Shown piece by piece: positions 1-64,000 of a DNA stretch of 64,000 nt (within the stretch, counting starts at the first letter, position 1; each line of letters begins with the position of its first letter). A program made the position numbers and the translations under genes. The DNA comes from Salinicola aestuarinus. Its GTDB lineage: Bacteria; Pseudomonadota; Gammaproteobacteria; Pseudomonadales; Halomonadaceae. The notes under the pieces are model-generated. The model was not told the origin of the DNA. It did no database searches and was given only the letters and a program-made list of their open reading frames with translations. Location: assembly GCF_003206645.1 (NCBI RefSeq), contig NZ_PZJP01000008.1, forward strand, positions 355,512-419,511, in the 5' to 3' direction.

Positions 1-657
1 CGGCACCAGCTTGCCGGCAACCTGGGAGATCCGCTTGATCCCACCGAGAATGACTGCGCCCGCCAGCACCATGATGACCAGACCCGTCACCCAGGCAGGA
101 ATACCGAAGGACGTCGTGAGCGCATCAGCCACCGAATTGGCCTGCACGGTATTGCCGATGCCGAAAGCCGCCACCGCACCGAAAAAGGCAAACATGCCTC
201 CCAGCCAGGCCCAGCGTTTACCCAGCCCGTTGCGGATGTAGTACATCGGACCGCCGACATGGTTGCCCTGCGAGTCCGTCTCACGGTAGCGCACTGCCAG
301 CACCGCCTCGGCGAACTTGGTGGCCATGCCGACAAGGGCGGTAAGCCACATCCAGAACACCGCGCCTGGCCCACCCAGTGCGATCGCCGTCGCGACGCCC
401 GCGATATTCCCCGTACCGATGGTCGCCGACAGCGCCGTCATTAGTGCATTAAAAGGAGAGATTTCACCCTGGTCGCGATCGCTCGATTCGCTGCTTCGCC
501 CCTTCCACAGCAGGCTGAAGCCCTCGCCAAGCTTGCGAATCGGCATCAGCCGGAGCCCGAACTGAAGGTAGAGCCCGACGCCGAACAGCAGAACCAGCAT
601 GACCGGTCCCCACACCACGCTGTTGATCGCACTGAAGAAAGAGTTGAGTAGTTCCAC
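1..657 (-). CDS. Sodium:alanine/glycine symporter (AgcS family), N-terminal part
   Basis: An inner-membrane secondary transporter of the alanine or glycine:cation symporter family, which imports small neutral amino acids with Na+. About 219 codons are present; the C-terminal half lies beyond the left edge. The visible part starts with a hydrophobic segment after a short N-terminus and carries the family-typical run with ALSATIGTGNIAGVATAIALG, then GGPMYYI. I chose a GTG start at 657, behind a GGTGGGG stretch, because no better ATG is in frame. It is divergent from gcvH, and one of two palindromes shared with the gcv side lies 328 bp upstream. Family assignment is confident; whether the substrate is glycine or alanine is inferred from context only. 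Confidence 0.85.
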   Translation of the reverse strand, partial: MELLNSFFSAINSVVWGPVMLVLLFGVGLYLQFGLRLMPIRKLGEGFSLLWKGRSSESSDRDQGEISPFNALMTALSATIGTGNIAGVATAIALGGPGAVFWMWLTALVGMATKFAEAVLAVRYRETDSQGNHVGGPMYYIRNGLGKRWAWLGGMFAFFGAVAAFGIGNTVQANSVADALTTSFGIPAWVTGLVIMVLAGAVILGGIKRISQVAGKLVP

Positions 658-984
658 GTTGCACCCCACCGTTTCGGTTGTTGTTGGTCCCGCCCGGCAT
701 CATCCAGCAGCGCTTGGTGCCGCGAGCGTCAGGCGGTGACTCGGGGCCCGTCGATAGCGCCAAGCGTCATTTATTAGCGCAAAAAGCGCGCTGAACGCAA
801 AGCGTCCGCGGAGAAAGGTGCCCATTATCTTTCACTGAAGCCTCATCGGTGACGTGGCAACCTCACAGCGCCGAACCGACGCTTCAACCAATCCCGGTCT
901 GTCATGGTCGAGGCCAGCCACAAACCCAGTGCCCCGGATGGCAGACCTTCAGCAAGGTGACTCACCTTAACCAACCGCTTCATT

Positions 985-1000
985 GTTTCCAATACGAAAC
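985..1000. promoter_or_regulatory. Palindromic operator candidate, distal copy
   Basis: GTTTCCAATACGAAAC. Its reverse complement matches the copy at 1291-1306 in 15 of 16 positions, and each is close to an inverted repeat GTTTC-N6-GAAAC. It sits 328 bp upstream of the agcS start and 311 bp upstream of gcvH. A shared operator is inferred; the regulator is unknown. Confidence 0.55.
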
Positions 1001-1290
1001 AAGGGACTGAGGCTCATGGGCCTTCGACGTGCGAGCCGCAGACGCCCAGCCCTCACCGCCTACCTGACACCATCCGCCTTTACGAACTGCCGCGGGTGCG
1101 GAATTCAGCGCCCTGCAAGAATTGGAACCCGCTCGATCTGGACGCCGGCGACATCAGGGTTCAACCTAAAGTCGCGTGCCTCGTTACGGGTCGCTCGATG
1201 CAGCGCACCGCAGGATAAGCTCGAGATTTGGTATCCCAATTCAGGCTCCCTTAGTGCATAATGCTGCTAAAATTTCATCATTTGATAAAC

Positions 1291-1306
1291 GTTTCGTATA
1301 GGAAAC
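1291..1306. promoter_or_regulatory. Palindromic operator candidate overlapping the gcvH ribosome-binding site
   Basis: GTTTCGTATAGGAAAC ends four bases before the gcvH ATG and contains the AGGA that serves as its Shine-Dalgarno sequence. A protein bound here would block late transcription initiation or elongation; alternatively the sequence acts in the mRNA. It pairs with the copy at 985-1000. Confidence 0.6.
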
Positions 1307-1310
1307 TTCC

Positions 1311-1712
1311 ATGAGCGAAATTCCCAACAAACTGCTCTACACCGACAGCCACGAATGGGTTCTCGACCACGGTGACGGTAGCGTCACCGTCGGCATTACC
1401 GATCACGCCCAGGAAGCCCTGGGTGACGTGGTGTTCGTCGAGTTGCCGGAAGCCGGACGTGAAGTCGACGCAGGTGACGAATTTGGCGTCATCGAATCGG
1501 TAAAGGCGGCATCCGATCTGTATGCGCCACTGGGCGGCGAAATCATCGAAGTCAACGAAACCCTCGAAGATGCGCCCGAAACCGTCAACGATTCGCCCTA
1601 CAGCGACGGCTGGATTCTCAAGCTCAAACTGTCGGATCAGGCCGAGCTCGAGTCACTCATGGACGCTGATGCCTACGCGGATCTCATCGCGGCCGAGCAG
1701 GACGACGACTAA
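1311..1712 (+). CDS. gcvH: Glycine cleavage system H protein
   Basis: The lipoyl carrier of the glycine cleavage system. It shuttles the aminomethyl group from GcvP to GcvT and is re-oxidised by lipoamide dehydrogenase. The protein has 133 residues, the usual length for the family, with the lipoylated lysine at about residue 65 in ESVKAAS. The start ATG follows AGGA at good spacing. gcvP follows in the same direction after about 100 bases containing a strong hairpin. No gcvT is next to it, unlike the common gcvTHP order, so the T protein must be encoded elsewhere. Control through the flanking palindromes is inferred. Confidence 0.97.
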
Positions 1713-1733
1713 AACCGATCCCTCGGCCCACGG

Positions 1734-1756
1734 GCCGCCAGCCATTGGCTGGCGGC
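1734..1756 (+). other. Intercistronic hairpin gcvH-gcvP
   Basis: A perfect 10-bp stem GCCGCCAGCC / GGCTGGCGGC with a 3-base loop. No T-run follows, so it is not an obvious intrinsic terminator. It could stabilise the gcvH 3' end or lower gcvP expression relative to gcvH. Confidence 0.6.
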
Positions 1757-1809
1757 GCCTGCAATACCCTGCGTTTTCCTTTCCTCTGCCACTCTCGCTG
1801 GACTCGATC

Positions 1810-4722
1810 ATGCCCTCCGATTCTCGTACGCTCGCCGAGCTGGCCAATCATGAAGACTTCCTGACACGTCATAACGGCCCCAGCCGCAGCGACGTAGCCA
1901 ACATGCTGTCGACACTCGACCTATCGTCGATCACATCGCTCGTCGAACGCACCATTCCCGCTGCGATTCGACTGGATCGCGAGCTTGCACTGGATGGGCC
2001 GCGTGGCGAGTCAGAAGCGCTGGACTACCTCCGCGGCCTCGCGCGTCAGAACAAGGTCTTCAAGAGCTACATTGGTCAGGGCTATCACCCGACGCACTTG
2101 CCGGCGGTGATCCAGCGTAACGTGCTCGAGAATCCCGGTTGGTACACCGCCTACACCCCTTACCAGCCGGAGATCGCACAGGGCAGACTCGAGGGGCTGC
2201 TCAACTTCCAGCAGATGGTGACCGACCTCACCGGGATGACGATCGCCAACGCCTCGCTGCTCGACGAAGCGACAGCCGCTGCCGAGGCGATGGCGCTCTG
2301 CCGACGCTCGAACAAGAAGCACAAGAGCAATCGCTTCTTCGTCGCCGACGACGTGCTCCCGCAGACGCTCGATGTGCTTCGAACGCGTGCGGCGTACCTG
2401 GGTTTCGAACTGGTGATAGCACCGGCCGAGTCGGTTGCTGATCATGACGTCTTCGGGGCGCTCCTACAGTACCCCGGCGTCGATGGCGGCATCGACGACC
2501 TTGAAGCGCGTATCCGCGACGCCAAGTCGAATCAGACCATGACCTGTGTCGCGGCGGATCTGATGAGCCTGGTATTGCTGAAAGCACCGGGCGAAATGGG
2601 CGCGGACATCGTGCTGGGCAGCGCGCAGCGTTTCGGCGTCCCGATGGGTTACGGCGGCCCGCACGCGGCCTATTTCGCCGTGAGCGATGCGCTCAAGCGC
2701 TCGCTACCCGGGCGGGTCATCGGTGTCTCACGTGACAGCCGGGGCCGTCCGGCCCTTCGGATGGCGATGCAGACGCGCGAGCAGCACATCCGGCGAGAGA
2801 AGGCGACCTCCAACATCTGTACCGCGCAGGCCCTGCTCGCCAACATTGCAGGCTTCTACGCCGTCTACCATGGCGCTGCCGGACTTCGCACCATCGCCGG
2901 ACGCATTCATCGGCTCACGACGCTACTGGCTCACGGCCTGCGCCAGCACGGTATCGCGTTGAAAAACGAAAGCTGGTTCGACACGTTGACCCTGACCGGT
3001 GTCGATAGCCATCGGATTCACGGGCGCGCCATGACCCGCGAAGTGAATCTTCGCTACCCCCAGGACGGTGAAGTCGGCGTGAGTCTCAACGAGACGACCA
3101 CGGCGGCGGATCTGGCCGAGCTCTTGGACGTTCTCATCGGCGATGAGCACGGGCTGAGCGTCGGTGAACTCGATCGCGCGCTGATTGAGCGTGGTGACAA
3201 TAGGGGTGACAGCGCCATTCCTGCCGCCTATCGGCGCAACAGCGACTTCCTGACCCACCCGAATTTCAGCCGTTTCCATAGCGAAACGGAGATGCTGCGC
3301 TATCTGAAGCGGCTCGAGAATCGCGATCTCTCCCTGACGCACGCGATGATCCCGCTGGGCTCCTGCACGATGAAGTTGAACGCCACCAGTGAAATGGTGC
3401 CGATCACCTGGCCCGAATTCTCCAACATTCACCCCTTCGCGCCGGCCGATCAGGTCAGCGGCTATCGTCAAATGATCACCGAGCTCAGCGATTTCCTGAT
3501 CGAGATCACCGGCTACGATGCGCTGTCGATGCAGCCCAACTCCGGCGCTCAGGGCGAGTATGCCGGCCTGGTGGCGATCAGGCGCTACCAGGCCGCCATC
3601 GGCGAGGGACATCGTGACATCTGTCTCATCCCCAGCTCGGCGCATGGCACGAACCCGGCATCGGCCGCGATGGCCCAGATGAAGGTGGTCGTCGTGGAGT
3701 GTGATAAAGACGGCAATATCGACATGGCCGACCTGCGCGCCAAGGCTGAGAAACATAGCGACGCGCTCTCGGCGATCATGCTGACCTACCCGTCCACCCA
3801 CGGTGTCTTCGAAGAGAACGTTCGTGACGCCTGCGCCCTGGTGCATGACAACGGCGGGCAGGTCTATATCGACGGCGCCAACATGAATGCTCAGGTTGGA
3901 CTGTGCCGTCCGGGGGACTTCGGCGGCGACGTCTCGCACCTGAACCTGCACAAGACGTTCTGTATTCCCCACGGCGGCGGCGGCCCGGGGATGGGCCCGA
4001 TCGGCGTCAAAGCGCATCTTGCACCGCACCTGCCCAATCATGTCGTCACGCCGATCCACGGCGTCGAGAAAAGCTCCGGAGCCGTCGCGGCGGCGGCGTT
4101 CGGCAGCGCCTCCATCCTTCCGATCTCGTGGGCCTACATCAAGATGATGGGCGCCCGGGGGCTGCGCGAGGCAACGGAACTGGCAATTCTCAACGCCAAC
4201 TACGTCGCCCACCGCCTGTCGGGGCACTACTCGGTCCTTTACAAAGGGGCCAATGGCACCGTCGCCCACGAGTGCATTCTCGATGTCCGACCGCTGAAGG
4301 CCGCGAGTGGCATTACCGAGGAAGACATCGCCAAGCGGTTGATGGACTACGGCTTTCACGCACCGACCATGTCGTTCCCGGTGGCCGGCACGTTGATGGT
4401 CGAGCCTACGGAATCCGAGTCACGTTATGAGCTGGATCGTTTCTGCGATGCCATGATCGCGATTCGCGAAGAGATCCGCCGTGTCGAATCCGGGGAGTGG
4501 TCGAAAACCGACAATCCGCTGGCGCTGGCGCCGCACACGCAGCAGGACATCATCGACGAGACATGGGATCGCCCGTACTCCCGCGAACTCGGCGTATTTC
4601 CGATGCAAGCGGTACGCGATGCCAAATACTGGCCGGCGGTGAACCGCGTCGACAACGTCTATGGCGACCGCAACCTGATCTGCAGCTGCCCACCGATCGA
4701 CGTCTATCGAGACAGCGAGTGA
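1810..4722 (+). CDS. gcvP: Glycine dehydrogenase (decarboxylating), P protein
   Basis: A PLP enzyme that decarboxylates glycine and passes the methylamine to the GcvH lipoyl arm. From ATG 1810 it has 970 residues, matching the fused single-chain P protein (E. coli 957). The N-terminal GcvP domain contains a HNGPSRSD motif and the C-terminal half carries the PLP lysine at about residue 715 in [15 protein letters not shown]. The reading frame is open further upstream into gcvH, but the start at 1810 gives the family-typical N-terminus ([11 protein letters not shown]). No good Shine-Dalgarno sequence precedes it, so translation may depend on gcvH. A strong hairpin follows the stop. Confidence 0.97.
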
Positions 4723-4755
4723 ACGGCGACGGCGTCGCCTAATGGCCGGATAGGC

Positions 4756-4784
4756 CAGCGGCCGCCCTCCCCGGGCGGCCGCTG
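4756..4784. terminator. Hairpin between convergent gcvP and lysR-type gene
   Basis: A 12-bp perfect stem CAGCGGCCGCCC / GGGCGGCCGCTG with a 5-base loop, lying between two convergent genes. A T-run is absent on both strands, so it may be a weak or Rho-assisted bidirectional terminator. Confidence 0.6.
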
Positions 4785-4812
4785 ACGTTGGGCGGTGGGA
4801 GAGCCTTGAGTC

Positions 4813-5733
4813 TTAGGTCCCTTCCAGCGACGGCAGCTCGCTGTAACCGTAGAGTGAATTGAGCCGCTGCTGACGAAAGGTATCCAGAAGCTGACGATAA
4901 CGCTTAGGGAGCGCCACATCGCGCCGGGCAACCAGGTAGAGCGTTTCGTAGACGGGCTGAGGCAGCGACAGTTCCTTGACCTGGCGCTGCCAGGGCGATG
5001 TCTCCAGAACGGGCCGCGGCACGACCGTGAACCCTAGTCCCCGCGCCACGGCGTCGAGCACCTGACCGACTTCATTGGTGAAGCCGCGCCGCGGGAAGCG
5101 ACTCATGCCACGGAATTCGTCGGCGAAGTTCTGCTTGAGCACCAGGCTGGCGTTGGCTTCACCGTCGTTGTAGTTAACGAAGCCCAGAGCCAACAGCTCA
5201 CCAAAGGTGGTACCAGCGAAATCGGCGGGGACAACCACACAGAGTGGCTCCTGATGCCACGCCTGACACTCGAGTTCGGCATGCTTGGCGACGTCAGTGG
5301 CAATCCCCACGTCGAGGCGCCCTGCCGCCACCTCCTGAGCGATATCGCGGTTGAATGCGAAGCTGTAATTGACCGTAAGGCCCGGATACATCTGCTGGTA
5401 GCCGAGCAGAAACGGATAGAACATCAGACCGACGCTACCCGGGGAGGCGATACGACACTCTCCACTATCGGCGGAGTCATCGTCCAGCGAGTGGCGAAAC
5501 TGCTCGTGCTCGGCGAAAAGCTTCACCGCGTAGTCATAGGTGCGACGGCCCGCCTCGGTGAGCGTAAACCGCCGACCATGACGGTTGAGCAGCGAACGCG
5601 CGACATACTCCTCGAGTTTTCTCACGTGCTGACTCACGCCGGGCTGGGTCATCTCCAGCTTGCGCGCAGTCTGGGTGAAGCTGCCGGTTTCGACGAGCAT
5701 CATGAAGGTACGAAAGTACTGGGCGTTGAACAT
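4813..5733 (-). CDS. LysR-family transcriptional regulator
   Basis: 306 residues with the LysR layout: a winged HTH at about residues 4-62 (TARKLEMTQPGVSQHVRKLE) followed by a periplasmic-binding-like effector domain from about residue 90. It is a cytoplasmic DNA-binding regulator whose effector and targets I cannot name. It is convergent with gcvP and points away from yfcL, so the usual divergent-target rule gives no clear partner. The start ATG at 5733 gives the canonical N-terminus FNAQYFRTFMMLVETGSFT. The palindromes near gcvH are not classical LysR T-N11-A sites, so I do not link them to this protein. Confidence 0.92.
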   Translation of the reverse strand: MFNAQYFRTFMMLVETGSFTQTARKLEMTQPGVSQHVRKLEEYVARSLLNRHGRRFTLTEAGRRTYDYAVKLFAEHEQFRHSLDDDSADSGECRIASPGSVGLMFYPFLLGYQQMYPGLTVNYSFAFNRDIAQEVAAGRLDVGIATDVAKHAELECQAWHQEPLCVVVPADFAGTTFGELLALGFVNYNDGEANASLVLKQNFADEFRGMSRFPRRGFTNEVGQVLDAVARGLGFTVVPRPVLETSPWQRQVKELSLPQPVYETLYLVARRDVALPKRYRQLLDTFRQQRLNSLYGYSELPSLEGT

Positions 5734-5963
5734 GAGACAGGGGGTTACTCGGACTGGACGGCAGCCGATCGTTGGGCATTGCCGTTGGAAACAATGGCGT
5801 GAAGATAACGGCTGCTTCTACGCTTCAGGCGGGGAAATCATAGCAATTTATACGAACGCTCGCACCGCGACGTCGGCGGGGGTAGCCACAGCGGGCCGCT
5901 CTGCCCCTCTGGAAAGCCCGTGTTAACATTCGAGCCAACCTCACTCAGGAGACACCGAGCACC

Positions 5964-6251
5964 ATGTCCGACCCCTTTGCTCAGCGTGCCACCGCGGTGC
6001 AGCGCACGCTGCTCGCCATGGAAGAGAAAGCCGACGACGACCAGCTGTTCGCACTGGGCTACATGATTCCCCAGATCGGTCTGGTCCAGGAGATGGCCGA
6101 CTACGACCCGCAGGCAGTCGTCGCCGAAGACTTCGACGCGACCTACTGGGAGTGGCTCGAGGGGACCTTCACGCAGGACAACATGAGCGACGCCGACCGC
6201 GAGCAGATCGCGTCTCTTTGGCGCACCGCGCTGACCCGCATCGATCACTGA
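5964..6251 (+). CDS. yfcL: YfcL family protein
   Basis: A 95-residue acidic protein resembling E. coli YfcL (about 92 residues) in length and in the core motif DDQLFALGYMIPQIGL. No biochemical function is established for the family. It has no signal peptide or membrane segment and is expected to be cytoplasmic. A purine-rich AGGAGA stretch precedes the start. ppnN follows after 23 bases in the same direction, so the two are likely co-transcribed. Confidence 0.75.
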   Translation: MSDPFAQRATAVQRTLLAMEEKADDDQLFALGYMIPQIGLVQEMADYDPQAVVAEDFDATYWEWLEGTFTQDNMSDADREQIASLWRTALTRIDH

Positions 6252-6274
6252 TCTTTTTTCGCCCGAGGATAGTC

Positions 6275-7639
6275 ATGCCCGAAACGCTCTCGACCATCGT
6301 CTCTCCCGAGGGAAGCCTCGAAATTCTCTCGCAGTCGGAGGTCAATCGCCTTCGCGACACCTCGGGAAGTGGCCTACACGATCTCCTTCGCCGTTGCGCC
6401 CTGGCGATTCTGAACTGCGACACGCCGACCGACGATGGCCTCGCCGTGATGGAAGCCTATCGAGACTTCGACATCGAGGTACTCCAGCAGGATCGCGGCA
6501 TTCGCTTGAAGCTCTCCAACGCCCCGTCATGCGCGTTCGTCGACGGCCGAATGATTCGCGGCATCCGCGAGCAGCTATCCGCGGTGCTGCGGGATATCGT
6601 TTACGTCTACAACGAGATTCAGAACAACCCGCGGTTCGACCTCGACACGAACGAAGGCTCGACCAATGCTGTCTTCCACATCCTGCGTAACGCCGGTACC
6701 TTGCGCACCGCGCAGGAACCCAATCTGGTGGTGTGCTGGGGCGGGCATTCGATCACCCGGGAGGAGTACGACTACACCAAAAGCGTCGGCTACCACATGG
6801 GGCTGCGCGGGATGGATATCTGTACCGGCTGCGGGCCGGGTGCCATGAAGGGCCCGATGAAGGGCGCGAATCTGGCGCACGCCAAACAGCGTCGGCATGA
6901 TAGCCGCTACCTCGGGATCTCCGAGCCGGGGATCATCGCCGCCGAGTCTCCCAACCCTATCGTCAACGAACTTGTCATCATGCCGGACATCGAGAAGCGC
7001 CTCGAGGCCTTCGTCCGTGTCGGGCACGGCATCGTGGTGTTTCCCGGCGGCGTCGGCACCGCCGAAGAGATTCTCTATCTGCTGGGCATTCTCGCGCACC
7101 CCGACAATCGCGAGATTCCCTTTCCGGTCATTTTCACCGGTCCGGAGAGCGCGCGTGACTACTTCGAGCGTATCGATGAATTCCTTCGCTATACCCTGGG
7201 CGACGAGGTGGCGCAGTTTTACCGCATCGTGATCGACGACCCCGCAAGCGTCGCCCAGCAGATGCGAGAGGCGATTGGCGAGGTCGCCAAGTTCCGTCGA
7301 GAGCAGGACGACGCCTTTTACTTCAACTGGCGGCTGACGATCGAGCGCAGCTTTCAACAGCCCTTCGAGCCGACCCACGAGGCGATGGCATCGCTGGCGC
7401 TGCACCGGGAACAGCCGCGTCACGAGCTTGCGGCGAACCTGCGCCGGGCCTTCTCAGGTATCGTTGCAGGCAACGTCAAGGAAAGTGGCGTTCGCGCCAT
7501 CGCCGCGCGGGGGCCGTTTCAGTTACACGCCGAGCCCCAGCTGATGAAACGTCTCGATTCGCTGCTGACCTCATTCGTCGCGCAGGGTCGGATGAAGCTG
7601 CCGGGGAAGGAGTACGTGCCCTGCTACACCTTGGGCTGA
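6275..7639 (+). CDS. ppnN: Pyrimidine/purine nucleotide 5'-monophosphate nucleosidase PpnN (YgdH)
   Basis: A nucleotide nucleosidase of the LOG (lysine decarboxylase-like) family, which splits nucleoside monophosphates into base and ribose 5-phosphate. In E. coli it is stimulated by (p)ppGpp. From ATG 6275 it has 454 residues, equal to E. coli PpnN. The Rossmann-like core carries PGGVGTAEE at about residues 257-265, the LOG signature that binds phosphate, with a GCGPGAMKG stretch before it. An extended N-terminal domain distinguishes it from short LOG proteins. The window also encodes RelA, a source of its known allosteric effector. A strong hairpin follows. Confidence 0.93.
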   Translation: MPETLSTIVSPEGSLEILSQSEVNRLRDTSGSGLHDLLRRCALAILNCDTPTDDGLAVMEAYRDFDIEVLQQDRGIRLKLSNAPSCAFVDGRMIRGIREQLSAVLRDIVYVYNEIQNNPRFDLDTNEGSTNAVFHILRNAGTLRTAQEPNLVVCWGGHSITREEYDYTKSVGYHMGLRGMDICTGCGPGAMKGPMKGANLAHAKQRRHDSRYLGISEPGIIAAESPNPIVNELVIMPDIEKRLEAFVRVGHGIVVFPGGVGTAEEILYLLGILAHPDNREIPFPVIFTGPESARDYFERIDEFLRYTLGDEVAQFYRIVIDDPASVAQQMREAIGEVAKFRREQDDAFYFNWRLTIERSFQQPFEPTHEAMASLALHREQPRHELAANLRRAFSGIVAGNVKESGVRAIAARGPFQLHAEPQLMKRLDSLLTSFVAQGRMKLPGKEYVPCYTLG

Positions 7640-7720
7640 CCGGGGCGAGCCGCCGTTGGCCTGTCGGCCGCAGTGGCCATCCCCTCAGACGCGGCGTCAT
7701 CAACGCGGCGGTTGAATGCA

Positions 7721-7749
7721 GAACGGCGAGCCATGCTGGCTCGCCGTTC
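7721..7749. terminator. Bidirectional hairpin terminator after ppnN
   Basis: A perfect 13-bp stem GAACGGCGAGCCA / TGGCTCGCCGTTC with a 3-base loop between convergent ppnN and the 7792-8163 gene. Only a short T-rich tail follows on the + strand. Confidence 0.7.
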
Positions 7750-7791
7750 TCACGTTCTGATCGCGCGGTGCTCGCGCTACCGGTGTGTGAA

Positions 7792-8163
7792 CTAGCGCCG
7801 TTCGCGCCAAAGCCGAGACACCGCATGCAGCAGCAAGCCTAGGGCCGCCCCCTGCGAGGCCACTTGCGTCCAGATCACCGCGCCGCTCTGGGTCGCCTGC
7901 CAGACAGTCATCAGTACGTATCCGCCCATAAAGCAGATCGCCAGCCATTTCAGCGCCCCCGGGCATTTGGCTCGCTCGTTCCCCTGCATCATCCGCCAGA
8001 AGACGGTGAGCGCAATAGTGACGGCTGCCAGCAAGATGAGCAGCAGAATCAGGCGCGTGTCGTCACGCACGACCCAGTACCTCGGCAGCGACGAGAGCAT
8101 GACTGCCGCGAGACCCGCGAGGACGCTCCAGCGGGTCGCCGTGAAGGGAACGGGGCGTGTCAT
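7792..8163 (-). CDS. Small integral membrane protein of unknown function
   Basis: About 123 residues with four predicted hydrophobic segments (near residues 12-28, 37-56, 70-88 and 98-114) and a basic C-terminus ending RLWRERR, suggesting a cytoplasmic tail. I do not recognise a family. ATG 8163 is the preferred start; a GTG at 8178 would overlap the flavodoxin stop. It lies 11 bases downstream of the flavodoxin gene on the same strand, so the two probably share a transcript. A redox or electron-transfer partnership is only suggested by that linkage. Confidence 0.7.
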   Translation of the reverse strand: MTRPVPFTATRWSVLAGLAAVMLSSLPRYWVVRDDTRLILLLILLAAVTIALTVFWRMMQGNERAKCPGALKWLAICFMGGYVLMTVWQATQSGAVIWTQVASQGAALGLLLHAVSRLWRERR

Positions 8164-8174
8164 CTCGTGACCAC

Positions 8175-8636
8175 TCACTGCGAAAGCCCCTGCGTCTCTA
8201 TCCAGGACTCGGCCCACGGAAGCGCTGCATCATCCGCCATGAAGGTCTCCATGGCATCAATCTCCAGTCGCTCACCCAGCCGTTGCGCACCGAGGTCTTC
8301 CAGAATGGCGTCGAGCGCGCGTCCGGAGCCACAGAAGGTGTCCGCATACGAGCTGTCTCCGAGCGCAATGAGACCGTAGCGTAGCCCAGTCAGGCTCGGC
8401 GGAGTCGACTTCAATTCACGTACAAACGGCACCAGATCGCCGGGGAAATCGCCACTTCCGGTAGTCGATAGGCAGAACAGGGCCAGCGCCGGCATGGGCT
8501 CGACCAGATCGCCAAGCCCAGGTTTGTCGAGGATCGAAACGTCGTATCCCGCTCGCTCGAACAAGGGCGCTATCTGTTCGGCAACGTCCAGGGCACCGCC
8601 GTAGACCGTTCCGACGTAGATATTCATCTTCGGCAT
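8175..8636 (-). CDS. Flavodoxin-like protein (MioC/YqcA type)
   Basis: A short-chain FMN-binding electron carrier, about 153 residues from ATG 8636. The N-terminal phosphate loop TVYGGA follows the first beta strand, and STTGSGDFP and ALGDSSYADTFCG correspond to the two isoalloxazine loops. The size and loops fit MioC or YqcA rather than long-chain FldA. Candidate starts are GTG 8642, ATG 8636 and ATG 8627; none has a clear Shine-Dalgarno sequence. A membrane protein follows directly. Confidence 0.85.
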   Translation of the reverse strand: MPKMNIYVGTVYGGALDVAEQIAPLFERAGYDVSILDKPGLGDLVEPMPALALFCLSTTGSGDFPGDLVPFVRELKSTPPSLTGLRYGLIALGDSSYADTFCGSGRALDAILEDLGAQRLGERLEIDAMETFMADDAALPWAESWIETQGLSQ

Positions 8637-8736
8637 AGACACGCTTCACAGATCAAGAATGGGGCCAGCAGCTTAGCACAGCGATCCCGCGGCCTCAGCC
8701 GTGATCCGGCGTCATCCTGGCCGTTACGCACCGACA

Positions 8737-8776
8737 TAAAAAAACCGCCTACCGGCAACGAGCCGGCGGGCGGTTT
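8737..8776 (-). terminator. Rho-independent terminator of the thrS-ihfA operon
   Basis: Reading the minus strand: AAACCGCC-CGCCGGC stem, TCGTT loop, GCCGG-TAGGCGGTTT return arm with one mismatch, then an unbroken T-run. It lies 18 bases after the ihfA stop, ending the translation operon. Confidence 0.9.
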
Positions 8777-8794
8777 GATCATGCCAAAGTGACG

Positions 8795-9103
8795 TCACTC
8801 CTGCTGAAGCTCTCCATCGAAACTCTCGACCTTCGCCTTGAGTTTCTGGCCCGGCCGGAAAGTCACGACGCGACGTGCAGAGATGGGAATCTCCTCGCCC
8901 GTCTTCGGGTTCCGGCCGGGGCGCTCTCGCTTGTCGCGGAGATCGAAGTTGCCGAAACCGGATAGCTTGACCTGCTCGTTCTCACGCAGGCAGCCACGGA
9001 TCTCTTCGAAAAATGTCTCCACCATGAACTTGGCTTCCCGCTTCGAGAACCCGAGCTCGGAATGGAGATGTTCCGCCAGTTCAGCTTTGGTCAGCGCTCC
9101 CAT
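8795..9103 (-). CDS. ihfA: Integration host factor alpha subunit
   Basis: One subunit of the IHF heterodimer that bends DNA sharply at specific sites. From ATG 9103 it has 102 residues (E. coli 99), with the family N-terminus [20 protein letters not shown] and the minor-groove arm around [13 protein letters not shown]. An upstream start at 9133 would overlap pheT and add residues foreign to the family. It is the last gene of the operon, 26 bases after pheT, as in many gammaproteobacteria, and is followed by a strong terminator. Confidence 0.96.
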
Positions 9104-9129
9104 GATCGCTCCTTGCGCGAAATGACAGA

Positions 9130-11508
9130 TCAACTTCGCAGTACGGCATCAAATCGAACCTGGGTTTGCTCGACCACTGCCGCGATTAACTGGTTGATTT
9201 CTTCGTCATTGAGAGTGCGCGAAGGATGTTGCCAGGTCAAGCCTAGCGCGATGCTCTTGTAACCAGGCTCGACTCCCTTGCCTTGATAGACATCGAACAG
9301 CTGCGCCTGGGTCAACCACTCGCCCGCCTGTTCTCGAACGGTTTCCATGATCGACCCTACGCTGGCCTTCTCCTCGACGACGAACGCCAAGTCGCGGCGG
9401 ACTTCAGGAAAACGCGACAGCGGCGAGAATTCGGCGACACGGCCTGCGACCAATGCCGCCTGTTCGATCTCGAAAAGATAGACTTCTGGTTTGATACCCA
9501 ACTGCGACTGAAGCGAGGGGTGTAACGCGCCGATCCAACCCACCGGTCGATCGTCCCGATAGAGCCGCGCACAGCGACCGGGGTGGAGCGCGGGATGGGC
9601 TTCGGCCACGAATCGCCACCGGCTCGATTCCCCACTCAGCGCGATGAGTGACTCCACATCCCCCTTGAGATCGAAGAAGTCGAACGCGTCGCGACGCGCA
9701 CTCCAGCCTTCGACGTCACGTGACCCACAAATCGCTCCCCCAAGCATCGACGGCTGCTCGAGGTCGTCCAGCGCACCGCGAAACACGAGCCCCGATTCGA
9801 ACAGGCGAATCCGCGTCTGCTGGCGATTGAGGTTATGCATCAACGCCTTGAGCAGCCCCGGAAATAGGCTATGTCGCATGACCGACATATCGCTCGAAAT
9901 CGGATTGGCCAGCTCCGGCGATACGCTTTCCGGCGTGACCATTGCCTGTAGCTCTGGAGAGACGAAACTGTAGGTAATCGCCTCCTGGTAACCCCGAGAG
10001 ACCAGATGGCGACGCAGCCGACCCAGCGGCTGCGTCGCTTCATGGTCCGGCGCCAACGCCAGTCGCGCTTGCGGGCGACGAACCGGCAGCCGATTATAGC
10101 CGTGGATTCTCGCCAGCTCTTCAATCAGGTCTTCTTCGATCGCGATATCGAAACGCCAGGACGGCGCTTCCACACGCCAGCCGTCAGCAACCACGGCCAC
10201 GTTAATGCCCAGCCGAGCAAGAATGTCCTCGACTTCGTCGGCGGGCAGCGCGACGCCCAGACAGGCATCGAGCCGCTCGCGCCGAAGATCAATGTGGGCG
10301 GCCGGCGGCAGACGATCACCTCCGGTTTCAACCACGGGGCCGGGGCGACCACCGACGATCGAGATCAACAGCGCCGTGGCACGCTCCATCGCAGCCTCGA
10401 CAAGCTGAGGATCGACCCCTCGTTCGAAGCGATGCGAGGCATCCGTGTGCAGTCCATAGCGCCGCGCCGTGCCGGCCACGGCCAATGGCGTGAAAAAAGC
10501 CGCCTCGATGAAGAGATGGCGAGTGTCCCGAGTCACTCCGGAAGCCACCCCGCCCATGACACCAGCAATGGCCAACGGTCCGCTGCCATCGGCAATGACC
10601 AAGGTCTCGCTGTCCAGCGCCACATCCTGTCCATCGAGCAGGGTCAGCGATTCACCGTCGGCGGCCAACCGCACCTCGATAGCAGAGGTCAGACGCTCGC
10701 GGTCGAAAGCGTGGAGCGGCTGACCCAGCTCGAGCATCACGTAGTTGGTGACGTCAACGGCGGGATCGATCGTGCGGATACCACTGCGCCGCAGCCGTTC
10801 CGACATCCAGAGCGGCGTCTCGGCCGTCAGATCGACATCCTCAAGCATACGACCGAGATAGCGCGGGCAGCGATCACCCACCTTGATGCTTACCGAGAAG
10901 CACGCATCCGTCTCAGCTTCGACCGGCTCGACACTTGGCGCTGTCACGCGCTCGCGGGTCAGAACACCCACTTCTCGCGCCATACCGCGAACGCTGAGAC
11001 AGTCGCCGCGATTGGGCGTCAGATCGACCTCGATGGTGTGATCATCGAGCTGCATCCAGTCGCGGAAGTCGGCGCCCACAGGAGCGTCCTCGGGCAAAAC
11101 ATGGATCCCCGCCGAACGCTCCTCTTCCAAGCCTAGCTCGGAAGCGGAGCAGATCATGCCGCGGGACTCGACGCCACGAAGCTTGGCCTTCTTGATCTTG
11201 AAATCATCCGGCAGCACGGCGCCAACCCGGGCGAAAGGCACCTTTTGACCTTCCGCGACGTTGGGCGCACCGCAAACAACCTGAACGGGGTCACCGCTAC
11301 CGTCATCGACCTGACAGACATTGAGTTTGTCGGCGTCGGGGTGCGGCGCCTTGGCAATCACTTTAGCGACCACCACGCCTTGAAATTCGGTACCGACCGA
11401 TTCGACCGCGTCGACCTCGAGGCCCGCCATGGTAACGGTATCGGCTAGCGGCTGTGTCTCCAGTGCGGGAGAAACCCACTCGCGCAGCCACGCTTCAGAA
11501 AACTTCAT
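9130..11508 (-). CDS. pheT: Phenylalanyl-tRNA synthetase beta subunit
   Basis: Beta chain of the (alpha-beta)2 PheRS; it binds tRNA-Phe and hydrolyses mischarged Tyr-tRNA. It has 792 residues (E. coli 795). In order: an N-terminal EMAP/tRNA-binding-like domain (about 40-148), B3/B4 editing domain, B5 domain, a catalytic-like core and a C-terminal anticodon-binding FDX-ACB domain (about 700-792). ATG 11508 starts [12 protein letters not shown], the family N-terminus. It follows pheS by 24 bases. Confidence 0.98.
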
Positions 11509-11532
11509 CTTGCGACTCCTTGGGCGCGTGGG

Positions 11533-12576
<1,044 letters not shown>

Positions 12577-12614
12577 TTACGCTCTGCCGAAACCGTCAAT
12601 CCAACGACACGGCA

Positions 12615-12651
12615 CAAAAAAACAGGGGAAGAGCGGCTGCCCTTCCCCTGT
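12615..12651 (-). terminator. Intrinsic terminator or attenuator between rplT and pheS
   Basis: On the minus strand a 10-bp perfect stem ACAGGGGAAG / CTTCCCCTGT with a 10-base loop is followed by seven Ts. A smaller hairpin with a GAAA loop lies just upstream (12670-12687). The position matches that of the pheST attenuator in enterics, but a Phe-rich leader peptide ahead of it is not evident. Confidence 0.85.
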
Positions 12652-12702
12652 ATCGGTCATAGCTCACGCCACCCGGTTTCCCAGGTGACCAGCCGGACTC
12701 GT

Positions 12703-13053
12703 TTACGCAGCCTTGGCTTTCTCGACAAGCGCCGTAAAGGCAGCCTTCTCGTGAACGGCCAGATCGGCCAGCACCTTACGGTCGATCTCGATACCCGCCT
12801 GCTTGAGGCCAGCGACGAAACGGCTGTAGGACATGCCGTTGTTGCGAGCTGCAGCATTGATACGAGTGATCCAGAGCGCGCGGAACTGACGCTTTCGCTG
12901 GCGGCGGTCGCGGTACGCGTACTGACCAGCTTTGATGACGGCCTGCTTGGCAACGCGGAAAACACGCGAGCGTGCTCCGTAATAGCCCTTGGCCTGCTTC
13001 ATGACTTTCTTATGACGGCGACGTGCAACGACGCCACGCTTAACGCGGGACAT
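12703..13053 (-). CDS. rplT: 50S ribosomal protein L20
   Basis: A 116-residue, strongly basic protein (E. coli 118) that binds 23S rRNA early in 50S assembly. The N-terminus [15 protein letters not shown] and the central [10 protein letters not shown] are characteristic. It lies 36 bases after rpmI. In E. coli L20 represses its own operon by binding the leader mRNA; I did not find a clear equivalent structure here. Confidence 0.98.
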
Positions 13054-13089
13054 AGCTTTCTCCTGACTTTAAAAAATGACGACCAAGGG

Positions 13090-13284
13090 TCAGAGGTTGG
13101 GCAGCATGCGCGTGACCAGCTGCTTGTCGGCAGCGTGGATCTGCTTCATGCCACGCAGCTGACGCTTACGCTTGGTGGACTTTTTGGTCAGGATGTGACT
13201 ACGAAAAGACTGCTTGTGCTTGAAGCCATTGGCAGTCTTCTTGAAGCGCTTAGCCGCGCCACTGTTGCTCTTAACTTTTGGCAT
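13090..13284 (-). CDS. rpmI: 50S ribosomal protein L35
   Basis: A 64-residue basic protein from ATG 13284 ([17 protein letters not shown]), the conserved start of L35. A longer open frame upstream lacks family similarity. It lies between infC and rplT as expected. Confidence 0.97.
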
Positions 13285-13371
13285 GAGTTGAACTCCACTC
13301 TGCTTTTTTAGGAAACCCGAGGCCGAATGGGCCGGATTGGACCGACCCACCCCGTTCGACTTGCCCGCGGA

Positions 13372-13911
13372 TCACTTCTTCTTAGGCGCTATGATCATGA
13401 TCATCTGCCGACCTTCCATTTTCGGGAAGGATTCGACAGCCGCCATGTCTTCAAGATCGTTGGCGATCCGTTCCATCAGCCGACGGCCAATGTCCTGGTG
13501 TGCCATTTCACGACCTCGGAAACGTAGCGTGACCTTACCTTTGTCGCCAGCTTCGAGAAAGCGAGTCAGGTTCTTCAGCTTGACCTGATAATCGCCCTCG
13601 TCAGTACCAGGCCGGAACTTAACTTCCTTAACCTGAATCTGTTTGGTCTTCTTCTTCTGGGCAGACTTCTGCTTCTTCTGCTCGAAGAGGAATTTACCGT
13701 AGTCCATGATCTTGCAGACGATGGGATCGGCGTTGGAAATCTGTACGAGATCCATGCCAACCTCTTCGGCTCGCTGCAGCGCGTCCTGCATAGGAACCAC
13801 GCCAACCTGCTCACCTTCGCTGTCGATGAGACGAACTTCGTCTGCCCGGATACGGTCATTGATGGGCGCACGCTTCTCTTGAGGACGCCCGCGCTGATTA
13901 TTTCGCTTGAT
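13372..13911 (-). CDS. infC: Translation initiation factor IF-3, with ATC start
   Basis: IF-3 binds the 30S subunit and checks codon-anticodon pairing at initiation. The first in-frame ATG (13800) would remove about 37 conserved residues. Extending upstream recovers [17 protein letters not shown], the family N-terminus, and leads to an ATC at 13911 preceded by GGAG eight bases away; 179 residues result (E. coli 180, AUU start). Non-AUG infC starts allow IF-3 to repress its own translation, so the ATC is likely meaningful. An ACG one codon upstream is a less likely alternative. It lies between thrS and rpmI. Confidence 0.93.
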
Positions 13912-13945
13912 CGTTAGATCTCCATCTGGCGATTAACGTTGCTGC

Positions 13946-15856
13946 CTAGTGTTGATCCTGACGGTTCGCTCGATGGAGCTCCTCGAGGAGCGCGTCGATC
14001 GGTAGCGAGCCCAGATCTTCACCAGTTCGAGTGCGCACGGCGACGGCACCCGACTCGATCTCCTTGTCTCCCACTACGAGGAGGTAAGGAATCTTCTGCA
14101 GCGTATGCTCACGGATTTTAAAGCCGATCTTCTCATTCCTCAAGTCCGCTTCCACCCGGAAGCCCGCTTCACGCAGGCGTTTTAGCAGGTTTTCGGCATA
14201 TTCACGCTGGGAGTCCGTGATATTGAGGACGACGGCCTGGACCGGCGCCAGCCAGAGCGGCAAGGCGCCGGCGTAGTGCTCGATGAGGATGCCGATGAAA
14301 CGCTCCATCGAGCCAACGATGGCGCGGTGCAACATAACCGGCACCTGACGGGAGCCATCCTCGGCCACATACTGCGCACCGAGACGATCGGGCATCATGA
14401 AATCGACCTGCATGGTGCCGACCTGCCACTCACGACCCAGGCAGTCCTTCATATGATATTCGATCTTGGGGCCGTAGAACGCCCCTTCGCCCGGCAGCTC
14501 TTCCCAGGCAACGTCGCAATTGCCCAGCGCCGAGCGCAGAGCGTTTTCAGCGCGGTCCCAGTTCTCGTCGCTACCCAGCCGCTTCTCGGGGCGCAGCGCG
14601 ATCTTGACCGCGATGTCATCGAAGCCGAAATCGCCGTAGACCTTGAGAGCTTGACGGTGAAAGGCAGCCACTTCCGCCTCGACCTGATCTTCGGTGCAGA
14701 AGACGTGGCCATCGTCTTGGGTGAACGCCCGCACTCGCATGATACCGTGAAGGGCACCCGACGGCTCGTTGCGATGACACCCCCCAAACTCGCCGTAGCG
14801 CATCGGCAGCTCACGGTAACTGCGCAAGCCTGAATTGAAGACTTGCACGTGGCCCGGGCAGTTCATCGGCTTCAGCGCATATTCACGCTTTTCGGATTCG
14901 GTAAAAAACATGTTCTCGGCATAGTTGTCCCAGTGCCCTGACTTCTTCCAGAGTGAGACATCCATGATCTGCGGACACTTGATCTCTTGGTAGCCGCCGA
15001 TTTTGTAGACATTCCGCATGTACTGCTCGACAGCCTGCCAAAGCGTCCACCCGCGGGGGTGCCAGAAGACCATGCCGGGCGCTTCTTCCTGCATGTGGAA
15101 GAAGTCGAATCGACGCGCCAGCTTACGGTGGTCGCGTTTCTCTGCCTCTTCCAGGCGCTGAAGGTAAGCCTTGAGCGCTTTCTTGTCCGACCAGGCCGTG
15201 CCGTAGATGCGAGTCAGCATCGGCTTGGACGCATCCCCGCGCCAGTAAGCCCCCGCCAGCTTGGTGAGCTTGAACGCTTTCAGATGACGAGTATTGGGGA
15301 CGTGGGGCCCCCGACACATGTCGATATATTCTTGGTGATGGTATAGCCGGATGGTGTCGCCTTCGGCGATGCCCTCGACGATCTCCTGCTTGTAGGGCTC
15401 GTCTCGCGACTCGAAGGTCTGCAGCGCTTTCGGCTTATCCACGTACTCACGTACGACGTCATAATCTTGATCGATCAGCGCCTTCATACGCGATTCGATC
15501 GCCTCCAGCTCCTCGGAAGAAAGGGAAGCACCGAAGTCGACGTCGTAATAGAACCCATTGTCGATGACCGGGCCAATCGCCATCTTGGCCGACGGGTAAA
15601 GCTGCTTGATCGCGTGCCCCAGCAAGTGGGCGCAGGAGTGGCGAATGACATCCAGCCCCTCAGCATCACGAGCGGTGAGAATGGCGACGCTGGCGTCGCG
15701 ATCAATGATGTCAGCCGCGTCAACTTCGACGCCATCTATTTTACCGGCAACACAAGCTTTGGCGAGGCCGGGGCCGATCGATTCGGCCAACTGCATGATG
15801 CTCAACGGCGCGTCGAATGTTCTCTGAGTACCGTCCGGCAGGGTCACGATAGGCAT
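13946..15856 (-). CDS. thrS: Threonyl-tRNA synthetase
   Basis: Class II synthetase charging tRNA-Thr. It has 636 residues from ATG 15856 (E. coli 642). In order: TGS domain (1-61), editing domain with [10 protein letters not shown] at about residues 73-82, catalytic core (about 240-535) with the zinc ligand in MNCPGH, and the anticodon-binding domain. AAGGA seven bases upstream supports this start over a longer frame. It is the first gene of the operon and lies 34 bases ahead of infC. Leader-mRNA autoregulation is known in E. coli but is not demonstrated here. Confidence 0.97.
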
Positions 15857-16092
15857 GCATGAATCCTTACGCTCAGTGGTGGTCCCTACCAAGGATCACT
15901 TGAGCTCAAAATAGGTCGATTTCACCTTTCAAAGGCGCTCGCATACGGGCGAGTCGGATCGTGCGAAAGGCTTAAAGAGGGTTTGCGGGCTTGTCTTGGC
16001 CCCGCAGGTAGGCAAGCGTATCAGCGCGGTGCGACGTTTACCAACACGCCGCGAAGGGTCATCAGCCAACGAATTCAGCAACATGACAAGCA

Positions 16093-16124
16093 GAAAAGAA
16101 AAAGGGCGCCCGAAGGCGCCCTCT
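16093..16124 (-). terminator. Rho-independent terminator of the OmpA-like gene
   Basis: On the minus strand GGGCGCC, a stable TTCG tetraloop, GGCGCCC and then TTTTTCTTTT. It begins about 30 bases after the stop of the 16152-17033 gene. Confidence 0.93.
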
Positions 16125-16151
16125 TGGCTCACATCGTGAAGCGAGGAGTGA

Positions 16152-17033
16152 TTATTCCCACTCACCCAGTTCAACACGACGGTTCTCGGCACGACCTGCA
16201 GCAGTATCGTTGGTCGCGATCGGCTGCTCTTCACCGTAGCCGATAGTAGTGATGTTGTCGCCGTTGAAGCCCTTGTTGACCAAGTAAGCTTTAACGGAAT
16301 CAGCGCGGCGCTGCGACAGATCCTTGTTGTAGGAAGCCGAACCGATGGAGTCAGTGTGACCTTCCAGACGGATGCGGAGCTGGTCGTTGGACATCAGCTT
16401 GCTGGAGACGCTATCCAGAATGGATTCGGCACTGGAGGTCAGCTGCGCGGAATCGAACTCGAAGTTGACGTCGCGGAGCACGAGGTCTTCTTCACAGCCC
16501 AGCGAGTTGACTTCGGCACCGGCCGGAGTGTTCGGGCACTGATCCTGATAGTCCGGCACGCCGTCGCCGTCTGAATCCAGCGGGCAACCTTGTGCGTTGA
16601 CTTCGACGCCGGCCGGGGTACCCGGGCACTGGTCCATGTAGTCCGGCACGCCGTCACCGTCGGTGTCGAGCGGGCAACCCACCGCGTCGACAGCCACGCC
16701 AGCCGGCGTGTTCGGGCACTGGTCACGGTCATCAGGCACGCCGTCGCCATCGCTATCGAGGACGTCGGAGCCGTAGTCTGCGCACAGCAGGGCACCGGCA
16801 GTCGCGCCAGCAACGCCGCCAATCGCCGCGCCATTGTCTTCGTCGGACGTACCGCTGGTAGCGTAACCCAGGCCACCGCCAATCAGGCCACCTGCAACAC
16901 CACAGACGAAGGGCGAGTTGTACCACGCCTGATCGGACGAGCTGCCGGTGGATTCCATGCCGGAACTGGCACAACCAGAAAGACCGACTACCAAAGCAGA
17001 ACCCAGTAGTAGGCCAGTCGTTGATTTTTTCAT
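16152..17033 (-). CDS. OmpA-family lipoprotein with thrombospondin type 3 repeats
   Basis: Probable outer-membrane lipoprotein that anchors to peptidoglycan. It has 293 residues: a signal peptide with lipobox LSGC (lipidated Cys 21), a Gly-rich glycine-zipper-like stretch (about 45-85), three TSP3-type calcium-binding repeats (DSDGDGVPD / DTDGDGVPD / DSDGDGVPD with QCPxTPAG, about 92-180), and a C-terminal OmpA domain with LEGHTDSIGS and LSQRRADSVKAYL (about 185-293). It lacks an N-terminal beta barrel, so it resembles OprF-like linkers without the porin part. A strong own terminator, AGGAG ribosome site and a palindromic promoter region suggest a monocistronic, highly expressed gene. Confidence 0.92.
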   Translation of the reverse strand: MKKSTTGLLLGSALVVGLSGCASSGMESTGSSSDQAWYNSPFVCGVAGGLIGGGLGYATSGTSDEDNGAAIGGVAGATAGALLCADYGSDVLDSDGDGVPDDRDQCPNTPAGVAVDAVGCPLDTDGDGVPDYMDQCPGTPAGVEVNAQGCPLDSDGDGVPDYQDQCPNTPAGAEVNSLGCEEDLVLRDVNFEFDSAQLTSSAESILDSVSSKLMSNDQLRIRLEGHTDSIGSASYNKDLSQRRADSVKAYLVNKGFNGDNITTIGYGEEQPIATNDTAAGRAENRRVELGEWE

Positions 17034-17063
17034 GTAAGACTCCTTCTTAACACAGCGCTAGTC

Positions 17064-17102
17064 GTAACGGGCGTTACCCAGCGGCTTCGAGTATAGAAGC
17101 CG
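17064..17102 (-). promoter_or_regulatory. Promoter region of the OmpA-like gene with nested palindromes
   Basis: Reading the minus strand, a -10-like TATACT lies inside a perfect inverted repeat CGGCTTC-N7-GAAGCCG (17082-17102). Just downstream, in the presumed 5' UTR, is GTAACG-CC-CGTTAC (17064-17077). The first could be an operator over the -10; the second could form a leader hairpin. The -35 is weak. Confidence 0.5.
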
Positions 17103-17400
17103 ATTTCGTTGGGAGAAAGGCTTTCTCTCTCACGAAGACAAAGAAATCTTGAACGATGAATTTCCTCACCATTTCAAGTCTCGGCCAATGTTCCCATCGC
17201 CCTTTCTTTGCAGCTCCATAACAGCATTGTCGATTCCACTGCGGGTTTCAACCCGAGTCGGGAAACACTGTTCTTTTTTAGCACCATTTGCCGGATTGGC
17301 AAAGCTTATTGAAGAATAAGTTACCCACCGACCCCAGCCCAACCCAAGGATGTCGTCGCCTGGCGACACCGGCTGCAAGTCAGCCCCTGCGCCCGCCTTA
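17103..17400. other. Intergenic region upstream of the OmpA-like gene
   Basis: About 300 bases between the OmpA-like promoter and the end of the DUF2489-like gene, both on the minus strand. It is locally AT-richer than the genes. A frame at 17166-17489 has a low-complexity product overlapping the neighbouring gene and is not credible. I see no terminator or RNA structure that stands out. Confidence 0.4.
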
Positions 17401-17901
17401 TCACGCACCGGTCTGCAGGGTGAAACCTTGCTCATAGACCCCGCGCTCGCGCCATTCACGACACAAACGGCCGAGTTCTGCCGCGCCATTTTTCAGCGAC
17501 TGCGCATGCTCATGGGCAATCGCTTCCCGCGCCTGATCCTCGCGATGCCGCTGGCGAGGCGACAAGGCATTCCGAGCCTGGTGCGTCTTCAGGTGGGCGG
17601 CTCGCTCCTGAACGGTCGCGAAGACACTCAGGGGCTCTTGCTGCACCAGTCGCGTATCGATGATATCCAGTAAAACGCGGCAGCGTAGCGCCCCTTCAAC
17701 GGGGTCGATCTGCTCGTCGACCATCGCCTTGGCGATGGCTTCCAGGCTGTCGACGCAGTTTCGGTTCGCCCGGATCGCTTCGTCGCGACTGAATGCTTCG
17801 CGGCGCCGAACCTCTCGCCAAAGCCGTCGCGCGTACCAGGCAAGAGCGGCCAACACGCAGAGCCCCGCGGCTGCCACCATCATCGTCATCGCAGTGGACA
17901 T
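17401..17901 (-). CDS. DUF2489-like membrane-anchored protein
   Basis: A 166-residue protein from ATG 17901, with one N-terminal membrane segment (about residues 6-22) followed by a basic stretch and a helical cytoplasmic domain containing NCVDSLEAIAKAMVDEQIDPVEGALRC. The layout recalls DUF2489 proteins of gammaproteobacteria, whose role is unknown to me. It follows cysQ on the same strand after about 50 bases and is probably co-transcribed. Confidence 0.7.
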   Translation of the reverse strand: MSTAMTMMVAAAGLCVLAALAWYARRLWREVRRREAFSRDEAIRANRNCVDSLEAIAKAMVDEQIDPVEGALRCRVLLDIIDTRLVQQEPLSVFATVQERAAHLKTHQARNALSPRQRHREDQAREAIAHEHAQSLKNGAAELGRLCREWRERGVYEQGFTLQTGA

Positions 17902-17951
17902 GTTTTCGATCGCCTTTTGATCCGTGTGAGTCTTCGAACATCGCTGTCCGG

Positions 17952-18776
17952 TCACCAGGCCTTTCGCCAGGCGCCTTCGAGGCTAGCACAGGCCACGAAG
18001 CCCGGATTCAACAGCGACGCCTTCGTGTTGTAGCGAAGCGGCGACCAGTCGTGAGTCTCGACGAGACTACCGCCGGCACCTTCGAGAACCGCTTGGGCCG
18101 CCGCCGTATCCCATTCGCTGGTGGGCCCGAAGCGGGGATAGAGATCCGCCCGACCGCCGGCAATGAGACAGCATTTCAAGGAGCTTCCCAATGTAGTCAC
18201 TCGCACACCGGGAATGGCATCGATCAGGCGCTGGGCCTTCGCACCGCGGTGAAACCGACTGACAACGACTCGCGGTGGCTCAGCCGGCGCAACGCTAAGG
18301 GGTGACCAGTTCGCGCCCGGCGCGGCTTGATGCCATGCTCCTTCGCTGGGGCGGCCCAGCCACACTTCACGCGTCCGGGGCTTCTCGACGACGCCAAGAA
18401 TGGGCCGATGGTCGTGAATGAGGGCGACATTGACCGAATACTCATCGGACCCTCGCAGATACTCCTTGGTCCCGTCGAGCGGGTCGATCAACCAGTAGGT
18501 CGACCATTGACGCCGCGTTTGCCATGGCACCGAAGCCGATTCTTCGGAAAGGACTGGCCACCCCGGGACACCAAGACGCGTGAGACCCTCGACAAGACAG
18601 GAGTGAGCGGCAAAGTCCGCGGTGGTAACCGGGCTATCGTCATCCTTGATCTGCGTTCTCAGCTGCGAATGCGCGACCTCTTCGATCGCATCGCCTGCCT
18701 GGCGACAGAGTGCAACGACCGCACTCGACAGTGACCCGAGGGACGCTGCGATTACCTCATCCTGGTGATGTAACAC
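17952..18776 (-). CDS. cysQ: 3'(2'),5'-bisphosphate nucleotidase CysQ
   Basis: A Mg2+-dependent phosphatase of the inositol monophosphatase fold that recycles PAP from sulfate assimilation to AMP. Motifs are in order: SPVTTADFAAH, LSEES, DPLDGTKEYLRG (metal site) and SEWDTAAAQAVLEGAGG. I chose a GTG start at 18776 (274 residues) behind GGGAG; E. coli CysQ has 246. A longer frame from a TTG at 18836 is less likely. The start is the uncertain part, not the function. Confidence 0.9.
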   Translation of the reverse strand: MLHHQDEVIAASLGSLSSAVVALCRQAGDAIEEVAHSQLRTQIKDDDSPVTTADFAAHSCLVEGLTRLGVPGWPVLSEESASVPWQTRRQWSTYWLIDPLDGTKEYLRGSDEYSVNVALIHDHRPILGVVEKPRTREVWLGRPSEGAWHQAAPGANWSPLSVAPAEPPRVVVSRFHRGAKAQRLIDAIPGVRVTTLGSSLKCCLIAGGRADLYPRFGPTSEWDTAAAQAVLEGAGGSLVETHDWSPLRYNTKASLLNPGFVACASLEGAWRKAW

Positions 18777-18936
18777 GCCACAAAACTCCCGATGGTGCGC
18801 TACCGACAGGCGCCGATGCGCGAGACAGAACGCCAATGGTATTCGACCAAAGACTAAGGCGCGAGAGATCGCTGGCGCCTGAGTCTTACGTAGACTATGC
18901 CTGCTTCATACTCTCCGGGAACAAGGACGAATCTTG

Positions 18937-20397
18937 ATGACGGAAGCAACCGACACGCAAAATTCACCACCCTCGACGGCGGCGAGAGTTGGGCTGATTC
19001 TAGGCCCCTTATGGATATTGCTTACCCAGTTACTCCCTGCGCCGGGCGGTCTGGAGCCCGCTGCCTGGCACTGCGTGGGATTGGCCCTGCTTCTTGCTAC
19101 CTGGTGGGCCACTGAGGCGATCCCGATTCCCGCCACTTCGTTGCTGCCAATTCCTCTCGCCCCCGCGCTCGGTATTGCCGACCTCGAGAGTACGGCGGCG
19201 AGCTACGCCAACCCGACGATTTTCCTCTTCCTCGGCGGATTCCTGCTGGGCCTGGCGATGCAACGTTGGAATCTACATCGACGCATCGCACTCAAGATCC
19301 TGACGCTGGTCGGTCAGAAGCCCAAACAGCAGATCGGCGGTTTCATGCTAGCCACTGCCTTCATCAGCATGTGGGTCTCCAACACGGCAACCGCCATCAT
19401 GATGCTGCCGATCGGCATGTCCGTGGTCTCGCTCTTTACCAGCGACGACGATGACGAGGTGAAGCGCTACGCAACCGCCCTCCTCCTGGCGATTGCGTAT
19501 TCGGCCAGTATTGGCGGTGTCGCGACCCTGATCGGCACACCGCCGAACGCCATTCTAGCCGGTTACCTATCGAGCGAGCAGGGAATCGAACTCGGCTTTG
19601 CCCAGTGGATGATCGTCGGCCTGCCCGTCAGTATCGCCATGATCGTCATCGCCTGGTGGTGGCTGACGCGTCAGCGGTTCGATCTCAGGCTGGATTCCGA
19701 CGACAGTGACGACGATGTCATCGGTAATGAACTGCGTAAGCTGGGCAAACTCAGTCCCGCAGAGACCCGCGTCGGTATCGTTTTTCTGCTGGCGGCGATC
19801 GCCTGGGTGACGCGCCCGCTACTCAACGACCTCGGGGTCGCCTGGCTCTCCGATACCGCCATCGCGCTGCTGGCCGGCGTCGCGCTGTTCCTCATTCCCA
19901 GTGGCAACGAGCGCCATCGTCCGTTGATGCTATGGGAGGACGCCAAGGAGCTGCCGTGGGGCATTTTATTGCTGTTCGGCGGCGGGCTCGCGCTGGCAGG
20001 CGCGATCAGCAGCTCCGGGCTTGCCGACTGGATCGCCGAGCAGCTGAGCGTCTTTGGCGCCCTGCCGCTGGTCCTGCTGATTGGCGCCATCGCACTGGTC
20101 ATCATCTTTCTCACCGAGCTGACTTCCAATACCGCGACCGCGGCTGCGTTCCTCCCACTGCTCGGGGCGCTGGCGATCTCCCTGGACGTTGATCCGCTAT
20201 TGATCACCGCCCCGGCGGCGATCGCGGCCAGCTGCGCCTTCATGATGCCAGTGGCGACGCCGCCCAACGCGATCGTCTTCGCGACTGGCCACATGAAAAT
20301 CCAATCAATGATCCGCGCCGGCTTTTTCCTCAACCTCGTGGGAACGGTCGTGGTCACCCTCATTACCATGACGCTGATCGAATGGCTGTGGCTGTAA
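18937..20397 (+). CDS. SLC13/DASS family sodium-coupled anion transporter
   Basis: An inner-membrane symporter of the divalent anion:Na+ family (dicarboxylate- or sulfate-type). It has 486 residues, about 11-13 hydrophobic segments, and the paired signature sequences WVSNTATAIMMLP (about residues 147-159) and LTSNTATAAAFLP in the second half; these SNT motifs bind Na+ and substrate. A TTG directly before the ATG is ignored; AAGGACG precedes it. It is divergent from cysQ. The substrate could be a dicarboxylate or sulfate and cannot be decided from sequence alone. Confidence 0.9.
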   Translation: MTEATDTQNSPPSTAARVGLILGPLWILLTQLLPAPGGLEPAAWHCVGLALLLATWWATEAIPIPATSLLPIPLAPALGIADLESTAASYANPTIFLFLGGFLLGLAMQRWNLHRRIALKILTLVGQKPKQQIGGFMLATAFISMWVSNTATAIMMLPIGMSVVSLFTSDDDDEVKRYATALLLAIAYSASIGGVATLIGTPPNAILAGYLSSEQGIELGFAQWMIVGLPVSIAMIVIAWWWLTRQRFDLRLDSDDSDDDVIGNELRKLGKLSPAETRVGIVFLLAAIAWVTRPLLNDLGVAWLSDTAIALLAGVALFLIPSGNERHRPLMLWEDAKELPWGILLLFGGGLALAGAISSSGLADWIAEQLSVFGALPLVLLIGAIALVIIFLTELTSNTATAAAFLPLLGALAISLDVDPLLITAPAAIAASCAFMMPVATPPNAIVFATGHMKIQSMIRAGFFLNLVGTVVVTLITMTLIEWLWL

Positions 20398-20552
20398 GTA
20401 CCGGCCTGGTTCCGATGGGCTGCAGCACTGACCCGCCATGGAGGATGAGGTAGAGAGAGTTCGCGCCCGGCTCGAGAAGCCGACGAGAATCGGATCGAGC
20501 CACCGGCTGGCGCGGCTTTCGCAACTCATTGAAAAAAAGCCCAAACACACGC

Positions 20553-20581
20553 TTTTCATTTCCGTAAACGCAGGGTAGTAT
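20553..20581 (+). promoter_or_regulatory. Candidate tRNA-Pro promoter
   Basis: TTTTCA, 17-base spacer, TAGTAT, followed by a GC-rich discriminator, 33 bases before the mature tRNA. The match to sigma-70 consensus is moderate. Confidence 0.4.
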
Positions 20582-20613
20582 ACGCTGCGTTTCGGGGAGA
20601 CCCGGAAGCAGAT

Positions 20614-20690
20614 CGGAGCGTGGCGCAGCTTGGTAGCGCGCTGCAATGGGGTTGCAGAGGTCGCAGGTTCGAATCCTGTCGCTCCGACCA
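20614..20690 (+). tRNA. tRNA-Pro (anticodon GGG)
   Basis: A 77-base cloverleaf with an encoded CCA end. The acceptor arms CGGAGCG / CGCTCCG pair fully, the T-arm contains GGTTCGAATCC, and the anticodon stem CTGCA / TGCAG encloses the loop ATGGGGT, giving GGG at 20648-20650. No integrase or attachment-site duplication is visible nearby. Confidence 0.97.
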
Positions 20691-20698
20691 GATATAGA

Positions 20699-20737
20699 GA
20701 AAGGGCTATCGACGCTGTCGATGGCCCTTTCTTTCGT
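20699..20737 (+). terminator. Terminator downstream of tRNA-Pro
   Basis: AAAGGGC-TATCGAC, two-base turn, TGTCGAT-GGCCCTTT forms a long stem with one mismatch and is followed by CTTTC. It starts nine bases after the tRNA. Confidence 0.75.
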
Positions 20738-20797
20738 TTGGCCCGCCTCTTATTCGTCAAGTCGACCTTGTCGGCATCATGCCAGAGCCCGAACGTC

Positions 20798-21163
20798 ATG
20801 CCACTGATCGTCGGAATGAGCATTCTCCTGGGGTGTCAGTTTCTGGGCGAGCTCACCAGCCGCGCCCTGTCACTCCCGATACCCGGCCCCGTACTCGGTA
20901 TGGTGATCCTGCTGGCCGCACTCCTGATACGCGGTGGCGTGCCCGCCGGGCTGCGCAGCATGGGCGAGGGACTACTGAAATACCTGACCTTGCTCTTCGT
21001 TCCCGCCGGCGTGGGGCTGATCGAACACTTCGATCTGATCAGTCGCGAGTTCTGGACGCTGATTATCACCCTCGTCGTTTCCTCAGCCATCACACTGCTT
21101 GTCACCAGCCAGACGCTCAAGGCTTTGACTCGGCGCCGGCGTGACGATGAGGCGTCTCGATGA
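20798..21163 (+). CDS. CidA/LrgA family holin-like membrane protein
   Basis: A 121-residue protein with four hydrophobic segments and the family motif SLPIPGPVLGMVILLAALL. CidA/LrgA proteins are holin-like inner-membrane proteins tied to murein hydrolase control and, in recent work, to export of by-products. ATG 20798 gives the expected length; the Shine-Dalgarno sequence is weak. The stop overlaps the start of the LrgB-like gene (ATGA), which indicates translational coupling. Confidence 0.88.
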   Translation: MPLIVGMSILLGCQFLGELTSRALSLPIPGPVLGMVILLAALLIRGGVPAGLRSMGEGLLKYLTLLFVPAGVGLIEHFDLISREFWTLIITLVVSSAITLLVTSQTLKALTRRRRDDEASR

Positions 21164-21882
21164 GCGGCCTCGGTGACGTCTGGGTCTATCTCTCGGCCAG
21201 CCCTCTACTGCACCTGCTGGCGACGCTTCTCGCCTTTCTTATCGCGAGCCGAATCAACCGTCTGGCGGGCGGTAACCCCGTTTTCCATCCGGTGATTATT
21301 GCGATCGCCCTGCTCATCGGCTTTCTCACGCTGACGCAAACCGATTACCCAACCTATTTCGAGGGCGCGCAATTTCTGCACTTTCTACTCGGTCCGGCGA
21401 CCGTGGCACTGGCGATCCCGCTTTACGATCATCGTGAGCGGGTACGACGCATGCTGCTGCCGATCGCCATCGGCACCCTCGTCGGCGTCACGACCGCGAT
21501 CGTATCGGCGGTGGGGATCGCGCTGACCCTCGGCGCGGGCCGGGAGACCGCACTCACTCTTGCGCCGAAATCGGTGACGTCCCCCATCGCCATGGGGATC
21601 GCAGAGAAAATCGGCGGCATTCCCTCCCTCGCTGCGGGCCTGGTACTGCTCACCGGCGTCATTGGTTGCATCATCGGCCCCTGGATCTTTCGCTGGACCC
21701 GGATCACCGACCCGACGATTCGCGGTTACACCTTGGGGCTATCCGCTCATGGCTTCGGCACCGCTCACGCCTTCGCCAACTACGGGGCCGTCGCCGGCGC
21801 GTTCTCGGGACTGGCGATGGGGCTGTCGGGCCTCGTCACCGCCTTCGTATTGCCTCCGATCGTCCATTTACTAGGCATTTGA
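21160..21882 (+). CDS. CidB/LrgB family membrane protein
   Basis: A 240-residue partner of the CidA/LrgA protein, with about six to seven membrane segments. Signature stretches are KSVTSPIAMGIAEKIGG and LSAHGFGTAHAF. It overlaps the upstream gene by four bases. It is convergent with kdsC, 28 bases away, with no obvious terminator between them. Confidence 0.92.
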   Translation: MSGLGDVWVYLSASPLLHLLATLLAFLIASRINRLAGGNPVFHPVIIAIALLIGFLTLTQTDYPTYFEGAQFLHFLLGPATVALAIPLYDHRERVRRMLLPIAIGTLVGVTTAIVSAVGIALTLGAGRETALTLAPKSVTSPIAMGIAEKIGGIPSLAAGLVLLTGVIGCIIGPWIFRWTRITDPTIRGYTLGLSAHGFGTAHAFANYGAVAGAFSGLAMGLSGLVTAFVLPPIVHLLGI

Positions 21883-21910
21883 CGTCGGTGTTCAGCCCGC
21901 CCGTCTTGGC

Positions 21911-22464
21911 TCACTGCACCAGCGACAGCAGCGCATCATCGTCGTCGGTCAGGTGCGCGTACATGGCGTTGAGGTCGAACCCGCGGGCGACGAGAAGATC
22001 CTCTGCCACCTCACGAGCCACGCCGTTCCCGCCGGTCTTATGGCAGACGAAGTCCGCCTGCTCGCGCACCAGAGGATGCGCATCTCGCGGGGCGTAGGCG
22101 ACTCCCACTCGCTGCATCACGGGAATATCGATGACGTCGTCACCGACAAAGCCAATCTGCTCTGGCGGGATCCCCGTGCTCTCAACGATCTGTTGCAGCG
22201 CATCGAGCTTGCGCTGAAAGCCCGTCTTGATGACATCCATGCCGAGCTGGTTCGCCCGCGTCAACAGCGGCGCGCTCGACTTCGCCGAAAGCACACCGCT
22301 TTGAATGGCATGATGACGCAGCAGGCCCACCGCAATACCGTCGTGCACGTTGAAGGGTTTGAGCGCCTCACCATCGGGGCCGATGAGCAGCGTGCCATCG
22401 GTGAGCACCCCGTCGACGTCGAAGAGGATCAGCGCGAGCTCGGCGCGACGGTCGGTCCGGGCCA

Positions 22465-22465
<1 letters not shown>
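21911..22465 (-). CDS. kdsC: 3-deoxy-D-manno-octulosonate 8-phosphate phosphatase
   Basis: A HAD-family phosphatase that makes Kdo from Kdo 8-phosphate for LPS inner core. It has 184 residues from ATG 22465, with the nucleophile Asp 16 and Asp 18 in FDVDGVLTDG and GFVGDDVIDIPVM for Mg2+ binding. The C1 capless type fits. Its start shares one base with the kdsA stop (TGATG), so the two steps of the pathway are translationally coupled. Confidence 0.94.
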
Positions 22466-25084
<2,619 letters not shown>

Positions 25085-25088
<4 letters not shown>

Positions 25089-25663
25089 CCCAGCTATCGA
25101 TTGAAACGTCACCCGACGCGCTGGCGGACCCGCCGACCAGGCCAGTACGACCGGGCGTTAGTTCCTCCTCGATGGCACGCGACTACTTCGTGCCGCCGAG
25201 TGATGCGTGGCCGGGTGCGCTTGAGATTCGCGCCGACACGACCGGCATTACACGCATCGACTTTGTGTCACAGCGCCAATCGGCTGCGCGGCCGAGCAAA
25301 CTGACCCAGGAGTGCGCGCGTCAACTCCAGGCGTATTTTGCCGGCGAGCTCGAGCGCTTCGAACTTGCCCTGTCACCTCAGGGTACGGATTTCCAGCAAC
25401 GCGTCTGGCAAGCACTCGCCGCCATACCTTGGGGCGAGACGAAAAGCTATCGGGAACTCGCCGTTGCCATCGAACACCCGACCGCTTCACGCGCCGTGGG
25501 CATGGCCAACGCTCGCAATCCGCTACCTATAATCGTCCCTTGTCATCGTGTCATCGGCACCGATGGAACGCTGACCGGCTACGCCGGTGGGCTCGCACGC
25601 AAACGGTGGCTGCTTGAGCACGAGGGGTGGCGCGAAACACCGCACAGGGGATCGCGGCGCTGA
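25085..25663 (+). CDS. ogt: Methylated-DNA--protein-cysteine methyltransferase
   Basis: Suicide enzyme that removes methyl from O6-methylguanine. It has 192 residues with the acceptor Cys 153 in PCHRVI and the HTH region PWGETKSYRELA. The N-terminus is about 20-30 residues longer than E. coli Ogt and Pro/Ser-rich. The ATGA overlap with the Ada-AlkA gene indicates one transcription-translation unit. Confidence 0.95.
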
Positions 25664-25788
25664 ACACGTTCGCATGGCACACTCATTCACCCGAGTCGCG
25701 GCGTCCTCTAAATGGCACAGGCTCTTCCATCGGCTAGCCGATGCACGGCACCATTCACGCTATTCTCGCCACTGCCTTGGGTGCCCCC

Positions 25789-26196
25789 ATGTCGCGCGCT
25801 TTTTCCTCTCCTCCCCGCTTGCAGCTACGACTCGCTGTCGCCGGTGACGTCGCCGTTGGGCCAGGCAAGATCGCTCTGCTCGAGGCGATCGAGCGACACG
25901 GGTCGATCGCTGCCGCCTGTCGGGAGATGGGCCTCAGCTACAAGAAGGCCTGGCGACTGATCGAAACGATGAACCGGCACCTGGAGCGCCCGGTGCTGGA
26001 AACTCGCGCCGGCGGCAGCCAACGCGGCGGCGCCGTCGTCACATCTTCCGGGCAAGTGCTTGTCGCCCGGTATCGCGCGCTCACCCAGGCCGTCGCCGCG
26101 CTCCCCGAAGCCGAGCAGCTAGTAGCTCTCATGGCACTGCCCGACGCGACCGACGCGACCGACGACACGCCGACCGATGACGCGTCGTCGACCTAG
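25789..26196 (+). CDS. modE: ModE-type transcriptional regulator lacking the molybdate-binding domain
   Basis: A 135-residue protein with the ModE winged HTH (GPGKIALLEAIERHGSIAAACREMGLSYKKAWRLI in short overlapping segments from about residue 22 to 58) and an Asp/Thr-rich tail. Full ModE has two C-terminal Mop domains that bind molybdate; they are absent. An upstream ATG at 25741 is possible but adds atypical residues. It lies about 100 bases before modA and likely represses modABC through the palindrome at 26269-26292. How it senses molybdate is not clear from this chain. Confidence 0.85.
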   Translation: MSRAFSSPPRLQLRLAVAGDVAVGPGKIALLEAIERHGSIAAACREMGLSYKKAWRLIETMNRHLERPVLETRAGGSQRGGAVVTSSGQVLVARYRALTQAVAALPEAEQLVALMALPDATDATDDTPTDDASST

Positions 26197-26234
26197 GCCC
26201 GTGCCGGCTAACCATTACATCGCTCGATCTCTCC

Positions 26235-26263
26235 TCGACCGAGACTCAAGCGATGACTATAGT
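26235..26263 (+). promoter_or_regulatory. Predicted sigma-70 promoter of modABC
   Basis: TCGACC, 17-base spacer, TATAGT (4 of 6 and 5 of 6 matches). The expected start site near 26270 falls at the left edge of the ModE-type operator. Confidence 0.65.
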
Positions 26264-26268
26264 GGTCC

Positions 26269-26292
26269 CGCTATTTCCACCCATACATAGCG
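26269..26292. promoter_or_regulatory. ModE-type operator at the modA start site
   Basis: CGCTATTTC-N6-TACATAGCG. The two arms resemble the CGNTATATA half-site known for ModE, and a perfect 8-bp repeat CCCGCTAT / ATAGCGGG frames it (26267-26294). It lies between the -10 and the modA ATG, a place where binding blocks transcription. Confidence 0.75.
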
Positions 26293-26301
26293 GGAATTCG
26301 T

Positions 26302-27090
26302 ATGTCATCTCTTCGCTACTCGCCTGCGTCATTGTTAGCACTCACCTTGACCGTTCTTGTCACGCCACTGAACGCGCAGGCAGGCGAAACGGTCCAGGTC
26401 TATGCCGCGGCCTCGCTGACGGATGCGATGGACAGCGTCATCGCCCGCTACGAATCGAATCATGACGTCGACATCGTGCCGGTCTACGCCTCCTCGTCGA
26501 CGCTGGCCCGTCAGATCGCCAATGGCGCCCCGGCAGCGATCTACCTCTCCGCCAACGAGCAATGGATGAACTGGCTGGCCGAACAGGACACGCCCATTCA
26601 GCAGCGGATGGATCTTCTCGACAATCGTCTGGTGCTGATCGCCCCAGACGACAGCGATTTGAGCACCACATCGCTCGACGGCAGCCAGCAGTTGGTCTCG
26701 CTACTCAAAGATGGCGAGCGCCTGTCGGTGGGCGATACCGATCACGTACCCGCCGGCATTTACGCCAGGCAGGCACTGACATCGCTTGACCAATGGACGG
26801 CATTGGCGCCTCGATTGGCCAACGGCGACAACGTCCGCGCCGCCATGGCCCTGGTCGAACGCCACGAGGCGCCGCTGGGTATCGTCTATCAGACGGATGC
26901 AGCAGCCAGCGACGGGGTGAAGACACTGGGCGTCTTTCCTGATGCCACCCACGATCCCATCACTTACCCCATGGCGATCGTCAGCGCTCAACCCAGTGAG
27001 GCGACTCAGGCGTTTCGGGCGTGGCTGGCTGGCGATACGGCGCGTTCACTCTTTTCAGGCTACGGCTTTACGCCGGCCAGCGCCGACTGA
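26302..27090 (+). CDS. modA: Molybdate ABC transporter, periplasmic binding protein
   Basis: Captures molybdate or tungstate in the periplasm and delivers it to ModBC. It has 262 residues with a Sec signal peptide probably cut after AQA at about residue 27. The mature chain begins with VQVYAAASLTDAMD, and YASSSTLARQI contains the oxyanion-binding serines. GVKTLGVFPDATHDPITYPM is a ModA C-terminal feature. modB follows after five bases. Confidence 0.95.
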   Translation: MSSLRYSPASLLALTLTVLVTPLNAQAGETVQVYAAASLTDAMDSVIARYESNHDVDIVPVYASSSTLARQIANGAPAAIYLSANEQWMNWLAEQDTPIQQRMDLLDNRLVLIAPDDSDLSTTSLDGSQQLVSLLKDGERLSVGDTDHVPAGIYARQALTSLDQWTALAPRLANGDNVRAAMALVERHEAPLGIVYQTDAAASDGVKTLGVFPDATHDPITYPMAIVSAQPSEATQAFRAWLAGDTARSLFSGYGFTPASAD

Positions 27091-27095
27091 CTGTG

Positions 27096-27791
27096 ATGCT
27101 TTCCGAAGCCGAATGGCAGGCGATAGCACTCAGCCTGAAGATCGCCGGCACCGCCGTTGGCTGGATCGCGGTTCCCGGCATCGCCCTGGCCTGGCTGCTG
27201 GCACGGCGCGAGTTCCGCGGCAAGGCATTGCTCGATGGCCTGATACACCTCCCATTAGTTCTACCGCCGGTGGTGGTCGGTTACTTGCTGCTGCTCTCAC
27301 TGGGGCGTAGTGGCTGGCTTGGGCAATGGCTTTTCGAGACATTCGGCGTGTCGCTGCCGTTTACCTGGCAGGGCGCGGCGGTCGCGGGCGGCGTCATGGC
27401 GTTTCCTCTACTGGTGCGAGCGGTGCGACTCTCGCTGGAGGCGGTCGACCCCAAACTCGAGGCGGCGGCGAGTACGCTCGGCGCCAATCGGCTGCGTGTG
27501 CTCTTCACGATTACGCTACCGCTGGCCATCCCCGGGCTGCTAACCGGTACCGTGCTGGCATTTGCCCGCGCGCTTTCGGAGTTTGGTGCGACCATCACCT
27601 TTGCCTCCAACATTCCCGGAGCGACACGCACTTTGCCGCTGGCGCTCTACACCCTGATTCAGACGCCGGGTAAAGAGAACGCCGCCGCCAGGCTCTGCGT
27701 CATCGCGGTTGCCATCGCCATGGTCTCGCTGATCGCTTCCGAATGGCTGGCTCGCCGTGCCCGGTTGCGTCTGCAGGAGCGAGACCTGTGA
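27096..27791 (+). CDS. modB: Molybdate ABC transporter, permease
   Basis: Inner-membrane channel subunit of the molybdate importer. It has 231 residues (E. coli 229) and five to six membrane segments, with the EAA-loop region LEAAASTLGANRLRVLFTITLP that docks ModC. ATG 27096 lies five bases after modA; a GTG is immediately before it. It overlaps modC by four bases (GTGA). Confidence 0.95.
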   Translation: MLSEAEWQAIALSLKIAGTAVGWIAVPGIALAWLLARREFRGKALLDGLIHLPLVLPPVVVGYLLLLSLGRSGWLGQWLFETFGVSLPFTWQGAAVAGGVMAFPLLVRAVRLSLEAVDPKLEAAASTLGANRLRVLFTITLPLAIPGLLTGTVLAFARALSEFGATITFASNIPGATRTLPLALYTLIQTPGKENAAARLCVIAVAIAMVSLIASEWLARRARLRLQERDL

Positions 27792-28927
27792 ATCGACGAG
27801 ACGCTTGCGGCGGCGTTCCGGCGGCGACGACACCCAATGCGCTCTCCTGCGAGGTTCGCAAGCGCCAAGGCGCCTTTTCGCTGAACGTCTCTCTCGACGT
27901 GCCGGCCAGTGGCGTCACTGCGCTCTTCGGTCCTTCCGGTAGCGGCAAGACCACCCTGCTGCGCTTGATGGCCGGGCTCGATCGCCCGGATAGCGGTCGT
28001 GTGACACTGGGGGAACGCGTTCTGGCCGATACGGCGCGCGGCGTCCATCTGCCGATTCACCACCGGGGGCTCGGCGTGGTGTTTCAGGAAGCCCGGCTGT
28101 TTCCCCATTACCGCGTCCGAAGCAACCTGACCTACGGCATGCCGCGCGATGGCCGTTCAAAATTCGACGACCTCGTCGCACTGCTCGGTATCCAGCACCT
28201 TCTCGATCGCATGCCCGGCATGCTATCCGGCGGCGAGGCACGACGAGTGGCGATCGGGCGCGCCCTGCTTACCGGCCCGCGGCTGCTGCTGATGGATGAG
28301 CCTCTCACCGGTCTCGATGGCGAGCGAAAAGGAGAGCTGCTTCGTTATCTGGTACGACTCACGCGGGAAATCGACATCCCGGTGGTCTACGTCAGCCACG
28401 ACCCAGCCGAGATCACCGCGATCGCCGATCACCTGGCGGTTCTGGAAGACGGCCAAGTCGCCGCCTACGGCGAGCTGGACGCACTCATGCTAAGGCTGGA
28501 CCTGACGCAGCGCCTCGGCGGATTCGATGCCGCCACGCGCCTGACAGGCAAGGTGATGGCTCATGACCCGCATTATGCGTTGACCGATGTCGGATTGGCT
28601 GACGGTCAGCGACTGCGCGTGCCGATGCTCGACCTCTCACCGTCAAGCCCCGTGCGCCTTCGTGTTGGGGTCCGGGACGTCGCAATAGCGCTACGCATGC
28701 CAACGAACACCAGCTATCGCAATGGCTTGTGGGCCACTGTTGAAGCGATGATGCCCTCGGATCACGAACCGAGCGCCATGGAGTTGCGACTCGTTATCGG
28801 CACGCAGCGACTCCGCGCCCGTCTAACGCGACAGGCCTGTGACGAACTTCAGATCATTCCTGGTAAAAAAGTCGTGGCGTTGATCCGTAGTGTTTCATTT
28901 GATGACACCCTCGAGCCTATCAATTAG
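27788..28927 (+). CDS. modC: Molybdate ABC transporter, ATPase
   Basis: ATP-driving subunit of ModABC. From GTG 27788 it has 379 residues, about 25 more than typical ModC, mostly an N-terminal extension. It carries Walker A GPSGSGKTT, signature LSGGEARRVAIGRALL, Walker B LLLMDEPL and the switch His in YVSHD. The C-terminal part (about 300-379) fits a TOBE/Mop domain, which could bind molybdate and regulate transport. The GTG start overlaps the modB stop. Confidence 0.94.
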   Translation: MNRRDACGGVPAATTPNALSCEVRKRQGAFSLNVSLDVPASGVTALFGPSGSGKTTLLRLMAGLDRPDSGRVTLGERVLADTARGVHLPIHHRGLGVVFQEARLFPHYRVRSNLTYGMPRDGRSKFDDLVALLGIQHLLDRMPGMLSGGEARRVAIGRALLTGPRLLLMDEPLTGLDGERKGELLRYLVRLTREIDIPVVYVSHDPAEITAIADHLAVLEDGQVAAYGELDALMLRLDLTQRLGGFDAATRLTGKVMAHDPHYALTDVGLADGQRLRVPMLDLSPSSPVRLRVGVRDVAIALRMPTNTSYRNGLWATVEAMMPSDHEPSAMELRLVIGTQRLRARLTRQACDELQIIPGKKVVALIRSVSFDDTLEPIN

Positions 28928-29542
28928 TTATCTAGTTCAACTGAATTAATACGGCTTAAAAGTAACGTTTTGTAGTATTTGAGGGTTTAAGTCATTTCTT
29001 ATTAGCGAGCTTGATTGGTAAGCGTTTACAATACGCACCAGGAGCTCGGCTAGCAGGGAAGCGGCCTCATGGAGGAGGCACCGTAGCGCAGGATCTTCGT
29101 CAGGGATGGCGTCCAGGGAGAGACGATCGCACGCGAAAAGGATGTCGCCGGACTTTCAGGAAGAGGCTCGACGGGATGTCGAGTGCGAAGGGAATCGCAT
29201 CCGCATTCGCGCGGATAATCGCTTGAACCGCCACTATCGCCCCGCTCGCCAATCTATCCCCCCATCGACTTCTTGTGTGATTCCGTCATTGCAGCCTGTT
29301 CATTACTTGGCCTTGCATTGAATCGATCAGTGCGCGTTGTTGTTATTCATGACACTTAACGGGGCAGGCCAGGTGCCATTTCCTGCGGCAAGCGGCTGCC
29401 TTCACCCAAACTTATTCTCCCATTATACTCGGGCCTGACCTCAAGCCGCCTGCGGCAATCGCTAAAGAGGTCCCAGAACCACCTCTGGATTCATTCGACA
29501 GTGAGCGGCGCCCTTTGGCCGTCGCCTACCAGCCGAGCGCGC
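28928..29542. other. Intergenic region modC-guaD containing an sRNA candidate
   Basis: 615 bases. 28928-29030 is AT-rich and ends in a -10-like TACAAT (29027-29032) without a good -35. 29038-29216 is the GGA-rich hairpin RNA described separately. 29217-29542 contains no credible gene; I see only short inverted repeats and no T-run terminator for the RNA. guaD has no clear promoter that I can point to. Confidence 0.6.
29038..29216 (+). ncRNA. Candidate CsrB/RsmZ-type sRNA (CsrA/RsmA sponge)
   Basis: Thirteen GGA triplets occur in about 175 bases on this strand, roughly four times what composition predicts. Many sit in hairpin loops: GCCTC-[ATGGAG]-GAGGC (29064-29079), CGTC-[AGGGAT]-GGCG (29098-29111), GCGA-[AAAGGATG]-TCGC (29133-29148), CTCGAC-[GGGAT]-GTCGAG (29167-29183) and TGCGA-[AGGGAA]-TCGCA (29184-29199). 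A/GGA-bearing loops are the CsrA-binding signature of CsrB, CsrC, RsmY and RsmZ. A TACAAT box at 29027-29032 places the 5' end near CCAGGAG. The missing -35 fits an activated promoter, but I found no convincing GacA/UvrY site and no T-run terminator, so the 3' end is a guess. Confidence 0.72.
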
Positions 29543-30853
29543 ATGACTACCCAGCAAACCTTACTCCGGGGACCGCTTTTCACCTGCCTCGATGACCCGG
29601 GTGAAGAGATCATCCCTGCCCCCGGCAGCACGCGCTATCTCGACGACGGCGCCATCTGGATCGTCGATGGACGGATTCACGCCGTAGAGCCTTTCGCGGT
29701 ACTCGCCGATCACCTTCCGGCCGAGATCGATATCGTCGACTATCGCGACAAGCTGATGATGCCCGGCTTCATCGATAGCCACGTGCATTACGTGCAGCTC
29801 GACGTCATGGCCTCCTATGGTCGCCAACTTCTCGACTGGCTCAACGACTACACTTTCCCCGCCGAATGCCGATTCGCCGACGAGGCGTTTGCCAGCGCCG
29901 CCGCCGAGCGCTTCCTGAATGAACTGTTACGTGTCGGGACGACCACTGCACAGGTCTTCTGTTCGTCGCACCCCATTTCAGTAGACCGGTTCTTCGAGGC
30001 CAGTGCGCGCCGCCGCCTGCGCATGATCGCAGGCAAGGTACTGATGGATCGCAATGCGCCGGAAACCTTGATCGATGACACCCTTGGCAGCATTCGCGAC
30101 AGTGAACGGCTGATTGCGGATTGGCACGGGCGAGATCGACTGTCTTACACGCTGACTCCGCGCTTTGCACCGACGTCGACTCGCGAGCAGCTCGACGCCG
30201 TTGGCGGCGTTCTGCGCGATGCGCCGGATCTCCATCTCCAGACACATTTGTCGGAGAATCGCGGTGAGATTGCCTGGGTGGGAGAGCTCTTTCCCGAGCG
30301 ACGGGACTACCTGGACGTTTACGAGCATTACGGGCTCGTGGGGCCGAGAAGCACCTTCGCTCATGGCGTTCACCTCGATGCCAACCAACGCCGTCGACTG
30401 GCCGAGCGTGGCGCCAATGTCGCTTTCTGCCCGACGTCGAACCTATTTCTCGGCAGTGGCCTGATGGATCGCATCGCATGCCGCGAAGCGGGACTGGCGA
30501 CCTCGCTGGCCAGCGATATCGGCGCCGGCACCTCGCTGTCGGTTTTTGGGACCTTGCAGGGTGCCTATCAGGTCGGTGCCCTTCTGGGTCAAGCGCTGAC
30601 CGGCTGGCAGGGGTTTTACCAGGCAACGCTGGGTAATGCGCGGGCGCTGCATCTGGAGGCTAACATCGGCACGTTGCAAGCCGGTCACGAAGCCGACATC
30701 GCAGTGCTCGACCCGAATGCCACGCCGCTGCTGTCGCGCCGGCTTTCTCAGGCCGAGACACTGAGTGAAAGGCTCTTCGCCCTGATGATGCTGAGCGATG
30801 ACCGCACCATCAGCGCCACCTGGGCCGACGGGCGGCAAGTCCATACCCGCTGA
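29543..30853 (+). CDS. guaD: Guanine deaminase
   Basis: Zinc amidohydrolase converting guanine to xanthine. From ATG 29543 it has 436 residues (E. coli 439). The metal motif MPGFIDSHVHYVQ follows the N-terminal beta domain, QTHLSEN and FAHGVHLD supply further His ligands, and SDIGAGTSLS carries the catalytic Asp near the C-terminal third. The Shine-Dalgarno sequence is weak, and an in-frame alternative start at 29501 exists. No other purine-catabolism gene is near. It is convergent with manC. Confidence 0.94.
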   Translation: MTTQQTLLRGPLFTCLDDPGEEIIPAPGSTRYLDDGAIWIVDGRIHAVEPFAVLADHLPAEIDIVDYRDKLMMPGFIDSHVHYVQLDVMASYGRQLLDWLNDYTFPAECRFADEAFASAAAERFLNELLRVGTTTAQVFCSSHPISVDRFFEASARRRLRMIAGKVLMDRNAPETLIDDTLGSIRDSERLIADWHGRDRLSYTLTPRFAPTSTREQLDAVGGVLRDAPDLHLQTHLSENRGEIAWVGELFPERRDYLDVYEHYGLVGPRSTFAHGVHLDANQRRRLAERGANVAFCPTSNLFLGSGLMDRIACREAGLATSLASDIGAGTSLSVFGTLQGAYQVGALLGQALTGWQGFYQATLGNARALHLEANIGTLQAGHEADIAVLDPNATPLLSRRLSQAETLSERLFALMMLSDDRTISATWADGRQVHTR

Positions 30854-30950
30854 GCCCGCGATGGATAAGAGTCTGATGAGGGCGCCACTCACCGGCTAGC
30901 GGGATCATCCGCTACTATCGACGGTTCACCGACCATCGCAGAGGGGCCTG

Positions 30951-32354
30951 TCAGTCGCGGTGATACACGTCGTCGTAACGCTCGATATCGTCTTCTCCCA
31001 GATAACTCCCGCTTTGCACTTCGATCAGCTCGAGCTGAATCTTGCCCGGGTTTTCGAGACGATGAATCACGCCCAACGGGATGTAGGTCGACTGATTTTC
31101 TTCGAGCAGGAAGGTGTCATCTCCGCGGGTGACGCGTGCCGTGCCCCGCACGACGATCCAGTGTTCGGCCCGATGAAAGTGGCGCTGCAGGGAAAGCCGG
31201 GCGCCGGGTGCCACGCAGATCTGCTTCACCTGGTAGCGGTCAGCGGCATGAATGCCGTCGTAACTGCCCCAAGGACGGTGGACGCGGCGATGCTGATTCC
31301 ATTCCGGGCGGCCTACACGCTTGAGCGATTCCGCCAGCGTCTTGACGGCCTGCGCTGACGCTCGCGGCGCCACCATGACCGCATCCGCCGTCTCGACGAT
31401 CAGCAGATTTCTCACGCCAACCGCAGCCACTAATCGGCTCTCCGCGTAGATCAGGCTGTCGCCAACGTCCTCGATCATCACATCGCCGTCGAGCGCATTG
31501 CCATCGGGGTCCTTGTCCGCGATCTCCCATAGCGATTCCCAGGAGCCGACGTCCGACCATCCCGCATCCAGGGCCACGACACTGGCATCCGGTGTGCTCT
31601 CCATCACGGCGTAGTCGATCGATTCCGATTCGCAGCGCGCAAAGGCCTCAGCGTCAAGCCGCAGGAAGTCCAGATCCGATGCTCGTCCTCTCCAGGCAGC
31701 CGATACCGCAGCGAGCATTGCCGGTCTTTCGATTGAAAGCGTTTCGAGATAGCGATCCGCGCGCATCATGAACATGCCGCTATTCCAGAGATGTCGCCCC
31801 CCTGCGAAATAGTCGGCCGCCACGGCGGGCGCCGGTTTTTCGATGAAGCGAATGACGGGCACCGCAGCGTCGGCCGCCGGCTCTTCAGCCTCGATGTAAC
31901 CGTAGCCGGTCTCGGCGCGGGTAGGATGGATCCCAAAGGTCACAAGCTTGCCTGTCTGAGCCGCGATCCGCGCGGGTTCCAGCGCGGCCAGCAGTGCTTC
32001 TGGCTGGGCGATGGCGTGATCTGCCGGCAGCACTAGCAGCATCGCCTCTTCGTCTCTCTCCAGAGCGGCGAGCGCGGCAACCGCGATCGCTGGCGCAGTA
32101 TTGCGCATCATCGGCTCGAGTACGATCTCGGCGCGCTGGTTGACCGCCCGGAGCTGCTCCGCGACCAGAAACCGATGAGACTCCTGACAAATCACGATGG
32201 GATCGCCGGTGGCAGCCGGCTTCAGGCGCGAGAGCGTCTCGACGAGCATGCTCTGCTCTCCCACGACCGGTAAAAACTGTTTGGGATAGCTCGCACGCGA
32301 AACAGGCCACAGTCGCGTGCCGGCACCCCCTGCCAGTATCACGGGTATCAGCAT
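30951..32354 (-). CDS. manC: Mannose-1-phosphate guanylyltransferase / mannose-6-phosphate isomerase
   Basis: Makes GDP-mannose for polysaccharide or glycan synthesis. It has 467 residues: an N-terminal nucleotidyltransferase with LAGGAGTRLWPVSR (about 8-21) and FIEKPAPAVA, and a C-terminal cupin-type isomerase domain (about 345-467) with HRAEHWIVVRGTA. It belongs to the ManC/CpsB/AlgA group. It stands alone, without manB or a polysaccharide cluster, so its product pathway cannot be inferred from the neighbours. A 9-bp hairpin lies in the presumed leader. Confidence 0.95.
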   Translation of the reverse strand: MLIPVILAGGAGTRLWPVSRASYPKQFLPVVGEQSMLVETLSRLKPAATGDPIVICQESHRFLVAEQLRAVNQRAEIVLEPMMRNTAPAIAVAALAALERDEEAMLLVLPADHAIAQPEALLAALEPARIAAQTGKLVTFGIHPTRAETGYGYIEAEEPAADAAVPVIRFIEKPAPAVAADYFAGGRHLWNSGMFMMRADRYLETLSIERPAMLAAVSAAWRGRASDLDFLRLDAEAFARCESESIDYAVMESTPDASVVALDAGWSDVGSWESLWEIADKDPDGNALDGDVMIEDVGDSLIYAESRLVAAVGVRNLLIVETADAVMVAPRASAQAVKTLAESLKRVGRPEWNQHRRVHRPWGSYDGIHAADRYQVKQICVAPGARLSLQRHFHRAEHWIVVRGTARVTRGDDTFLLEENQSTYIPLGVIHRLENPGKIQLELIEVQSGSYLGEDDIERYDDVYHRD

Positions 32355-32782
32355 TGCTTCGCTCGCCTTCGCCGGAAATGTAAGAGCGGTTCAACGACGC
32401 ACCGCCTGCGTCGTTGCCATGAGGCGTGGGTCATTGCCTGACCGGTCATTCGCCAGAATGTCAGCCGAGCGAACTTCTGGAAAGACTAGCAATATTCAAA
32501 AGACCGTGCGCATGACCTGCAGCGATTCATTTCGACGGCACCCACTTGCGGCAGCCTACGCTCGTTGAGCCGAACGTTATCGCGTGGTGTCATCGATGCG
32601 GCGTCACTCAAGCGTTGCGACGACTCCTGATCAGAGCTGCCTTTGGGAGCTTGGCTGCCATAAGGATAAGGGCCGTCACAAGTCATCTCCTCTCGACTCA
32701 TCTGCCATTATTATTGTCGATGCGACCTAATGCCGCAGACTCAGCGGCAGGTCTAAAATCTATCAATTGACTCAATAAAATT
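32355..32782. other. Intergenic region upstream of manC
   Basis: About 430 bases. On the minus strand a perfect hairpin AACGACGCA-N5-TGCGTCGTT (32393-32415) lies about 40 bases before the manC ATG, in the expected 5' UTR. The rest is AT-richer than the genes, especially 32700-32782, and I find no gene, RfaH ops element or terminator in it. Confidence 0.5.
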
Positions 32783-33040
32783 TCAACTGAACTGTTTGCA
32801 CTCAACGAGTGTTTCAACCAAGTGGCGAACGCTCTCTCGCGACAGAGCGTATTCCTCCATCAGCAACGACAAGCGCGTTTCGAAATCGGGGCTTTCCGGG
32901 GGGGGAGACGTTGGGAGTGGCGAGGAGCCATCCATATCTCTCAGTGCTTGAGCGAAAGCATCGTCAATTTCTCGAAACTTACGGAGTTTTTCTCGTTCAT
33001 CCATCGGGCGGGGTTTATTGAAGCGTTCGTTCGCGGCCAT
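32783..33040 (-). CDS. Small MvaT-like oligomerisation-domain protein without DNA-binding domain
   Basis: An 85-residue acidic protein from ATG 33040 (possible internal start at 33004). Its C-terminal part, DFETRLSLLMEEYALSRE followed by SVRHLVE, lines up with EFKEKLEALMTEYGKSA and DVIELLG of the neighbouring MvaT, and its ALRDMDG with ELKQMEG. This is the MvaT/H-NS N-terminal coiled-coil and oligomerisation region. The AT-DNA-binding half (YKNPNSGEVVETRGGNHKT in MvaT) is absent. A role as a modulator that mixes with MvaT is inferred from this. The 33041-33349 region upstream holds the mvaT terminator and no clear gene. The start is uncertain and the Shine-Dalgarno sequence is weak; the gene could also be a relic. 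Confidence 0.55.
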   Translation of the reverse strand: MAANERFNKPRPMDEREKLRKFREIDDAFAQALRDMDGSSPLPTSPPPESPDFETRLSLLMEEYALSRESVRHLVETLVECKQFS

Positions 33041-33265
33041 AGCGTAAAAGATCAAACCCTTGATTGGCGTGAAGGGATCGCAGCCGCCGATACACGCAGG
33101 AGCGATGACCGGGATATCGAAACCTCCTGCGCTCGCGGCATGCCACGGGACGACCAAGCATAGACGAAGTTGGCATCGAAATCATCCGACATGTCTGGTG
33201 CGCGTCCCCTAGGCTACCCGTCGTGGCTCGTGGTGGAATCAAACGCCATGATGTTGGGTACCGCG

Positions 33266-33301
33266 AAAAAAAACGCTCACCCGGAAGGATGAGCGTTTTT
33301 G
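33266..33301. terminator. Bidirectional intrinsic terminator after mvaT
   Basis: The stem AAACGCTCA / TGAGCGTTT (with extra pairs inside) carries A8 on one side and T5 on the other, so it can terminate on both strands. On the minus strand it ends mvaT and separates it from the MvaT-like small gene. Confidence 0.9.
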
Positions 33302-33349
33302 ATCGTTCAGTCGCCAAGCCGGATAATACCCGGACCGACGAGGGGTGCC

Positions 33350-33730
33350 TCAATCTTCGGTGCGGACCACCCAGGATTCGACGGTTTCGCTACCGTGCTC
33401 ATCCTTCCAGGCTTTGAGTGTCTTGTGGTTACCCCCACGTGTCTCGACGACCTCTCCGCTATTCGGATTCTTGTAGATTTTCAGCTTGCGCTTCCGGCGA
33501 CCACCCGTGCTTTTGCCAGACTGCTGCGCCGACCCGTTCGACTCCGGCTTCGGCCCCAGCAGCTCGATGACATCGGCGGCCGATTTGCCGTATTCGGTCA
33601 TCAGTGCTTCCAGCTTCTCTTTGAACTCGAGCTCGGCCTTGAGACGCTGATCGCCTTCCATCTGCTTGAGCTCTTGCTCGAGCTGCTTGAGAAGTTGTTC
33701 TTTTTTGACGTAGTCACTGAGTAGGGACAT
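33350..33730 (-). CDS. mvaT: MvaT-family H-NS-like xenogeneic silencer
   Basis: Nucleoid protein that binds AT-rich DNA and silences foreign genes. It has 126 residues from ATG 33730 (MSLLSDYVKKEQ): an N-terminal coiled coil (about 1-60), an Arg/Lys-rich linker (GGRRKRKLK), and the C-terminal AT-pincer domain with YKNPNSGEVVETRGGNHKTLKAWK. The order and motifs match Pseudomonas MvaT rather than enteric H-NS. The 5' region is AT-rich, consistent with autoregulation. It has its own terminator. Confidence 0.94.
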   Translation of the reverse strand: MSLLSDYVKKEQLLKQLEQELKQMEGDQRLKAELEFKEKLEALMTEYGKSAADVIELLGPKPESNGSAQQSGKSTGGRRKRKLKIYKNPNSGEVVETRGGNHKTLKAWKDEHGSETVESWVVRTED

Positions 33731-34116
33731 TATCGGTTTCCGTTGCGTTGTAGAACCATAGGCGCACACATTATTGCCAGATGACGTTAATATGCAAGCC
33801 TTTGAACAGTGTAATTCTCACCCGACTCTCATTTCGAGCGATATTACGCCTGGTTCGCGATAGCGGATGCTAAAAACGTCAGACTGAACCGCATTTGAAA
33901 CCCATTTATCCTTGTAACGTCAGCGCTGCGTTTACACGCTCTCATTTACCCGCCACTTCCCTTTCGATCCTGGCTATCGCGATTTCAAGCGAAAGTCATT
34001 CATGGCTTATGGGTGGACAACATTGCTCAGTCTGGGTTCGCGTCGACTGTCGGTCACGCTATCCGGCCATGATGGCCGGGCGCTGGCGTCGGTACAACGC
34101 GTGGTCGTCGTTCGCC

Positions 34117-34148
34117 TCGGCCAGTCGGCCAATCGGCCAGTCGGCCAT
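34117..34148. repeat. Four tandem octamers TCGGCCAN
   Basis: TCGGCCAG, TCGGCCAA, TCGGCCAG and TCGGCCAT follow each other without gaps, and the core GGCCA recurs in the hairpin at 34063-34079. They lie outside genes. They are too short and too close for a CRISPR array. Confidence 0.75.
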
Positions 34149-34460
34149 CATCGAGGTGACCAAGTCCACCCAGCGTCATCAAGAGGGATGAGAGCAATCC
34201 CGCCTATCCCTCACCGACGGCAATACGCTCGTTCCTACTGCTTGATTGTCGAAATCGCGACCGGGGTATCTTTCCCCCTGTCCATTTGCCCGCGTGGCTT
34301 CTGAATTCGACTGTGGCTCTCCGGCTTGCGCGTCTCATTGGCACCTATGATTGGATCCCAAGCCTTTGGGACACCGTCGTCGTCGACATGAGGCTTTGTC
34401 GCCACTATTGCCTAGCAGCCCTGGCGGCGTATCAAAAGCACGGACGGTGACACAAATTAA

Positions 34461-34476
34461 CTGTATGCATGTACAG
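34461..34476. promoter_or_regulatory. Candidate LexA (SOS) box
   Basis: CTGTATGCATGTACAG has the full CTGT-N8-ACAG framework and agrees with the E. coli consensus at 13 of 16 positions. The nearest gene in a suitable direction is satD, 141 bases away. About one CTGT-N8-ACAG is expected by chance in 64 kb, so the match alone is weak. Confidence 0.4.
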
Positions 34477-34617
34477 TCGCTCCGCTACAGTAACCTTCGG
34501 TCGATGCCGGATCCCAGAGGCGTATCGAACGATAATTAATAGCCTTTTTTACGCATAGCCTGAATAATAGTGATATAAAGCTATAACGCGTGACGAACCC
34601 AGAGGGACGAGGTCGCT

Positions 34618-35250
34618 ATGCAGACGATCGGAATACTCAGCGGTGATATCGTAGGATCGCGGGCGATCGACGATAAGCAGGCGCTGCGCGATGCGCTCGA
34701 CCTTACACTGGCTCGCGTGCGAGAGAGCTTCGGCGGCGTGGGAATGCGCTATCGTGGCGATGCTTTCCAGATCGCCATTCCCGATGGTGCCGACGTCATG
34801 CGCGCCGCGGTATTGATACGCGCCAGTCTGTTAGAACACTCGCCATCAAGACGACAGCCCTGGGACGCCAGAGTCTCCGCTAGCCTGGGCGGGTCTGAAA
34901 TGCCCACCGAGGGCAATTTCACCGACGCCGATGGCCCCGCGTTCGTACGCTCCGGTCAGGGACTGGATGACTTGAGTCGCAACGATCAGCGACTGGGGCT
35001 TTTCCTTTCGCAGGAGCAGCGCGAGATCGATCTGCTGATTCGCTTCGTTGACGACATCGTCGGCCAGTGGTCGCACAACGCCGCCGAGGTGGTTCGACTC
35101 AGCCTGACAACGTCGCTGACCCAAAGCGAGTTGGCGATCCGTCTCGAACGATCGCAACCCACCATCAATCGCCGCCTGACTGCCGCCCGATGGTCACTGG
35201 TGAAAGATTTCCTGACCTTCATGCGTCAGAGGCTGGAATCACTGGCATGA
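34618..35250 (+). CDS. satD: SatD family protein
   Basis: A 210-residue protein with the SatD-type N-terminus (GILSGDIVGSRAIDD) that resembles the start of nucleotide-cyclase-like folds, and a C-terminal HTH-like segment SQPTINRRLTAARWSLVKDF (about 178-200). The family is named after a Streptococcus acid-tolerance gene, and its biochemistry is unknown. GAGG six bases upstream supports ATG 34618. The stop overlaps the DUF3307 gene (ATGA), giving a coupled pair. Confidence 0.82.
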   Translation: MQTIGILSGDIVGSRAIDDKQALRDALDLTLARVRESFGGVGMRYRGDAFQIAIPDGADVMRAAVLIRASLLEHSPSRRQPWDARVSASLGGSEMPTEGNFTDADGPAFVRSGQGLDDLSRNDQRLGLFLSQEQREIDLLIRFVDDIVGQWSHNAAEVVRLSLTTSLTQSELAIRLERSQPTINRRLTAARWSLVKDFLTFMRQRLESLA

Positions 35251-35993
35251 GCGACTTTGAGCTTTCGATTCTGCTAACGCTGCTGCTCGTCCACGTCATC
35301 GGTGACTTCGTGCTACAGAGCGACGCCTGGGCGAAAGAGAAGGCCCAGCGGCACGCGCGCGCCCATGCACTCTATTATCACGTCGGCTTGCACACGCTAA
35401 TGACGTTCGCCGCCACACTGGCGCTGGGCGTCGAACTCGGCCAGAGCCTGATCGGCGCCGGCGTCGTCGGGGGGTCGCACTGGCTGATCGATACGCTGAA
35501 GAGCTACACCCGCGGCTGTCCCATCCGCTACTTTGTTATCGATCAAACGATACACGTTGTCGTGCTCACCGCCGTATGGGCGTGGCTCGCAGGATTCGAC
35601 TTGACGGTACTCGGCGATCATCTTCACGGGTGGATAACGCCGCGCCTGCTTGTGATGGCCCTCACCTATCTGATTGCCTTGAAGCCCCTGTCGATCTTGA
35701 TCGCCATGATCATGGCTCGCTGGAGCCGCGATGTGGATACCGGCGGGACATTGGCGGATGCGGGTGCAAGGATCGGCATGCTTGAGCGATTTTTGATCCT
35801 GACCTTCGTTCTCAGCGATCAGCTAGCGGCGATCGGTTTTCTGCTCACGGCCAAATCCGTTCTGCGCTTTGGCGATCTTCGTCGTGACAGGGACCGCAAG
35901 CTGACCGAGTACGTACTGCTGGGCACCATGCTCAGCGTCTCGATGACGCTAATGCTGGGTCTGACCGCGCGCTATCTGCTGGCGCACCTTTAG
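35247..35993 (+). CDS. DUF3307 integral membrane protein
   Basis: A 248-residue protein with about six hydrophobic segments. Features: VHVIGDFVLQSDAWAKEK near the N-terminus, a His-rich stretch ARAHALYYHVGLH, and GGSHWLIDTLKSY with FVIDQTIHVVVL. The spaced His and Asp residues in membrane segments recall metal-dependent membrane hydrolases, but that is my inference; DUF3307 has no known function. Four-base overlap with satD points to a joint role. Confidence 0.82.
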   Translation: MSDFELSILLTLLLVHVIGDFVLQSDAWAKEKAQRHARAHALYYHVGLHTLMTFAATLALGVELGQSLIGAGVVGGSHWLIDTLKSYTRGCPIRYFVIDQTIHVVVLTAVWAWLAGFDLTVLGDHLHGWITPRLLVMALTYLIALKPLSILIAMIMARWSRDVDTGGTLADAGARIGMLERFLILTFVLSDQLAAIGFLLTAKSVLRFGDLRRDRDRKLTEYVLLGTMLSVSMTLMLGLTARYLLAHL

Positions 35994-36020
35994 CGCCAGA
36001 CTCACCGCCAAGGGCAAACC

Positions 36021-36986
36021 ATGATGTTCCGTGACTTGTGCGTTTCACTCGGCAGGCTAGGCCTGGTAATGACTCTGCTTGCGCTCGGCGGCTGTGCGGG
36101 TGGCGAATTCGAGCAGCGCAACGGCTATCGCGTGGATGCGTCGGCAACGTCCAGCGCCTTCAATCACCGCATTCGCTACGTGGTACTCCACTACACCGAC
36201 TCCGAGGAACAGCGTGCGCTGACCACGCTGATGGGCCCCAAGGTAAGCTCACACTATCTGGTCTCCCGCTCCCCCATCGCGCACGGTCAACCGGTGGTGC
36301 GCCAGCTGGTCGGAGAGCAGCAGCGCGCCTGGCATGCCGGCGTCAGTGCCTGGGAGGATCGCACGCAGCTCAATGACACCTCGATTGGTGTCGAAATCGT
36401 CAACGATGGCCCGACCGACACGCCGCGGGGCCGCCGCTGGCAAGAATACCCGGATACACAGATTGAGACCGTCATCGCTTTGGTCAGCGATCTGGCCACT
36501 CGCTACGACCTTCCCCCGACGGCAATCGTCGGACACTCGGATATCGCCCCGCAGCGCAAGATCGACCCAGGACCGCGATTTCCCTGGCATCGACTCCACC
36601 TCGCCGGCATCGGCGCCTGGCCTCGCGAAGCTGACGTCGAACGGTTCCGGCGCGCCTTCGATCGCGCGCCGCCAACACTTGTGCAGTACCAGCGTGCGCT
36701 TCGGGCTTACGGCTATGCCCTGCCCGCCGACGGTGAATGGAGCGAGCTGAACCACGACGTCACCCGCGCCTTTCAGATGCATTTCCGACCTGGGGCGGTT
36801 ACCGGCGAGCGGGATACCGACACGCTCGCCCGGCTTTGGGCGCTGGTGGCGCGCTATCATCCCGAGGCGATTTCGAGAATCACACCTCCCCCGACGCAGA
36901 GTGCCCGACACCAGAATGGCAGCGCCTCCGCGCTCGGCAAACCGTCACTGCCCCCTCTCAACCGCCGGCGCCCGGATAGTGAATGA
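36021..36986 (+). CDS. amiD: N-acetylmuramoyl-L-alanine amidase, AmiD-type lipoprotein
   Basis: A periplasmic zinc amidase that cuts between MurNAc and L-Ala, with a role in murein turnover. It has 321 residues: signal peptide and lipobox LGGC (Cys 25), Amidase_2 domain (about 45-190) with the Zn ligands in VVLHYTDS, GHSDIAPQRKIDPGPRFPW, and a C-terminal peptidoglycan-binding domain with YQRALRAYGYALPADGEW (about 215-270). A second ATG directly follows the first. The 3' end overlaps the convergent XRE-cupin gene by 29 bases. Confidence 0.92.
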   Translation: MMFRDLCVSLGRLGLVMTLLALGGCAGGEFEQRNGYRVDASATSSAFNHRIRYVVLHYTDSEEQRALTTLMGPKVSSHYLVSRSPIAHGQPVVRQLVGEQQRAWHAGVSAWEDRTQLNDTSIGVEIVNDGPTDTPRGRRWQEYPDTQIETVIALVSDLATRYDLPPTAIVGHSDIAPQRKIDPGPRFPWHRLHLAGIGAWPREADVERFRRAFDRAPPTLVQYQRALRAYGYALPADGEWSELNHDVTRAFQMHFRPGAVTGERDTDTLARLWALVARYHPEAISRITPPPTQSARHQNGSASALGKPSLPPLNRRRPDSE

Positions 36987-37533
36987 GATCATGGAACCGT
37001 GCCGGCCGCTCGGCATCGTTGCGGTAGGCATGCGGTTGGTCGGCAGCGAATCGCCGCCCGTCGCCTGCGGTCAATACCTGCCATTCCCCATCGACGAATA
37101 GCGCCATTTCCCCGTCCACGACGACGACATCTTCGACCACCCCCGGCGAGTGAGGGGCCGATTCGCTCAACGCCCCCGGCTGTAGATCGATCACGAACAT
37201 CTCAAAACCAAGGGCGGGGTCGAACGGGAAAAGCGGCTGGACCGCCATCCCCGAGGCATCTTGATGCCAGCCTGGCTGCGGCGCGACGGCGGGCAGCGTG
37301 GCGGCACCCAGAAAGTACGACAGCGGGGTCCGAAAGGCGCTGGCGACCTTCCAGAGCGTCGACACGGTGGGCATCGACTCGCCGCGCTCGATCTGCCCCA
37401 GCATCGCCTTGCTGACACCAGCCTCCATAGCCAGCCGGTCGAGACTCCATTGCTGTTCACGACGTAAGCGCCTGAGCTGCTGACCGATGGCCACTCTGTC
37501 CGCCTGCATTTCCCCGCCAGCTGATGTCGCCAC
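36958..37533 (-). CDS. XRE-family regulator with C-terminal cupin
   Basis: A 191-residue regulator with an N-terminal lambda-repressor-like HTH (about 14-70; LRRLRREQQWSLDRLAMEAG, SKAMLGQIERGES) and a C-terminal cupin (about 100-185), the class that often senses small metabolites. GTG 37533 is preceded by AGGAG at seven bases. It is divergent from benE, and two copies of TGCGYTATRACGCA lie between the two genes. This makes benE and itself the likely targets. Confidence 0.92.
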   Translation of the reverse strand: MATSAGGEMQADRVAIGQQLRRLRREQQWSLDRLAMEAGVSKAMLGQIERGESMPTVSTLWKVASAFRTPLSYFLGAATLPAVAPQPGWHQDASGMAVQPLFPFDPALGFEMFVIDLQPGALSESAPHSPGVVEDVVVVDGEMALFVDGEWQVLTAGDGRRFAADQPHAYRNDAERPARFHDLIHYPGAGG

Positions 37534-37598
37534 CTGTGACTCCTCATCTCAACGTCCGCGATAAATCGACACGTTAACGCTAGACGGTCGACAAGTCG

Positions 37599-37612
37599 TG
37601 CGCTATGACGCA
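37599..37612. promoter_or_regulatory. Operator 1 of the XRE-cupin/benE junction
   Basis: TGCGCTATGACGCA, a near-perfect palindrome and 12 of 14 match to operator 2. Its centre is 29 bases from that of operator 2, close to three helical turns, so both faces align. Confidence 0.75.
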
Positions 37613-37627
37613 CATTAACCTTTGCTA

Positions 37628-37641
37628 TGCGTTATAACGCA
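37628..37641. promoter_or_regulatory. Operator 2 of the XRE-cupin/benE junction
   Basis: TGCGTTATAACGCA is a perfect 14-bp palindrome located 22 bases before the benE start, overlapping probable promoter sequence (TATAAC). It is the likely binding site of the divergent XRE-cupin protein. Confidence 0.8.
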
Positions 37642-37663
37642 CACCTGCCGTTCAGGAGACCCC

Positions 37664-38851
37664 ATGGCCGAACCCAGCTTTTGGCGCACGCTCAACGCCT
37701 CTCACATCACGGCGGGGTTCGTCGCGGTACTGGTGGGCTATACCAGCTCCGCTGTAATCATCTTTCAGGCAGCGACAGCCGCGGGTGCAACGCCCCGCGA
37801 AATCGGCGGCTGGCTAGCGGCGCTCGGGCTAGCCATGGGCATCACCTCGATCGGGCTATCGCTTCGCTACCGTCAGCCGATTCTTACCGCCTGGTCGACA
37901 CCCGGCGCGGCACTGCTGGCGGTCAGTCTTCCCGGTGTGCCGCTCAGCGATGCGATCGGCATCTTTGTCCTCTGTGCCGCGCTGATCCTGGTCTGCGGAA
38001 TCACCGGCTGGTTCGCCAAGCTGATGCAGATCATCCCTGACGCTATCGCTGCTGCCATGCTCGCCGGGGTACTGCTGCGATTCGGTCTGGAAGCGTTTGT
38101 CTCACTGGAGAGCGAGTTCACGCTCGTCGGTCTGATGCTGGCAAGCTATCTATTGGCTCAGCGCTGGCTGCCAAGGCAACGAATACTGGTGGTGCTGCTG
38201 GTGGGGCTGGCCTATGCCGGCGCCTGCGGGAAGATCGATACCGAGGAAGCCCATTTTGCGGTCATCGCGCCGACACTGGTCTGGCCGACGTTCTCTGTCT
38301 CGAGCCTAATCGGCATCGGCATCCCGCTGTTCGTCGTCACCATGGCGTCGCAAAACGCGCCGGGTGTCGCCACGCTCCGCGGCGCGGGATTCGACGCGCC
38401 CATATCGCCACTGATGATCTGGACCGGACTTACCGCTCTGCTACTCGCTCCGTTCGGCGCCTATACGGTCTGTCTTGCGGCGATCACCGCCGCAATCTGC
38501 ATGGGCCCGGACGTCGACCCCGACCCCCGCAAGCGCTATCCCGCAGCCGTCTGCGCCGGCGGCTTCTATCTGCTGGCGGGCATCTTCGGCGGTTCCATCG
38601 GCACGCTGTTCGACGCGCTTCCGGACGCCTTCGTCATCGCCATCGCAGGCCTGGCGCTGCTGCCGACGATCGGCACCAGTCTATATCGTGCACTCGACGC
38701 TGAATCTCACCGGGAACCCGCGCTGATCGCCTTCCTGGTCACCGGATCCGGGGTGACGCTATTCGGTGTCGGTTCGGCATTCTGGGGCCTCGTCGCCGGC
38801 ATGCTCGCGCTGGGTGTAGCGCGTCTTCGGCTTTCGTCATCGGGGCAGTAG
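37664..38851 (+). CDS. benE: BenE-type benzoate/H+ symporter family transporter
   Basis: An inner-membrane transporter of the benzoate:H+ symporter family. It has 395 residues, about 11-12 hydrophobic segments, and the family stretches HITAGFVAVLVGYTSSAVIIF and ILTAWSTPGAALL in short pieces near the N-terminus. CAGGAG six bases upstream supports ATG 37664. No ben catabolic gene is adjacent, so the real substrate may be another aromatic or hydrophobic compound. Control by the divergent XRE-cupin regulator is strongly suggested by two operators. Confidence 0.9.
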   Translation: MAEPSFWRTLNASHITAGFVAVLVGYTSSAVIIFQAATAAGATPREIGGWLAALGLAMGITSIGLSLRYRQPILTAWSTPGAALLAVSLPGVPLSDAIGIFVLCAALILVCGITGWFAKLMQIIPDAIAAAMLAGVLLRFGLEAFVSLESEFTLVGLMLASYLLAQRWLPRQRILVVLLVGLAYAGACGKIDTEEAHFAVIAPTLVWPTFSVSSLIGIGIPLFVVTMASQNAPGVATLRGAGFDAPISPLMIWTGLTALLLAPFGAYTVCLAAITAAICMGPDVDPDPRKRYPAAVCAGGFYLLAGIFGGSIGTLFDALPDAFVIAIAGLALLPTIGTSLYRALDAESHREPALIAFLVTGSGVTLFGVGSAFWGLVAGMLALGVARLRLSSSGQ

Positions 38852-39112
38852 CCTCACGCGGTCAGTGCCATTCACTCTTTGCGTCAGCGGCCAAAGGGAT
38901 TATCCACGAGCGCCCTGAGGAGGCAAAAAACTCAACCTGCGGCGTTGAACGTCGAAGTAGCGGTCTCCAGCGGTCGTCGCTAAGCTACCAAAGCGCGTCA
39001 CCTTCCCGCCCGGGATGGGGCTGCCCGCCAAAATCGAACCCGTCGCGAGGGCTTCAGAGCGGAGCGGTCATCACGATGCGATCGCAAACTCACCGCAGAG
39101 GAGTCCGGCGAT

Positions 39113-40567
39113 ATGGGGAACGTTAACTGGACGCAATACCCGAGTCAGGGCTTTTTCGACGAACTGCTCGATGGTCACGGCCTCCCCCGTGAGGCGGCAA
39201 AGCCGCTCTGCGATCGTTTGGCGAGCTTTACGCCAGCGGAGCTCGACGAGCGCAAGACAGCGGCCGAGGTCGCGATCCGCACGATGGGGATCACATTCAC
39301 GGTCTACACCGAGGGCAGCACAATTGACCGCGCCTGGCCGTTCGACATCGTGCCGCGAGTCATTGCCGCCGATGAGTGGCGCACCATCGAAGCCGGCCTC
39401 AAGCAGCGTGCCGATGCGCTCAACCTCTTCATCGACGACTTGTACCACGACCAGAAGGTAGTGTCGGACGGCATCCTGCCGCGCGAAGTGCTCGCACAAT
39501 CGGTCAATTTTCGTCCGCAATGTGTGGGCGTCACGCCGCCTCAGGGTGTCTGGGCCCATATCTGCGGTTCTGACCTGGTCCGCGACGCGGATGGCGTGGT
39601 TTACGTACTGGAGGACAACCTGCGGGTCCCCTCGGGGGTCTCGTACATGCTCGAGAACCGCAACGTCACCAAGCGCATTCTTCCCGAGCTCTTCGAGACC
39701 GGACGCATCCTGCCCATCGATGACTATCCGTCACAGCTCTATGACACGCTCGCCAGCCTCTCGCCGCGCCCCAGCGATGATCCTCAGGTCGTGATTCTCA
39801 CCCCTGGCATTTATAACTCGGCCTACTACGAGCACGCCTATCTCGCTCAGCAGATGGGGGTAGAACTGGTTCAGGGGAGCGACCTGACGGTGGGCCGCGA
39901 CGACGTCGTCTACATGCACACGGTCGGCGGCTTGAGACGGGTCGATGTCATCTATCGCCGGGTGGACGACCTCTTCCTCGATCCGGAGGCATTTCTTCCC
40001 GATTCGATGCTCGGTACGCCAGGTCTGATGAGAGCCTGGCGAGCCGGCAACGTCGCCCTCGCCAACGCACCCGGCGCCGGTGTTGCCGATGACAAGGTCG
40101 TCTACACCTTCGTGCCCGAACTGATTCGCTACTATCTCGACCAGCCCGCGCTACTCCCCAACGTCCCGAGCTACCTCTGCATGTTCGAGAAGGATCGACG
40201 CTACGTGCTGGAGCATCTCGAGGAGCTGGTGGTCAAACCGGCCAACGAGTCCGGTGGCTACGGTATGTTGATTGGTCCCCGTTCGACGCCGGAGGAACGC
40301 CACGAGTTCGCTGCCCGTATCGAACGCGATCCTCGCAACTACATGGCACAGCCGACACTGGGACTCTCCACCGCGCCCACTCTCTTTGATGGGACGCCAC
40401 ACCCTCGTCACGTGGATTTACGCCCTTTCATCCTGTCCGGCACGCAGACACAGGTCACGACCGGCGGACTGACGCGGGTCGCACTGGTGGAGAATTCGCT
40501 GGTCGTGAACTCTTCCCAAGGCGGCGGTAGCAAAGACACCTGGATCGTCGAAACCGAGGGGAAGTGA
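39113..40567 (+). CDS. Circularly permuted ATP-grasp protein (type 1)
   Basis: A 484-residue protein of the circularly permuted ATP-grasp family, with motifs such as YVLEDNLRVPSGVSYMLENR and VVKPANESGGYGMLIGP, the latter being the ATP-binding part. Relatives are thought to ligate amino acids or peptides. The gene forms a pair with the alpha-E gene, one base apart. Its usual companions are a transglutaminase-like protease or further proteases; only a zinc-ribbon peptidase is seen here, on the other strand. AGAGGAG upstream supports the start. Confidence 0.9.
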   Translation: MGNVNWTQYPSQGFFDELLDGHGLPREAAKPLCDRLASFTPAELDERKTAAEVAIRTMGITFTVYTEGSTIDRAWPFDIVPRVIAADEWRTIEAGLKQRADALNLFIDDLYHDQKVVSDGILPREVLAQSVNFRPQCVGVTPPQGVWAHICGSDLVRDADGVVYVLEDNLRVPSGVSYMLENRNVTKRILPELFETGRILPIDDYPSQLYDTLASLSPRPSDDPQVVILTPGIYNSAYYEHAYLAQQMGVELVQGSDLTVGRDDVVYMHTVGGLRRVDVIYRRVDDLFLDPEAFLPDSMLGTPGLMRAWRAGNVALANAPGAGVADDKVVYTFVPELIRYYLDQPALLPNVPSYLCMFEKDRRYVLEHLEELVVKPANESGGYGMLIGPRSTPEERHEFAARIERDPRNYMAQPTLGLSTAPTLFDGTPHPRHVDLRPFILSGTQTQVTTGGLTRVALVENSLVVNSSQGGGSKDTWIVETEGK

Positions 40568-40568
40568 G

Positions 40569-41549
40569 ATGCTGTCGAGAGTCGCCGAAAACCTCTACTG
40601 GGTGGCGCGCTACATCGAGCGCGCCGAAGACACCGCGCGCCTGGTCAGTGTCAGCAGCAATCTGTTGCTGGACATGCCGGGCCGTGCGGCGCTGAGCTGG
40701 TCCTCGCTGATCGACATTGCCGCCGCGGGCGCACTGTTCGATACCCTTTACGCCGAGCGCAACGAGAAGAATGTCATCACGTTCTTATGCCTCTCACGAG
40801 AGCACACAAGCTCGATTCTCTCTTCGCTGGGTCAGGCACGGGAGAACCTGCGCACGACTCGGGACGTGGTACCCCGAGAGATTTGGGAGGAGGTCAACCA
40901 CTGCTATCTGACGCTCGCCGAACAAAGCGACGACGTGCTGCGTGCACGACACCGCGACGACTTCCTCAAGAATGTCATCCGCGCCTGCCAGACGCTGACC
41001 GGCCTGATCGAGGGCACCCTCAGCCATGTCGACGCCCGCACCTTTCTGACATTGGGGCGACATATCGAGCGCGCCGACATGACCACGCGCATTATCGACG
41101 TGCGCTCGAGCAACCTGCTGCCGCGGTCACCGGAAGAGCTGGTGCCGTTCGAGAATCTTCAATGGATGAGCGTGCTGAAATCGCTGACGGCCTATCAGAT
41201 GTATCGTCAGGAAGTGCGATTGCGGGTCCGCGGTCCCGATGTACTGCGGTTTCTCCTGCAGAGCCGAACGCTACCGCGCTCGGTGCTGCGAAGCCTCGAG
41301 GAAGTCAGCCGACAACTCGAATCACTGCCGCATCACGACCGTCCGCTAGCGGCCGCGACGATGGTGCGAGCGGAAGTCGCAGAAGCCGACGTTCAGACAC
41401 TCTCTCATGCGCCAGAGTCGCTGCATCAGGTGATCGATGATCTTCAGATCGGCTTCAACGCCCTCCACGATGCCATCGCCAGTGCCTATTTCGTAGTCAA
41501 CCACCGCCTGCTGGATGACACCGAAGCGGTAGTAACCGACGAGGATTGA
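40569..41549 (+). CDS. Alpha-E domain protein
   Basis: A 326-residue helical protein with the alpha-E N-terminus LSRVAENLYWVARYIERAEDTARLV and AHIERADMT-like second repeat (RHIERADMTTRIIDVRSSNLL, in segments near residues 165-185). It is thought to work with the circularly permuted ATP-grasp enzyme in making or attaching a peptide. It starts one base after that gene stops, so they are translated together. Confidence 0.9.
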   Translation: MLSRVAENLYWVARYIERAEDTARLVSVSSNLLLDMPGRAALSWSSLIDIAAAGALFDTLYAERNEKNVITFLCLSREHTSSILSSLGQARENLRTTRDVVPREIWEEVNHCYLTLAEQSDDVLRARHRDDFLKNVIRACQTLTGLIEGTLSHVDARTFLTLGRHIERADMTTRIIDVRSSNLLPRSPEELVPFENLQWMSVLKSLTAYQMYRQEVRLRVRGPDVLRFLLQSRTLPRSVLRSLEEVSRQLESLPHHDRPLAAATMVRAEVAEADVQTLSHAPESLHQVIDDLQIGFNALHDAIASAYFVVNHRLLDDTEAVVTDED

Positions 41550-41670
41550 TCCCCCCAAGCATCGAAGAGCCCCCGCGACACGTCGGCGACGATGACGCGG
41601 GCGTCTCGATGAAATCCAGTCGACAGCCTCCGAACCGCTAGCCATGCCTGATTCACGGCACGGTTAGCGC

Positions 41671-42732
41671 TCAGTTAACACGGGACCTCTCGACCAGGTC
41701 ATGCACGTAGGCAAGCTTGTCGCGAATCGTCGGGGTGATGACAACCGGTAGGATATCGACGAGGCCCATCTCACGATTCAGCTCGTTGATCGCAACACCG
41801 ACCTCCTGGAAGGCGACAATCATTTTGTCGATGCCGCCATCCTGCTCTCCCATTGCCACGCCCATGTTGGTTGCCGTATCCAGCACCGACACAATGTCCT
41901 CATAGAGCGAGAAGGTTTCCGCGAAGTCCTCCCACGGGTGCATGGTCGCGTAGGCTGAAACATGGTCGTTCCACCAGTTCGGCGTAGGCCCGGACTCGTA
42001 GTAACGCTCCAGCGCCTCGGCGTAGGTGGGCTCGTCATGATTACCAAAGACCTGGCGACTCGCCTCCTCCTCCTGGCCCTTGACCAGAAGATCCCAATAG
42101 TAGTGACCAATCTCATGCCGAAAATGACCGATCAGCGTGCGCTGAGGCTCATTGAAGTCGATACGTAGACGCTCTCGCTCGACATCATCGGCCTCCTTGA
42201 GATTGATCGTGATATGGCCGCTGGCATGCCCGGTATATACCTTTTCGCCGCTGCCGGCCGCCCGCCACAGCCCCTTGTCCGGCAGCGCATCCGCCATGAA
42301 GGCAAAGGTGAGCGGTAGCGGCGATTCGTCCTGCGGGGCGGGGTGCGGCAGGCCCATCACATCCAGGGTGTAAAAGAGTCGCCGCTTGGCCGCTTCCAGC
42401 GCGGCCCACCGCTCACGGTGGCCCTCGATGGAGAGATCCGGAATGACCGTGTTGTGGCGGCAGCAGTCGCAGAGACCGCCATAACGCACGTGGTCGCCCG
42501 GTGTCTGCAGACGATTGCAGACACCGTGATGCGAGTTGTTGAAGCACTTGACCAGGGCCGCTTGGCAAGCCGGGTTACCGCAGCGATAGCCCCCTTCGTT
42601 ATCCGGCGTCAGGGCCGTCACATTTTGACAAACGGGACACCAGCCCACCTCCGATAGACAGGTCATGCATTGGGTATTGTCATAGAAAAGTCGAGTCGAC
42701 GGCTGGCAGTGATGACACTTGAAGGTACGCAT
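41671..42732 (-). CDS. Zinc-ribbon putative metallopeptidase (DUF2248-type)
   Basis: A 353-residue protein with N-terminal zinc-ribbon Cys pairs (CHHC, CMTC, CPVC, CGNPAC, CDCC; residues about 5-92) and a gluzincin-like HEIGHYYWDL motif (about residue 206). The family is a putative zinc-binding metallopeptidase often found near ATP-grasp/alpha-E/transglutaminase genes. Here it is convergent with that pair, 121 bases apart. The catalytic mechanism is inferred from HExxH and a later Glu. Confidence 0.85.
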   Translation of the reverse strand: MRTFKCHHCQPSTRLFYDNTQCMTCLSEVGWCPVCQNVTALTPDNEGGYRCGNPACQAALVKCFNNSHHGVCNRLQTPGDHVRYGGLCDCCRHNTVIPDLSIEGHRERWAALEAAKRRLFYTLDVMGLPHPAPQDESPLPLTFAFMADALPDKGLWRAAGSGEKVYTGHASGHITINLKEADDVERERLRIDFNEPQRTLIGHFRHEIGHYYWDLLVKGQEEEASRQVFGNHDEPTYAEALERYYESGPTPNWWNDHVSAYATMHPWEDFAETFSLYEDIVSVLDTATNMGVAMGEQDGGIDKMIVAFQEVGVAINELNREMGLVDILPVVITPTIRDKLAYVHDLVERSRVN

Positions 42733-42792
42733 GACTCACCTCCTTGAGGCGAAGAACACCGTAGAGCGAAAAGCGGTGAAAAGAGGAAGGGG

Positions 42793-43254
42793 TCAAGAAT
42801 CCAGAGCGTTTCGATCCGATTTAGCGGTGTCGGGCAGCGGTGAGACGCCATCGAGACGTGCAACAGTGGCTAGCGTCTCCTCCAGGCTTTCCTGGCTATC
42901 GATCCGAAGCACCTCACCGTGCCAGTCGACCGTTCGACCGGTGTGCGTCTTGATCATCTCGGCAAGCCGCGCCTGACTAAGTTCACCGCGGTAGGAGACC
43001 GGCTCGACGCGCGTGCCGTGGCTCCCCGGAAGATAGATGGTGTTGTTGGAGAAGTCGATGGCGTAGGCAATGACGCCCGGGACGATGAACAGAAGCAGAC
43101 CCAGACCGTCGAGGATGGCAATACCGGGATCGACACGCCCGGATAGCTGCCCCTTGCGCTCGGGGTAGAAGAGCGTACCACAACCGCTCAGGGTCACGGT
43201 CAGCGCGATCGCCACCGTATAGGCAGTCAGACGACGAAAAAGAAAAGAGGACAT
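42793..43254 (-). CDS. YceK/YidQ-like lipoprotein
   Basis: A 153-residue lipoprotein from ATG 43254, with a signal peptide, lipobox LSGC and a mature N-terminus GTLFYPERKGQLSG; a hydrophobic segment with ILDGLGLLLFIVPGVIAYAIDF follows. This resembles the YceK/YidQ family of small lipoproteins, whose role is unknown. The C-terminal 60 residues are longer than in YceK. It shares strand with the metallopeptidase, about 60 bases upstream of it. Confidence 0.72.
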   Translation of the reverse strand: MSSFLFRRLTAYTVAIALTVTLSGCGTLFYPERKGQLSGRVDPGIAILDGLGLLLFIVPGVIAYAIDFSNNTIYLPGSHGTRVEPVSYRGELSQARLAEMIKTHTGRTVDWHGEVLRIDSQESLEETLATVARLDGVSPLPDTAKSDRNALDS

Positions 43255-43445
43255 GGACAGTTCCGACAGCGAAAGAGAGAAGAGACGATGGGTAACGCCG
43301 CGTAACCTATAGCATGCCGACACACCCCGTCCAGCACCTCAATTATCGGCTGGCCGTGCCAACTGTTTAGCGCCGCAGACGCGCATTTCTCGCCTGATGG
43401 TGAAGCCAATGGCCGGCCGCTAAACGTCCCGCCCTCAGTGATCGC

Positions 43446-44051
43446 CTAGCCCATCGACGCGCCGTAACCCCAGAGAATCACCGTCAATGTCAGAAGTGCC
43501 TCGAGTACCAGCACTCCGATCGCCAGCGCGGCGCTGGAAGCACGAAGTCCCTGCTTCTGTGTGATGTCGAGCAACGCGGGCATTCCGGCGAAGAGCAGAT
43601 AGCCGCTGTAACACAGCCCGATGATCCCCGTGAGCAGACAAATCCAGACGACAGGATAGAGCGCCACGATGCCGCTCAGAAACATTGGCGTCGCTGCGTA
43701 GCCCGCGACTACCACACAGCGACCGCCCTCGGGGGGCGAACCGTAACGCCGAGCGAGCCAGGCGATCACGTTACCCATGACCCAGACTGCCCCAAGAATC
43801 AGTCCATAGAAAATCACCGCCAGCAGAACGGCGGTCGTGGGCGATATCTGCACGCGCTCGGCGACACCATCCGGCGATGTGCCGAAATGCCAGCCGACGG
43901 CCGTCGTACCGATGAACGAACAGATCACGGGTATCGCCGCCAGCAACAGCAAGTGCGAGCCGTAGAGCTGCGAGACGGTCTCGTTTTCGCCGCGAATCCG
44001 CTGCCACTCTCGGTTGGGATTGATGAGCAGCCCCAAGACATGGTGAATCAT
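43446..44051 (-). CDS. Yip1 family membrane protein
   Basis: A 201-residue protein with about five membrane segments. HHVLGLLINPNREWQRIRGE before the first membrane segment is the bacterial Yip1 family signature. Function in bacteria is unknown. The start ATG 44051 lies behind AAGGAG. It is divergent from proS. Confidence 0.85.
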   Translation of the reverse strand: MIHHVLGLLINPNREWQRIRGENETVSQLYGSHLLLLAAIPVICSFIGTTAVGWHFGTSPDGVAERVQISPTTAVLLAVIFYGLILGAVWVMGNVIAWLARRYGSPPEGGRCVVVAGYAATPMFLSGIVALYPVVWICLLTGIIGLCYSGYLLFAGMPALLDITQKQGLRASSAALAIGVLVLEALLTLTVILWGYGASMG

Positions 44052-44465
44052 GTAATCACTCCTTACTGGCGCCGATCACCCGCGGCGGGTGGCACCGTCT
44101 TTGGCGCCCTCACGCGGCTTGTGCTGGCCGACGACGCCCCTTTTTCACTATAGAAAAGAATGCCCGGCAGACGCGGATGGCGATCGCGACGGGTTTTTCC
44201 GGTTGGCCCCTCCCCGTCGCTCGGTCGCATCTCTATACTGGCGGGCCCAGATCTTGGTAAATGCTGGATAGACCGACGCGCGAACCGACTCGGTAGCAAA
44301 CCGTCGCCCATGCGCTGAGCCCAACGCAAGACACTCGAGACCGAGGCCCAGCCAGTGCTCGCCCAGCGCCGGCGTTGCGGTCCTGAGTGACGTTTCAGGG
44401 TGCCGAGCCTCGCCGAGATTTATGCAGCATTTCCCTCAGTTGCCGAATACAGGAATGATCAGCTC
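44052..44465. other. Divergent region Yip1 gene / proS
   Basis: About 410 bases with no convincing gene; an 88-codon frame on the minus strand has a Ser/Arg/Pro-rich product and no ribosome site. A -10-like TATACT is at 44234-44239 without a spaced -35. CACCCGC-G-GCGGGTG near 44077-44091 could form a small hairpin in the Yip1 gene leader. Confidence 0.45.
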
Positions 44466-46196
44466 ATGCGTGCCAGCCAGCTTCAGATATCGACCCTCAA
44501 GGAAACGCCGGCGGATGCGGAGATCGTCAGCCATCAGCTGATGCTTCGTGCCGGAATGATCCGACGACTCACCTCGGGGCTGTATAGCTGGTTGCCGGTG
44601 GGGCTCCGTACCCTGCGTAAGGTCGAACGCATCGTGCGTGAAGAGATGGATGCGGCCGGCGGCCAGGAGATTCTGATGCCCGCCGTGCAACCCGCCGAAC
44701 TTTGGCAGGAATCCGGCCGCTGGGAGGAGTACGGTCCAGAACTTCTGCGGATGAAGGACCGTCACCAGCGCGAATACTGCGTTGGCCCGACCCACGAAGA
44801 GGTAGTCACCGATCTCGTGCGTCGCGAGTTGTCGAGCTACAAGCAGCTGCCGACCAACTTCTACCAGATCCAGACCAAGTTCCGTGACGAGATCCGCCCG
44901 CGTTTCGGCGTGATGCGCTCGCGGGAGTTCATCATGAAGGATGCCTACTCCTTCGACGTCGACGAAGCAGGCCTCAAAGCCTCTTACCAGCGGATGTATG
45001 ATGCCTATGTACGCATCTTCACCCGCCTGGGGCTCGACTTCCGTGCCGTCATGGCGGACAACGGCGCCATCGGCGGCACGGGTTCCCACGAGTTCCACGT
45101 TCTCGCCGACTCCGGCGAAGACGCGGTGATCTTCTCCACCGGTTCCGACTACGCCGCCAACATCGAGAAAGCCGAAGCGGTGACGGCGCCCGGCGCCGAG
45201 CGTGCCGCGCCTCAGGAAACGCTGCGCCAGGTGCCGACTCCCGGGGTCAAGACCATCGCCGCCCTGGTCGAGGGCTTCGACCTTCCCATCGAAAAGACCG
45301 TCAAGACGCTGATCGTCAGAGGCGCCGAGGGCGGCCTGGTCGCGCTGATGGTGCGTGGCGATCATCAGCTCAACGCGATCAAGGCAGAGCATCTGCCGGC
45401 CGTCGCAACGCCGCTGACGATGGCAGAAGAAGACGAGATCCGCGCCGCCATTGGCGCCGGCCCCGGTTCCCTCGGCCCGGTCGACCTGCCGCTGCCGCTG
45501 GTCGTCGACCGCAGCGTCGCCCTGATGAGCGACTTCGGCGCCGGTGCCAACGTCGATGACCAGCACCTTTTCGGCATCAACTGGGAGCGCGACCTGCCGC
45601 TGCCGGAAGTCGCCGATCTGCGCAACGTCGTCGAGGGCGACCCGTCGCCGGACGGCCAGGGCACGCTCGCCATCACTCGCGGCATCGAGGTCGGTCACGT
45701 CTTCCAGCTAGGCCGCAAGTACTCCCAGGCAATGAACGCCACCGTACTCGGCGACGATGGCCAGCCGACCGCCCCCTATATGGGCTGCTACGGCATCGGT
45801 ATTTCTCGCGTTGTGGCCGCGGCCATCGAGCAGAATCACGACAGTGGCGGGATCATCTGGCCCGACGCCATCGCCCCGTTTCGCCTCGCCATCGTGCCGA
45901 TGAACGCGCACAAGTCCGAGCGCGTCCGGGACACCGCGGAACAGCTCTACCAGGAGCTCTCTCAAGCGGGCATCGATGTGTTGCTCGACGACCGCGATCT
46001 GCGTCCTGGCGTCAAGTTCGCCGACCAAGAACTGATGGGCATTCCCCACCGCCTGGTGATCGGCGAGCGCGGTCTCGACAACGGCGAACTCGAGTACAAG
46101 GGCCGCCGCGACGAGAGCGTGACCATGGTCGCCGTCGATGAGCTGCGCGCCTTCCTCGACGCCCGCTTCGCTCAGGCGACTGCCCCGCGCGGCTGA
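44466..46196 (+). CDS. proS: Prolyl-tRNA synthetase
   Basis: Class II synthetase that charges tRNA-Pro. It has 576 residues from ATG 44466 (E. coli 572), with the bacterial-type insertion (editing YbaK-like domain, about 230-400) inside the catalytic core. Motifs: [38 protein letters not shown] (motif 2), and [17 protein letters not shown] (motif 3). AGGA upstream is somewhat far (11 bases). An upstream extension to 44400 lacks family similarity. The window also holds one of its substrates, tRNA-Pro(GGG). Confidence 0.97.
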
Positions 46197-46207
46197 GCGA
46201 TTGCGCC

Positions 46208-46837
46208 ATGTTCCGTGCACTCGCCCGGCTGACCCTCGTCGCCTGGGCGACTGCCGGGGTCTGGACAGCAACGATGGCAACGACCGAGTCAGCCATCGCG
46301 CGCTCCAGCCCCCCGCTACAGGAAGCGCCCTCGCCCGCACTGCTCGACGCCCTGGCCCACGCCATCACGTTGCAAAACGGCGCGTCGGACACGTTCGACG
46401 CGCAGGTCTGGTTACTCGACATGCAATCTCGTCTGGGCCGACGCCAACCGGTCGCGTTCGCCGACCGGCAGGCGCGGCTGGCATTGCTGCAGCGCGTCCA
46501 TGCCGAGGCAGCGCGAACATCGCTACCGGCCGAGCTGGTCCTTGCGCTCATCGATGTGGAGAGTCGCTTTCAGCCAGGTGCGATCTCCAGTGCCGGTGCC
46601 CAGGGCCTGATGCAGGTCATGCCATTCTGGAAAGCGGAGATTGGCCGACCCGAAGACGATCTCACCGACCCTGCGACCAACCTGCGCTACGGCTGTACCA
46701 TCCTCGCGTACTACCTCGCGCAGGAGAATGGCGACTGGACACGAGGACTGGCTCGTTACAACGGCAGCCTGGGTCGCACGATCTACCCCGAGCAGGTGAT
46801 GGCGGCCTGGTTTGGCCGCTGGTGGGTAGAGCGGTGA
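46208..46837 (+). CDS. Lytic murein transglycosylase, SLT type
   Basis: A 209-residue exported enzyme that cleaves glycan strands to 1,6-anhydroMurNAc. It has an N-terminal signal peptide (about 1-30) and a C-terminal SLT domain with LALIDVESRFQPGAISSAGA and QGLMQVMP; the Glu in VESRF is catalytic. It lies 11 bases after proS in the same direction, so transcription from proS is likely. AmpG and AmiD in the same window handle products of this activity. Confidence 0.9.
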   Translation: MFRALARLTLVAWATAGVWTATMATTESAIARSSPPLQEAPSPALLDALAHAITLQNGASDTFDAQVWLLDMQSRLGRRQPVAFADRQARLALLQRVHAEAARTSLPAELVLALIDVESRFQPGAISSAGAQGLMQVMPFWKAEIGRPEDDLTDPATNLRYGCTILAYYLAQENGDWTRGLARYNGSLGRTIYPEQVMAAWFGRWWVER

Positions 46838-46858
46838 ACGGCGAAGGGCCAGGCAACA

Positions 46859-47377
46859 TCAGCTCTGTTTGCGGTCCTCGACCTCAGTGTGGGACGTCCC
46901 GGGCGGGAGCGGATGCCCCTTGGCGAGCTCGGCGCGAGTGGCCTCGCGCACTTCCTCTATCTCCAGCGCGTAGCTGAGTTCCTTCCCCGCCAACGGATGG
47001 TTGGCGTCGACGACGACATGGGAATCCGCCACCGAGACCAAGGTCACCGTTCGCGGCCCTTCCGGTCCCTGCGCCTGAAAGCGATGCCCCGGCTCCAGCG
47101 GGGTATCCCCGCCGAACGCACTTCGCGGTGACTCGCTGACCAGCGCTTCATCTCGCTCCCCGTAGGCCTCAGCGGCTGCCAGCGTCGCCGTCACTCGCTC
47201 GCCGGGCTCGGCGCCGAGCATTGCCGCCTCCAGCGCGGGGAAAAGATTGCCATGACCGTGAAGGTAATCCAGCGGTTGACGGCGTGACTTGGAATCGTCG
47301 AGGGTGCGCCCACTCGCGTCAGTGAGCGTGTAGTGCAGCGTAACGACCCGCGAGGGGGCGACGACGGGGTTATCCAT
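46859..47377 (-). CDS. SlyD-like FKBP-type peptidyl-prolyl isomerase
   Basis: A 172-residue cytoplasmic chaperone/isomerase: FKBP domain (about 1-70 and 130-150) with the inserted flap (about 75-125). The stretch LDYLHGHGNLFPALEAAMLGAEPGE and VDANHPLAGKEL are typical of SlyD. The His/Cys-rich metal-binding tail of E. coli SlyD is missing, leaving a short Lys/Glu tail, so nickel handling is unlikely. It is convergent with the transglycosylase. Confidence 0.9.
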   Translation of the reverse strand: MDNPVVAPSRVVTLHYTLTDASGRTLDDSKSRRQPLDYLHGHGNLFPALEAAMLGAEPGERVTATLAAAEAYGERDEALVSESPRSAFGGDTPLEPGHRFQAQGPEGPRTVTLVSVADSHVVVDANHPLAGKELSYALEIEEVREATRAELAKGHPLPPGTSHTEVEDRKQS

Positions 47378-47449
47378 GATGAGCTCCCAGCAAGCACAGC
47401 GGTTGTATCAGTCAATAATGAAGAGACGACTCAGCGACTTCGGGCCGCG

Positions 47450-47986
47450 CTAATCGTCGCGTCGATTCAAAGCGGCGATCGGCACGTTGAGGCGCTGGGT
47501 CTGTTGAAGCAGATTGAGCAGCACGATGGCCCGTTCCTCGCCCTGCTGGGCGTCGAACACCGCCTGAAGAGAGCGAAACGGCCCTTCGGTAATCTCGACC
47601 AGGTCGCCCTGGCGATAGTAGACGTTGGCGCGTTCGCCTCGGCTATCGGCGGCCTGACCCTCGCGAAGCGTGGTGATCAGATCGTTTGCCACGGCCACGG
47701 GCTCATGTCCGAAACTGACCAGCCTCAGAACGCCCCGGGTCGAGCGTATCGGCCGCCAGTTGCTCGCCACGCGATCGAGACGAATGAACAGGTAATGCGG
47801 GAAGAGTGGCTCCGCCACCCAGACCAGTTTCCCCCGGCGACTGCGCTGGACTTCGAGTACCGGGTGGAACACCTCGTAACCCTGATTGTCGAGATGTTCG
47901 CTGGCACGAAATGACTCCCCCCCCTTGCACTGAATCACGTACCAGCGCGGCGCGGCGTCGATCTCGGGTATCGGCTGTGAGGTCAT
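47450..47986 (-). CDS. rfaH: Transcription antiterminator RfaH
   Basis: An NusG paralogue that loads on RNA polymerase at ops sites and supports long cell-surface operons. It has 178 residues with an NGN domain (about 14-115; RWYVIQCKGGESFRA, LFPHYLFIRLD) and a C-terminal KOW-type region (GDLVEITEGPFRSLQAVF). Its N-terminal extension is slightly longer than in E. coli. No ops element is visible near manC, the surface-polysaccharide gene in the window. It is divergent from ampG. Confidence 0.92.
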   Translation of the reverse strand: MTSQPIPEIDAAPRWYVIQCKGGESFRASEHLDNQGYEVFHPVLEVQRSRRGKLVWVAEPLFPHYLFIRLDRVASNWRPIRSTRGVLRLVSFGHEPVAVANDLITTLREGQAADSRGERANVYYRQGDLVEITEGPFRSLQAVFDAQQGEERAIVLLNLLQQTQRLNVPIAALNRRDD

Positions 47987-48118
47987 CGGTGAACTGCCTA
48001 TCTAATCGCGGTGACGATCGCGTGTTGCCGGCGCGGGCCAGGCGCAACGCGATCGATTAGAGTAGCATTTTCGCCCCGCGGCGTCCGCCGACGCCGGGGC
48101 TAGACATAGGGAGGTGCA

Positions 48119-49510
48119 ATGCAATCCGAGCCACGCGATTGGCTGACATCCGCGCGCGTCTACTTCAGCGCACCGGTCATGACGCTACTGTTTCTCGGCT
48201 TTTCCGCCGGCCTGCCCTACCTACTGGTCTTTTCCACGCTGACCGCCTGGCTCGAGGATAGCGGCGTCGATGTCGCCGCCATCGGCTTTTTCAGCTGGGT
48301 GGGTATGCTGTACTCGGTCAAGCTCTTCTGGGCACCGATCGTCGATCGCGTTCGTCTGCCCTTGCTGGGTCGCCTGCTCGGCCAGCGGCGCAGCTGGATG
48401 CTGCTGGGCCAACTGTTGATTGCGGCCGGGCTATTCGCACTCTCCGGCCTCGACCCGGCCGGGCATTTGCCGGCGGTGGCGATGTTCGCCTTATTGACAG
48501 CCTTTGGCGCGGCGACCCAGGACATCGTCATCGATGCCTATCGCATCGAGACCGGGGAACCCGACATCCAGGCGGCAATGGCCTCGACCTATATCATCGG
48601 TTATCGCATCGGCATCGTCATGGCTGGCGCGGGTGCGCTCTATATCGCTGACGCCGCCTCGTGGTCGCTCGCCTACCTCAGCATGGCGGCCCTGGTTGGT
48701 GTTGGCATGCTGACCGTGCTGATCCGGCCCGAGCCGCCGCGCCGGCAGAGCGTCAATCGGGTACTTTACTCCGCGCGCGTCAGACAGTTCCTCACGAAAA
48801 GCCGCCAGCGGCCGCACTGGCAGCGACGCAGCGGTGCCTGGCTGATGGCTGCCGTGGTCTGCCCGATCGGCGATTTCTTTCAGCGCTACGGCAAGCTGGC
48901 CCTGGCGCTCTTGCTGTTCATTGGTATCTATCGGATCAGTGACATCGCCATGGCGGCGATGGCCAACCCGCTCTATCTGAGCCTCGGTTTCACCAAGAGC
49001 GACATCGCCAGCGTCACCAAGGTCTTCGGCGTGCTGATGACCATTGGTGGCGGATTGCTGGGGGGGCTGCTGGTCGTACGCTACGGTCTAGGGAAGATGC
49101 TGGTGGTCGGGGCGCTGGGCGTGGCACTGACCAACTTGCTCTTCGCGTTGCTGGCGCTCAGCGGTGACGAGCTGTGGCTGCTGATCGTGGCCATCACGGG
49201 CGATAACCTGGCCAATGGGCTCGCCAGCACCGTCTTCATCGCCTTCCTGTCGAGTCTGACTTCCCGGGCTTACACCGCGACCCAATACGCGCTGTTCTCT
49301 TCGCTGATGACACTGCCGGGCAAGTTTATCGGCGGGTTCTCCGGCATCGTCGTGGCGGACTTCGGCTACGCCAGCTTTTTCGTCGTCAGCGCCCTGCTGG
49401 GCGTGCCAGCCGTGGCTCTGGCACTTTGGCTTCGGCGCCGTCTGGCGGCCCTGGATACCGACGCCATCGCCAGTGAGAAGAACGAACTTGAAGGACGCTC
49501 GCCCGGTTAG
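48119..49510 (+). CDS. ampG: Muropeptide permease AmpG family transporter (MFS)
   Basis: Inner-membrane MFS permease importing GlcNAc-anhydroMurNAc peptides for murein recycling. It has 463 residues and 12-14 membrane segments; ATQDIVIDAYRIE, LFLGFSAGLPYLLVFSTLTAWL and SLGFTKSDIASVTKVFG are typical. GGGAGG seven bases upstream supports ATG 48119. Its last four bases overlap the convergent SEC-C gene. Together with the transglycosylase and AmiD it suggests a recycling theme in this window. Confidence 0.93.
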   Translation: MQSEPRDWLTSARVYFSAPVMTLLFLGFSAGLPYLLVFSTLTAWLEDSGVDVAAIGFFSWVGMLYSVKLFWAPIVDRVRLPLLGRLLGQRRSWMLLGQLLIAAGLFALSGLDPAGHLPAVAMFALLTAFGAATQDIVIDAYRIETGEPDIQAAMASTYIIGYRIGIVMAGAGALYIADAASWSLAYLSMAALVGVGMLTVLIRPEPPRRQSVNRVLYSARVRQFLTKSRQRPHWQRRSGAWLMAAVVCPIGDFFQRYGKLALALLLFIGIYRISDIAMAAMANPLYLSLGFTKSDIASVTKVFGVLMTIGGGLLGGLLVVRYGLGKMLVVGALGVALTNLLFALLALSGDELWLLIVAITGDNLANGLASTVFIAFLSSLTSRAYTATQYALFSSLMTLPGKFIGGFSGIVVADFGYASFFVVSALLGVPAVALALWLRRRLAALDTDAIASEKNELEGRSPG

Positions 49511-51339
49511 GCCGGGCGGCTGGAGGCGACACAGGACTGGCGAGAGAGCCATGCCAGCGCCCCAGGCGACGCTAGCCACTGGTCGCGCATCAGCTGACGA
49601 TACTGCCAAGCTTCCGCGCGGCTCCCTGACTCCGGCATGTCGACCCCGAGGCGGGCCGGGCGCGGCCGCTCCGCGCAGAGCATCTGCACGATATAGGGGT
49701 TGGCGGCGCAGACCTGCTCAAGAATCTCGATCGCGTCGTCGTGGCGCGACAGACGGTAGAGCGCGAGCACCCGCCCCATCTGCACGCCGAGCATGCTGGG
49801 GTCTTCCGGCGCTTCCTGACTGACATCGAGAACCTGCTCATCGTGGCCTTCCCGAAGGAGCTGGTCGATCACCAGTTCGCGCAGCCCCAGGCTGTCCTCT
49901 TCGTCCAGTGCCAGCAGCCGCTGGGCCAGCGCCCGCGCGCTGGAACCCGCCCCGCGCTCCATCCCGATGACCAGCGCAAGCCCGGTTCGCAGCAGCGTCG
50001 CGTTGTCACCATCGTGCCACGAGAAGGTGCCCCCCTCATCCTCGAGCTGGGTCAGCCAGCCGTTGTAACGCGCGACCAGGGGCGTGAAGAAGGTGTCGAC
50101 CATCCACGGCAAACTGCCAAACCGGCTTGCCAACGCCAGCGTCAATGACTGCACCACTTTCGGCGAATCGATCCACTCAGGGTTGGCACACAGGGCCTGC
50201 AGCCACTGCGGCGCCGTCGTCCAGGGATCGCCGAGAAAGCCGAGCGCGGCGTCTTCGTCGATCTCGATCTCACACGCCGTCAGCCAATTGTCATAAAGCG
50301 ATTGCTCGCGAGAGCTGGGCGTATAGAGGAGCCCGCCCTCCGGCGATCGCTCGAGAGCGAGACGGGGCGGTCGGAGATGGGTATGCAGGAGTGCCTGCAG
50401 CGCCGTCAGTGGGCCGGCAAGCTCATCCTCAGAGTGGATGACCTGCTCCGCCAGGGCCGCTTGCGGGTCATCCGCCAGCTCGGCGATGAAGTCGAGCTGG
50501 TCGGCATCGAGATTGTGCTGGCGTGCCAGGCGACGCCACCAGAATGCGGCGCGTTGGCGCGCCATGCCCACATTGCCTTCGTGCAGCAGGACCATCGCTT
50601 CGATATAGGCCAGCGACGGCGAATTCGGCAGCGTCCGCTGTGCGCTCTGGAAGGCGTCGCGGGCGCTGGCAAGATCACCGCTATCGAGGTGCATCAGGCA
50701 CCGCCGTTCGAGGGCTGCGCCCTTGAGGAAATCCGGTCCATGTTCGATCACCCGCTCCAGCAGCGTTGAGCGCTTGCGCAGAAATCCCCGCTCCTGATAA
50801 AGATCCACCAGGATCTCGAAGGCAGGTTCGATCTGGTCCTCCAGCGCCGTCCAGTCACGGGCATCGGCGAATAGCGACTCGAGGATCTGCTGGGCGCGGC
50901 CGTTGTGGCCGCTCTCGGCGGAAACGATGCCTGCCTCGAGCAGCGCCTGGGCCGGCGCCTTGTCGCTGGCAAGCGCCCCTTTCAGCGTTTCGCCACGCCA
51001 CTCTCGTAGCGACAGCATCCACATCAAATGCTCGGGGACACCGCTCGGCATCTCGACCCGCGCACAGCAGTCGCGGTAGGACCGACCGGAATCGCACCAG
51101 CAGGGCTCGTCGCGATGGGGCTCGGCCAGCGGCTCGCAGTCGAAGCCGCGCCGCTTCAGCGGCGTCTGGTTCCAGATCAACGGCGCCAGTGCCTGCGCCA
51201 TGTCGAGGCGGCCTCCGCAGTGGTCGGCGCCTTCAGCTCGCGCCCACACCATCAGCGCGGGGTAGTGCTCATTGGCGCGAATCGCCTCGAGGGCCCCGCT
51301 GGCGTATCCCAGCAGCTGCTCGACCCAAGCTGTCAGCAT
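49507..51339 (-). CDS. SEC-C motif protein with helical repeats
   Basis: A 610-residue cytoplasmic protein. Near the N-terminus EPCWCDSGRSYRDCCARVE is the SEC-C zinc motif (C-x-C-x8-C-C, about residues 80-92). The rest is made of helical repeats resembling TPR (for example AFEILVDLYQERGFLRKRST and LVLHEG-type pairs). I do not recognise an assigned function; SEC-C motifs mediate protein or nucleic-acid contacts in varied proteins. A strong GGAGGA precedes the start. The end overlaps ampG by four bases. Confidence 0.82.
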   Translation of the reverse strand: MLTAWVEQLLGYASGALEAIRANEHYPALMVWARAEGADHCGGRLDMAQALAPLIWNQTPLKRRGFDCEPLAEPHRDEPCWCDSGRSYRDCCARVEMPSGVPEHLMWMLSLREWRGETLKGALASDKAPAQALLEAGIVSAESGHNGRAQQILESLFADARDWTALEDQIEPAFEILVDLYQERGFLRKRSTLLERVIEHGPDFLKGAALERRCLMHLDSGDLASARDAFQSAQRTLPNSPSLAYIEAMVLLHEGNVGMARQRAAFWWRRLARQHNLDADQLDFIAELADDPQAALAEQVIHSEDELAGPLTALQALLHTHLRPPRLALERSPEGGLLYTPSSREQSLYDNWLTACEIEIDEDAALGFLGDPWTTAPQWLQALCANPEWIDSPKVVQSLTLALASRFGSLPWMVDTFFTPLVARYNGWLTQLEDEGGTFSWHDGDNATLLRTGLALVIGMERGAGSSARALAQRLLALDEEDSLGLRELVIDQLLREGHDEQVLDVSQEAPEDPSMLGVQMGRVLALYRLSRHDDAIEILEQVCAANPYIVQMLCAERPRPARLGVDMPESGSRAEAWQYRQLMRDQWLASPGALAWLSRQSCVASSRPA

Positions 51340-51459
51340 GGCATTCCTCCTTGGTTGGCGATCATCCTAGCATGCGCGCCCGCGGCGCTGGCGAGTGCCT
51401 GCGCGGGGTGCTAACTTAGCCGCCCCTCGCCCCTGACGCCGTTTTTTCGAGGAGCGCTC

Positions 51460-53373
51460 GTGCTCTTTCCAATGCCCTTTCGCCGCAACGCTTCCAACGC
51501 CTCCAGCGATACGCCGCACGTGCGTCTGGAGCGTGAGGGCCGCAACGAAATCCGCCGCATCACCGCCGCCGTCGAAAAAGTGCCGTGGACGGTCAGCCTG
51601 CTACAGATTCTCTGGACCGCGGGGCCGGTCACGCTGCTCGGCGCCTGGGGCGGCTACCTGCTCGGCTATGGCAAGGCGCCCACGCTCGACAACTACATCT
51701 TCTTCATCTCCTTCACGGTCATCACCGGTGCCTTCGGCATCATCGCCAACCTGACCCATCACCTCACGGGTGGCGGGCGGATCGAACGCACTTCCAAGCG
51801 GATCGAGCGCGTCATCAAGACGCTGCCGGAGTTGCTGCTCGCCACCCGGAACCTGATCGTGGAAAGTCTCGAAGGGGACGCGCGCCGTCGCGAGGCGGCG
51901 GCGATGCTGCTGAGAAAGCAGGATCTCTCGCCGGAAGGGGTGGAGCTGGCCGCCCTCGAGCTGCTCGACGATAGCGACGACGCACGCTTGATCGGTCAGA
52001 TCGATGTCTACCGTCGGGTCGGACTCCATGCGCGTATCGTCGACCTGATGGCGGATCACCGCGAACGACTGGAACCGCGGTTCAACGAACTCTACGACTA
52101 CGCACCGCAGGCGATCACTTTGCTGCGAGAGCGCTTCGAGGGTCATGCCCCGGATCCCCGCTACGGCGTGCCCCGCGACGAGAACTTCATTGAACGTGTC
52201 ATGGCGGCCATCGAGAGCGACAACGATCTGCTGATGACCCTTCAGGACGTCGAAGAGATGGTCATTCTGGCCTTCGAGCTGATCAGCGGACGGCGGATTC
52301 CGGTACTGACCTTCGAGTATCGCGGCCGCTGGAAGCTCGCGCGCGCCTTCGACAGTCTGGAGGAGGCCCGGGCGCGTCACCGCATCGCCCAGGCGACGGG
52401 GTTGTCACGACTCAAGGCACTGAACGCCTACCTTTCCGAGCAGTCCTCGGCCGATACCCTAGAGAGCGTCTCGGGCCAGCGCGCGGAAGCGCTGTTGAAT
52501 CACAGCGTGACCGCGATCGATCAGCTCAGCGACAACATCCATACGCTCGCCCACGAGCTGCAAACCGGGCGCAGCCGGGATCGCCACGCCCTGCGTGAGC
52601 AGGCCGAAGTGCTGACCAATGCGATCAAACTCTACAAGAGCGTCTCCAGCGCCTACGAAGAGGTGGGTCGAAGCCATGCCCATCGACTGCGCATGGCCGA
52701 ACGCTGGGAGAGCCTCAGCGCCAATCTCTCCGACAGCTCCACTCGGTTGCGACTCGGCCCCGGCCGACGCGGCCTGCGCATCCGCGAAAGCCACATTGCT
52801 CTCGACGACGAGGCAAAAGCCGCCGTCTGCAAGCACCTCGGCCGCTATCTCGAAAAAGCGAACATCGGCACGCTACGCGAGCGCCTGCGCAAGGCCGAAC
52901 GGGACACGCAGCTCAGCGTCGGGGTGGATACCGCCAAGCGCGTTGCCGTGGAGGTCTTCCTGGCGCTGGAGCCCCACGTGCACCTGTCGCGTCCTGCGGT
53001 GCAACGTGCGATCAACAGCTCCAACGCGGCCGACTTCGGTCAGCTCGAACCCAACCTCTCGGCGGCCACCAAGGCCGCGATGGGCTCGTCGATGGTGCGC
53101 GAGATAGAGACCGACCTGTCTCGCACCGCCGAGTCGCTGGCGGTGGCACTGGTCCGCCACTACCGCGTCGCCCTCGAGCCCGCGGCGATCGACTTCCTCA
53201 AGCGTCAGTACGGGGCGCGAGACGCCACGCTGACAATGCTGACCAATATCAATCTCGAGCGCAGCGAGCCGGCCAACGTGAGCTATCTGAGCATGGCGCC
53301 GCCGGCGGTAGGGACACCGCACCGGCAGTGGTATCGCGCGCTGGTCCGTGCTCGACGTTATCTGGACAAGTAA
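51460..53373 (+). CDS. Unrecognised membrane-anchored helical protein upstream of topB
   Basis: A 637-residue protein from GTG 51460 (behind GAGGAG); ATG 51472 is an alternative. Two membrane segments (about 43-66 and 76-98, WTAGPVTLLGAWGGYLLGYG and FISFTVITGAFGIIANLTHH) follow a basic N-terminus. The remaining roughly 540 residues are charged and mainly helical, with RHALREQAEVLTNAIKLYKS. I do not recognise a family and see no catalytic motif. topB starts 12 bases after its stop, so both are likely one transcript. Confidence 0.8.
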   Translation: MLFPMPFRRNASNASSDTPHVRLEREGRNEIRRITAAVEKVPWTVSLLQILWTAGPVTLLGAWGGYLLGYGKAPTLDNYIFFISFTVITGAFGIIANLTHHLTGGGRIERTSKRIERVIKTLPELLLATRNLIVESLEGDARRREAAAMLLRKQDLSPEGVELAALELLDDSDDARLIGQIDVYRRVGLHARIVDLMADHRERLEPRFNELYDYAPQAITLLRERFEGHAPDPRYGVPRDENFIERVMAAIESDNDLLMTLQDVEEMVILAFELISGRRIPVLTFEYRGRWKLARAFDSLEEARARHRIAQATGLSRLKALNAYLSEQSSADTLESVSGQRAEALLNHSVTAIDQLSDNIHTLAHELQTGRSRDRHALREQAEVLTNAIKLYKSVSSAYEEVGRSHAHRLRMAERWESLSANLSDSSTRLRLGPGRRGLRIRESHIALDDEAKAAVCKHLGRYLEKANIGTLRERLRKAERDTQLSVGVDTAKRVAVEVFLALEPHVHLSRPAVQRAINSSNAADFGQLEPNLSAATKAAMGSSMVREIETDLSRTAESLAVALVRHYRVALEPAAIDFLKRQYGARDATLTMLTNINLERSEPANVSYLSMAPPAVGTPHRQWYRALVRARRYLDK

Positions 53374-53385
53374 GGAACCGCCCGA

Positions 53386-55434
53386 ATGCGCCTGATCGTC
53401 GCCGAGAAACCCAGCCTCGCCCGCGCCATCGCAGACGCCCTGCCGATACCGGCCGTCCGCCGGGAAGGCTATCTGGAAGCCGGCGATACCCGCGTCAGCT
53501 GGTGTCTGGGTCATCTGCTGGAACAGGCGCCGCCGGAGAGCTACGACGCCCGTTACAAGCAGTGGCGACTCGACGACCTGCCGATTCTTCCGGGCCGGTG
53601 GCAGCTGGTACCGCGCCGCCAGGGCCGCACTCAGATCGCCGTGTTGCGCAAGCTGATCAAGCAGGCCGACGAGGTCGTCCATGCGGGCGACCCGGACCGG
53701 GAAGGTCAGCTGCTTGTCCAGGAAGTCCTCGATCACCTCGGCTGGAAAGGCGCGGTGTCGCGGCTGCTGGTGCAGGATCTCAATCGACCGGCCGTGGCCA
53801 AGGCCCTCGGCCAACTGGAAGACAACCGACGCTATCAGCCTCTGTTCGAGGCCGCTGAAGCGAGGTCGCGGGCTGACTGGCTCTACGGGATCAATCTCAC
53901 CCGCGCCTGGACGCTGATCGGCCGCCAGGCAGGATTTGACGGCCTGCTCTCGGTGGGCCGGGTGCAGACGCCGGTCCTCGGGCTGGTGGTTCGTCGCGAT
54001 CGCGAGATCGCCGCCTTCGCGCCGAAGTCGTTCCATCTCCTGTGGGTCGACCTGGCGGTGGCCCAAGGGGCCCTGCGGGCCTGGTGGCAACCGGGTGAGC
54101 GCCAGCCGCTCGACGATCAGGGCCGGCTCATCGACCCACGCCCGGCTTCCGCGCTGGCCGAGAGGCTGCCCGGCGCGAGCGGCACGCTCGAGACACTGGA
54201 GCAGAAGCGCAAGCGTCAGGCGGCGCCGCTACCCTACTCGCTCTCCGCGCTGCAGGTCGACGCGGCACGTCGCCACGGCATCTCCGCCCAGCGGGTGCTG
54301 GACGGCTGTCAGGCGCTCTACGAACGCCATCAGTTGATCACCTATCCGCGCTCGGACTGCCGCTACCTGCCGCGCGCCCATCACGCCCTGGCCGAGCGCA
54401 CGCTGACCACCGCCTGCCAGCACGACGCAACCCTGGCGGAGTGGGTTCGCCGCGCCGACTTCTCGCTGCGCTCCAAGGCGTGGGACGACGCCAAGGTTGG
54501 CGCTCACCACGCGTTGTCTCCTACCGGCCGTCCCGCCGATCTGTCGCGGCTCAGCCAGGACGAGGCCAACCTCTTTCGCTTGATCACGCGCAATCTGGTT
54601 GCCCAGTTCTATCCGGCGCTCGAAACCTTCGAGACGCAGGCGACCTTTGGCATTCTCGAGGAGCGTTTCGAGGCGCGCGGCCGGGAAATTCTCGTGCCCG
54701 GCTGGAAACCCCTTTTCACCACCCGTGACGATGTCCCCACGCTGCCGACGCTGACCCGTGGTGAGCCAGCCACGGTGACGCAGGCGGGCGTGGAGGATCG
54801 CGAGACCCGCCCGCCTGAGCGGTTCAACGACGCCAGTCTGATCAAGGCGATGATGAACATCGCTCGTTACGTCGAGGATCCGGCGGTACGGCGCACGCTG
54901 CGTGACACCGACGGCCTGGGCACCGAGGCCACGCGCGCCGGAATCATCGAGACACTTCTCACACGGGGCTATCTGGTGCGCGAGAGCCGCTCGCTTCGCG
55001 CCACACGCACCGGCCATGCGTTGATCGACTCGCTACCGCCAGCGGCATCCCGACCGGAGCGGACCGCGCTATGGGAGCAACGACTCTCCGCCATCGCCGA
55101 AAACCGGGACGCCGCGGCGCCCTTTCTGGAGGCACTGGTGGCTGACCTTCGTGCGCTGCTCGGCCAGGCCAGCGCCGCCAGCCTCGATCAGGCGATACGC
55201 GCCTCTCGTCAAAGCCAGGCGCCGGAAGCGCCACCGGCCCGCGGCAAGAAGAGCGGTGGCAAGCGCCGCGGCACGTCCGGTCGGCGCTCGGGAAGCTCAA
55301 CAGCCGGTGCCAAGCGCTCCGCCGCCAGCCGCTCGGGCGACGACCGCTCGAGCGGGTCTCGTGCCACGTCGCAGAAATCCAGCGGCGCCGCCTCGACATC
55401 GACGCGCCGACGCTCGCCCCGCAAGAAGTCGTGA
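53386..55434 (+). CDS. topB: DNA topoisomerase III
   Basis: Type IA topoisomerase that decatenates and relaxes DNA through a 5'-phosphotyrosine. It has 682 residues (E. coli 653): Toprim domain from residue 1 (RLIVAEKPSLARAIADALP; AGDPDREGQ), and the catalytic Tyr in LITYPRSDCRYLP at about residue 325. The C-terminal 60 residues are Ser/Arg/Lys/Gly-rich (SGGKRRGTSGRRSG), probably a disordered DNA-binding tail. It starts 12 bases after the unknown membrane protein. Confidence 0.95.
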   Translation: MRLIVAEKPSLARAIADALPIPAVRREGYLEAGDTRVSWCLGHLLEQAPPESYDARYKQWRLDDLPILPGRWQLVPRRQGRTQIAVLRKLIKQADEVVHAGDPDREGQLLVQEVLDHLGWKGAVSRLLVQDLNRPAVAKALGQLEDNRRYQPLFEAAEARSRADWLYGINLTRAWTLIGRQAGFDGLLSVGRVQTPVLGLVVRRDREIAAFAPKSFHLLWVDLAVAQGALRAWWQPGERQPLDDQGRLIDPRPASALAERLPGASGTLETLEQKRKRQAAPLPYSLSALQVDAARRHGISAQRVLDGCQALYERHQLITYPRSDCRYLPRAHHALAERTLTTACQHDATLAEWVRRADFSLRSKAWDDAKVGAHHALSPTGRPADLSRLSQDEANLFRLITRNLVAQFYPALETFETQATFGILEERFEARGREILVPGWKPLFTTRDDVPTLPTLTRGEPATVTQAGVEDRETRPPERFNDASLIKAMMNIARYVEDPAVRRTLRDTDGLGTEATRAGIIETLLTRGYLVRESRSLRATRTGHALIDSLPPAASRPERTALWEQRLSAIAENRDAAAPFLEALVADLRALLGQASAASLDQAIRASRQSQAPEAPPARGKKSGGKRRGTSGRRSGSSTAGAKRSAASRSGDDRSSGSRATSQKSSGAASTSTRRRSPRKKS

Positions 55435-55435
55435 G

Positions 55436-55455
55436 GCGAGCGCCGTGGCGCCCGC
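55436..55455. terminator. Hairpin between convergent topB and kinase gene
   Basis: GCG-A-GCGCC / GGCGC-C-CGC with one A-C mismatch and a tight loop. No T-run follows, so termination activity is uncertain. Confidence 0.35.
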
Positions 55456-56166
55456 TTACGACTCGACGAACATCAGATGACGATCGCGCCAGGTCAACCG
55501 CTGGTCAGCGCGATGCGCGGCGGCGTCAATGCGCACCGCATTGGGCTGATCCGTCGTCGCCACCCACTCCCGTGCCTCGCGCTCACTTCGCCCGAATCGT
55601 TGATGGCGCGCCACCAGTCGCGACTCCCGAATCGCCGTATCGATCTCCACAAACCAGACCGCGTCGAGGCTTTCGCGCACCTCGCCCCAGCCGCTGTCCT
55701 CCAGCAACAGGTAGTTGCCCTCGGTAATCACCAGCGAGACATCGGGATCGACGGCCAGGCTCGCAGCGATCGGCTCCTCGATCTCGCGGCAGAAATCCGG
55801 CGCGAAGAGGGTCTGCGCCGATGTGGCTGGATCGCAAAGCCGGGCCAACAGCGAACGGTAGCCATCGACATCAAAGGTATCCGGCGCGCCCTTGCGCGCG
55901 GCACGCCCCAGTAACCCGAGCTGACGATTGGCAAGATGGAATCCATCCATGGGCAGGACGCAGGCTTCTTTCCCCAGCGCGGCGGCTAGGGCGCCCGCGA
56001 GCGTACTCTTGCCCGCCCCGGGGGATCCGGCGATTCCCAGGATGCGCCGCTGCCCGCCGGACGCCAGGCGACGAGCGGCGGTCACGATGGCGGGGTCGAG
56101 GGTGATCGACGCAATGACGTCCGCGGAGGACGCAGCGGTTGAAGCCGTCGGTGAAGCGTATGGCAT
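55456..56166 (-). CDS. P-loop kinase of the uridine kinase/pantothenate kinase-like group (YggC-type)
   Basis: A 236-residue NTP-binding protein with Walker A GSPGAGKST at about residues 46-54, PMDGFHL, DTFDVDGYRSLLARL and LVITEGNYLLLED, the layout of phosphoribulokinase/uridine kinase-like enzymes. It fits E. coli YggC in size and motifs. The substrate is unknown; related proteins phosphorylate sugars or nucleosides. It follows ppc upstream on the same strand with 90 bases between. Confidence 0.82.
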   Translation of the reverse strand: MPYASPTASTAASSADVIASITLDPAIVTAARRLASGGQRRILGIAGSPGAGKSTLAGALAAALGKEACVLPMDGFHLANRQLGLLGRAARKGAPDTFDVDGYRSLLARLCDPATSAQTLFAPDFCREIEEPIAASLAVDPDVSLVITEGNYLLLEDSGWGEVRESLDAVWFVEIDTAIRESRLVARHQRFGRSEREAREWVATTDQPNAVRIDAAAHRADQRLTWRDRHLMFVES

Positions 56167-56256
56167 GGCCGCCTCTTTCTTCTGTTTGAATCACGGGAAG
56201 TGACGCTCTGAGGTCACGTCTCTCATGGCGCACTCGCTCGCCCGCGGCCAACGGGA

Positions 56257-58917
56257 CTATCCCGTATTGCGAAGCCCGGCCGCGATGCCGGCCATCGTCA
56301 CCATGAGCGCGCGTGAGAGTTCCGACGAGATATCGTCGTTCTCGCGATGGCGCTGCAAAAGCTCCGCCTGCAGCGCGTGAAGTGGGTCGATGTAGGGGTT
56401 GCGCACGGCGATCGCCTGACGAATCAGCGGCATGGTCTCGAGCAGTGCCTGCTGATCGAGAATCTCCAGCACGACGCGTTCCAGCTCGGCGAGACGCTCG
56501 CGTAACGACGCCCCGAGGCGCTCAAGCTCGGGGCTGTCGACCAGACGTTTCTCGTAGTCGGCAGCGATGCGCGCATCCGCTTTCGCCAGCAGCATCTCGA
56601 GCATGTCCAGGTAGGTCGCGAAAAAGGGCCACTCGGCATGCATCTCCCGCAGACGCTCGAGTCCGCCCGGTTCGACAAGGGCCTTGGCAAACGCCTCGTC
56701 GCTGCCGAGCCAGGCCGGCAGCATCAATCGGGTCTGGGTCCAGGCAAAGATCCACGGAATCGCACGCAGCGCCTCGATGCCGCCCTCCTGTCGGCGCTTG
56801 GCCGGCCGCGAGCCAAGCGGCAGCTTGCCCAAAGCGCCCTCCGGCGTCACGGCACGAAAATACGGCACGAAATCCGGGCTCTCCCGCACTACGCCCACGT
56901 ACGCGGCATGCGCGACGCTCGCCAGACGGTCTATCGTTTCACGCCATTCCGGCTTTGGCCCGGGCGGCGGCAGCAGCGTCGCCTCGAGCACCGCGCAGGT
57001 GTAGATCTCCATCGAGCGCAGAGCGATGGCCGGCTGGCCAAACTTGAACCGGATCATTTCACCCTGCTCGGTCACCCGCAAACTGGCGTTAACAGAGCCG
57101 GGAGGTTGGGACAGAATGGCGGCGTGGGCCGGGCCGCCGCCACGGCCGACAGTCCCGCCGCGACCGTGGAACAGCGTGAGGTCGACGTCACGCGCCTGGC
57201 ACACGGCCACCAGTCGCTCCTGCGCGCGGTACTGCGCCCAGGCGGCCGCCAGCTGGCCAGCATCCTTCGCCGAGTCGGAGTAACCGATCATCACTTCCTG
57301 GCGCGACCCCGCGTAATCGCGATAGCCGGGAAGGTCGAGCAGGCGCTCGATCACATCGCCGGCGCGGTCGAGGTCGTCCAGGGTTTCGAACAGTGGCGCG
57401 ATGGGCAGGCTGGCGCCGGCCGCCGCCTCCTTCATCAGCAGCGCCACGGCAAGCACGTCCGAGGGCTGTCTGGCCATGGAGATGACATAGGTGCCGAGCG
57501 CCTCACCCCGCTCGCCGCCGATGACGCCGAAGGTATCGAGCACCTCCCGGGCCGCGTCGGAACATGCCCAGCGAGGCGGTAACAAGGGCCGCGCCGAGAC
57601 CAGTTCATCGAGCAGGAATTGCTGGCGCGCCGCCTCGTCCCAGGCGAGATAGTCACCGATGCCGAGGTGCCGGGTTAGTTCGTCGAAGAGCTCGGCGTGA
57701 CGCTCGCCGTCCTGGCGCACATCGAGACGGGCCAGCGTGACGCCAAAAACCGCCACTCGGCGCAGCGTATCCAGCAGCACCCCATTGGCGATGGTCGACA
57801 ATCCGACGTCACACAGTGACTGGTAGCACTCGAGCAGCGGTTCGGCGAGTTGTTCGCGAGTCTCGATAATCGTCGCCGCCGCGGCCGGCTCGCCATCGAG
57901 TCGCGCCCGCGCCCAGTCACGGGTCGCTTCCAGTGTCGCCGAGAGCTGCCTGAGCCGCGCCCGGTAGGGCTCGGGGTGATCGCCGACCTGCTCGCGCAGC
58001 GCGTCGTTCGCCTTGCCCATGGAGAGCTCGGCGCGCAGGGTGTCGAGGTCGCGAAGATAGAGATCGGCGGCCATCCAGCGCCCGAGCAGCAGCACCTCAC
58101 GAGTCACCTTGGCAGTAACGTTGGGATTGCCGTCTCGGTCGCCGCCCATCCAGGAAGCGAAGCGGATCGGACTCGCCGTCAGCGCCAATCGCTCACCGGC
58201 GTGCGCAAGTAGCAGCGCATCCAAGTCGCGATGAAAATCGGGCACCGCCTGCCAGAGGGAGTTCTCGATCACCGCGAAACCCCACTTGGCCTCGTCGACC
58301 GGGGTCGGGCGTTGACGCCGAATCTCGTCGGTGTGCCAGGACTGACTGATCAGCTCCTCGAGCCTGGCGTGGGCGCGAGCCTGGGCTTCCGACTGCGCTT
58401 CCGCTCCCTCGATGACGCCGAGACAGTCATCAATGGCGTCATATTTTTGAATCAGGGTGCGGCGGATGACTTCCGTGGGGTGAGCCGTCAGCACCAGGTC
58501 GACGCGCATCTCGGTGAGGGTATGGAGCCACGCCGATGGCTCGTGCCCCGAGGCCGAGAGCCGCTCGAACAGGCGTCCGAGATCCGGCTGGGTGCCGGGG
58601 CGATAATCCTCGACGCGGCGAAAGCGAGCACGATAGTGCTGTTCGGCGATATTGGAGAAGTTGAGAAACTGATTGAAGGCCCGGGTGACCGGCAAAAGTT
58701 CGGCGTCGGGCAGCGTGCGGAGATGGTCAATCAGCGCCTGGCGGTCTTGCTGCTCGACCTGCTGCCGCCCCTGCTTGGCGAGTGCACGGATGGTTTCGAT
58801 ACGCTCGACGAAGGGCGCGCCCAGATCGTTGCCGATGGTCCGCCCGAGGCTGTCACCCAACAGCCTGACGTTGTCGCGAAGCGACTCGTGTAGCGAGGTG
58901 TCGGAATCCTTGGCCAT
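56257..58917 (-). CDS. ppc: Phosphoenolpyruvate carboxylase
   Basis: Anaplerotic enzyme that makes oxaloacetate from PEP and bicarbonate. It has 886 residues (E. coli 883) with LTAHPTEVIRRT (about 142-153), GYSDSAKDAG, FHGRGGTVGRGGGP and the C-terminal QxxxRNTG end (IAAGLRNTG). All the key catalytic His and Arg regions are present. The gene appears to be alone with its own promoter, ahead of the kinase gene. Confidence 0.97.
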   Translation of the reverse strand: MAKDSDTSLHESLRDNVRLLGDSLGRTIGNDLGAPFVERIETIRALAKQGRQQVEQQDRQALIDHLRTLPDAELLPVTRAFNQFLNFSNIAEQHYRARFRRVEDYRPGTQPDLGRLFERLSASGHEPSAWLHTLTEMRVDLVLTAHPTEVIRRTLIQKYDAIDDCLGVIEGAEAQSEAQARAHARLEELISQSWHTDEIRRQRPTPVDEAKWGFAVIENSLWQAVPDFHRDLDALLLAHAGERLALTASPIRFASWMGGDRDGNPNVTAKVTREVLLLGRWMAADLYLRDLDTLRAELSMGKANDALREQVGDHPEPYRARLRQLSATLEATRDWARARLDGEPAAAATIIETREQLAEPLLECYQSLCDVGLSTIANGVLLDTLRRVAVFGVTLARLDVRQDGERHAELFDELTRHLGIGDYLAWDEAARQQFLLDELVSARPLLPPRWACSDAAREVLDTFGVIGGERGEALGTYVISMARQPSDVLAVALLMKEAAAGASLPIAPLFETLDDLDRAGDVIERLLDLPGYRDYAGSRQEVMIGYSDSAKDAGQLAAAWAQYRAQERLVAVCQARDVDLTLFHGRGGTVGRGGGPAHAAILSQPPGSVNASLRVTEQGEMIRFKFGQPAIALRSMEIYTCAVLEATLLPPPGPKPEWRETIDRLASVAHAAYVGVVRESPDFVPYFRAVTPEGALGKLPLGSRPAKRRQEGGIEALRAIPWIFAWTQTRLMLPAWLGSDEAFAKALVEPGGLERLREMHAEWPFFATYLDMLEMLLAKADARIAADYEKRLVDSPELERLGASLRERLAELERVVLEILDQQALLETMPLIRQAIAVRNPYIDPLHALQAELLQRHRENDDISSELSRALMVTMAGIAAGLRNTG

Positions 58918-59029
58918 GCACTCCCCCGTTGTCTGGAATCACGTGACTCGAAATCGAGTACGCCAGTGTCGAGGTTCAGCATAGCGCGTCACTCGAGGGA
59001 TGAGACACGCAACACGGCAAGTAGCCGGG

Positions 59030-59902
59030 TCAGCCGCGGTGGGGGCTAGTTTCCAAGCGTTTGGCTGCCCGCCAATGCTGCTCCATCTCCTCCAGGGTGG
59101 CGCCGTCGAGCAGGCGCCCCTCGGCGTCGATAGCAGACTCGACATGACGAAAGCGGCGCTCGAACTTGGCGTTGGTCCCCCGCAGCAGCTGCTCCGGGTC
59201 TCCTCCGAGCTGGCGCGAGAGATTGACCACGGCGAAGAGCAGGTCTCCCACCTCCTCGCGGGCCGCCTGACGGTCACCGCTGTCGAGCTCTGCCTCGACC
59301 TCGGCGAGCTCCTCGCGAATCTTGGCGATGGCGCCGCGCTCGTCTTCCCAGTCGAATCCCTGCCCGGCAGCGCGTTTCCCCAGCTTCGCGGCTCGGCTTA
59401 GCGCGGGCAGCGTCGTCGGTACGTCGTCGAGCGCGGAAACGGCGCGCGTCGCCTCCCCCCTTGCGGCGCGCTCCTCGGCCTTCAGCGCCTCCCAACGTGC
59501 CTTGATCTCGCTCTCGGAGAGTTCACCGTCGGCGCGGCGTGAGGCGAGCGTCCCGCCCGGGAAGACGTGAGGATGACGACGTATCATCTTGGCGGTCAGC
59601 GTGTCGACGATATCGTGAAAGTCGAACCGCGCCTCCTCGCGACCGAGCTGGGCGTAGTAGACGACCTGAAACAGCAGATCACCGAGTTCACCGGGGAGCT
59701 CGGCGAAGGCGTGACGTTCGATGGCATCGGCGACTTCATAGGCTTCTTCCACCGTGTGCGGAACGATGCTCTCCCAGTTCTGACGGCGATCCCAGGGACA
59801 GCCATCGTCCGCTCGCAGGCGCCCCATCAGCGTGAGCAGATCGTCCAGCGTGTAGCGGTGCCCGGTGTCGGACCCCGGGGTGTCAGCGGCGGCCTTCGCC
59901 AT
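59030..59902 (-). CDS. mazG: Nucleoside triphosphate pyrophosphohydrolase MazG
   Basis: Hydrolyses NTPs to NMP and PPi, and in E. coli influences ppGpp levels. It has 290 residues from ATG 59902 (E. coli 263), supported by GAGGAG eight bases upstream; a start at 59926 is less likely. Two tandem MazG domains have EExxE-type motifs, VEEAYEVADAIE (about 45-57) and REELAEVEAEL in the second. It follows relA by about 70 bases. In E. coli mazEF lies between relA and mazG; here it is absent. Confidence 0.95.
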   Translation of the reverse strand: MAKAAADTPGSDTGHRYTLDDLLTLMGRLRADDGCPWDRRQNWESIVPHTVEEAYEVADAIERHAFAELPGELGDLLFQVVYYAQLGREEARFDFHDIVDTLTAKMIRRHPHVFPGGTLASRRADGELSESEIKARWEALKAEERAARGEATRAVSALDDVPTTLPALSRAAKLGKRAAGQGFDWEDERGAIAKIREELAEVEAELDSGDRQAAREEVGDLLFAVVNLSRQLGGDPEQLLRGTNAKFERRFRHVESAIDAEGRLLDGATLEEMEQHWRAAKRLETSPHRG

Positions 59903-59974
59903 TGCGGAAACTCCTCGGTCTGTCATGGGTGTTCACTTTCGCTCGTATGCACCGTAACCCCTGTGCGCCCCGCC

Positions 59975-62215
59975 TCAGCGCCGGCGCGCGCCCTGACGAA
60001 GGCGTTTGACGTCGATCACGTTGGGGAGCTGCTGAATGCGCGAAAATATCCGTTCGAGTGCCTCGAGTCCGTCGACTTCGAGGGTGATACGCATCCGGGC
60101 GACGTTGTCGTCCTGGTCGGTCGCGGTGTTGACGGAGGTGACGTTGACTCGGTCGCTGGAAAGCACGTGAGTGACGTCACGCAGCAGTCCCGAGCGATCC
60201 CACGCCTCGATCTCGATATCCACCGGATACTGAGCGCGGGCCTTCTCGCCCCAGCTGACGTCAACAATCCGCCGCGGCTCCTCACTGCTGAGCTGCAGGA
60301 CGTTGGTGCAGTCCTGACGGTGGATGGTCACACCGCGCCCCTGGGTGATATAGCCGATGATCTGATCGCCGGGCACCGGGTGGCAGCAGTTGGCCATCGC
60401 CGTTTTGAGGTTGCCGACCCCTAGCACGGTGATGTCGCCCGCATCGCTGTTGGCCACATGCCTGGGCTTGGCGAGCAATCGTCCAAGCGCGTCCTCCTCC
60501 TCGCTTTCACCGAAGCGCTGCTGCGCCTGATGCAGCACCTGGCCGATTCGCAGGTCGCCGGCACCAATGGCGGCGTACATGTCCTCGACGCTGGTGTAGT
60601 TGACGGCTGTCGCCAGCTCGCCGAGATCGATGCCCTCGATGTCCAGACGGCGAAACTCACGGTCGAAGATGGCCTTGCCCTCGTCGAGGTTCTGCTCCCG
60701 TGCCTGCTGCTTGAACCATGCCTGGATCTTCGAGCGTGCCCGACTCGTCTGCACGTAGCCGAGATTGGGATTGATCCAGTCGCGGCTCGGCCCGCTCTTG
60801 CTCGCGGTGAGAATCTCCACCTGCTGGCCGGTCTTCAGCCGGTAGGTGAGCGGCACGATGCGGCCGTCGACCTTGGCGCCGCGACACCGGTGACCGATCT
60901 CGGTATGAACGCGGTAGGCGAAATCGATGGGCGTGGCGACCTGCGGCATATCGATGACGTGGCCATCCGGGGTAAAGACGTAGATACGATCCGGGGCGAT
61001 GTCGCTGACCAGCCCCTCGCGGAAATCGTCGATCTCGCCGACCTCTTCCTGCCACTCCAGCACCTGGCGCAGCCAGGCGATTTTCTCTTCGTAGCTGCGA
61101 CTCTTGGGATCGGTATCGGTGCCCTTGTAACGCCAGTGAGCGCACACGCCGAGTTCCGCCTCCTCGTGCATCGCGAAGGTGCGCACCTGAATCTCGAGCA
61201 CCTTGTTCTCGGGACCGAAAACCGCCGTGTGCAGGGATTGATAGCCGTTCTTCTTGGGATTGGCGATGTAGTCGTCGAACTCGTTGGGCACGTGGTGCCA
61301 GCGCGAATGCACGACGCCGAGCGTGGTGTAGCAGTCGGTGATCTCCGGCACCAGGATTCGCACCGCGCGCACGTCATAGACCTGGGAAAAGTCGATGTGC
61401 TTGCGCTGCATCTTTCGCCAGATCGAATAGATATGCTTGGCGCGGCCATCGACCTGATAGCGAAGGATGCCCTGGCGCTCGAGCAGCATCTCCAGCGTAT
61501 GCACCACCTCATGGATGTAGTGATCCCGGTCGAGGCGCTTTTCGGCAAGCTGCTTGGCGATCGACTTGTACTCGGGCTCGTGCAGATACCGGAAGGCGAG
61601 ATCCTCGAGCTCCCACTTCACCTGTCCCACGCCGAGGCGGTGGGCGAGCGGCGCGTAGATGTCAAAGACCTCGCGAGCGACGCGCAGTCGCTTTTCCCGC
61701 GAGGCATCCTTCACCTGGCGTAGCGCACAGGTTCGCTCGGCGATCTTGATCAGCGCGATGCGCACGTCGTCGACCATCGTCACCAGCATCTTGCGCAGGT
61801 TTTCCTGCTGATTGTGCTGCGACAGTCCCTCCTTGGGCGCCTGGAGCTGGCTGATCGCCGCCATGCTGAGGACACCGTCGATGAGGTTGGCGACTTCCTG
61901 GCCCATCTGCTTGGCGACGCTGTCGAGCGTCAGCCGATTACGCCGGACGCTGCGATAGAGCACTGCCGCTTCCAGGGTCGGCTGATCGAGCTTGAGCTGG
62001 GCCAGAATATCGGCCATCTCGAGCCCGGTAAGCAGCGTCTGGTGCGGGGTATCGGCAGACGCGTGCTCACCGTCCGCGATGCGCGCGAGTTCGCAGGCGC
62101 GGCGCATACGTTCCGGCTCCCGCAGCCCCGCCTCCACGCGAATCTGCGCCACCCAGCGATCGAGGTCGACCCCACCGGCGGCTACCAGTGGCTGATCCTT
62201 GCGCACTTTGACCAT
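59975..62215 (-). CDS. relA: (p)ppGpp synthetase RelA
   Basis: Ribosome-associated alarmone synthetase. It has 746 residues (E. coli 744): an N-terminal hydrolase-like domain in which the HD pair is lost (AAVLYRSVRRNRL), synthetase domain with KHIYSIWRKMQRKHIDF and VYDVRAVRI (about 255-290), TGS (about 405-465), and C-terminal ACT domain (about 665-740). The lost HD makes it a synthetase only, as in RelA rather than SpoT. It starts two bases after rlmD ends. Confidence 0.97.
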   Translation of the reverse strand: MVKVRKDQPLVAAGGVDLDRWVAQIRVEAGLREPERMRRACELARIADGEHASADTPHQTLLTGLEMADILAQLKLDQPTLEAAVLYRSVRRNRLTLDSVAKQMGQEVANLIDGVLSMAAISQLQAPKEGLSQHNQQENLRKMLVTMVDDVRIALIKIAERTCALRQVKDASREKRLRVAREVFDIYAPLAHRLGVGQVKWELEDLAFRYLHEPEYKSIAKQLAEKRLDRDHYIHEVVHTLEMLLERQGILRYQVDGRAKHIYSIWRKMQRKHIDFSQVYDVRAVRILVPEITDCYTTLGVVHSRWHHVPNEFDDYIANPKKNGYQSLHTAVFGPENKVLEIQVRTFAMHEEAELGVCAHWRYKGTDTDPKSRSYEEKIAWLRQVLEWQEEVGEIDDFREGLVSDIAPDRIYVFTPDGHVIDMPQVATPIDFAYRVHTEIGHRCRGAKVDGRIVPLTYRLKTGQQVEILTASKSGPSRDWINPNLGYVQTSRARSKIQAWFKQQAREQNLDEGKAIFDREFRRLDIEGIDLGELATAVNYTSVEDMYAAIGAGDLRIGQVLHQAQQRFGESEEEDALGRLLAKPRHVANSDAGDITVLGVGNLKTAMANCCHPVPGDQIIGYITQGRGVTIHRQDCTNVLQLSSEEPRRIVDVSWGEKARAQYPVDIEIEAWDRSGLLRDVTHVLSSDRVNVTSVNTATDQDDNVARMRITLEVDGLEALERIFSRIQQLPNVIDVKRLRQGARRR

Positions 62216-62217
62216 GA

Positions 62218-63660
62218 CTAACGCGCCCTCTGACTATCGGAAGAATCGGTGGCAGGCCGAGAACGACCGGCCGAGCGAGTGAGCAGCGCCACTGCCTCCA
62301 GATGCGCGGTATGCGCGAACATGTCCGCCATCGCCAGACGCTCGAGGCGAAAACCGCCATCACAGAGCGTGGCGAGATCACGGGCGAGCGCCGCCGCATG
62401 GCAGGAGACGTAGAGCACGCGCTCGACACCGCTCGTCGCGAGCGCCCGACAGACCGCATCCGCGCCGTCCCGCGGCGGATCGAGCAGTACCGTATCGTGA
62501 TCGGCGAGCGCACTGGCAAGCGCCTCGCCGGGCACCGCGAGATCGGCCTGGAACGCCGTGACGTTGGTAATCTCGTTGCGTCGCACGTTGGCATGCAGAC
62601 GCTCGACCATCGCGCGGCTCCCCTCGACTGCGCTGACCGAATGGACGTCACCCGCCAGTGCCAGCGAGAAGTTGCCGACCCCGGCGAAGAGATCCAGCAG
62701 TCGCTCACGCCCCGACAGCGCCAGCCACCCTCGCGCGGTGTCGATCAGCCGCTGATTGACCTCGGCATTGACCTGAAGGAAATCCCCCGGCTCGACGGCC
62801 AGTGACACCGTCCCCGACGTGCCCTCGACGCTCACGGCAAGCGCCGGCGGCGACACCAGCCACTCCAGGGTGCGTTTCTCCCGGCCTTTGAGCAGTGCCA
62901 CGGATACCGACTCGCGGGTCGCGAAGTCCCGCCAGCGGGCGCTGTCCTCGGCAACGTCGCGCAGCTGACGCACGACGACGACTGGCTGGCCGCCGTCGGC
63001 GAGCAGCAGTTCGATGTGTCCGACGTGGCGCACCACCTCGAGCGACTCGAGCTGGTCGCGAAGTGCTGGCAACAGCGCAGAGAGCCTTGGCGCCAGCACA
63101 TAGCAGTGCGCGATATCGACAAGCTGCTCGCTGCCACGGCTACGAAAACCAAGATGAATGACGCCATTGGCGTCGCGTTTGACACCCAGACGCGCCCGCC
63201 GCCGATAGCCGGCATCGTTGCCGGCGATCACTTCGATCGCGTCGCCGATGTCGCCACCACCGGCCAGGCGATTGATCGCGTGCTGCGACAGCAGCTCGGC
63301 GAGCACGCGGCGTTTGTGGTCATGCTGCGCCGTTACCGCCAGATGCTGAAGATCGCAGCCGCCGCAGCGCTCGAAGTACTCGCACGGCGGCGTGACGCGG
63401 TCGACGGCGTCGGTCTGACGCTGACGGACGTGGGCCTCGTCGAAACGCCGCCGCTGGCGGTGGACCGCGATGTCGACACGTTCGCCCGTCAGCGCCCGAT
63501 CAACGAACACGGTCTTGCCATCCGGGTGACGACCCACGCCACGACCGTCATGGGCGAGCCGTTCAATGATCATGACGTCGCCGGACGCTGGCTTCGGTGC
63601 CGGCACGCTCCGATGTTCGCGTTTGGCAATCGGTGTGCGCTTTTTCCCTAGCATCGCCAT
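62218..63660 (-). CDS. rlmD: 23S rRNA (uracil-1939-C5)-methyltransferase
   Basis: SAM-dependent methyltransferase of the TrmA/RumA family. It has 480 residues (E. coli 433) with an N-terminal TRAM domain (about 25-90), the [4Fe-4S] cysteines in CEYFERCGGC plus a fourth in AHCYVL, SAM motif LLDLFAGVGNFSLAL, and the catalytic Cys in VSCHAAALARD. That last motif is usually SCNPATLARD, so two neighbours of the catalytic Cys differ. ATG 63660 starts two bases after cysM; an in-frame ATG at 63654 is possible. Confidence 0.93.
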   Translation of the reverse strand: MAMLGKKRTPIAKREHRSVPAPKPASGDVMIIERLAHDGRGVGRHPDGKTVFVDRALTGERVDIAVHRQRRRFDEAHVRQRQTDAVDRVTPPCEYFERCGGCDLQHLAVTAQHDHKRRVLAELLSQHAINRLAGGGDIGDAIEVIAGNDAGYRRRARLGVKRDANGVIHLGFRSRGSEQLVDIAHCYVLAPRLSALLPALRDQLESLEVVRHVGHIELLLADGGQPVVVVRQLRDVAEDSARWRDFATRESVSVALLKGREKRTLEWLVSPPALAVSVEGTSGTVSLAVEPGDFLQVNAEVNQRLIDTARGWLALSGRERLLDLFAGVGNFSLALAGDVHSVSAVEGSRAMVERLHANVRRNEITNVTAFQADLAVPGEALASALADHDTVLLDPPRDGADAVCRALATSGVERVLYVSCHAAALARDLATLCDGGFRLERLAMADMFAHTAHLEAVALLTRSAGRSRPATDSSDSQRAR

Positions 63661-63662
63661 GA

Positions 63663-64000
63663 TCAGGCGTCCGGCGCGTAGAGGCCGGTGGAGAGATAGC
63701 GATCGCCACGATCGCAGACAATGAAAACGATCACCGCATTGTTCACCTGCTCGGCGACCTTGAGCGCGCCAGCGAGCGCACCCCCGGAAGAGACACCGCC
63801 GAGAATCCCCTCTTCGCGGGCGAGACGACGCATGTGTTCCTCAGCTTCCGCCTGCTCGATATCCAGCACCCGATCCACGCGTGACGGCTCGTAGATGCTG
63901 GGCAGATACGCTTCCGGCCAGCGGCGAATACCGGCGATACTGGCACCGTCGGCAGGCTGCAACCCGACGATCTCGATCGATGGGTTGCGCTCCTTGAGGT
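63663..64000 (-). CDS. cysM: Cysteine synthase B (partial, 3' end)
   Basis: About 112 codons of the C-terminal part of a PLP-dependent O-acetylserine sulfhydrylase; the start is beyond the right edge. VGLQPADGASIAGIRRWPEAYLP and GILGGVSSGGALAGAL (the second phosphate-contact loop) together with RYLSTGLY match CysM. rlmD follows two bases later, and cysM-rlmD-relA-mazG is a conserved pseudomonad order. Confidence 0.9.
   Translation of the reverse strand, partial: LKERNPSIEIVGLQPADGASIAGIRRWPEAYLPSIYEPSRVDRVLDIEQAEAEEHMRRLAREEGILGGVSSGGALAGALKVAEQVNNAVIVFIVCDRGDRYLSTGLYAPDA

What the first reader, a model, noticed from the sequence alone, without database searches (positions are those of the whole stretch)
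29038..29216. Unannotated CsrB/RsmZ-type sRNA candidate between modC and guaD
Thirteen GGA motifs in about 175 bases against roughly three expected, with at least five in the loops of short hairpins, two of them perfect (29167-29183 and 29184-29199). This is the hallmark of RNAs that titrate CsrA/RsmA. A TACAAT box without a -35 lies just upstream, fitting an activated promoter. Length and density lie between RsmZ and CsrB. It would tie carbon storage, motility or biofilm control to a GacA-like system in this lineage. Gaps: no clear terminator and no convincing TGTAAG-N6-CTTACA site.
Basis: partly seen in the sequence, partly recalled or inferred. Interest (0 to 1): 0.85.

Follow-up and report, generated by a model that had tools for sequence, protein, structure and literature searches.

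The report
New CsrA-sponge RNA family in Salinicola
The sequence very probably encodes a small RNA that soaks up the global regulator CsrA; it sits beside the molybdate transporter gene modC in all 18 Salinicola genomes compared, which also carry further RNAs of the same kind, and it supplies a missing piece of this control circuit in salt-loving bacteria.

Summary
The plus strand has 13 GGA motifs at 29038-29216; 2 of 2000 dinucleotide shuffles reach that. A covariance model finds the locus in 18 of 18 genomes of the genus, which is Salinicola, next to modC in all 18. Five of nine conserved GGA sites are present in 18 of 18; three GGA-loop hairpins are intact in 18 of 18, one with a compensated change. 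The genome encodes CsrA, a GacA/UvrY-like regulator and a GacS/BarA-like kinase and at least two other Csr-type RNAs. No Rfam family is reached at its gathering score, nor by the sister RNAs tested. Best reading: a new CsrA-sequestering sRNA. Transcription and CsrA binding are untested.

The parts
29038..29203 (+). Csr/Rsm-type sRNA (conserved part; 5' end inferred from the -10 box, 3' end from where conservation stops)
   Evidence: CM R1 hit in 18 of 18 Salinicola genomes, 7 of which built the model; 9 conserved GGA sites; alignment A4
28961..28976 (+). conserved upstream element AGTAAC-GTTT-TGTAGT (genus form YGTAWC-N4-TGTAAC), candidate activator (GacA-type) site centred near -70
   Evidence: best match in each of 18 sequences starts 71-76 nt upstream of the model start, 9-12 of 12 positions (9 here); alignment A5
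29002..29007 (+). conserved TTAGCG in the -35 region, unlike TTGACA
   Evidence: alignment A5, where relatives have TTAGC or TTCGC; coordinates; no canonical promoter found here
29027..29032 (+). -10 box TACAAT
   Evidence: TA at the first two places and T at the last are invariant in 18; TAGAAT, TACACT, TAAACT, TATGAT in relatives
29133..29148 (+). hairpin HG, GCGA-AAAGGATG-TCGC, GGA in the loop
   Evidence: stem found in 18 of 18 (stem and loop length chosen per sequence); GCGA/TCGC here and in the closest relative against GCAA/TTGC in the other 16: compensated change
29167..29183 (+). hairpin HI, CTCGAC-GGGAT-GTCGAG, GGA in the loop
   Evidence: stem intact in 18 of 18, G-C to G-U in 8, C-G to U-G in 1
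29184..29199 (+). hairpin HJ, TGCGA-AGGGAA-TCGCA, GGA in the loop
   Evidence: 4-bp core GCGA/TCGC invariant in 18 of 18
29174..29202 (+). possible alternative long hairpin GGANG...CWTCC, exclusive with HI and HJ
   Evidence: outer stem kept in 16 of 18, with a double change in the window sequence (GGATG/CATCC), broken in 2; the inner stem has a mismatch in the window sequence; preferred by RNAalifold on 7 sequences
29204..29330 (+). C-rich, G-poor stretch after the RNA: candidate Rho-dependent termination zone
   Evidence: C exceeds G in the 120 nt downstream in 18 of 18 genomes; best C minus G over 78 nt is 19 here, which the best of 150 neighbouring windows reaches at 3.5% of + positions
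27743..28927 (+). modC, constant upstream neighbour (context)
   Evidence: TIGR02142 391 bits; upstream on the same strand in 18 of 18
29501..30853 (+). guaD, guanine deaminase (context; downstream in 2 of 18, a convergent TetR/RutR-like gene in 16 of 18)
   Evidence: TIGR02967 531 bits; synteny; Pfam PF08362 for one of the TetR genes

Best explanation
29038-29203 is the gene of a small non-coding RNA of about 165 nt that sequesters CsrA. Its 13 GGA motifs (7-13 in relatives), several held in the loops of short hairpins, present CsrA dimers with high-affinity sites and so relieve CsrA's repression of target mRNAs. Transcription starts from a promoter with a -10 box and no standard -35, probably switched on by a GacS/GacA (BarA/UvrY)-type system through the conserved element near -70, and probably ends by Rho in the C-rich stretch that follows. 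It acts together with at least two other Csr-type RNAs of the same genome. Shown here: the sequence, conservation, hairpins, synteny, and the presence of CsrA, a GacA-like protein, a GacS-like kinase and sister RNA genes. Inferred: transcription, CsrA binding, GacA control, Rho termination and the target genes.
For: GGA excess. Model hit in 18 of 18 congeners, one locus each at E<=0.01, always after modC. Five GGA sites in 18 of 18, two in 17 of 18; GGA columns conserved above all 164 circular shifts. GGs of GGA less paired than other Gs, pooled 0.45 against 0.31, and in 17 of 18 sequences (0.38 for GGs of GGA in shuffles). Hairpins HG, HI and HJ in 18 of 18, with one compensated change and wobble changes. 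CsrA; UvrY/SirA/GacA family is the best model for the regulator next to uvrC; hybrid HisKA-HATPase-receiver-Hpt kinase is the best BarA match. PrrB_RsmZ is the only Rfam hit listed at this place, and this place its only hit at E<=1 in the genome. Sister RNAs with the same motif and strong terminators, some with a related upstream element.
Against: No expression data. The Rfam score is half the gathering score; 8 of 14 control genomes also match RF00166 at E<=1, and over the family scan the modC-linked RNA itself reached E<=0.01 in only 1 of 18 Salinicola genomes. GGA excess over shuffles is weak in some relatives: at most 5 of 100 shuffles in 15 of 18, but 6, 10 and 15 of 100 in three. Fold energy is no lower than shuffles. 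RNAalifold covariation terms are near zero (+0.33 and -0.02), so structural support rests mainly on one compensated change. The 5'-most hairpin is intact in 13 of 18 and absent in the window sequence. One anchored reading frame stays open in 13 of 18. No intrinsic terminator, no palindromic GacA box.
Confidence: 0.9

Rival explanations
1. The RNA is a 3'-UTR product of modC, made by read-through and processing, and sequesters CsrA only as part of, or cut from, the modABC transcript (as suggested for RsmW and PA4570 in Pseudomonas aeruginosa).
For: Always downstream of modC on the same strand; no terminator-like site between modC and the RNA in the scan of 28900-29540; RsmW precedent (PMC4950607, passages read).
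Against: Own conserved -10 box and a conserved upstream element in 18 of 18 at near-constant distance; a 110-nt spacer, AT-rich by eye, between modC and the RNA.
Confidence: 0.12
2. A short protein is encoded here (ORFs 29011-29226 or 29106-29321, 71 aa each).
For: Two overlapping ORFs are listed; each of 18 sequences has at least one frame open over its 157-190 nt, and one frame anchored at hairpin HI is open in 13 of 18.
Against: No anchored frame is open in all 18 (6, 6 and 13 of 18); lengths differ by non-multiples of 3; conservation concentrates on GGA loops and stems.
Confidence: 0.03
3. The conserved stretch is a cis-acting regulatory leader or DNA site for the neighbouring purine or molybdate genes, not a CsrA sponge.
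For: Constant linkage to modC and to guaD or a RutR-like TetR regulator.
Against: The downstream gene is on the opposite strand in 16 of 18, so the RNA cannot be its leader; GGA-loop architecture is shared with unlinked RNAs elsewhere in the genome.
Confidence: 0.04
4. Chance GGA clustering in a purine-rich spacer.
For: 12 GGAs also occur in a coding stretch on the other strand of the window; composition explains about 7 of the 13.
Against: Conservation of GGA sites and hairpins in 18 of 18 genomes.
Confidence: 0.01

Closest known systems
PrrB/RsmZ RNA (Rfam RF00166), Pseudomonas
   Same: Size class, GGA repeats in hairpin loops, only Rfam family listed here (21.9 bits, E 0.0067 over 641 bp); genome with one CsrA and a GacA-like regulator
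   Different: Far below the gathering score of 44; no intrinsic terminator; different neighbours (modC; in Pseudomonas rsmZ is organised with fdxA, PMC9788540 passages)
CsrB/CsrC, Escherichia coli (RF00018/RF00084)
   Same: Many GGA motifs for titrating CsrA (22 and 14 in E. coli, PMC11882849 passages)
   Different: Shorter, 13 GGAs; no CsrB or CsrC match listed at this locus; the CsrB-sized RNA of this genome is another locus (L199, 18 GGAs)
Pf1-Pf3 of Pseudoalteromonas fuliginea and CsrR1/CsrR2 of Alcanivorax dieselolei
   Same: Lineage-specific Csr RNAs recognised with the help of GGA repeats (passages read)
   Different: Pf2 and Pf3 were picked partly by intrinsic terminators, which the Salinicola RNA lacks; no sequence relation was tested
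Second-class Salinicola Csr RNAs (L138-L166, L198)
   Same: Same genus, GGA-loop hairpins; a related upstream element before part of them, mostly in opposite orientation
   Different: Strong intrinsic terminators, different sequence, two or three copies at E<1e-6 in 11 of 18 genomes

Membership tests
CsrA-sequestering sRNA (functional class) | Many GGA motifs, several in hairpin loops, conserved in relatives | tested here: met
   13 GGAs; 9 conserved sites, 5 in 18 of 18; three GGA-loop hairpins in 18 of 18
CsrA-sequestering sRNA (functional class) | CsrA/RsmA protein in the same genome | tested here: met
   One CsrA, 93.5 bits
CsrA-sequestering sRNA (functional class) | Non-coding | tested here: inconclusive
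   No anchored frame is open in all 18 sequences, but one is open in 13 of 18
CsrA-sequestering sRNA (functional class) | Transcribed as an independent RNA | not testable with these tools
   Conserved -10 and upstream element but no expression data
CsrA-sequestering sRNA (functional class) | Binds and antagonises CsrA | not testable with these tools
   Needs EMSA and genetics
Rfam RF00166 PrrB_RsmZ | Score at or above the curated gathering score (44 bits) | tested here: not met
   21.9 bits; 0 of 275 genomes of the taxonomic family reach it
Rfam RF00018 CsrB, RF00084 CsrC, RF00195 RsmY and other Csr/Rsm models | Score at or above the gathering score | tested here: not met
   No match in the gathering scan of all 4227 families; none listed at E<=10 on the region, though one lower-scoring overlapping match of the same clan was left out by the tool
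GacA-controlled Rsm sRNAs of Pseudomonas | 18-bp palindromic UAS TGTAAG-N6-CTTACA upstream (consensus from PMC4950607) | tested here: not met
   Best match in 28700-29060 is 9 of 12 at 28986-29003; by eye not kept beyond the closest relative
GacA-controlled Rsm sRNAs of Pseudomonas | GacS/GacA-type system present | tested here: met
   UvrY/SirA/GacA model best at 260 bits though under its cut-off of 280, beside uvrC and an ORF recognised by eye as pgsA; hybrid kinase with Hpt is best of 35 BarA-model matches, 186.9 bits against a cut-off of 890
GacA-controlled Rsm sRNAs of Pseudomonas | Activated by GacA | not testable with these tools
   Needs a gacA deletion strain
CsrB/RsmZ-type RNAs | Rho-independent terminator at the 3' end | tested here: not met
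   Only a chance-level hairpin 110 nt downstream in the window (1 found, 0.7 expected); terminator-like sites within 300 nt downstream in 2 of 18 sequences, the window among them

The most novel reading that the evidence does not exclude
In Salinicola the set of Csr RNAs is switched by a GacA-type regulator that reads a direct repeat of its half-site (YGTAWC-N4-TGTAAC, 10-bp period), usable in either orientation, in place of the 18-bp palindrome known from Pseudomonas; the modC-linked RNA is in addition a Rho-terminated member of the class whose 3' GGA hairpins compete with a longer alternative hairpin.
Probability: 0.25. Interest if true: 0.55.

Novelty: new member of a known kind. Interest (0 to 1): 0.42.

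Why it matters
GacS/GacA has been tied to quorum sensing, exopolysaccharide and biofilm in Halomonas anticariensis, but a table in a 2020 paper enters 'Unknown' for that species where other rows name the Csr/Rsm RNAs (PMC7366521, passages read; the column heading itself was not seen). This work gives a concrete, genus-wide RNA family and at least two further Csr-type RNAs in the same genome, so the missing step can be tested in this group of halophiles. It also shows that current Rfam models miss the Csr RNAs of this lineage at their gathering scores and supplies alignments from which models can be made. If the direct-repeat element proves to be the GacA site, it would widen the known grammar of GacA recognition.

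Tried and rejected
Rfam gathering scan of the window gave only a tRNA. Rfam on the first seven loci at E<=1 gave RF00166 only for the window and its closest relative (2 of 7) and weak nematode snoRNA hits. Blastn found only 7 of 38 genomes of the 'relatives' set, own genome included; the covariance model was needed to reach 18 of 18.

A scan of named genomes with ModC returned 80 loci, among them other ABC transporters of Salinicola but not its modC; it served only to name the genus through five Salinicola genomes. The Kushneria sinocarnis and Larsenimonas rhizosphaerae genomes gave no R1 match.

RF00166 over 275 genomes of the family: 24 at E<=0.01, 0 over the cut-off, and 2 of 14 control genomes too. 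Of its 12 loci read (L119-L130), L125, L127 and L129 (0, 2 and 4 GGAs) look like chance and L128 (4 GGAs in the match, more upstream) is uncertain.

Models R1 and R3 over the same 275 genomes: R1 matched 19 (18 Salinicola plus one partial hit at E 0.008); R3 matched 40 at E<=0.1 (18 Salinicola plus 22 others, best 27.4 bits). Of the 12 non-Salinicola R3 loci read, 8 are GGA-rich (L186, L187, L189-L193, L197; 6-11 GGAs) and look like other Csr RNAs; 4 (L188, L194, L195, L196; 2-3 GGAs) look like chance. None of the 12 shows a modC ortholog within its 1.5-kb flanks (only L194 has a 26% ABC-ATPase match).

A fold-energy test was uninformative. A GacA palindrome was looked for and rejected. My first check for a conserved reading frame compared frames by index; repeated with frames anchored at a shared hairpin it shows one frame open in 13 of 18, so I raised the small-protein rival from 0.02 to 0.03 and marked 'non-coding' as inconclusive.

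L167, one of 30 second-class loci fetched, has 4 GGA and 6 TCC, was judged a false hit and left out of the upstream-element test, to which L199 was added (29 plus 1 = 30 regions). There 9 of 30 regions are reached by at most 2 of 200 shuffles and 14 of 30 by at most 10 of 200; the other 16, which include both second-class regions of the window's own genome (L155 38 of 200, L199 16 of 200), are not distinguishable from shuffles one by one.

Full report
What is there. Between modC (27743-28927) and guaD (29501-30853) the plus strand carries 13 GGA motifs in 29038-29216 and the other strand 2. A dinucleotide shuffle of the same stretch gives 7.15 on average; 2 of 2000 shuffles reach 13. It is the densest 175-nt stretch of the + strand of the window (mean 1.99). 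A coding stretch on the other strand reaches 12, so density alone proves nothing.

Which organism. Five named Salinicola genomes (S. corii, S. acroporae, S. halophyticus, S. avicenniae, Salinicola sp. EAC73) give the model hit at the same coordinates as five genomes of the window's genus, so the genus is Salinicola.

Conservation. Blastn found related sequence in 7 of 38 genomes, own included. A covariance model built from these seven found one locus in each of 18 of 18 genomes of the genus, E from 6e-60 to 4e-23; seven of the 18 built the model, so eleven are independent. In all 18 the RNA lies downstream of modC on the same strand, about 110-270 nt after the matched end of ModC; further downstream lies guaD in 2 and a convergent TetR gene in 16, of the YcdC/RutR type by Pfam in the one tested. 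Nine GGA sites are conserved: five in 18 of 18, two in 17, one in 13, one in 11. GGA columns have mean conservation 0.949 against 0.803 elsewhere; among columns where G dominates the values are 0.960 and 0.889; none of 164 circular shifts reaches the observed value. GGA excess over each sequence's own shuffles is at most 5 of 100 in 15 of 18 and 6, 10 and 15 of 100 in three.

Coding? Each of the 18 sequences has at least one frame open over its 157-190 nt. Anchored at the shared hairpin HI, the three frames are open in 6, 6 and 13 of 18. No frame is open in all, but the third keeps a small-protein reading barely alive; the conserved features fit an RNA better.

Structure. Three hairpins with GGA in the loop, HG (29133-29148), HI (29167-29183) and HJ (29184-29199), are found in 18 of 18 (for HG the script chose stem and loop length per sequence). 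HG is GCGA/UCGC in the window and its closest relative and GCAA/UUGC in the other 16, a compensated change. HI has G-C to G-U in eight and C-G to U-G in one. GGs of GGA motifs are unpaired with pooled mean probability 0.45 against 0.31 for other Gs, higher in 17 of 18 sequences, and 0.38 for GGs of GGA in shuffles. Against: total fold energy is not lower than in shuffles (z -1.98 to +1.19); RNAalifold's covariation terms are near zero; HG is not in the minimum-energy fold of the window sequence; the 5' half varies, and the 5' hairpin GGC-AGGAN-GCC is intact in 13 of 18 and absent from the window sequence. A longer alternative hairpin (GGANG...CWUCC) that excludes HI and HJ keeps its outer stem in 16 of 18, with a double change in the window sequence.

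Partners. The genome has one CsrA. A response regulator lies directly upstream of uvrC, followed by an ORF that I recognised by eye as pgsA; its best NCBIfam model is the UvrY/SirA/GacA family, E 1.4e-77, 260 bits against a cut-off of 280. The best of 35 matches to the BarA kinase model (186.9 bits, cut-off 890) is an 857-aa HisKA-HATPase-receiver-Hpt protein whose ORF starts about 0.8 kb beyond the window's right end, beside a cysM-like ORF recognised by eye.

Sister RNAs. An RF00166 scan of 275 genomes of the family gave 24 with E<=0.01 and none over the cut-off; 2 of 14 unrelated control genomes also matched, and among 18 Salinicola genomes it found the modC-linked RNA only in the window's own, so this scan is weak by itself. 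It pointed to a second RNA in another Salinicola (L130). A model of that class, built from six loci of six genomes, matches all 18 Salinicola genomes at E<=1.1e-6, with two or three copies at E<1e-6 in 11 of 18. In the window's own genome this gives a 160-nt RNA with 7 GGAs and a strong intrinsic terminator (C1:334008-334167, E 1.1e-6) and, by weak hits (E 0.0075 and 0.44) read by eye, a CsrB-sized stretch with 18 GGAs (C31:105067-105400). So the finding is one of at least three Csr-type RNA genes in the genome. Rfam does not reach such RNAs either: the own-genome L198 has no match at E<=1, L199 has CsrB at 16.2 of 71 bits (an equal-scoring hit lies elsewhere in that locus, so this is no evidence), and two loci of other Salinicola have PrrB_RsmZ at 25.8 of 44 and RsmY at 22.9 and 20.8 of 57. 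Missing the Rfam threshold therefore says little about function in this lineage.

The two gaps. (a) Terminator: none at the RNA's end. In 18 of 18 genomes the 120 nt after the RNA are C-rich and G-poor (C 0.30-0.48, G 0.16-0.23), opposite to the RNA itself; the best 78-nt C minus G within 150 nt reaches 20 or more in 14 of 18, the window's own value being 19. At random + positions of the 64 kb the best of 150 such windows reaches 20 at 2.2% and 19 at 3.5%. The relatives are not independent, and part of the windows may reach into the convergent gene. This suggests Rho-dependent termination; it is inference. (b) Activator site: the Pseudomonas GacA box TGTAAG-N6-CTTACA (PMC4950607, passages, with sites at -75 and -196 for rsmY and rsmZ) has no convincing match. 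Instead YGTAWC-N4-TGTAAC has its best match in each of the 18 sequences at 71-76 nt upstream of the model start, with 9 to 12 of 12 positions (9 in the window; the pattern was drawn from these same sequences). A weight matrix from the 18 was run on 30 upstream regions of other Csr RNAs: the best match starts 57 nt upstream on the opposite strand in 13 of 30 and 58 nt upstream on the same strand in 6 of 30; 9 of 30 are reached by at most 2 of 200 shuffles and 14 of 30 by at most 10 of 200. The other 16, the window genome's own two among them (38 and 16 of 200), are not significant one by one, and the regions are related to each other. The half-site resembles the GacA half-site TGTAAG. I take a shared activator as likely and GacA as the best candidate.

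What is known. In the held library (open-licence PMC papers) a search for Salinicola with CsrA found two papers, seen as listings, each naming CsrA once. Searches for Salinicola with small-RNA terms (10 of 9,652 listed) and for Halomonas with CsrA, CsrB, GacA, RsmZ and related terms (20 of 145, 4 of 4 and 15 of 317 listed) showed no title or abstract describing such RNAs in this family. A 2026 preprint models CsrA targets in Halomonas hydrothermalis and does not contain the term CsrB (PMC12889724, passages). A 2020 paper's table has 'Unknown' for Halomonas anticariensis where other rows name the RNAs (PMC7366521, passages). Lineage-specific Csr RNAs have been described in Pseudoalteromonas and Alcanivorax (PMC11882849, PMC9788540, passages).

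Verdict. A real, conserved CsrA-sponge-type RNA family, undescribed in the searches named: a new member of a known kind. It works like RsmZ or CsrB by all that sequence can show; it is not a member of any Rfam Csr/Rsm family by curated score. Experimental proof of transcription and CsrA binding is missing.

Noticed in passing
L199:1568-1901 (own genome C31:105067-105400): CsrB-sized GGA-rich stretch with 18 GGAs about 110 nt upstream of a tRNA gene; Rfam CsrB only 16.2 bits. Possibly the main CsrB of this species.
   Followed up: partly
L198:1509-1668 minus (own genome C1:334008-334167), and L138-L166 in other Salinicola: Second class of Csr RNAs with strong intrinsic terminators, two or three copies at E<1e-6 in 11 of 18 Salinicola genomes.
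   Followed up: partly
L133, L134, L139, about 12-25 nt before the RNA model start: Promoters of some second-class RNAs hold TTGAT-N4-ATCAA, like an FNR/ANR box (motif recalled), near the likely -35 region; possible oxygen control of Csr RNAs. Seen by eye only.
   Followed up: no
L186, L187, L190, L192, L197: Another GGA-rich RNA family followed by an intrinsic terminator, in five genomes of genus code g25 of the same family; resembles a Csr RNA.
   Followed up: no
L119, L120, L128: PrrB_RsmZ-like hits of other genera lie beside ORFs that look by eye like ParC and MutS, or RpoS, reminiscent of the rpoS-rsmZ neighbourhood recalled from Pseudomonas.
   Followed up: no
own genome C32:420351-422924 (L200:865-3438), about 0.8 kb right of the window end: GacS/BarA-like hybrid kinase beside a cysM-like ORF; Pfam reports HisKA, HATPase_c, Response_reg and Hpt but no HAMP domain.
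   Followed up: partly
window 23343-25663: Two overlapping ORFs that look by eye like an Ada/AlkA-type fusion followed by an O6-alkylguanine methyltransferase, just before what looks like a modE-modA-modB-modC cluster (25741-28927); only modC was tested.
   Followed up: no
window 31439-31711, minus strand: 12 GGAs in 175 nt inside a coding sequence; shows that GGA density alone is a weak signal.
   Followed up: partly
window 29174-29202: Alternative hairpin exclusive with the two 3' GGA hairpins, outer stem kept in 16 of 18 genomes; could be a switch or a processing site.
   Followed up: partly
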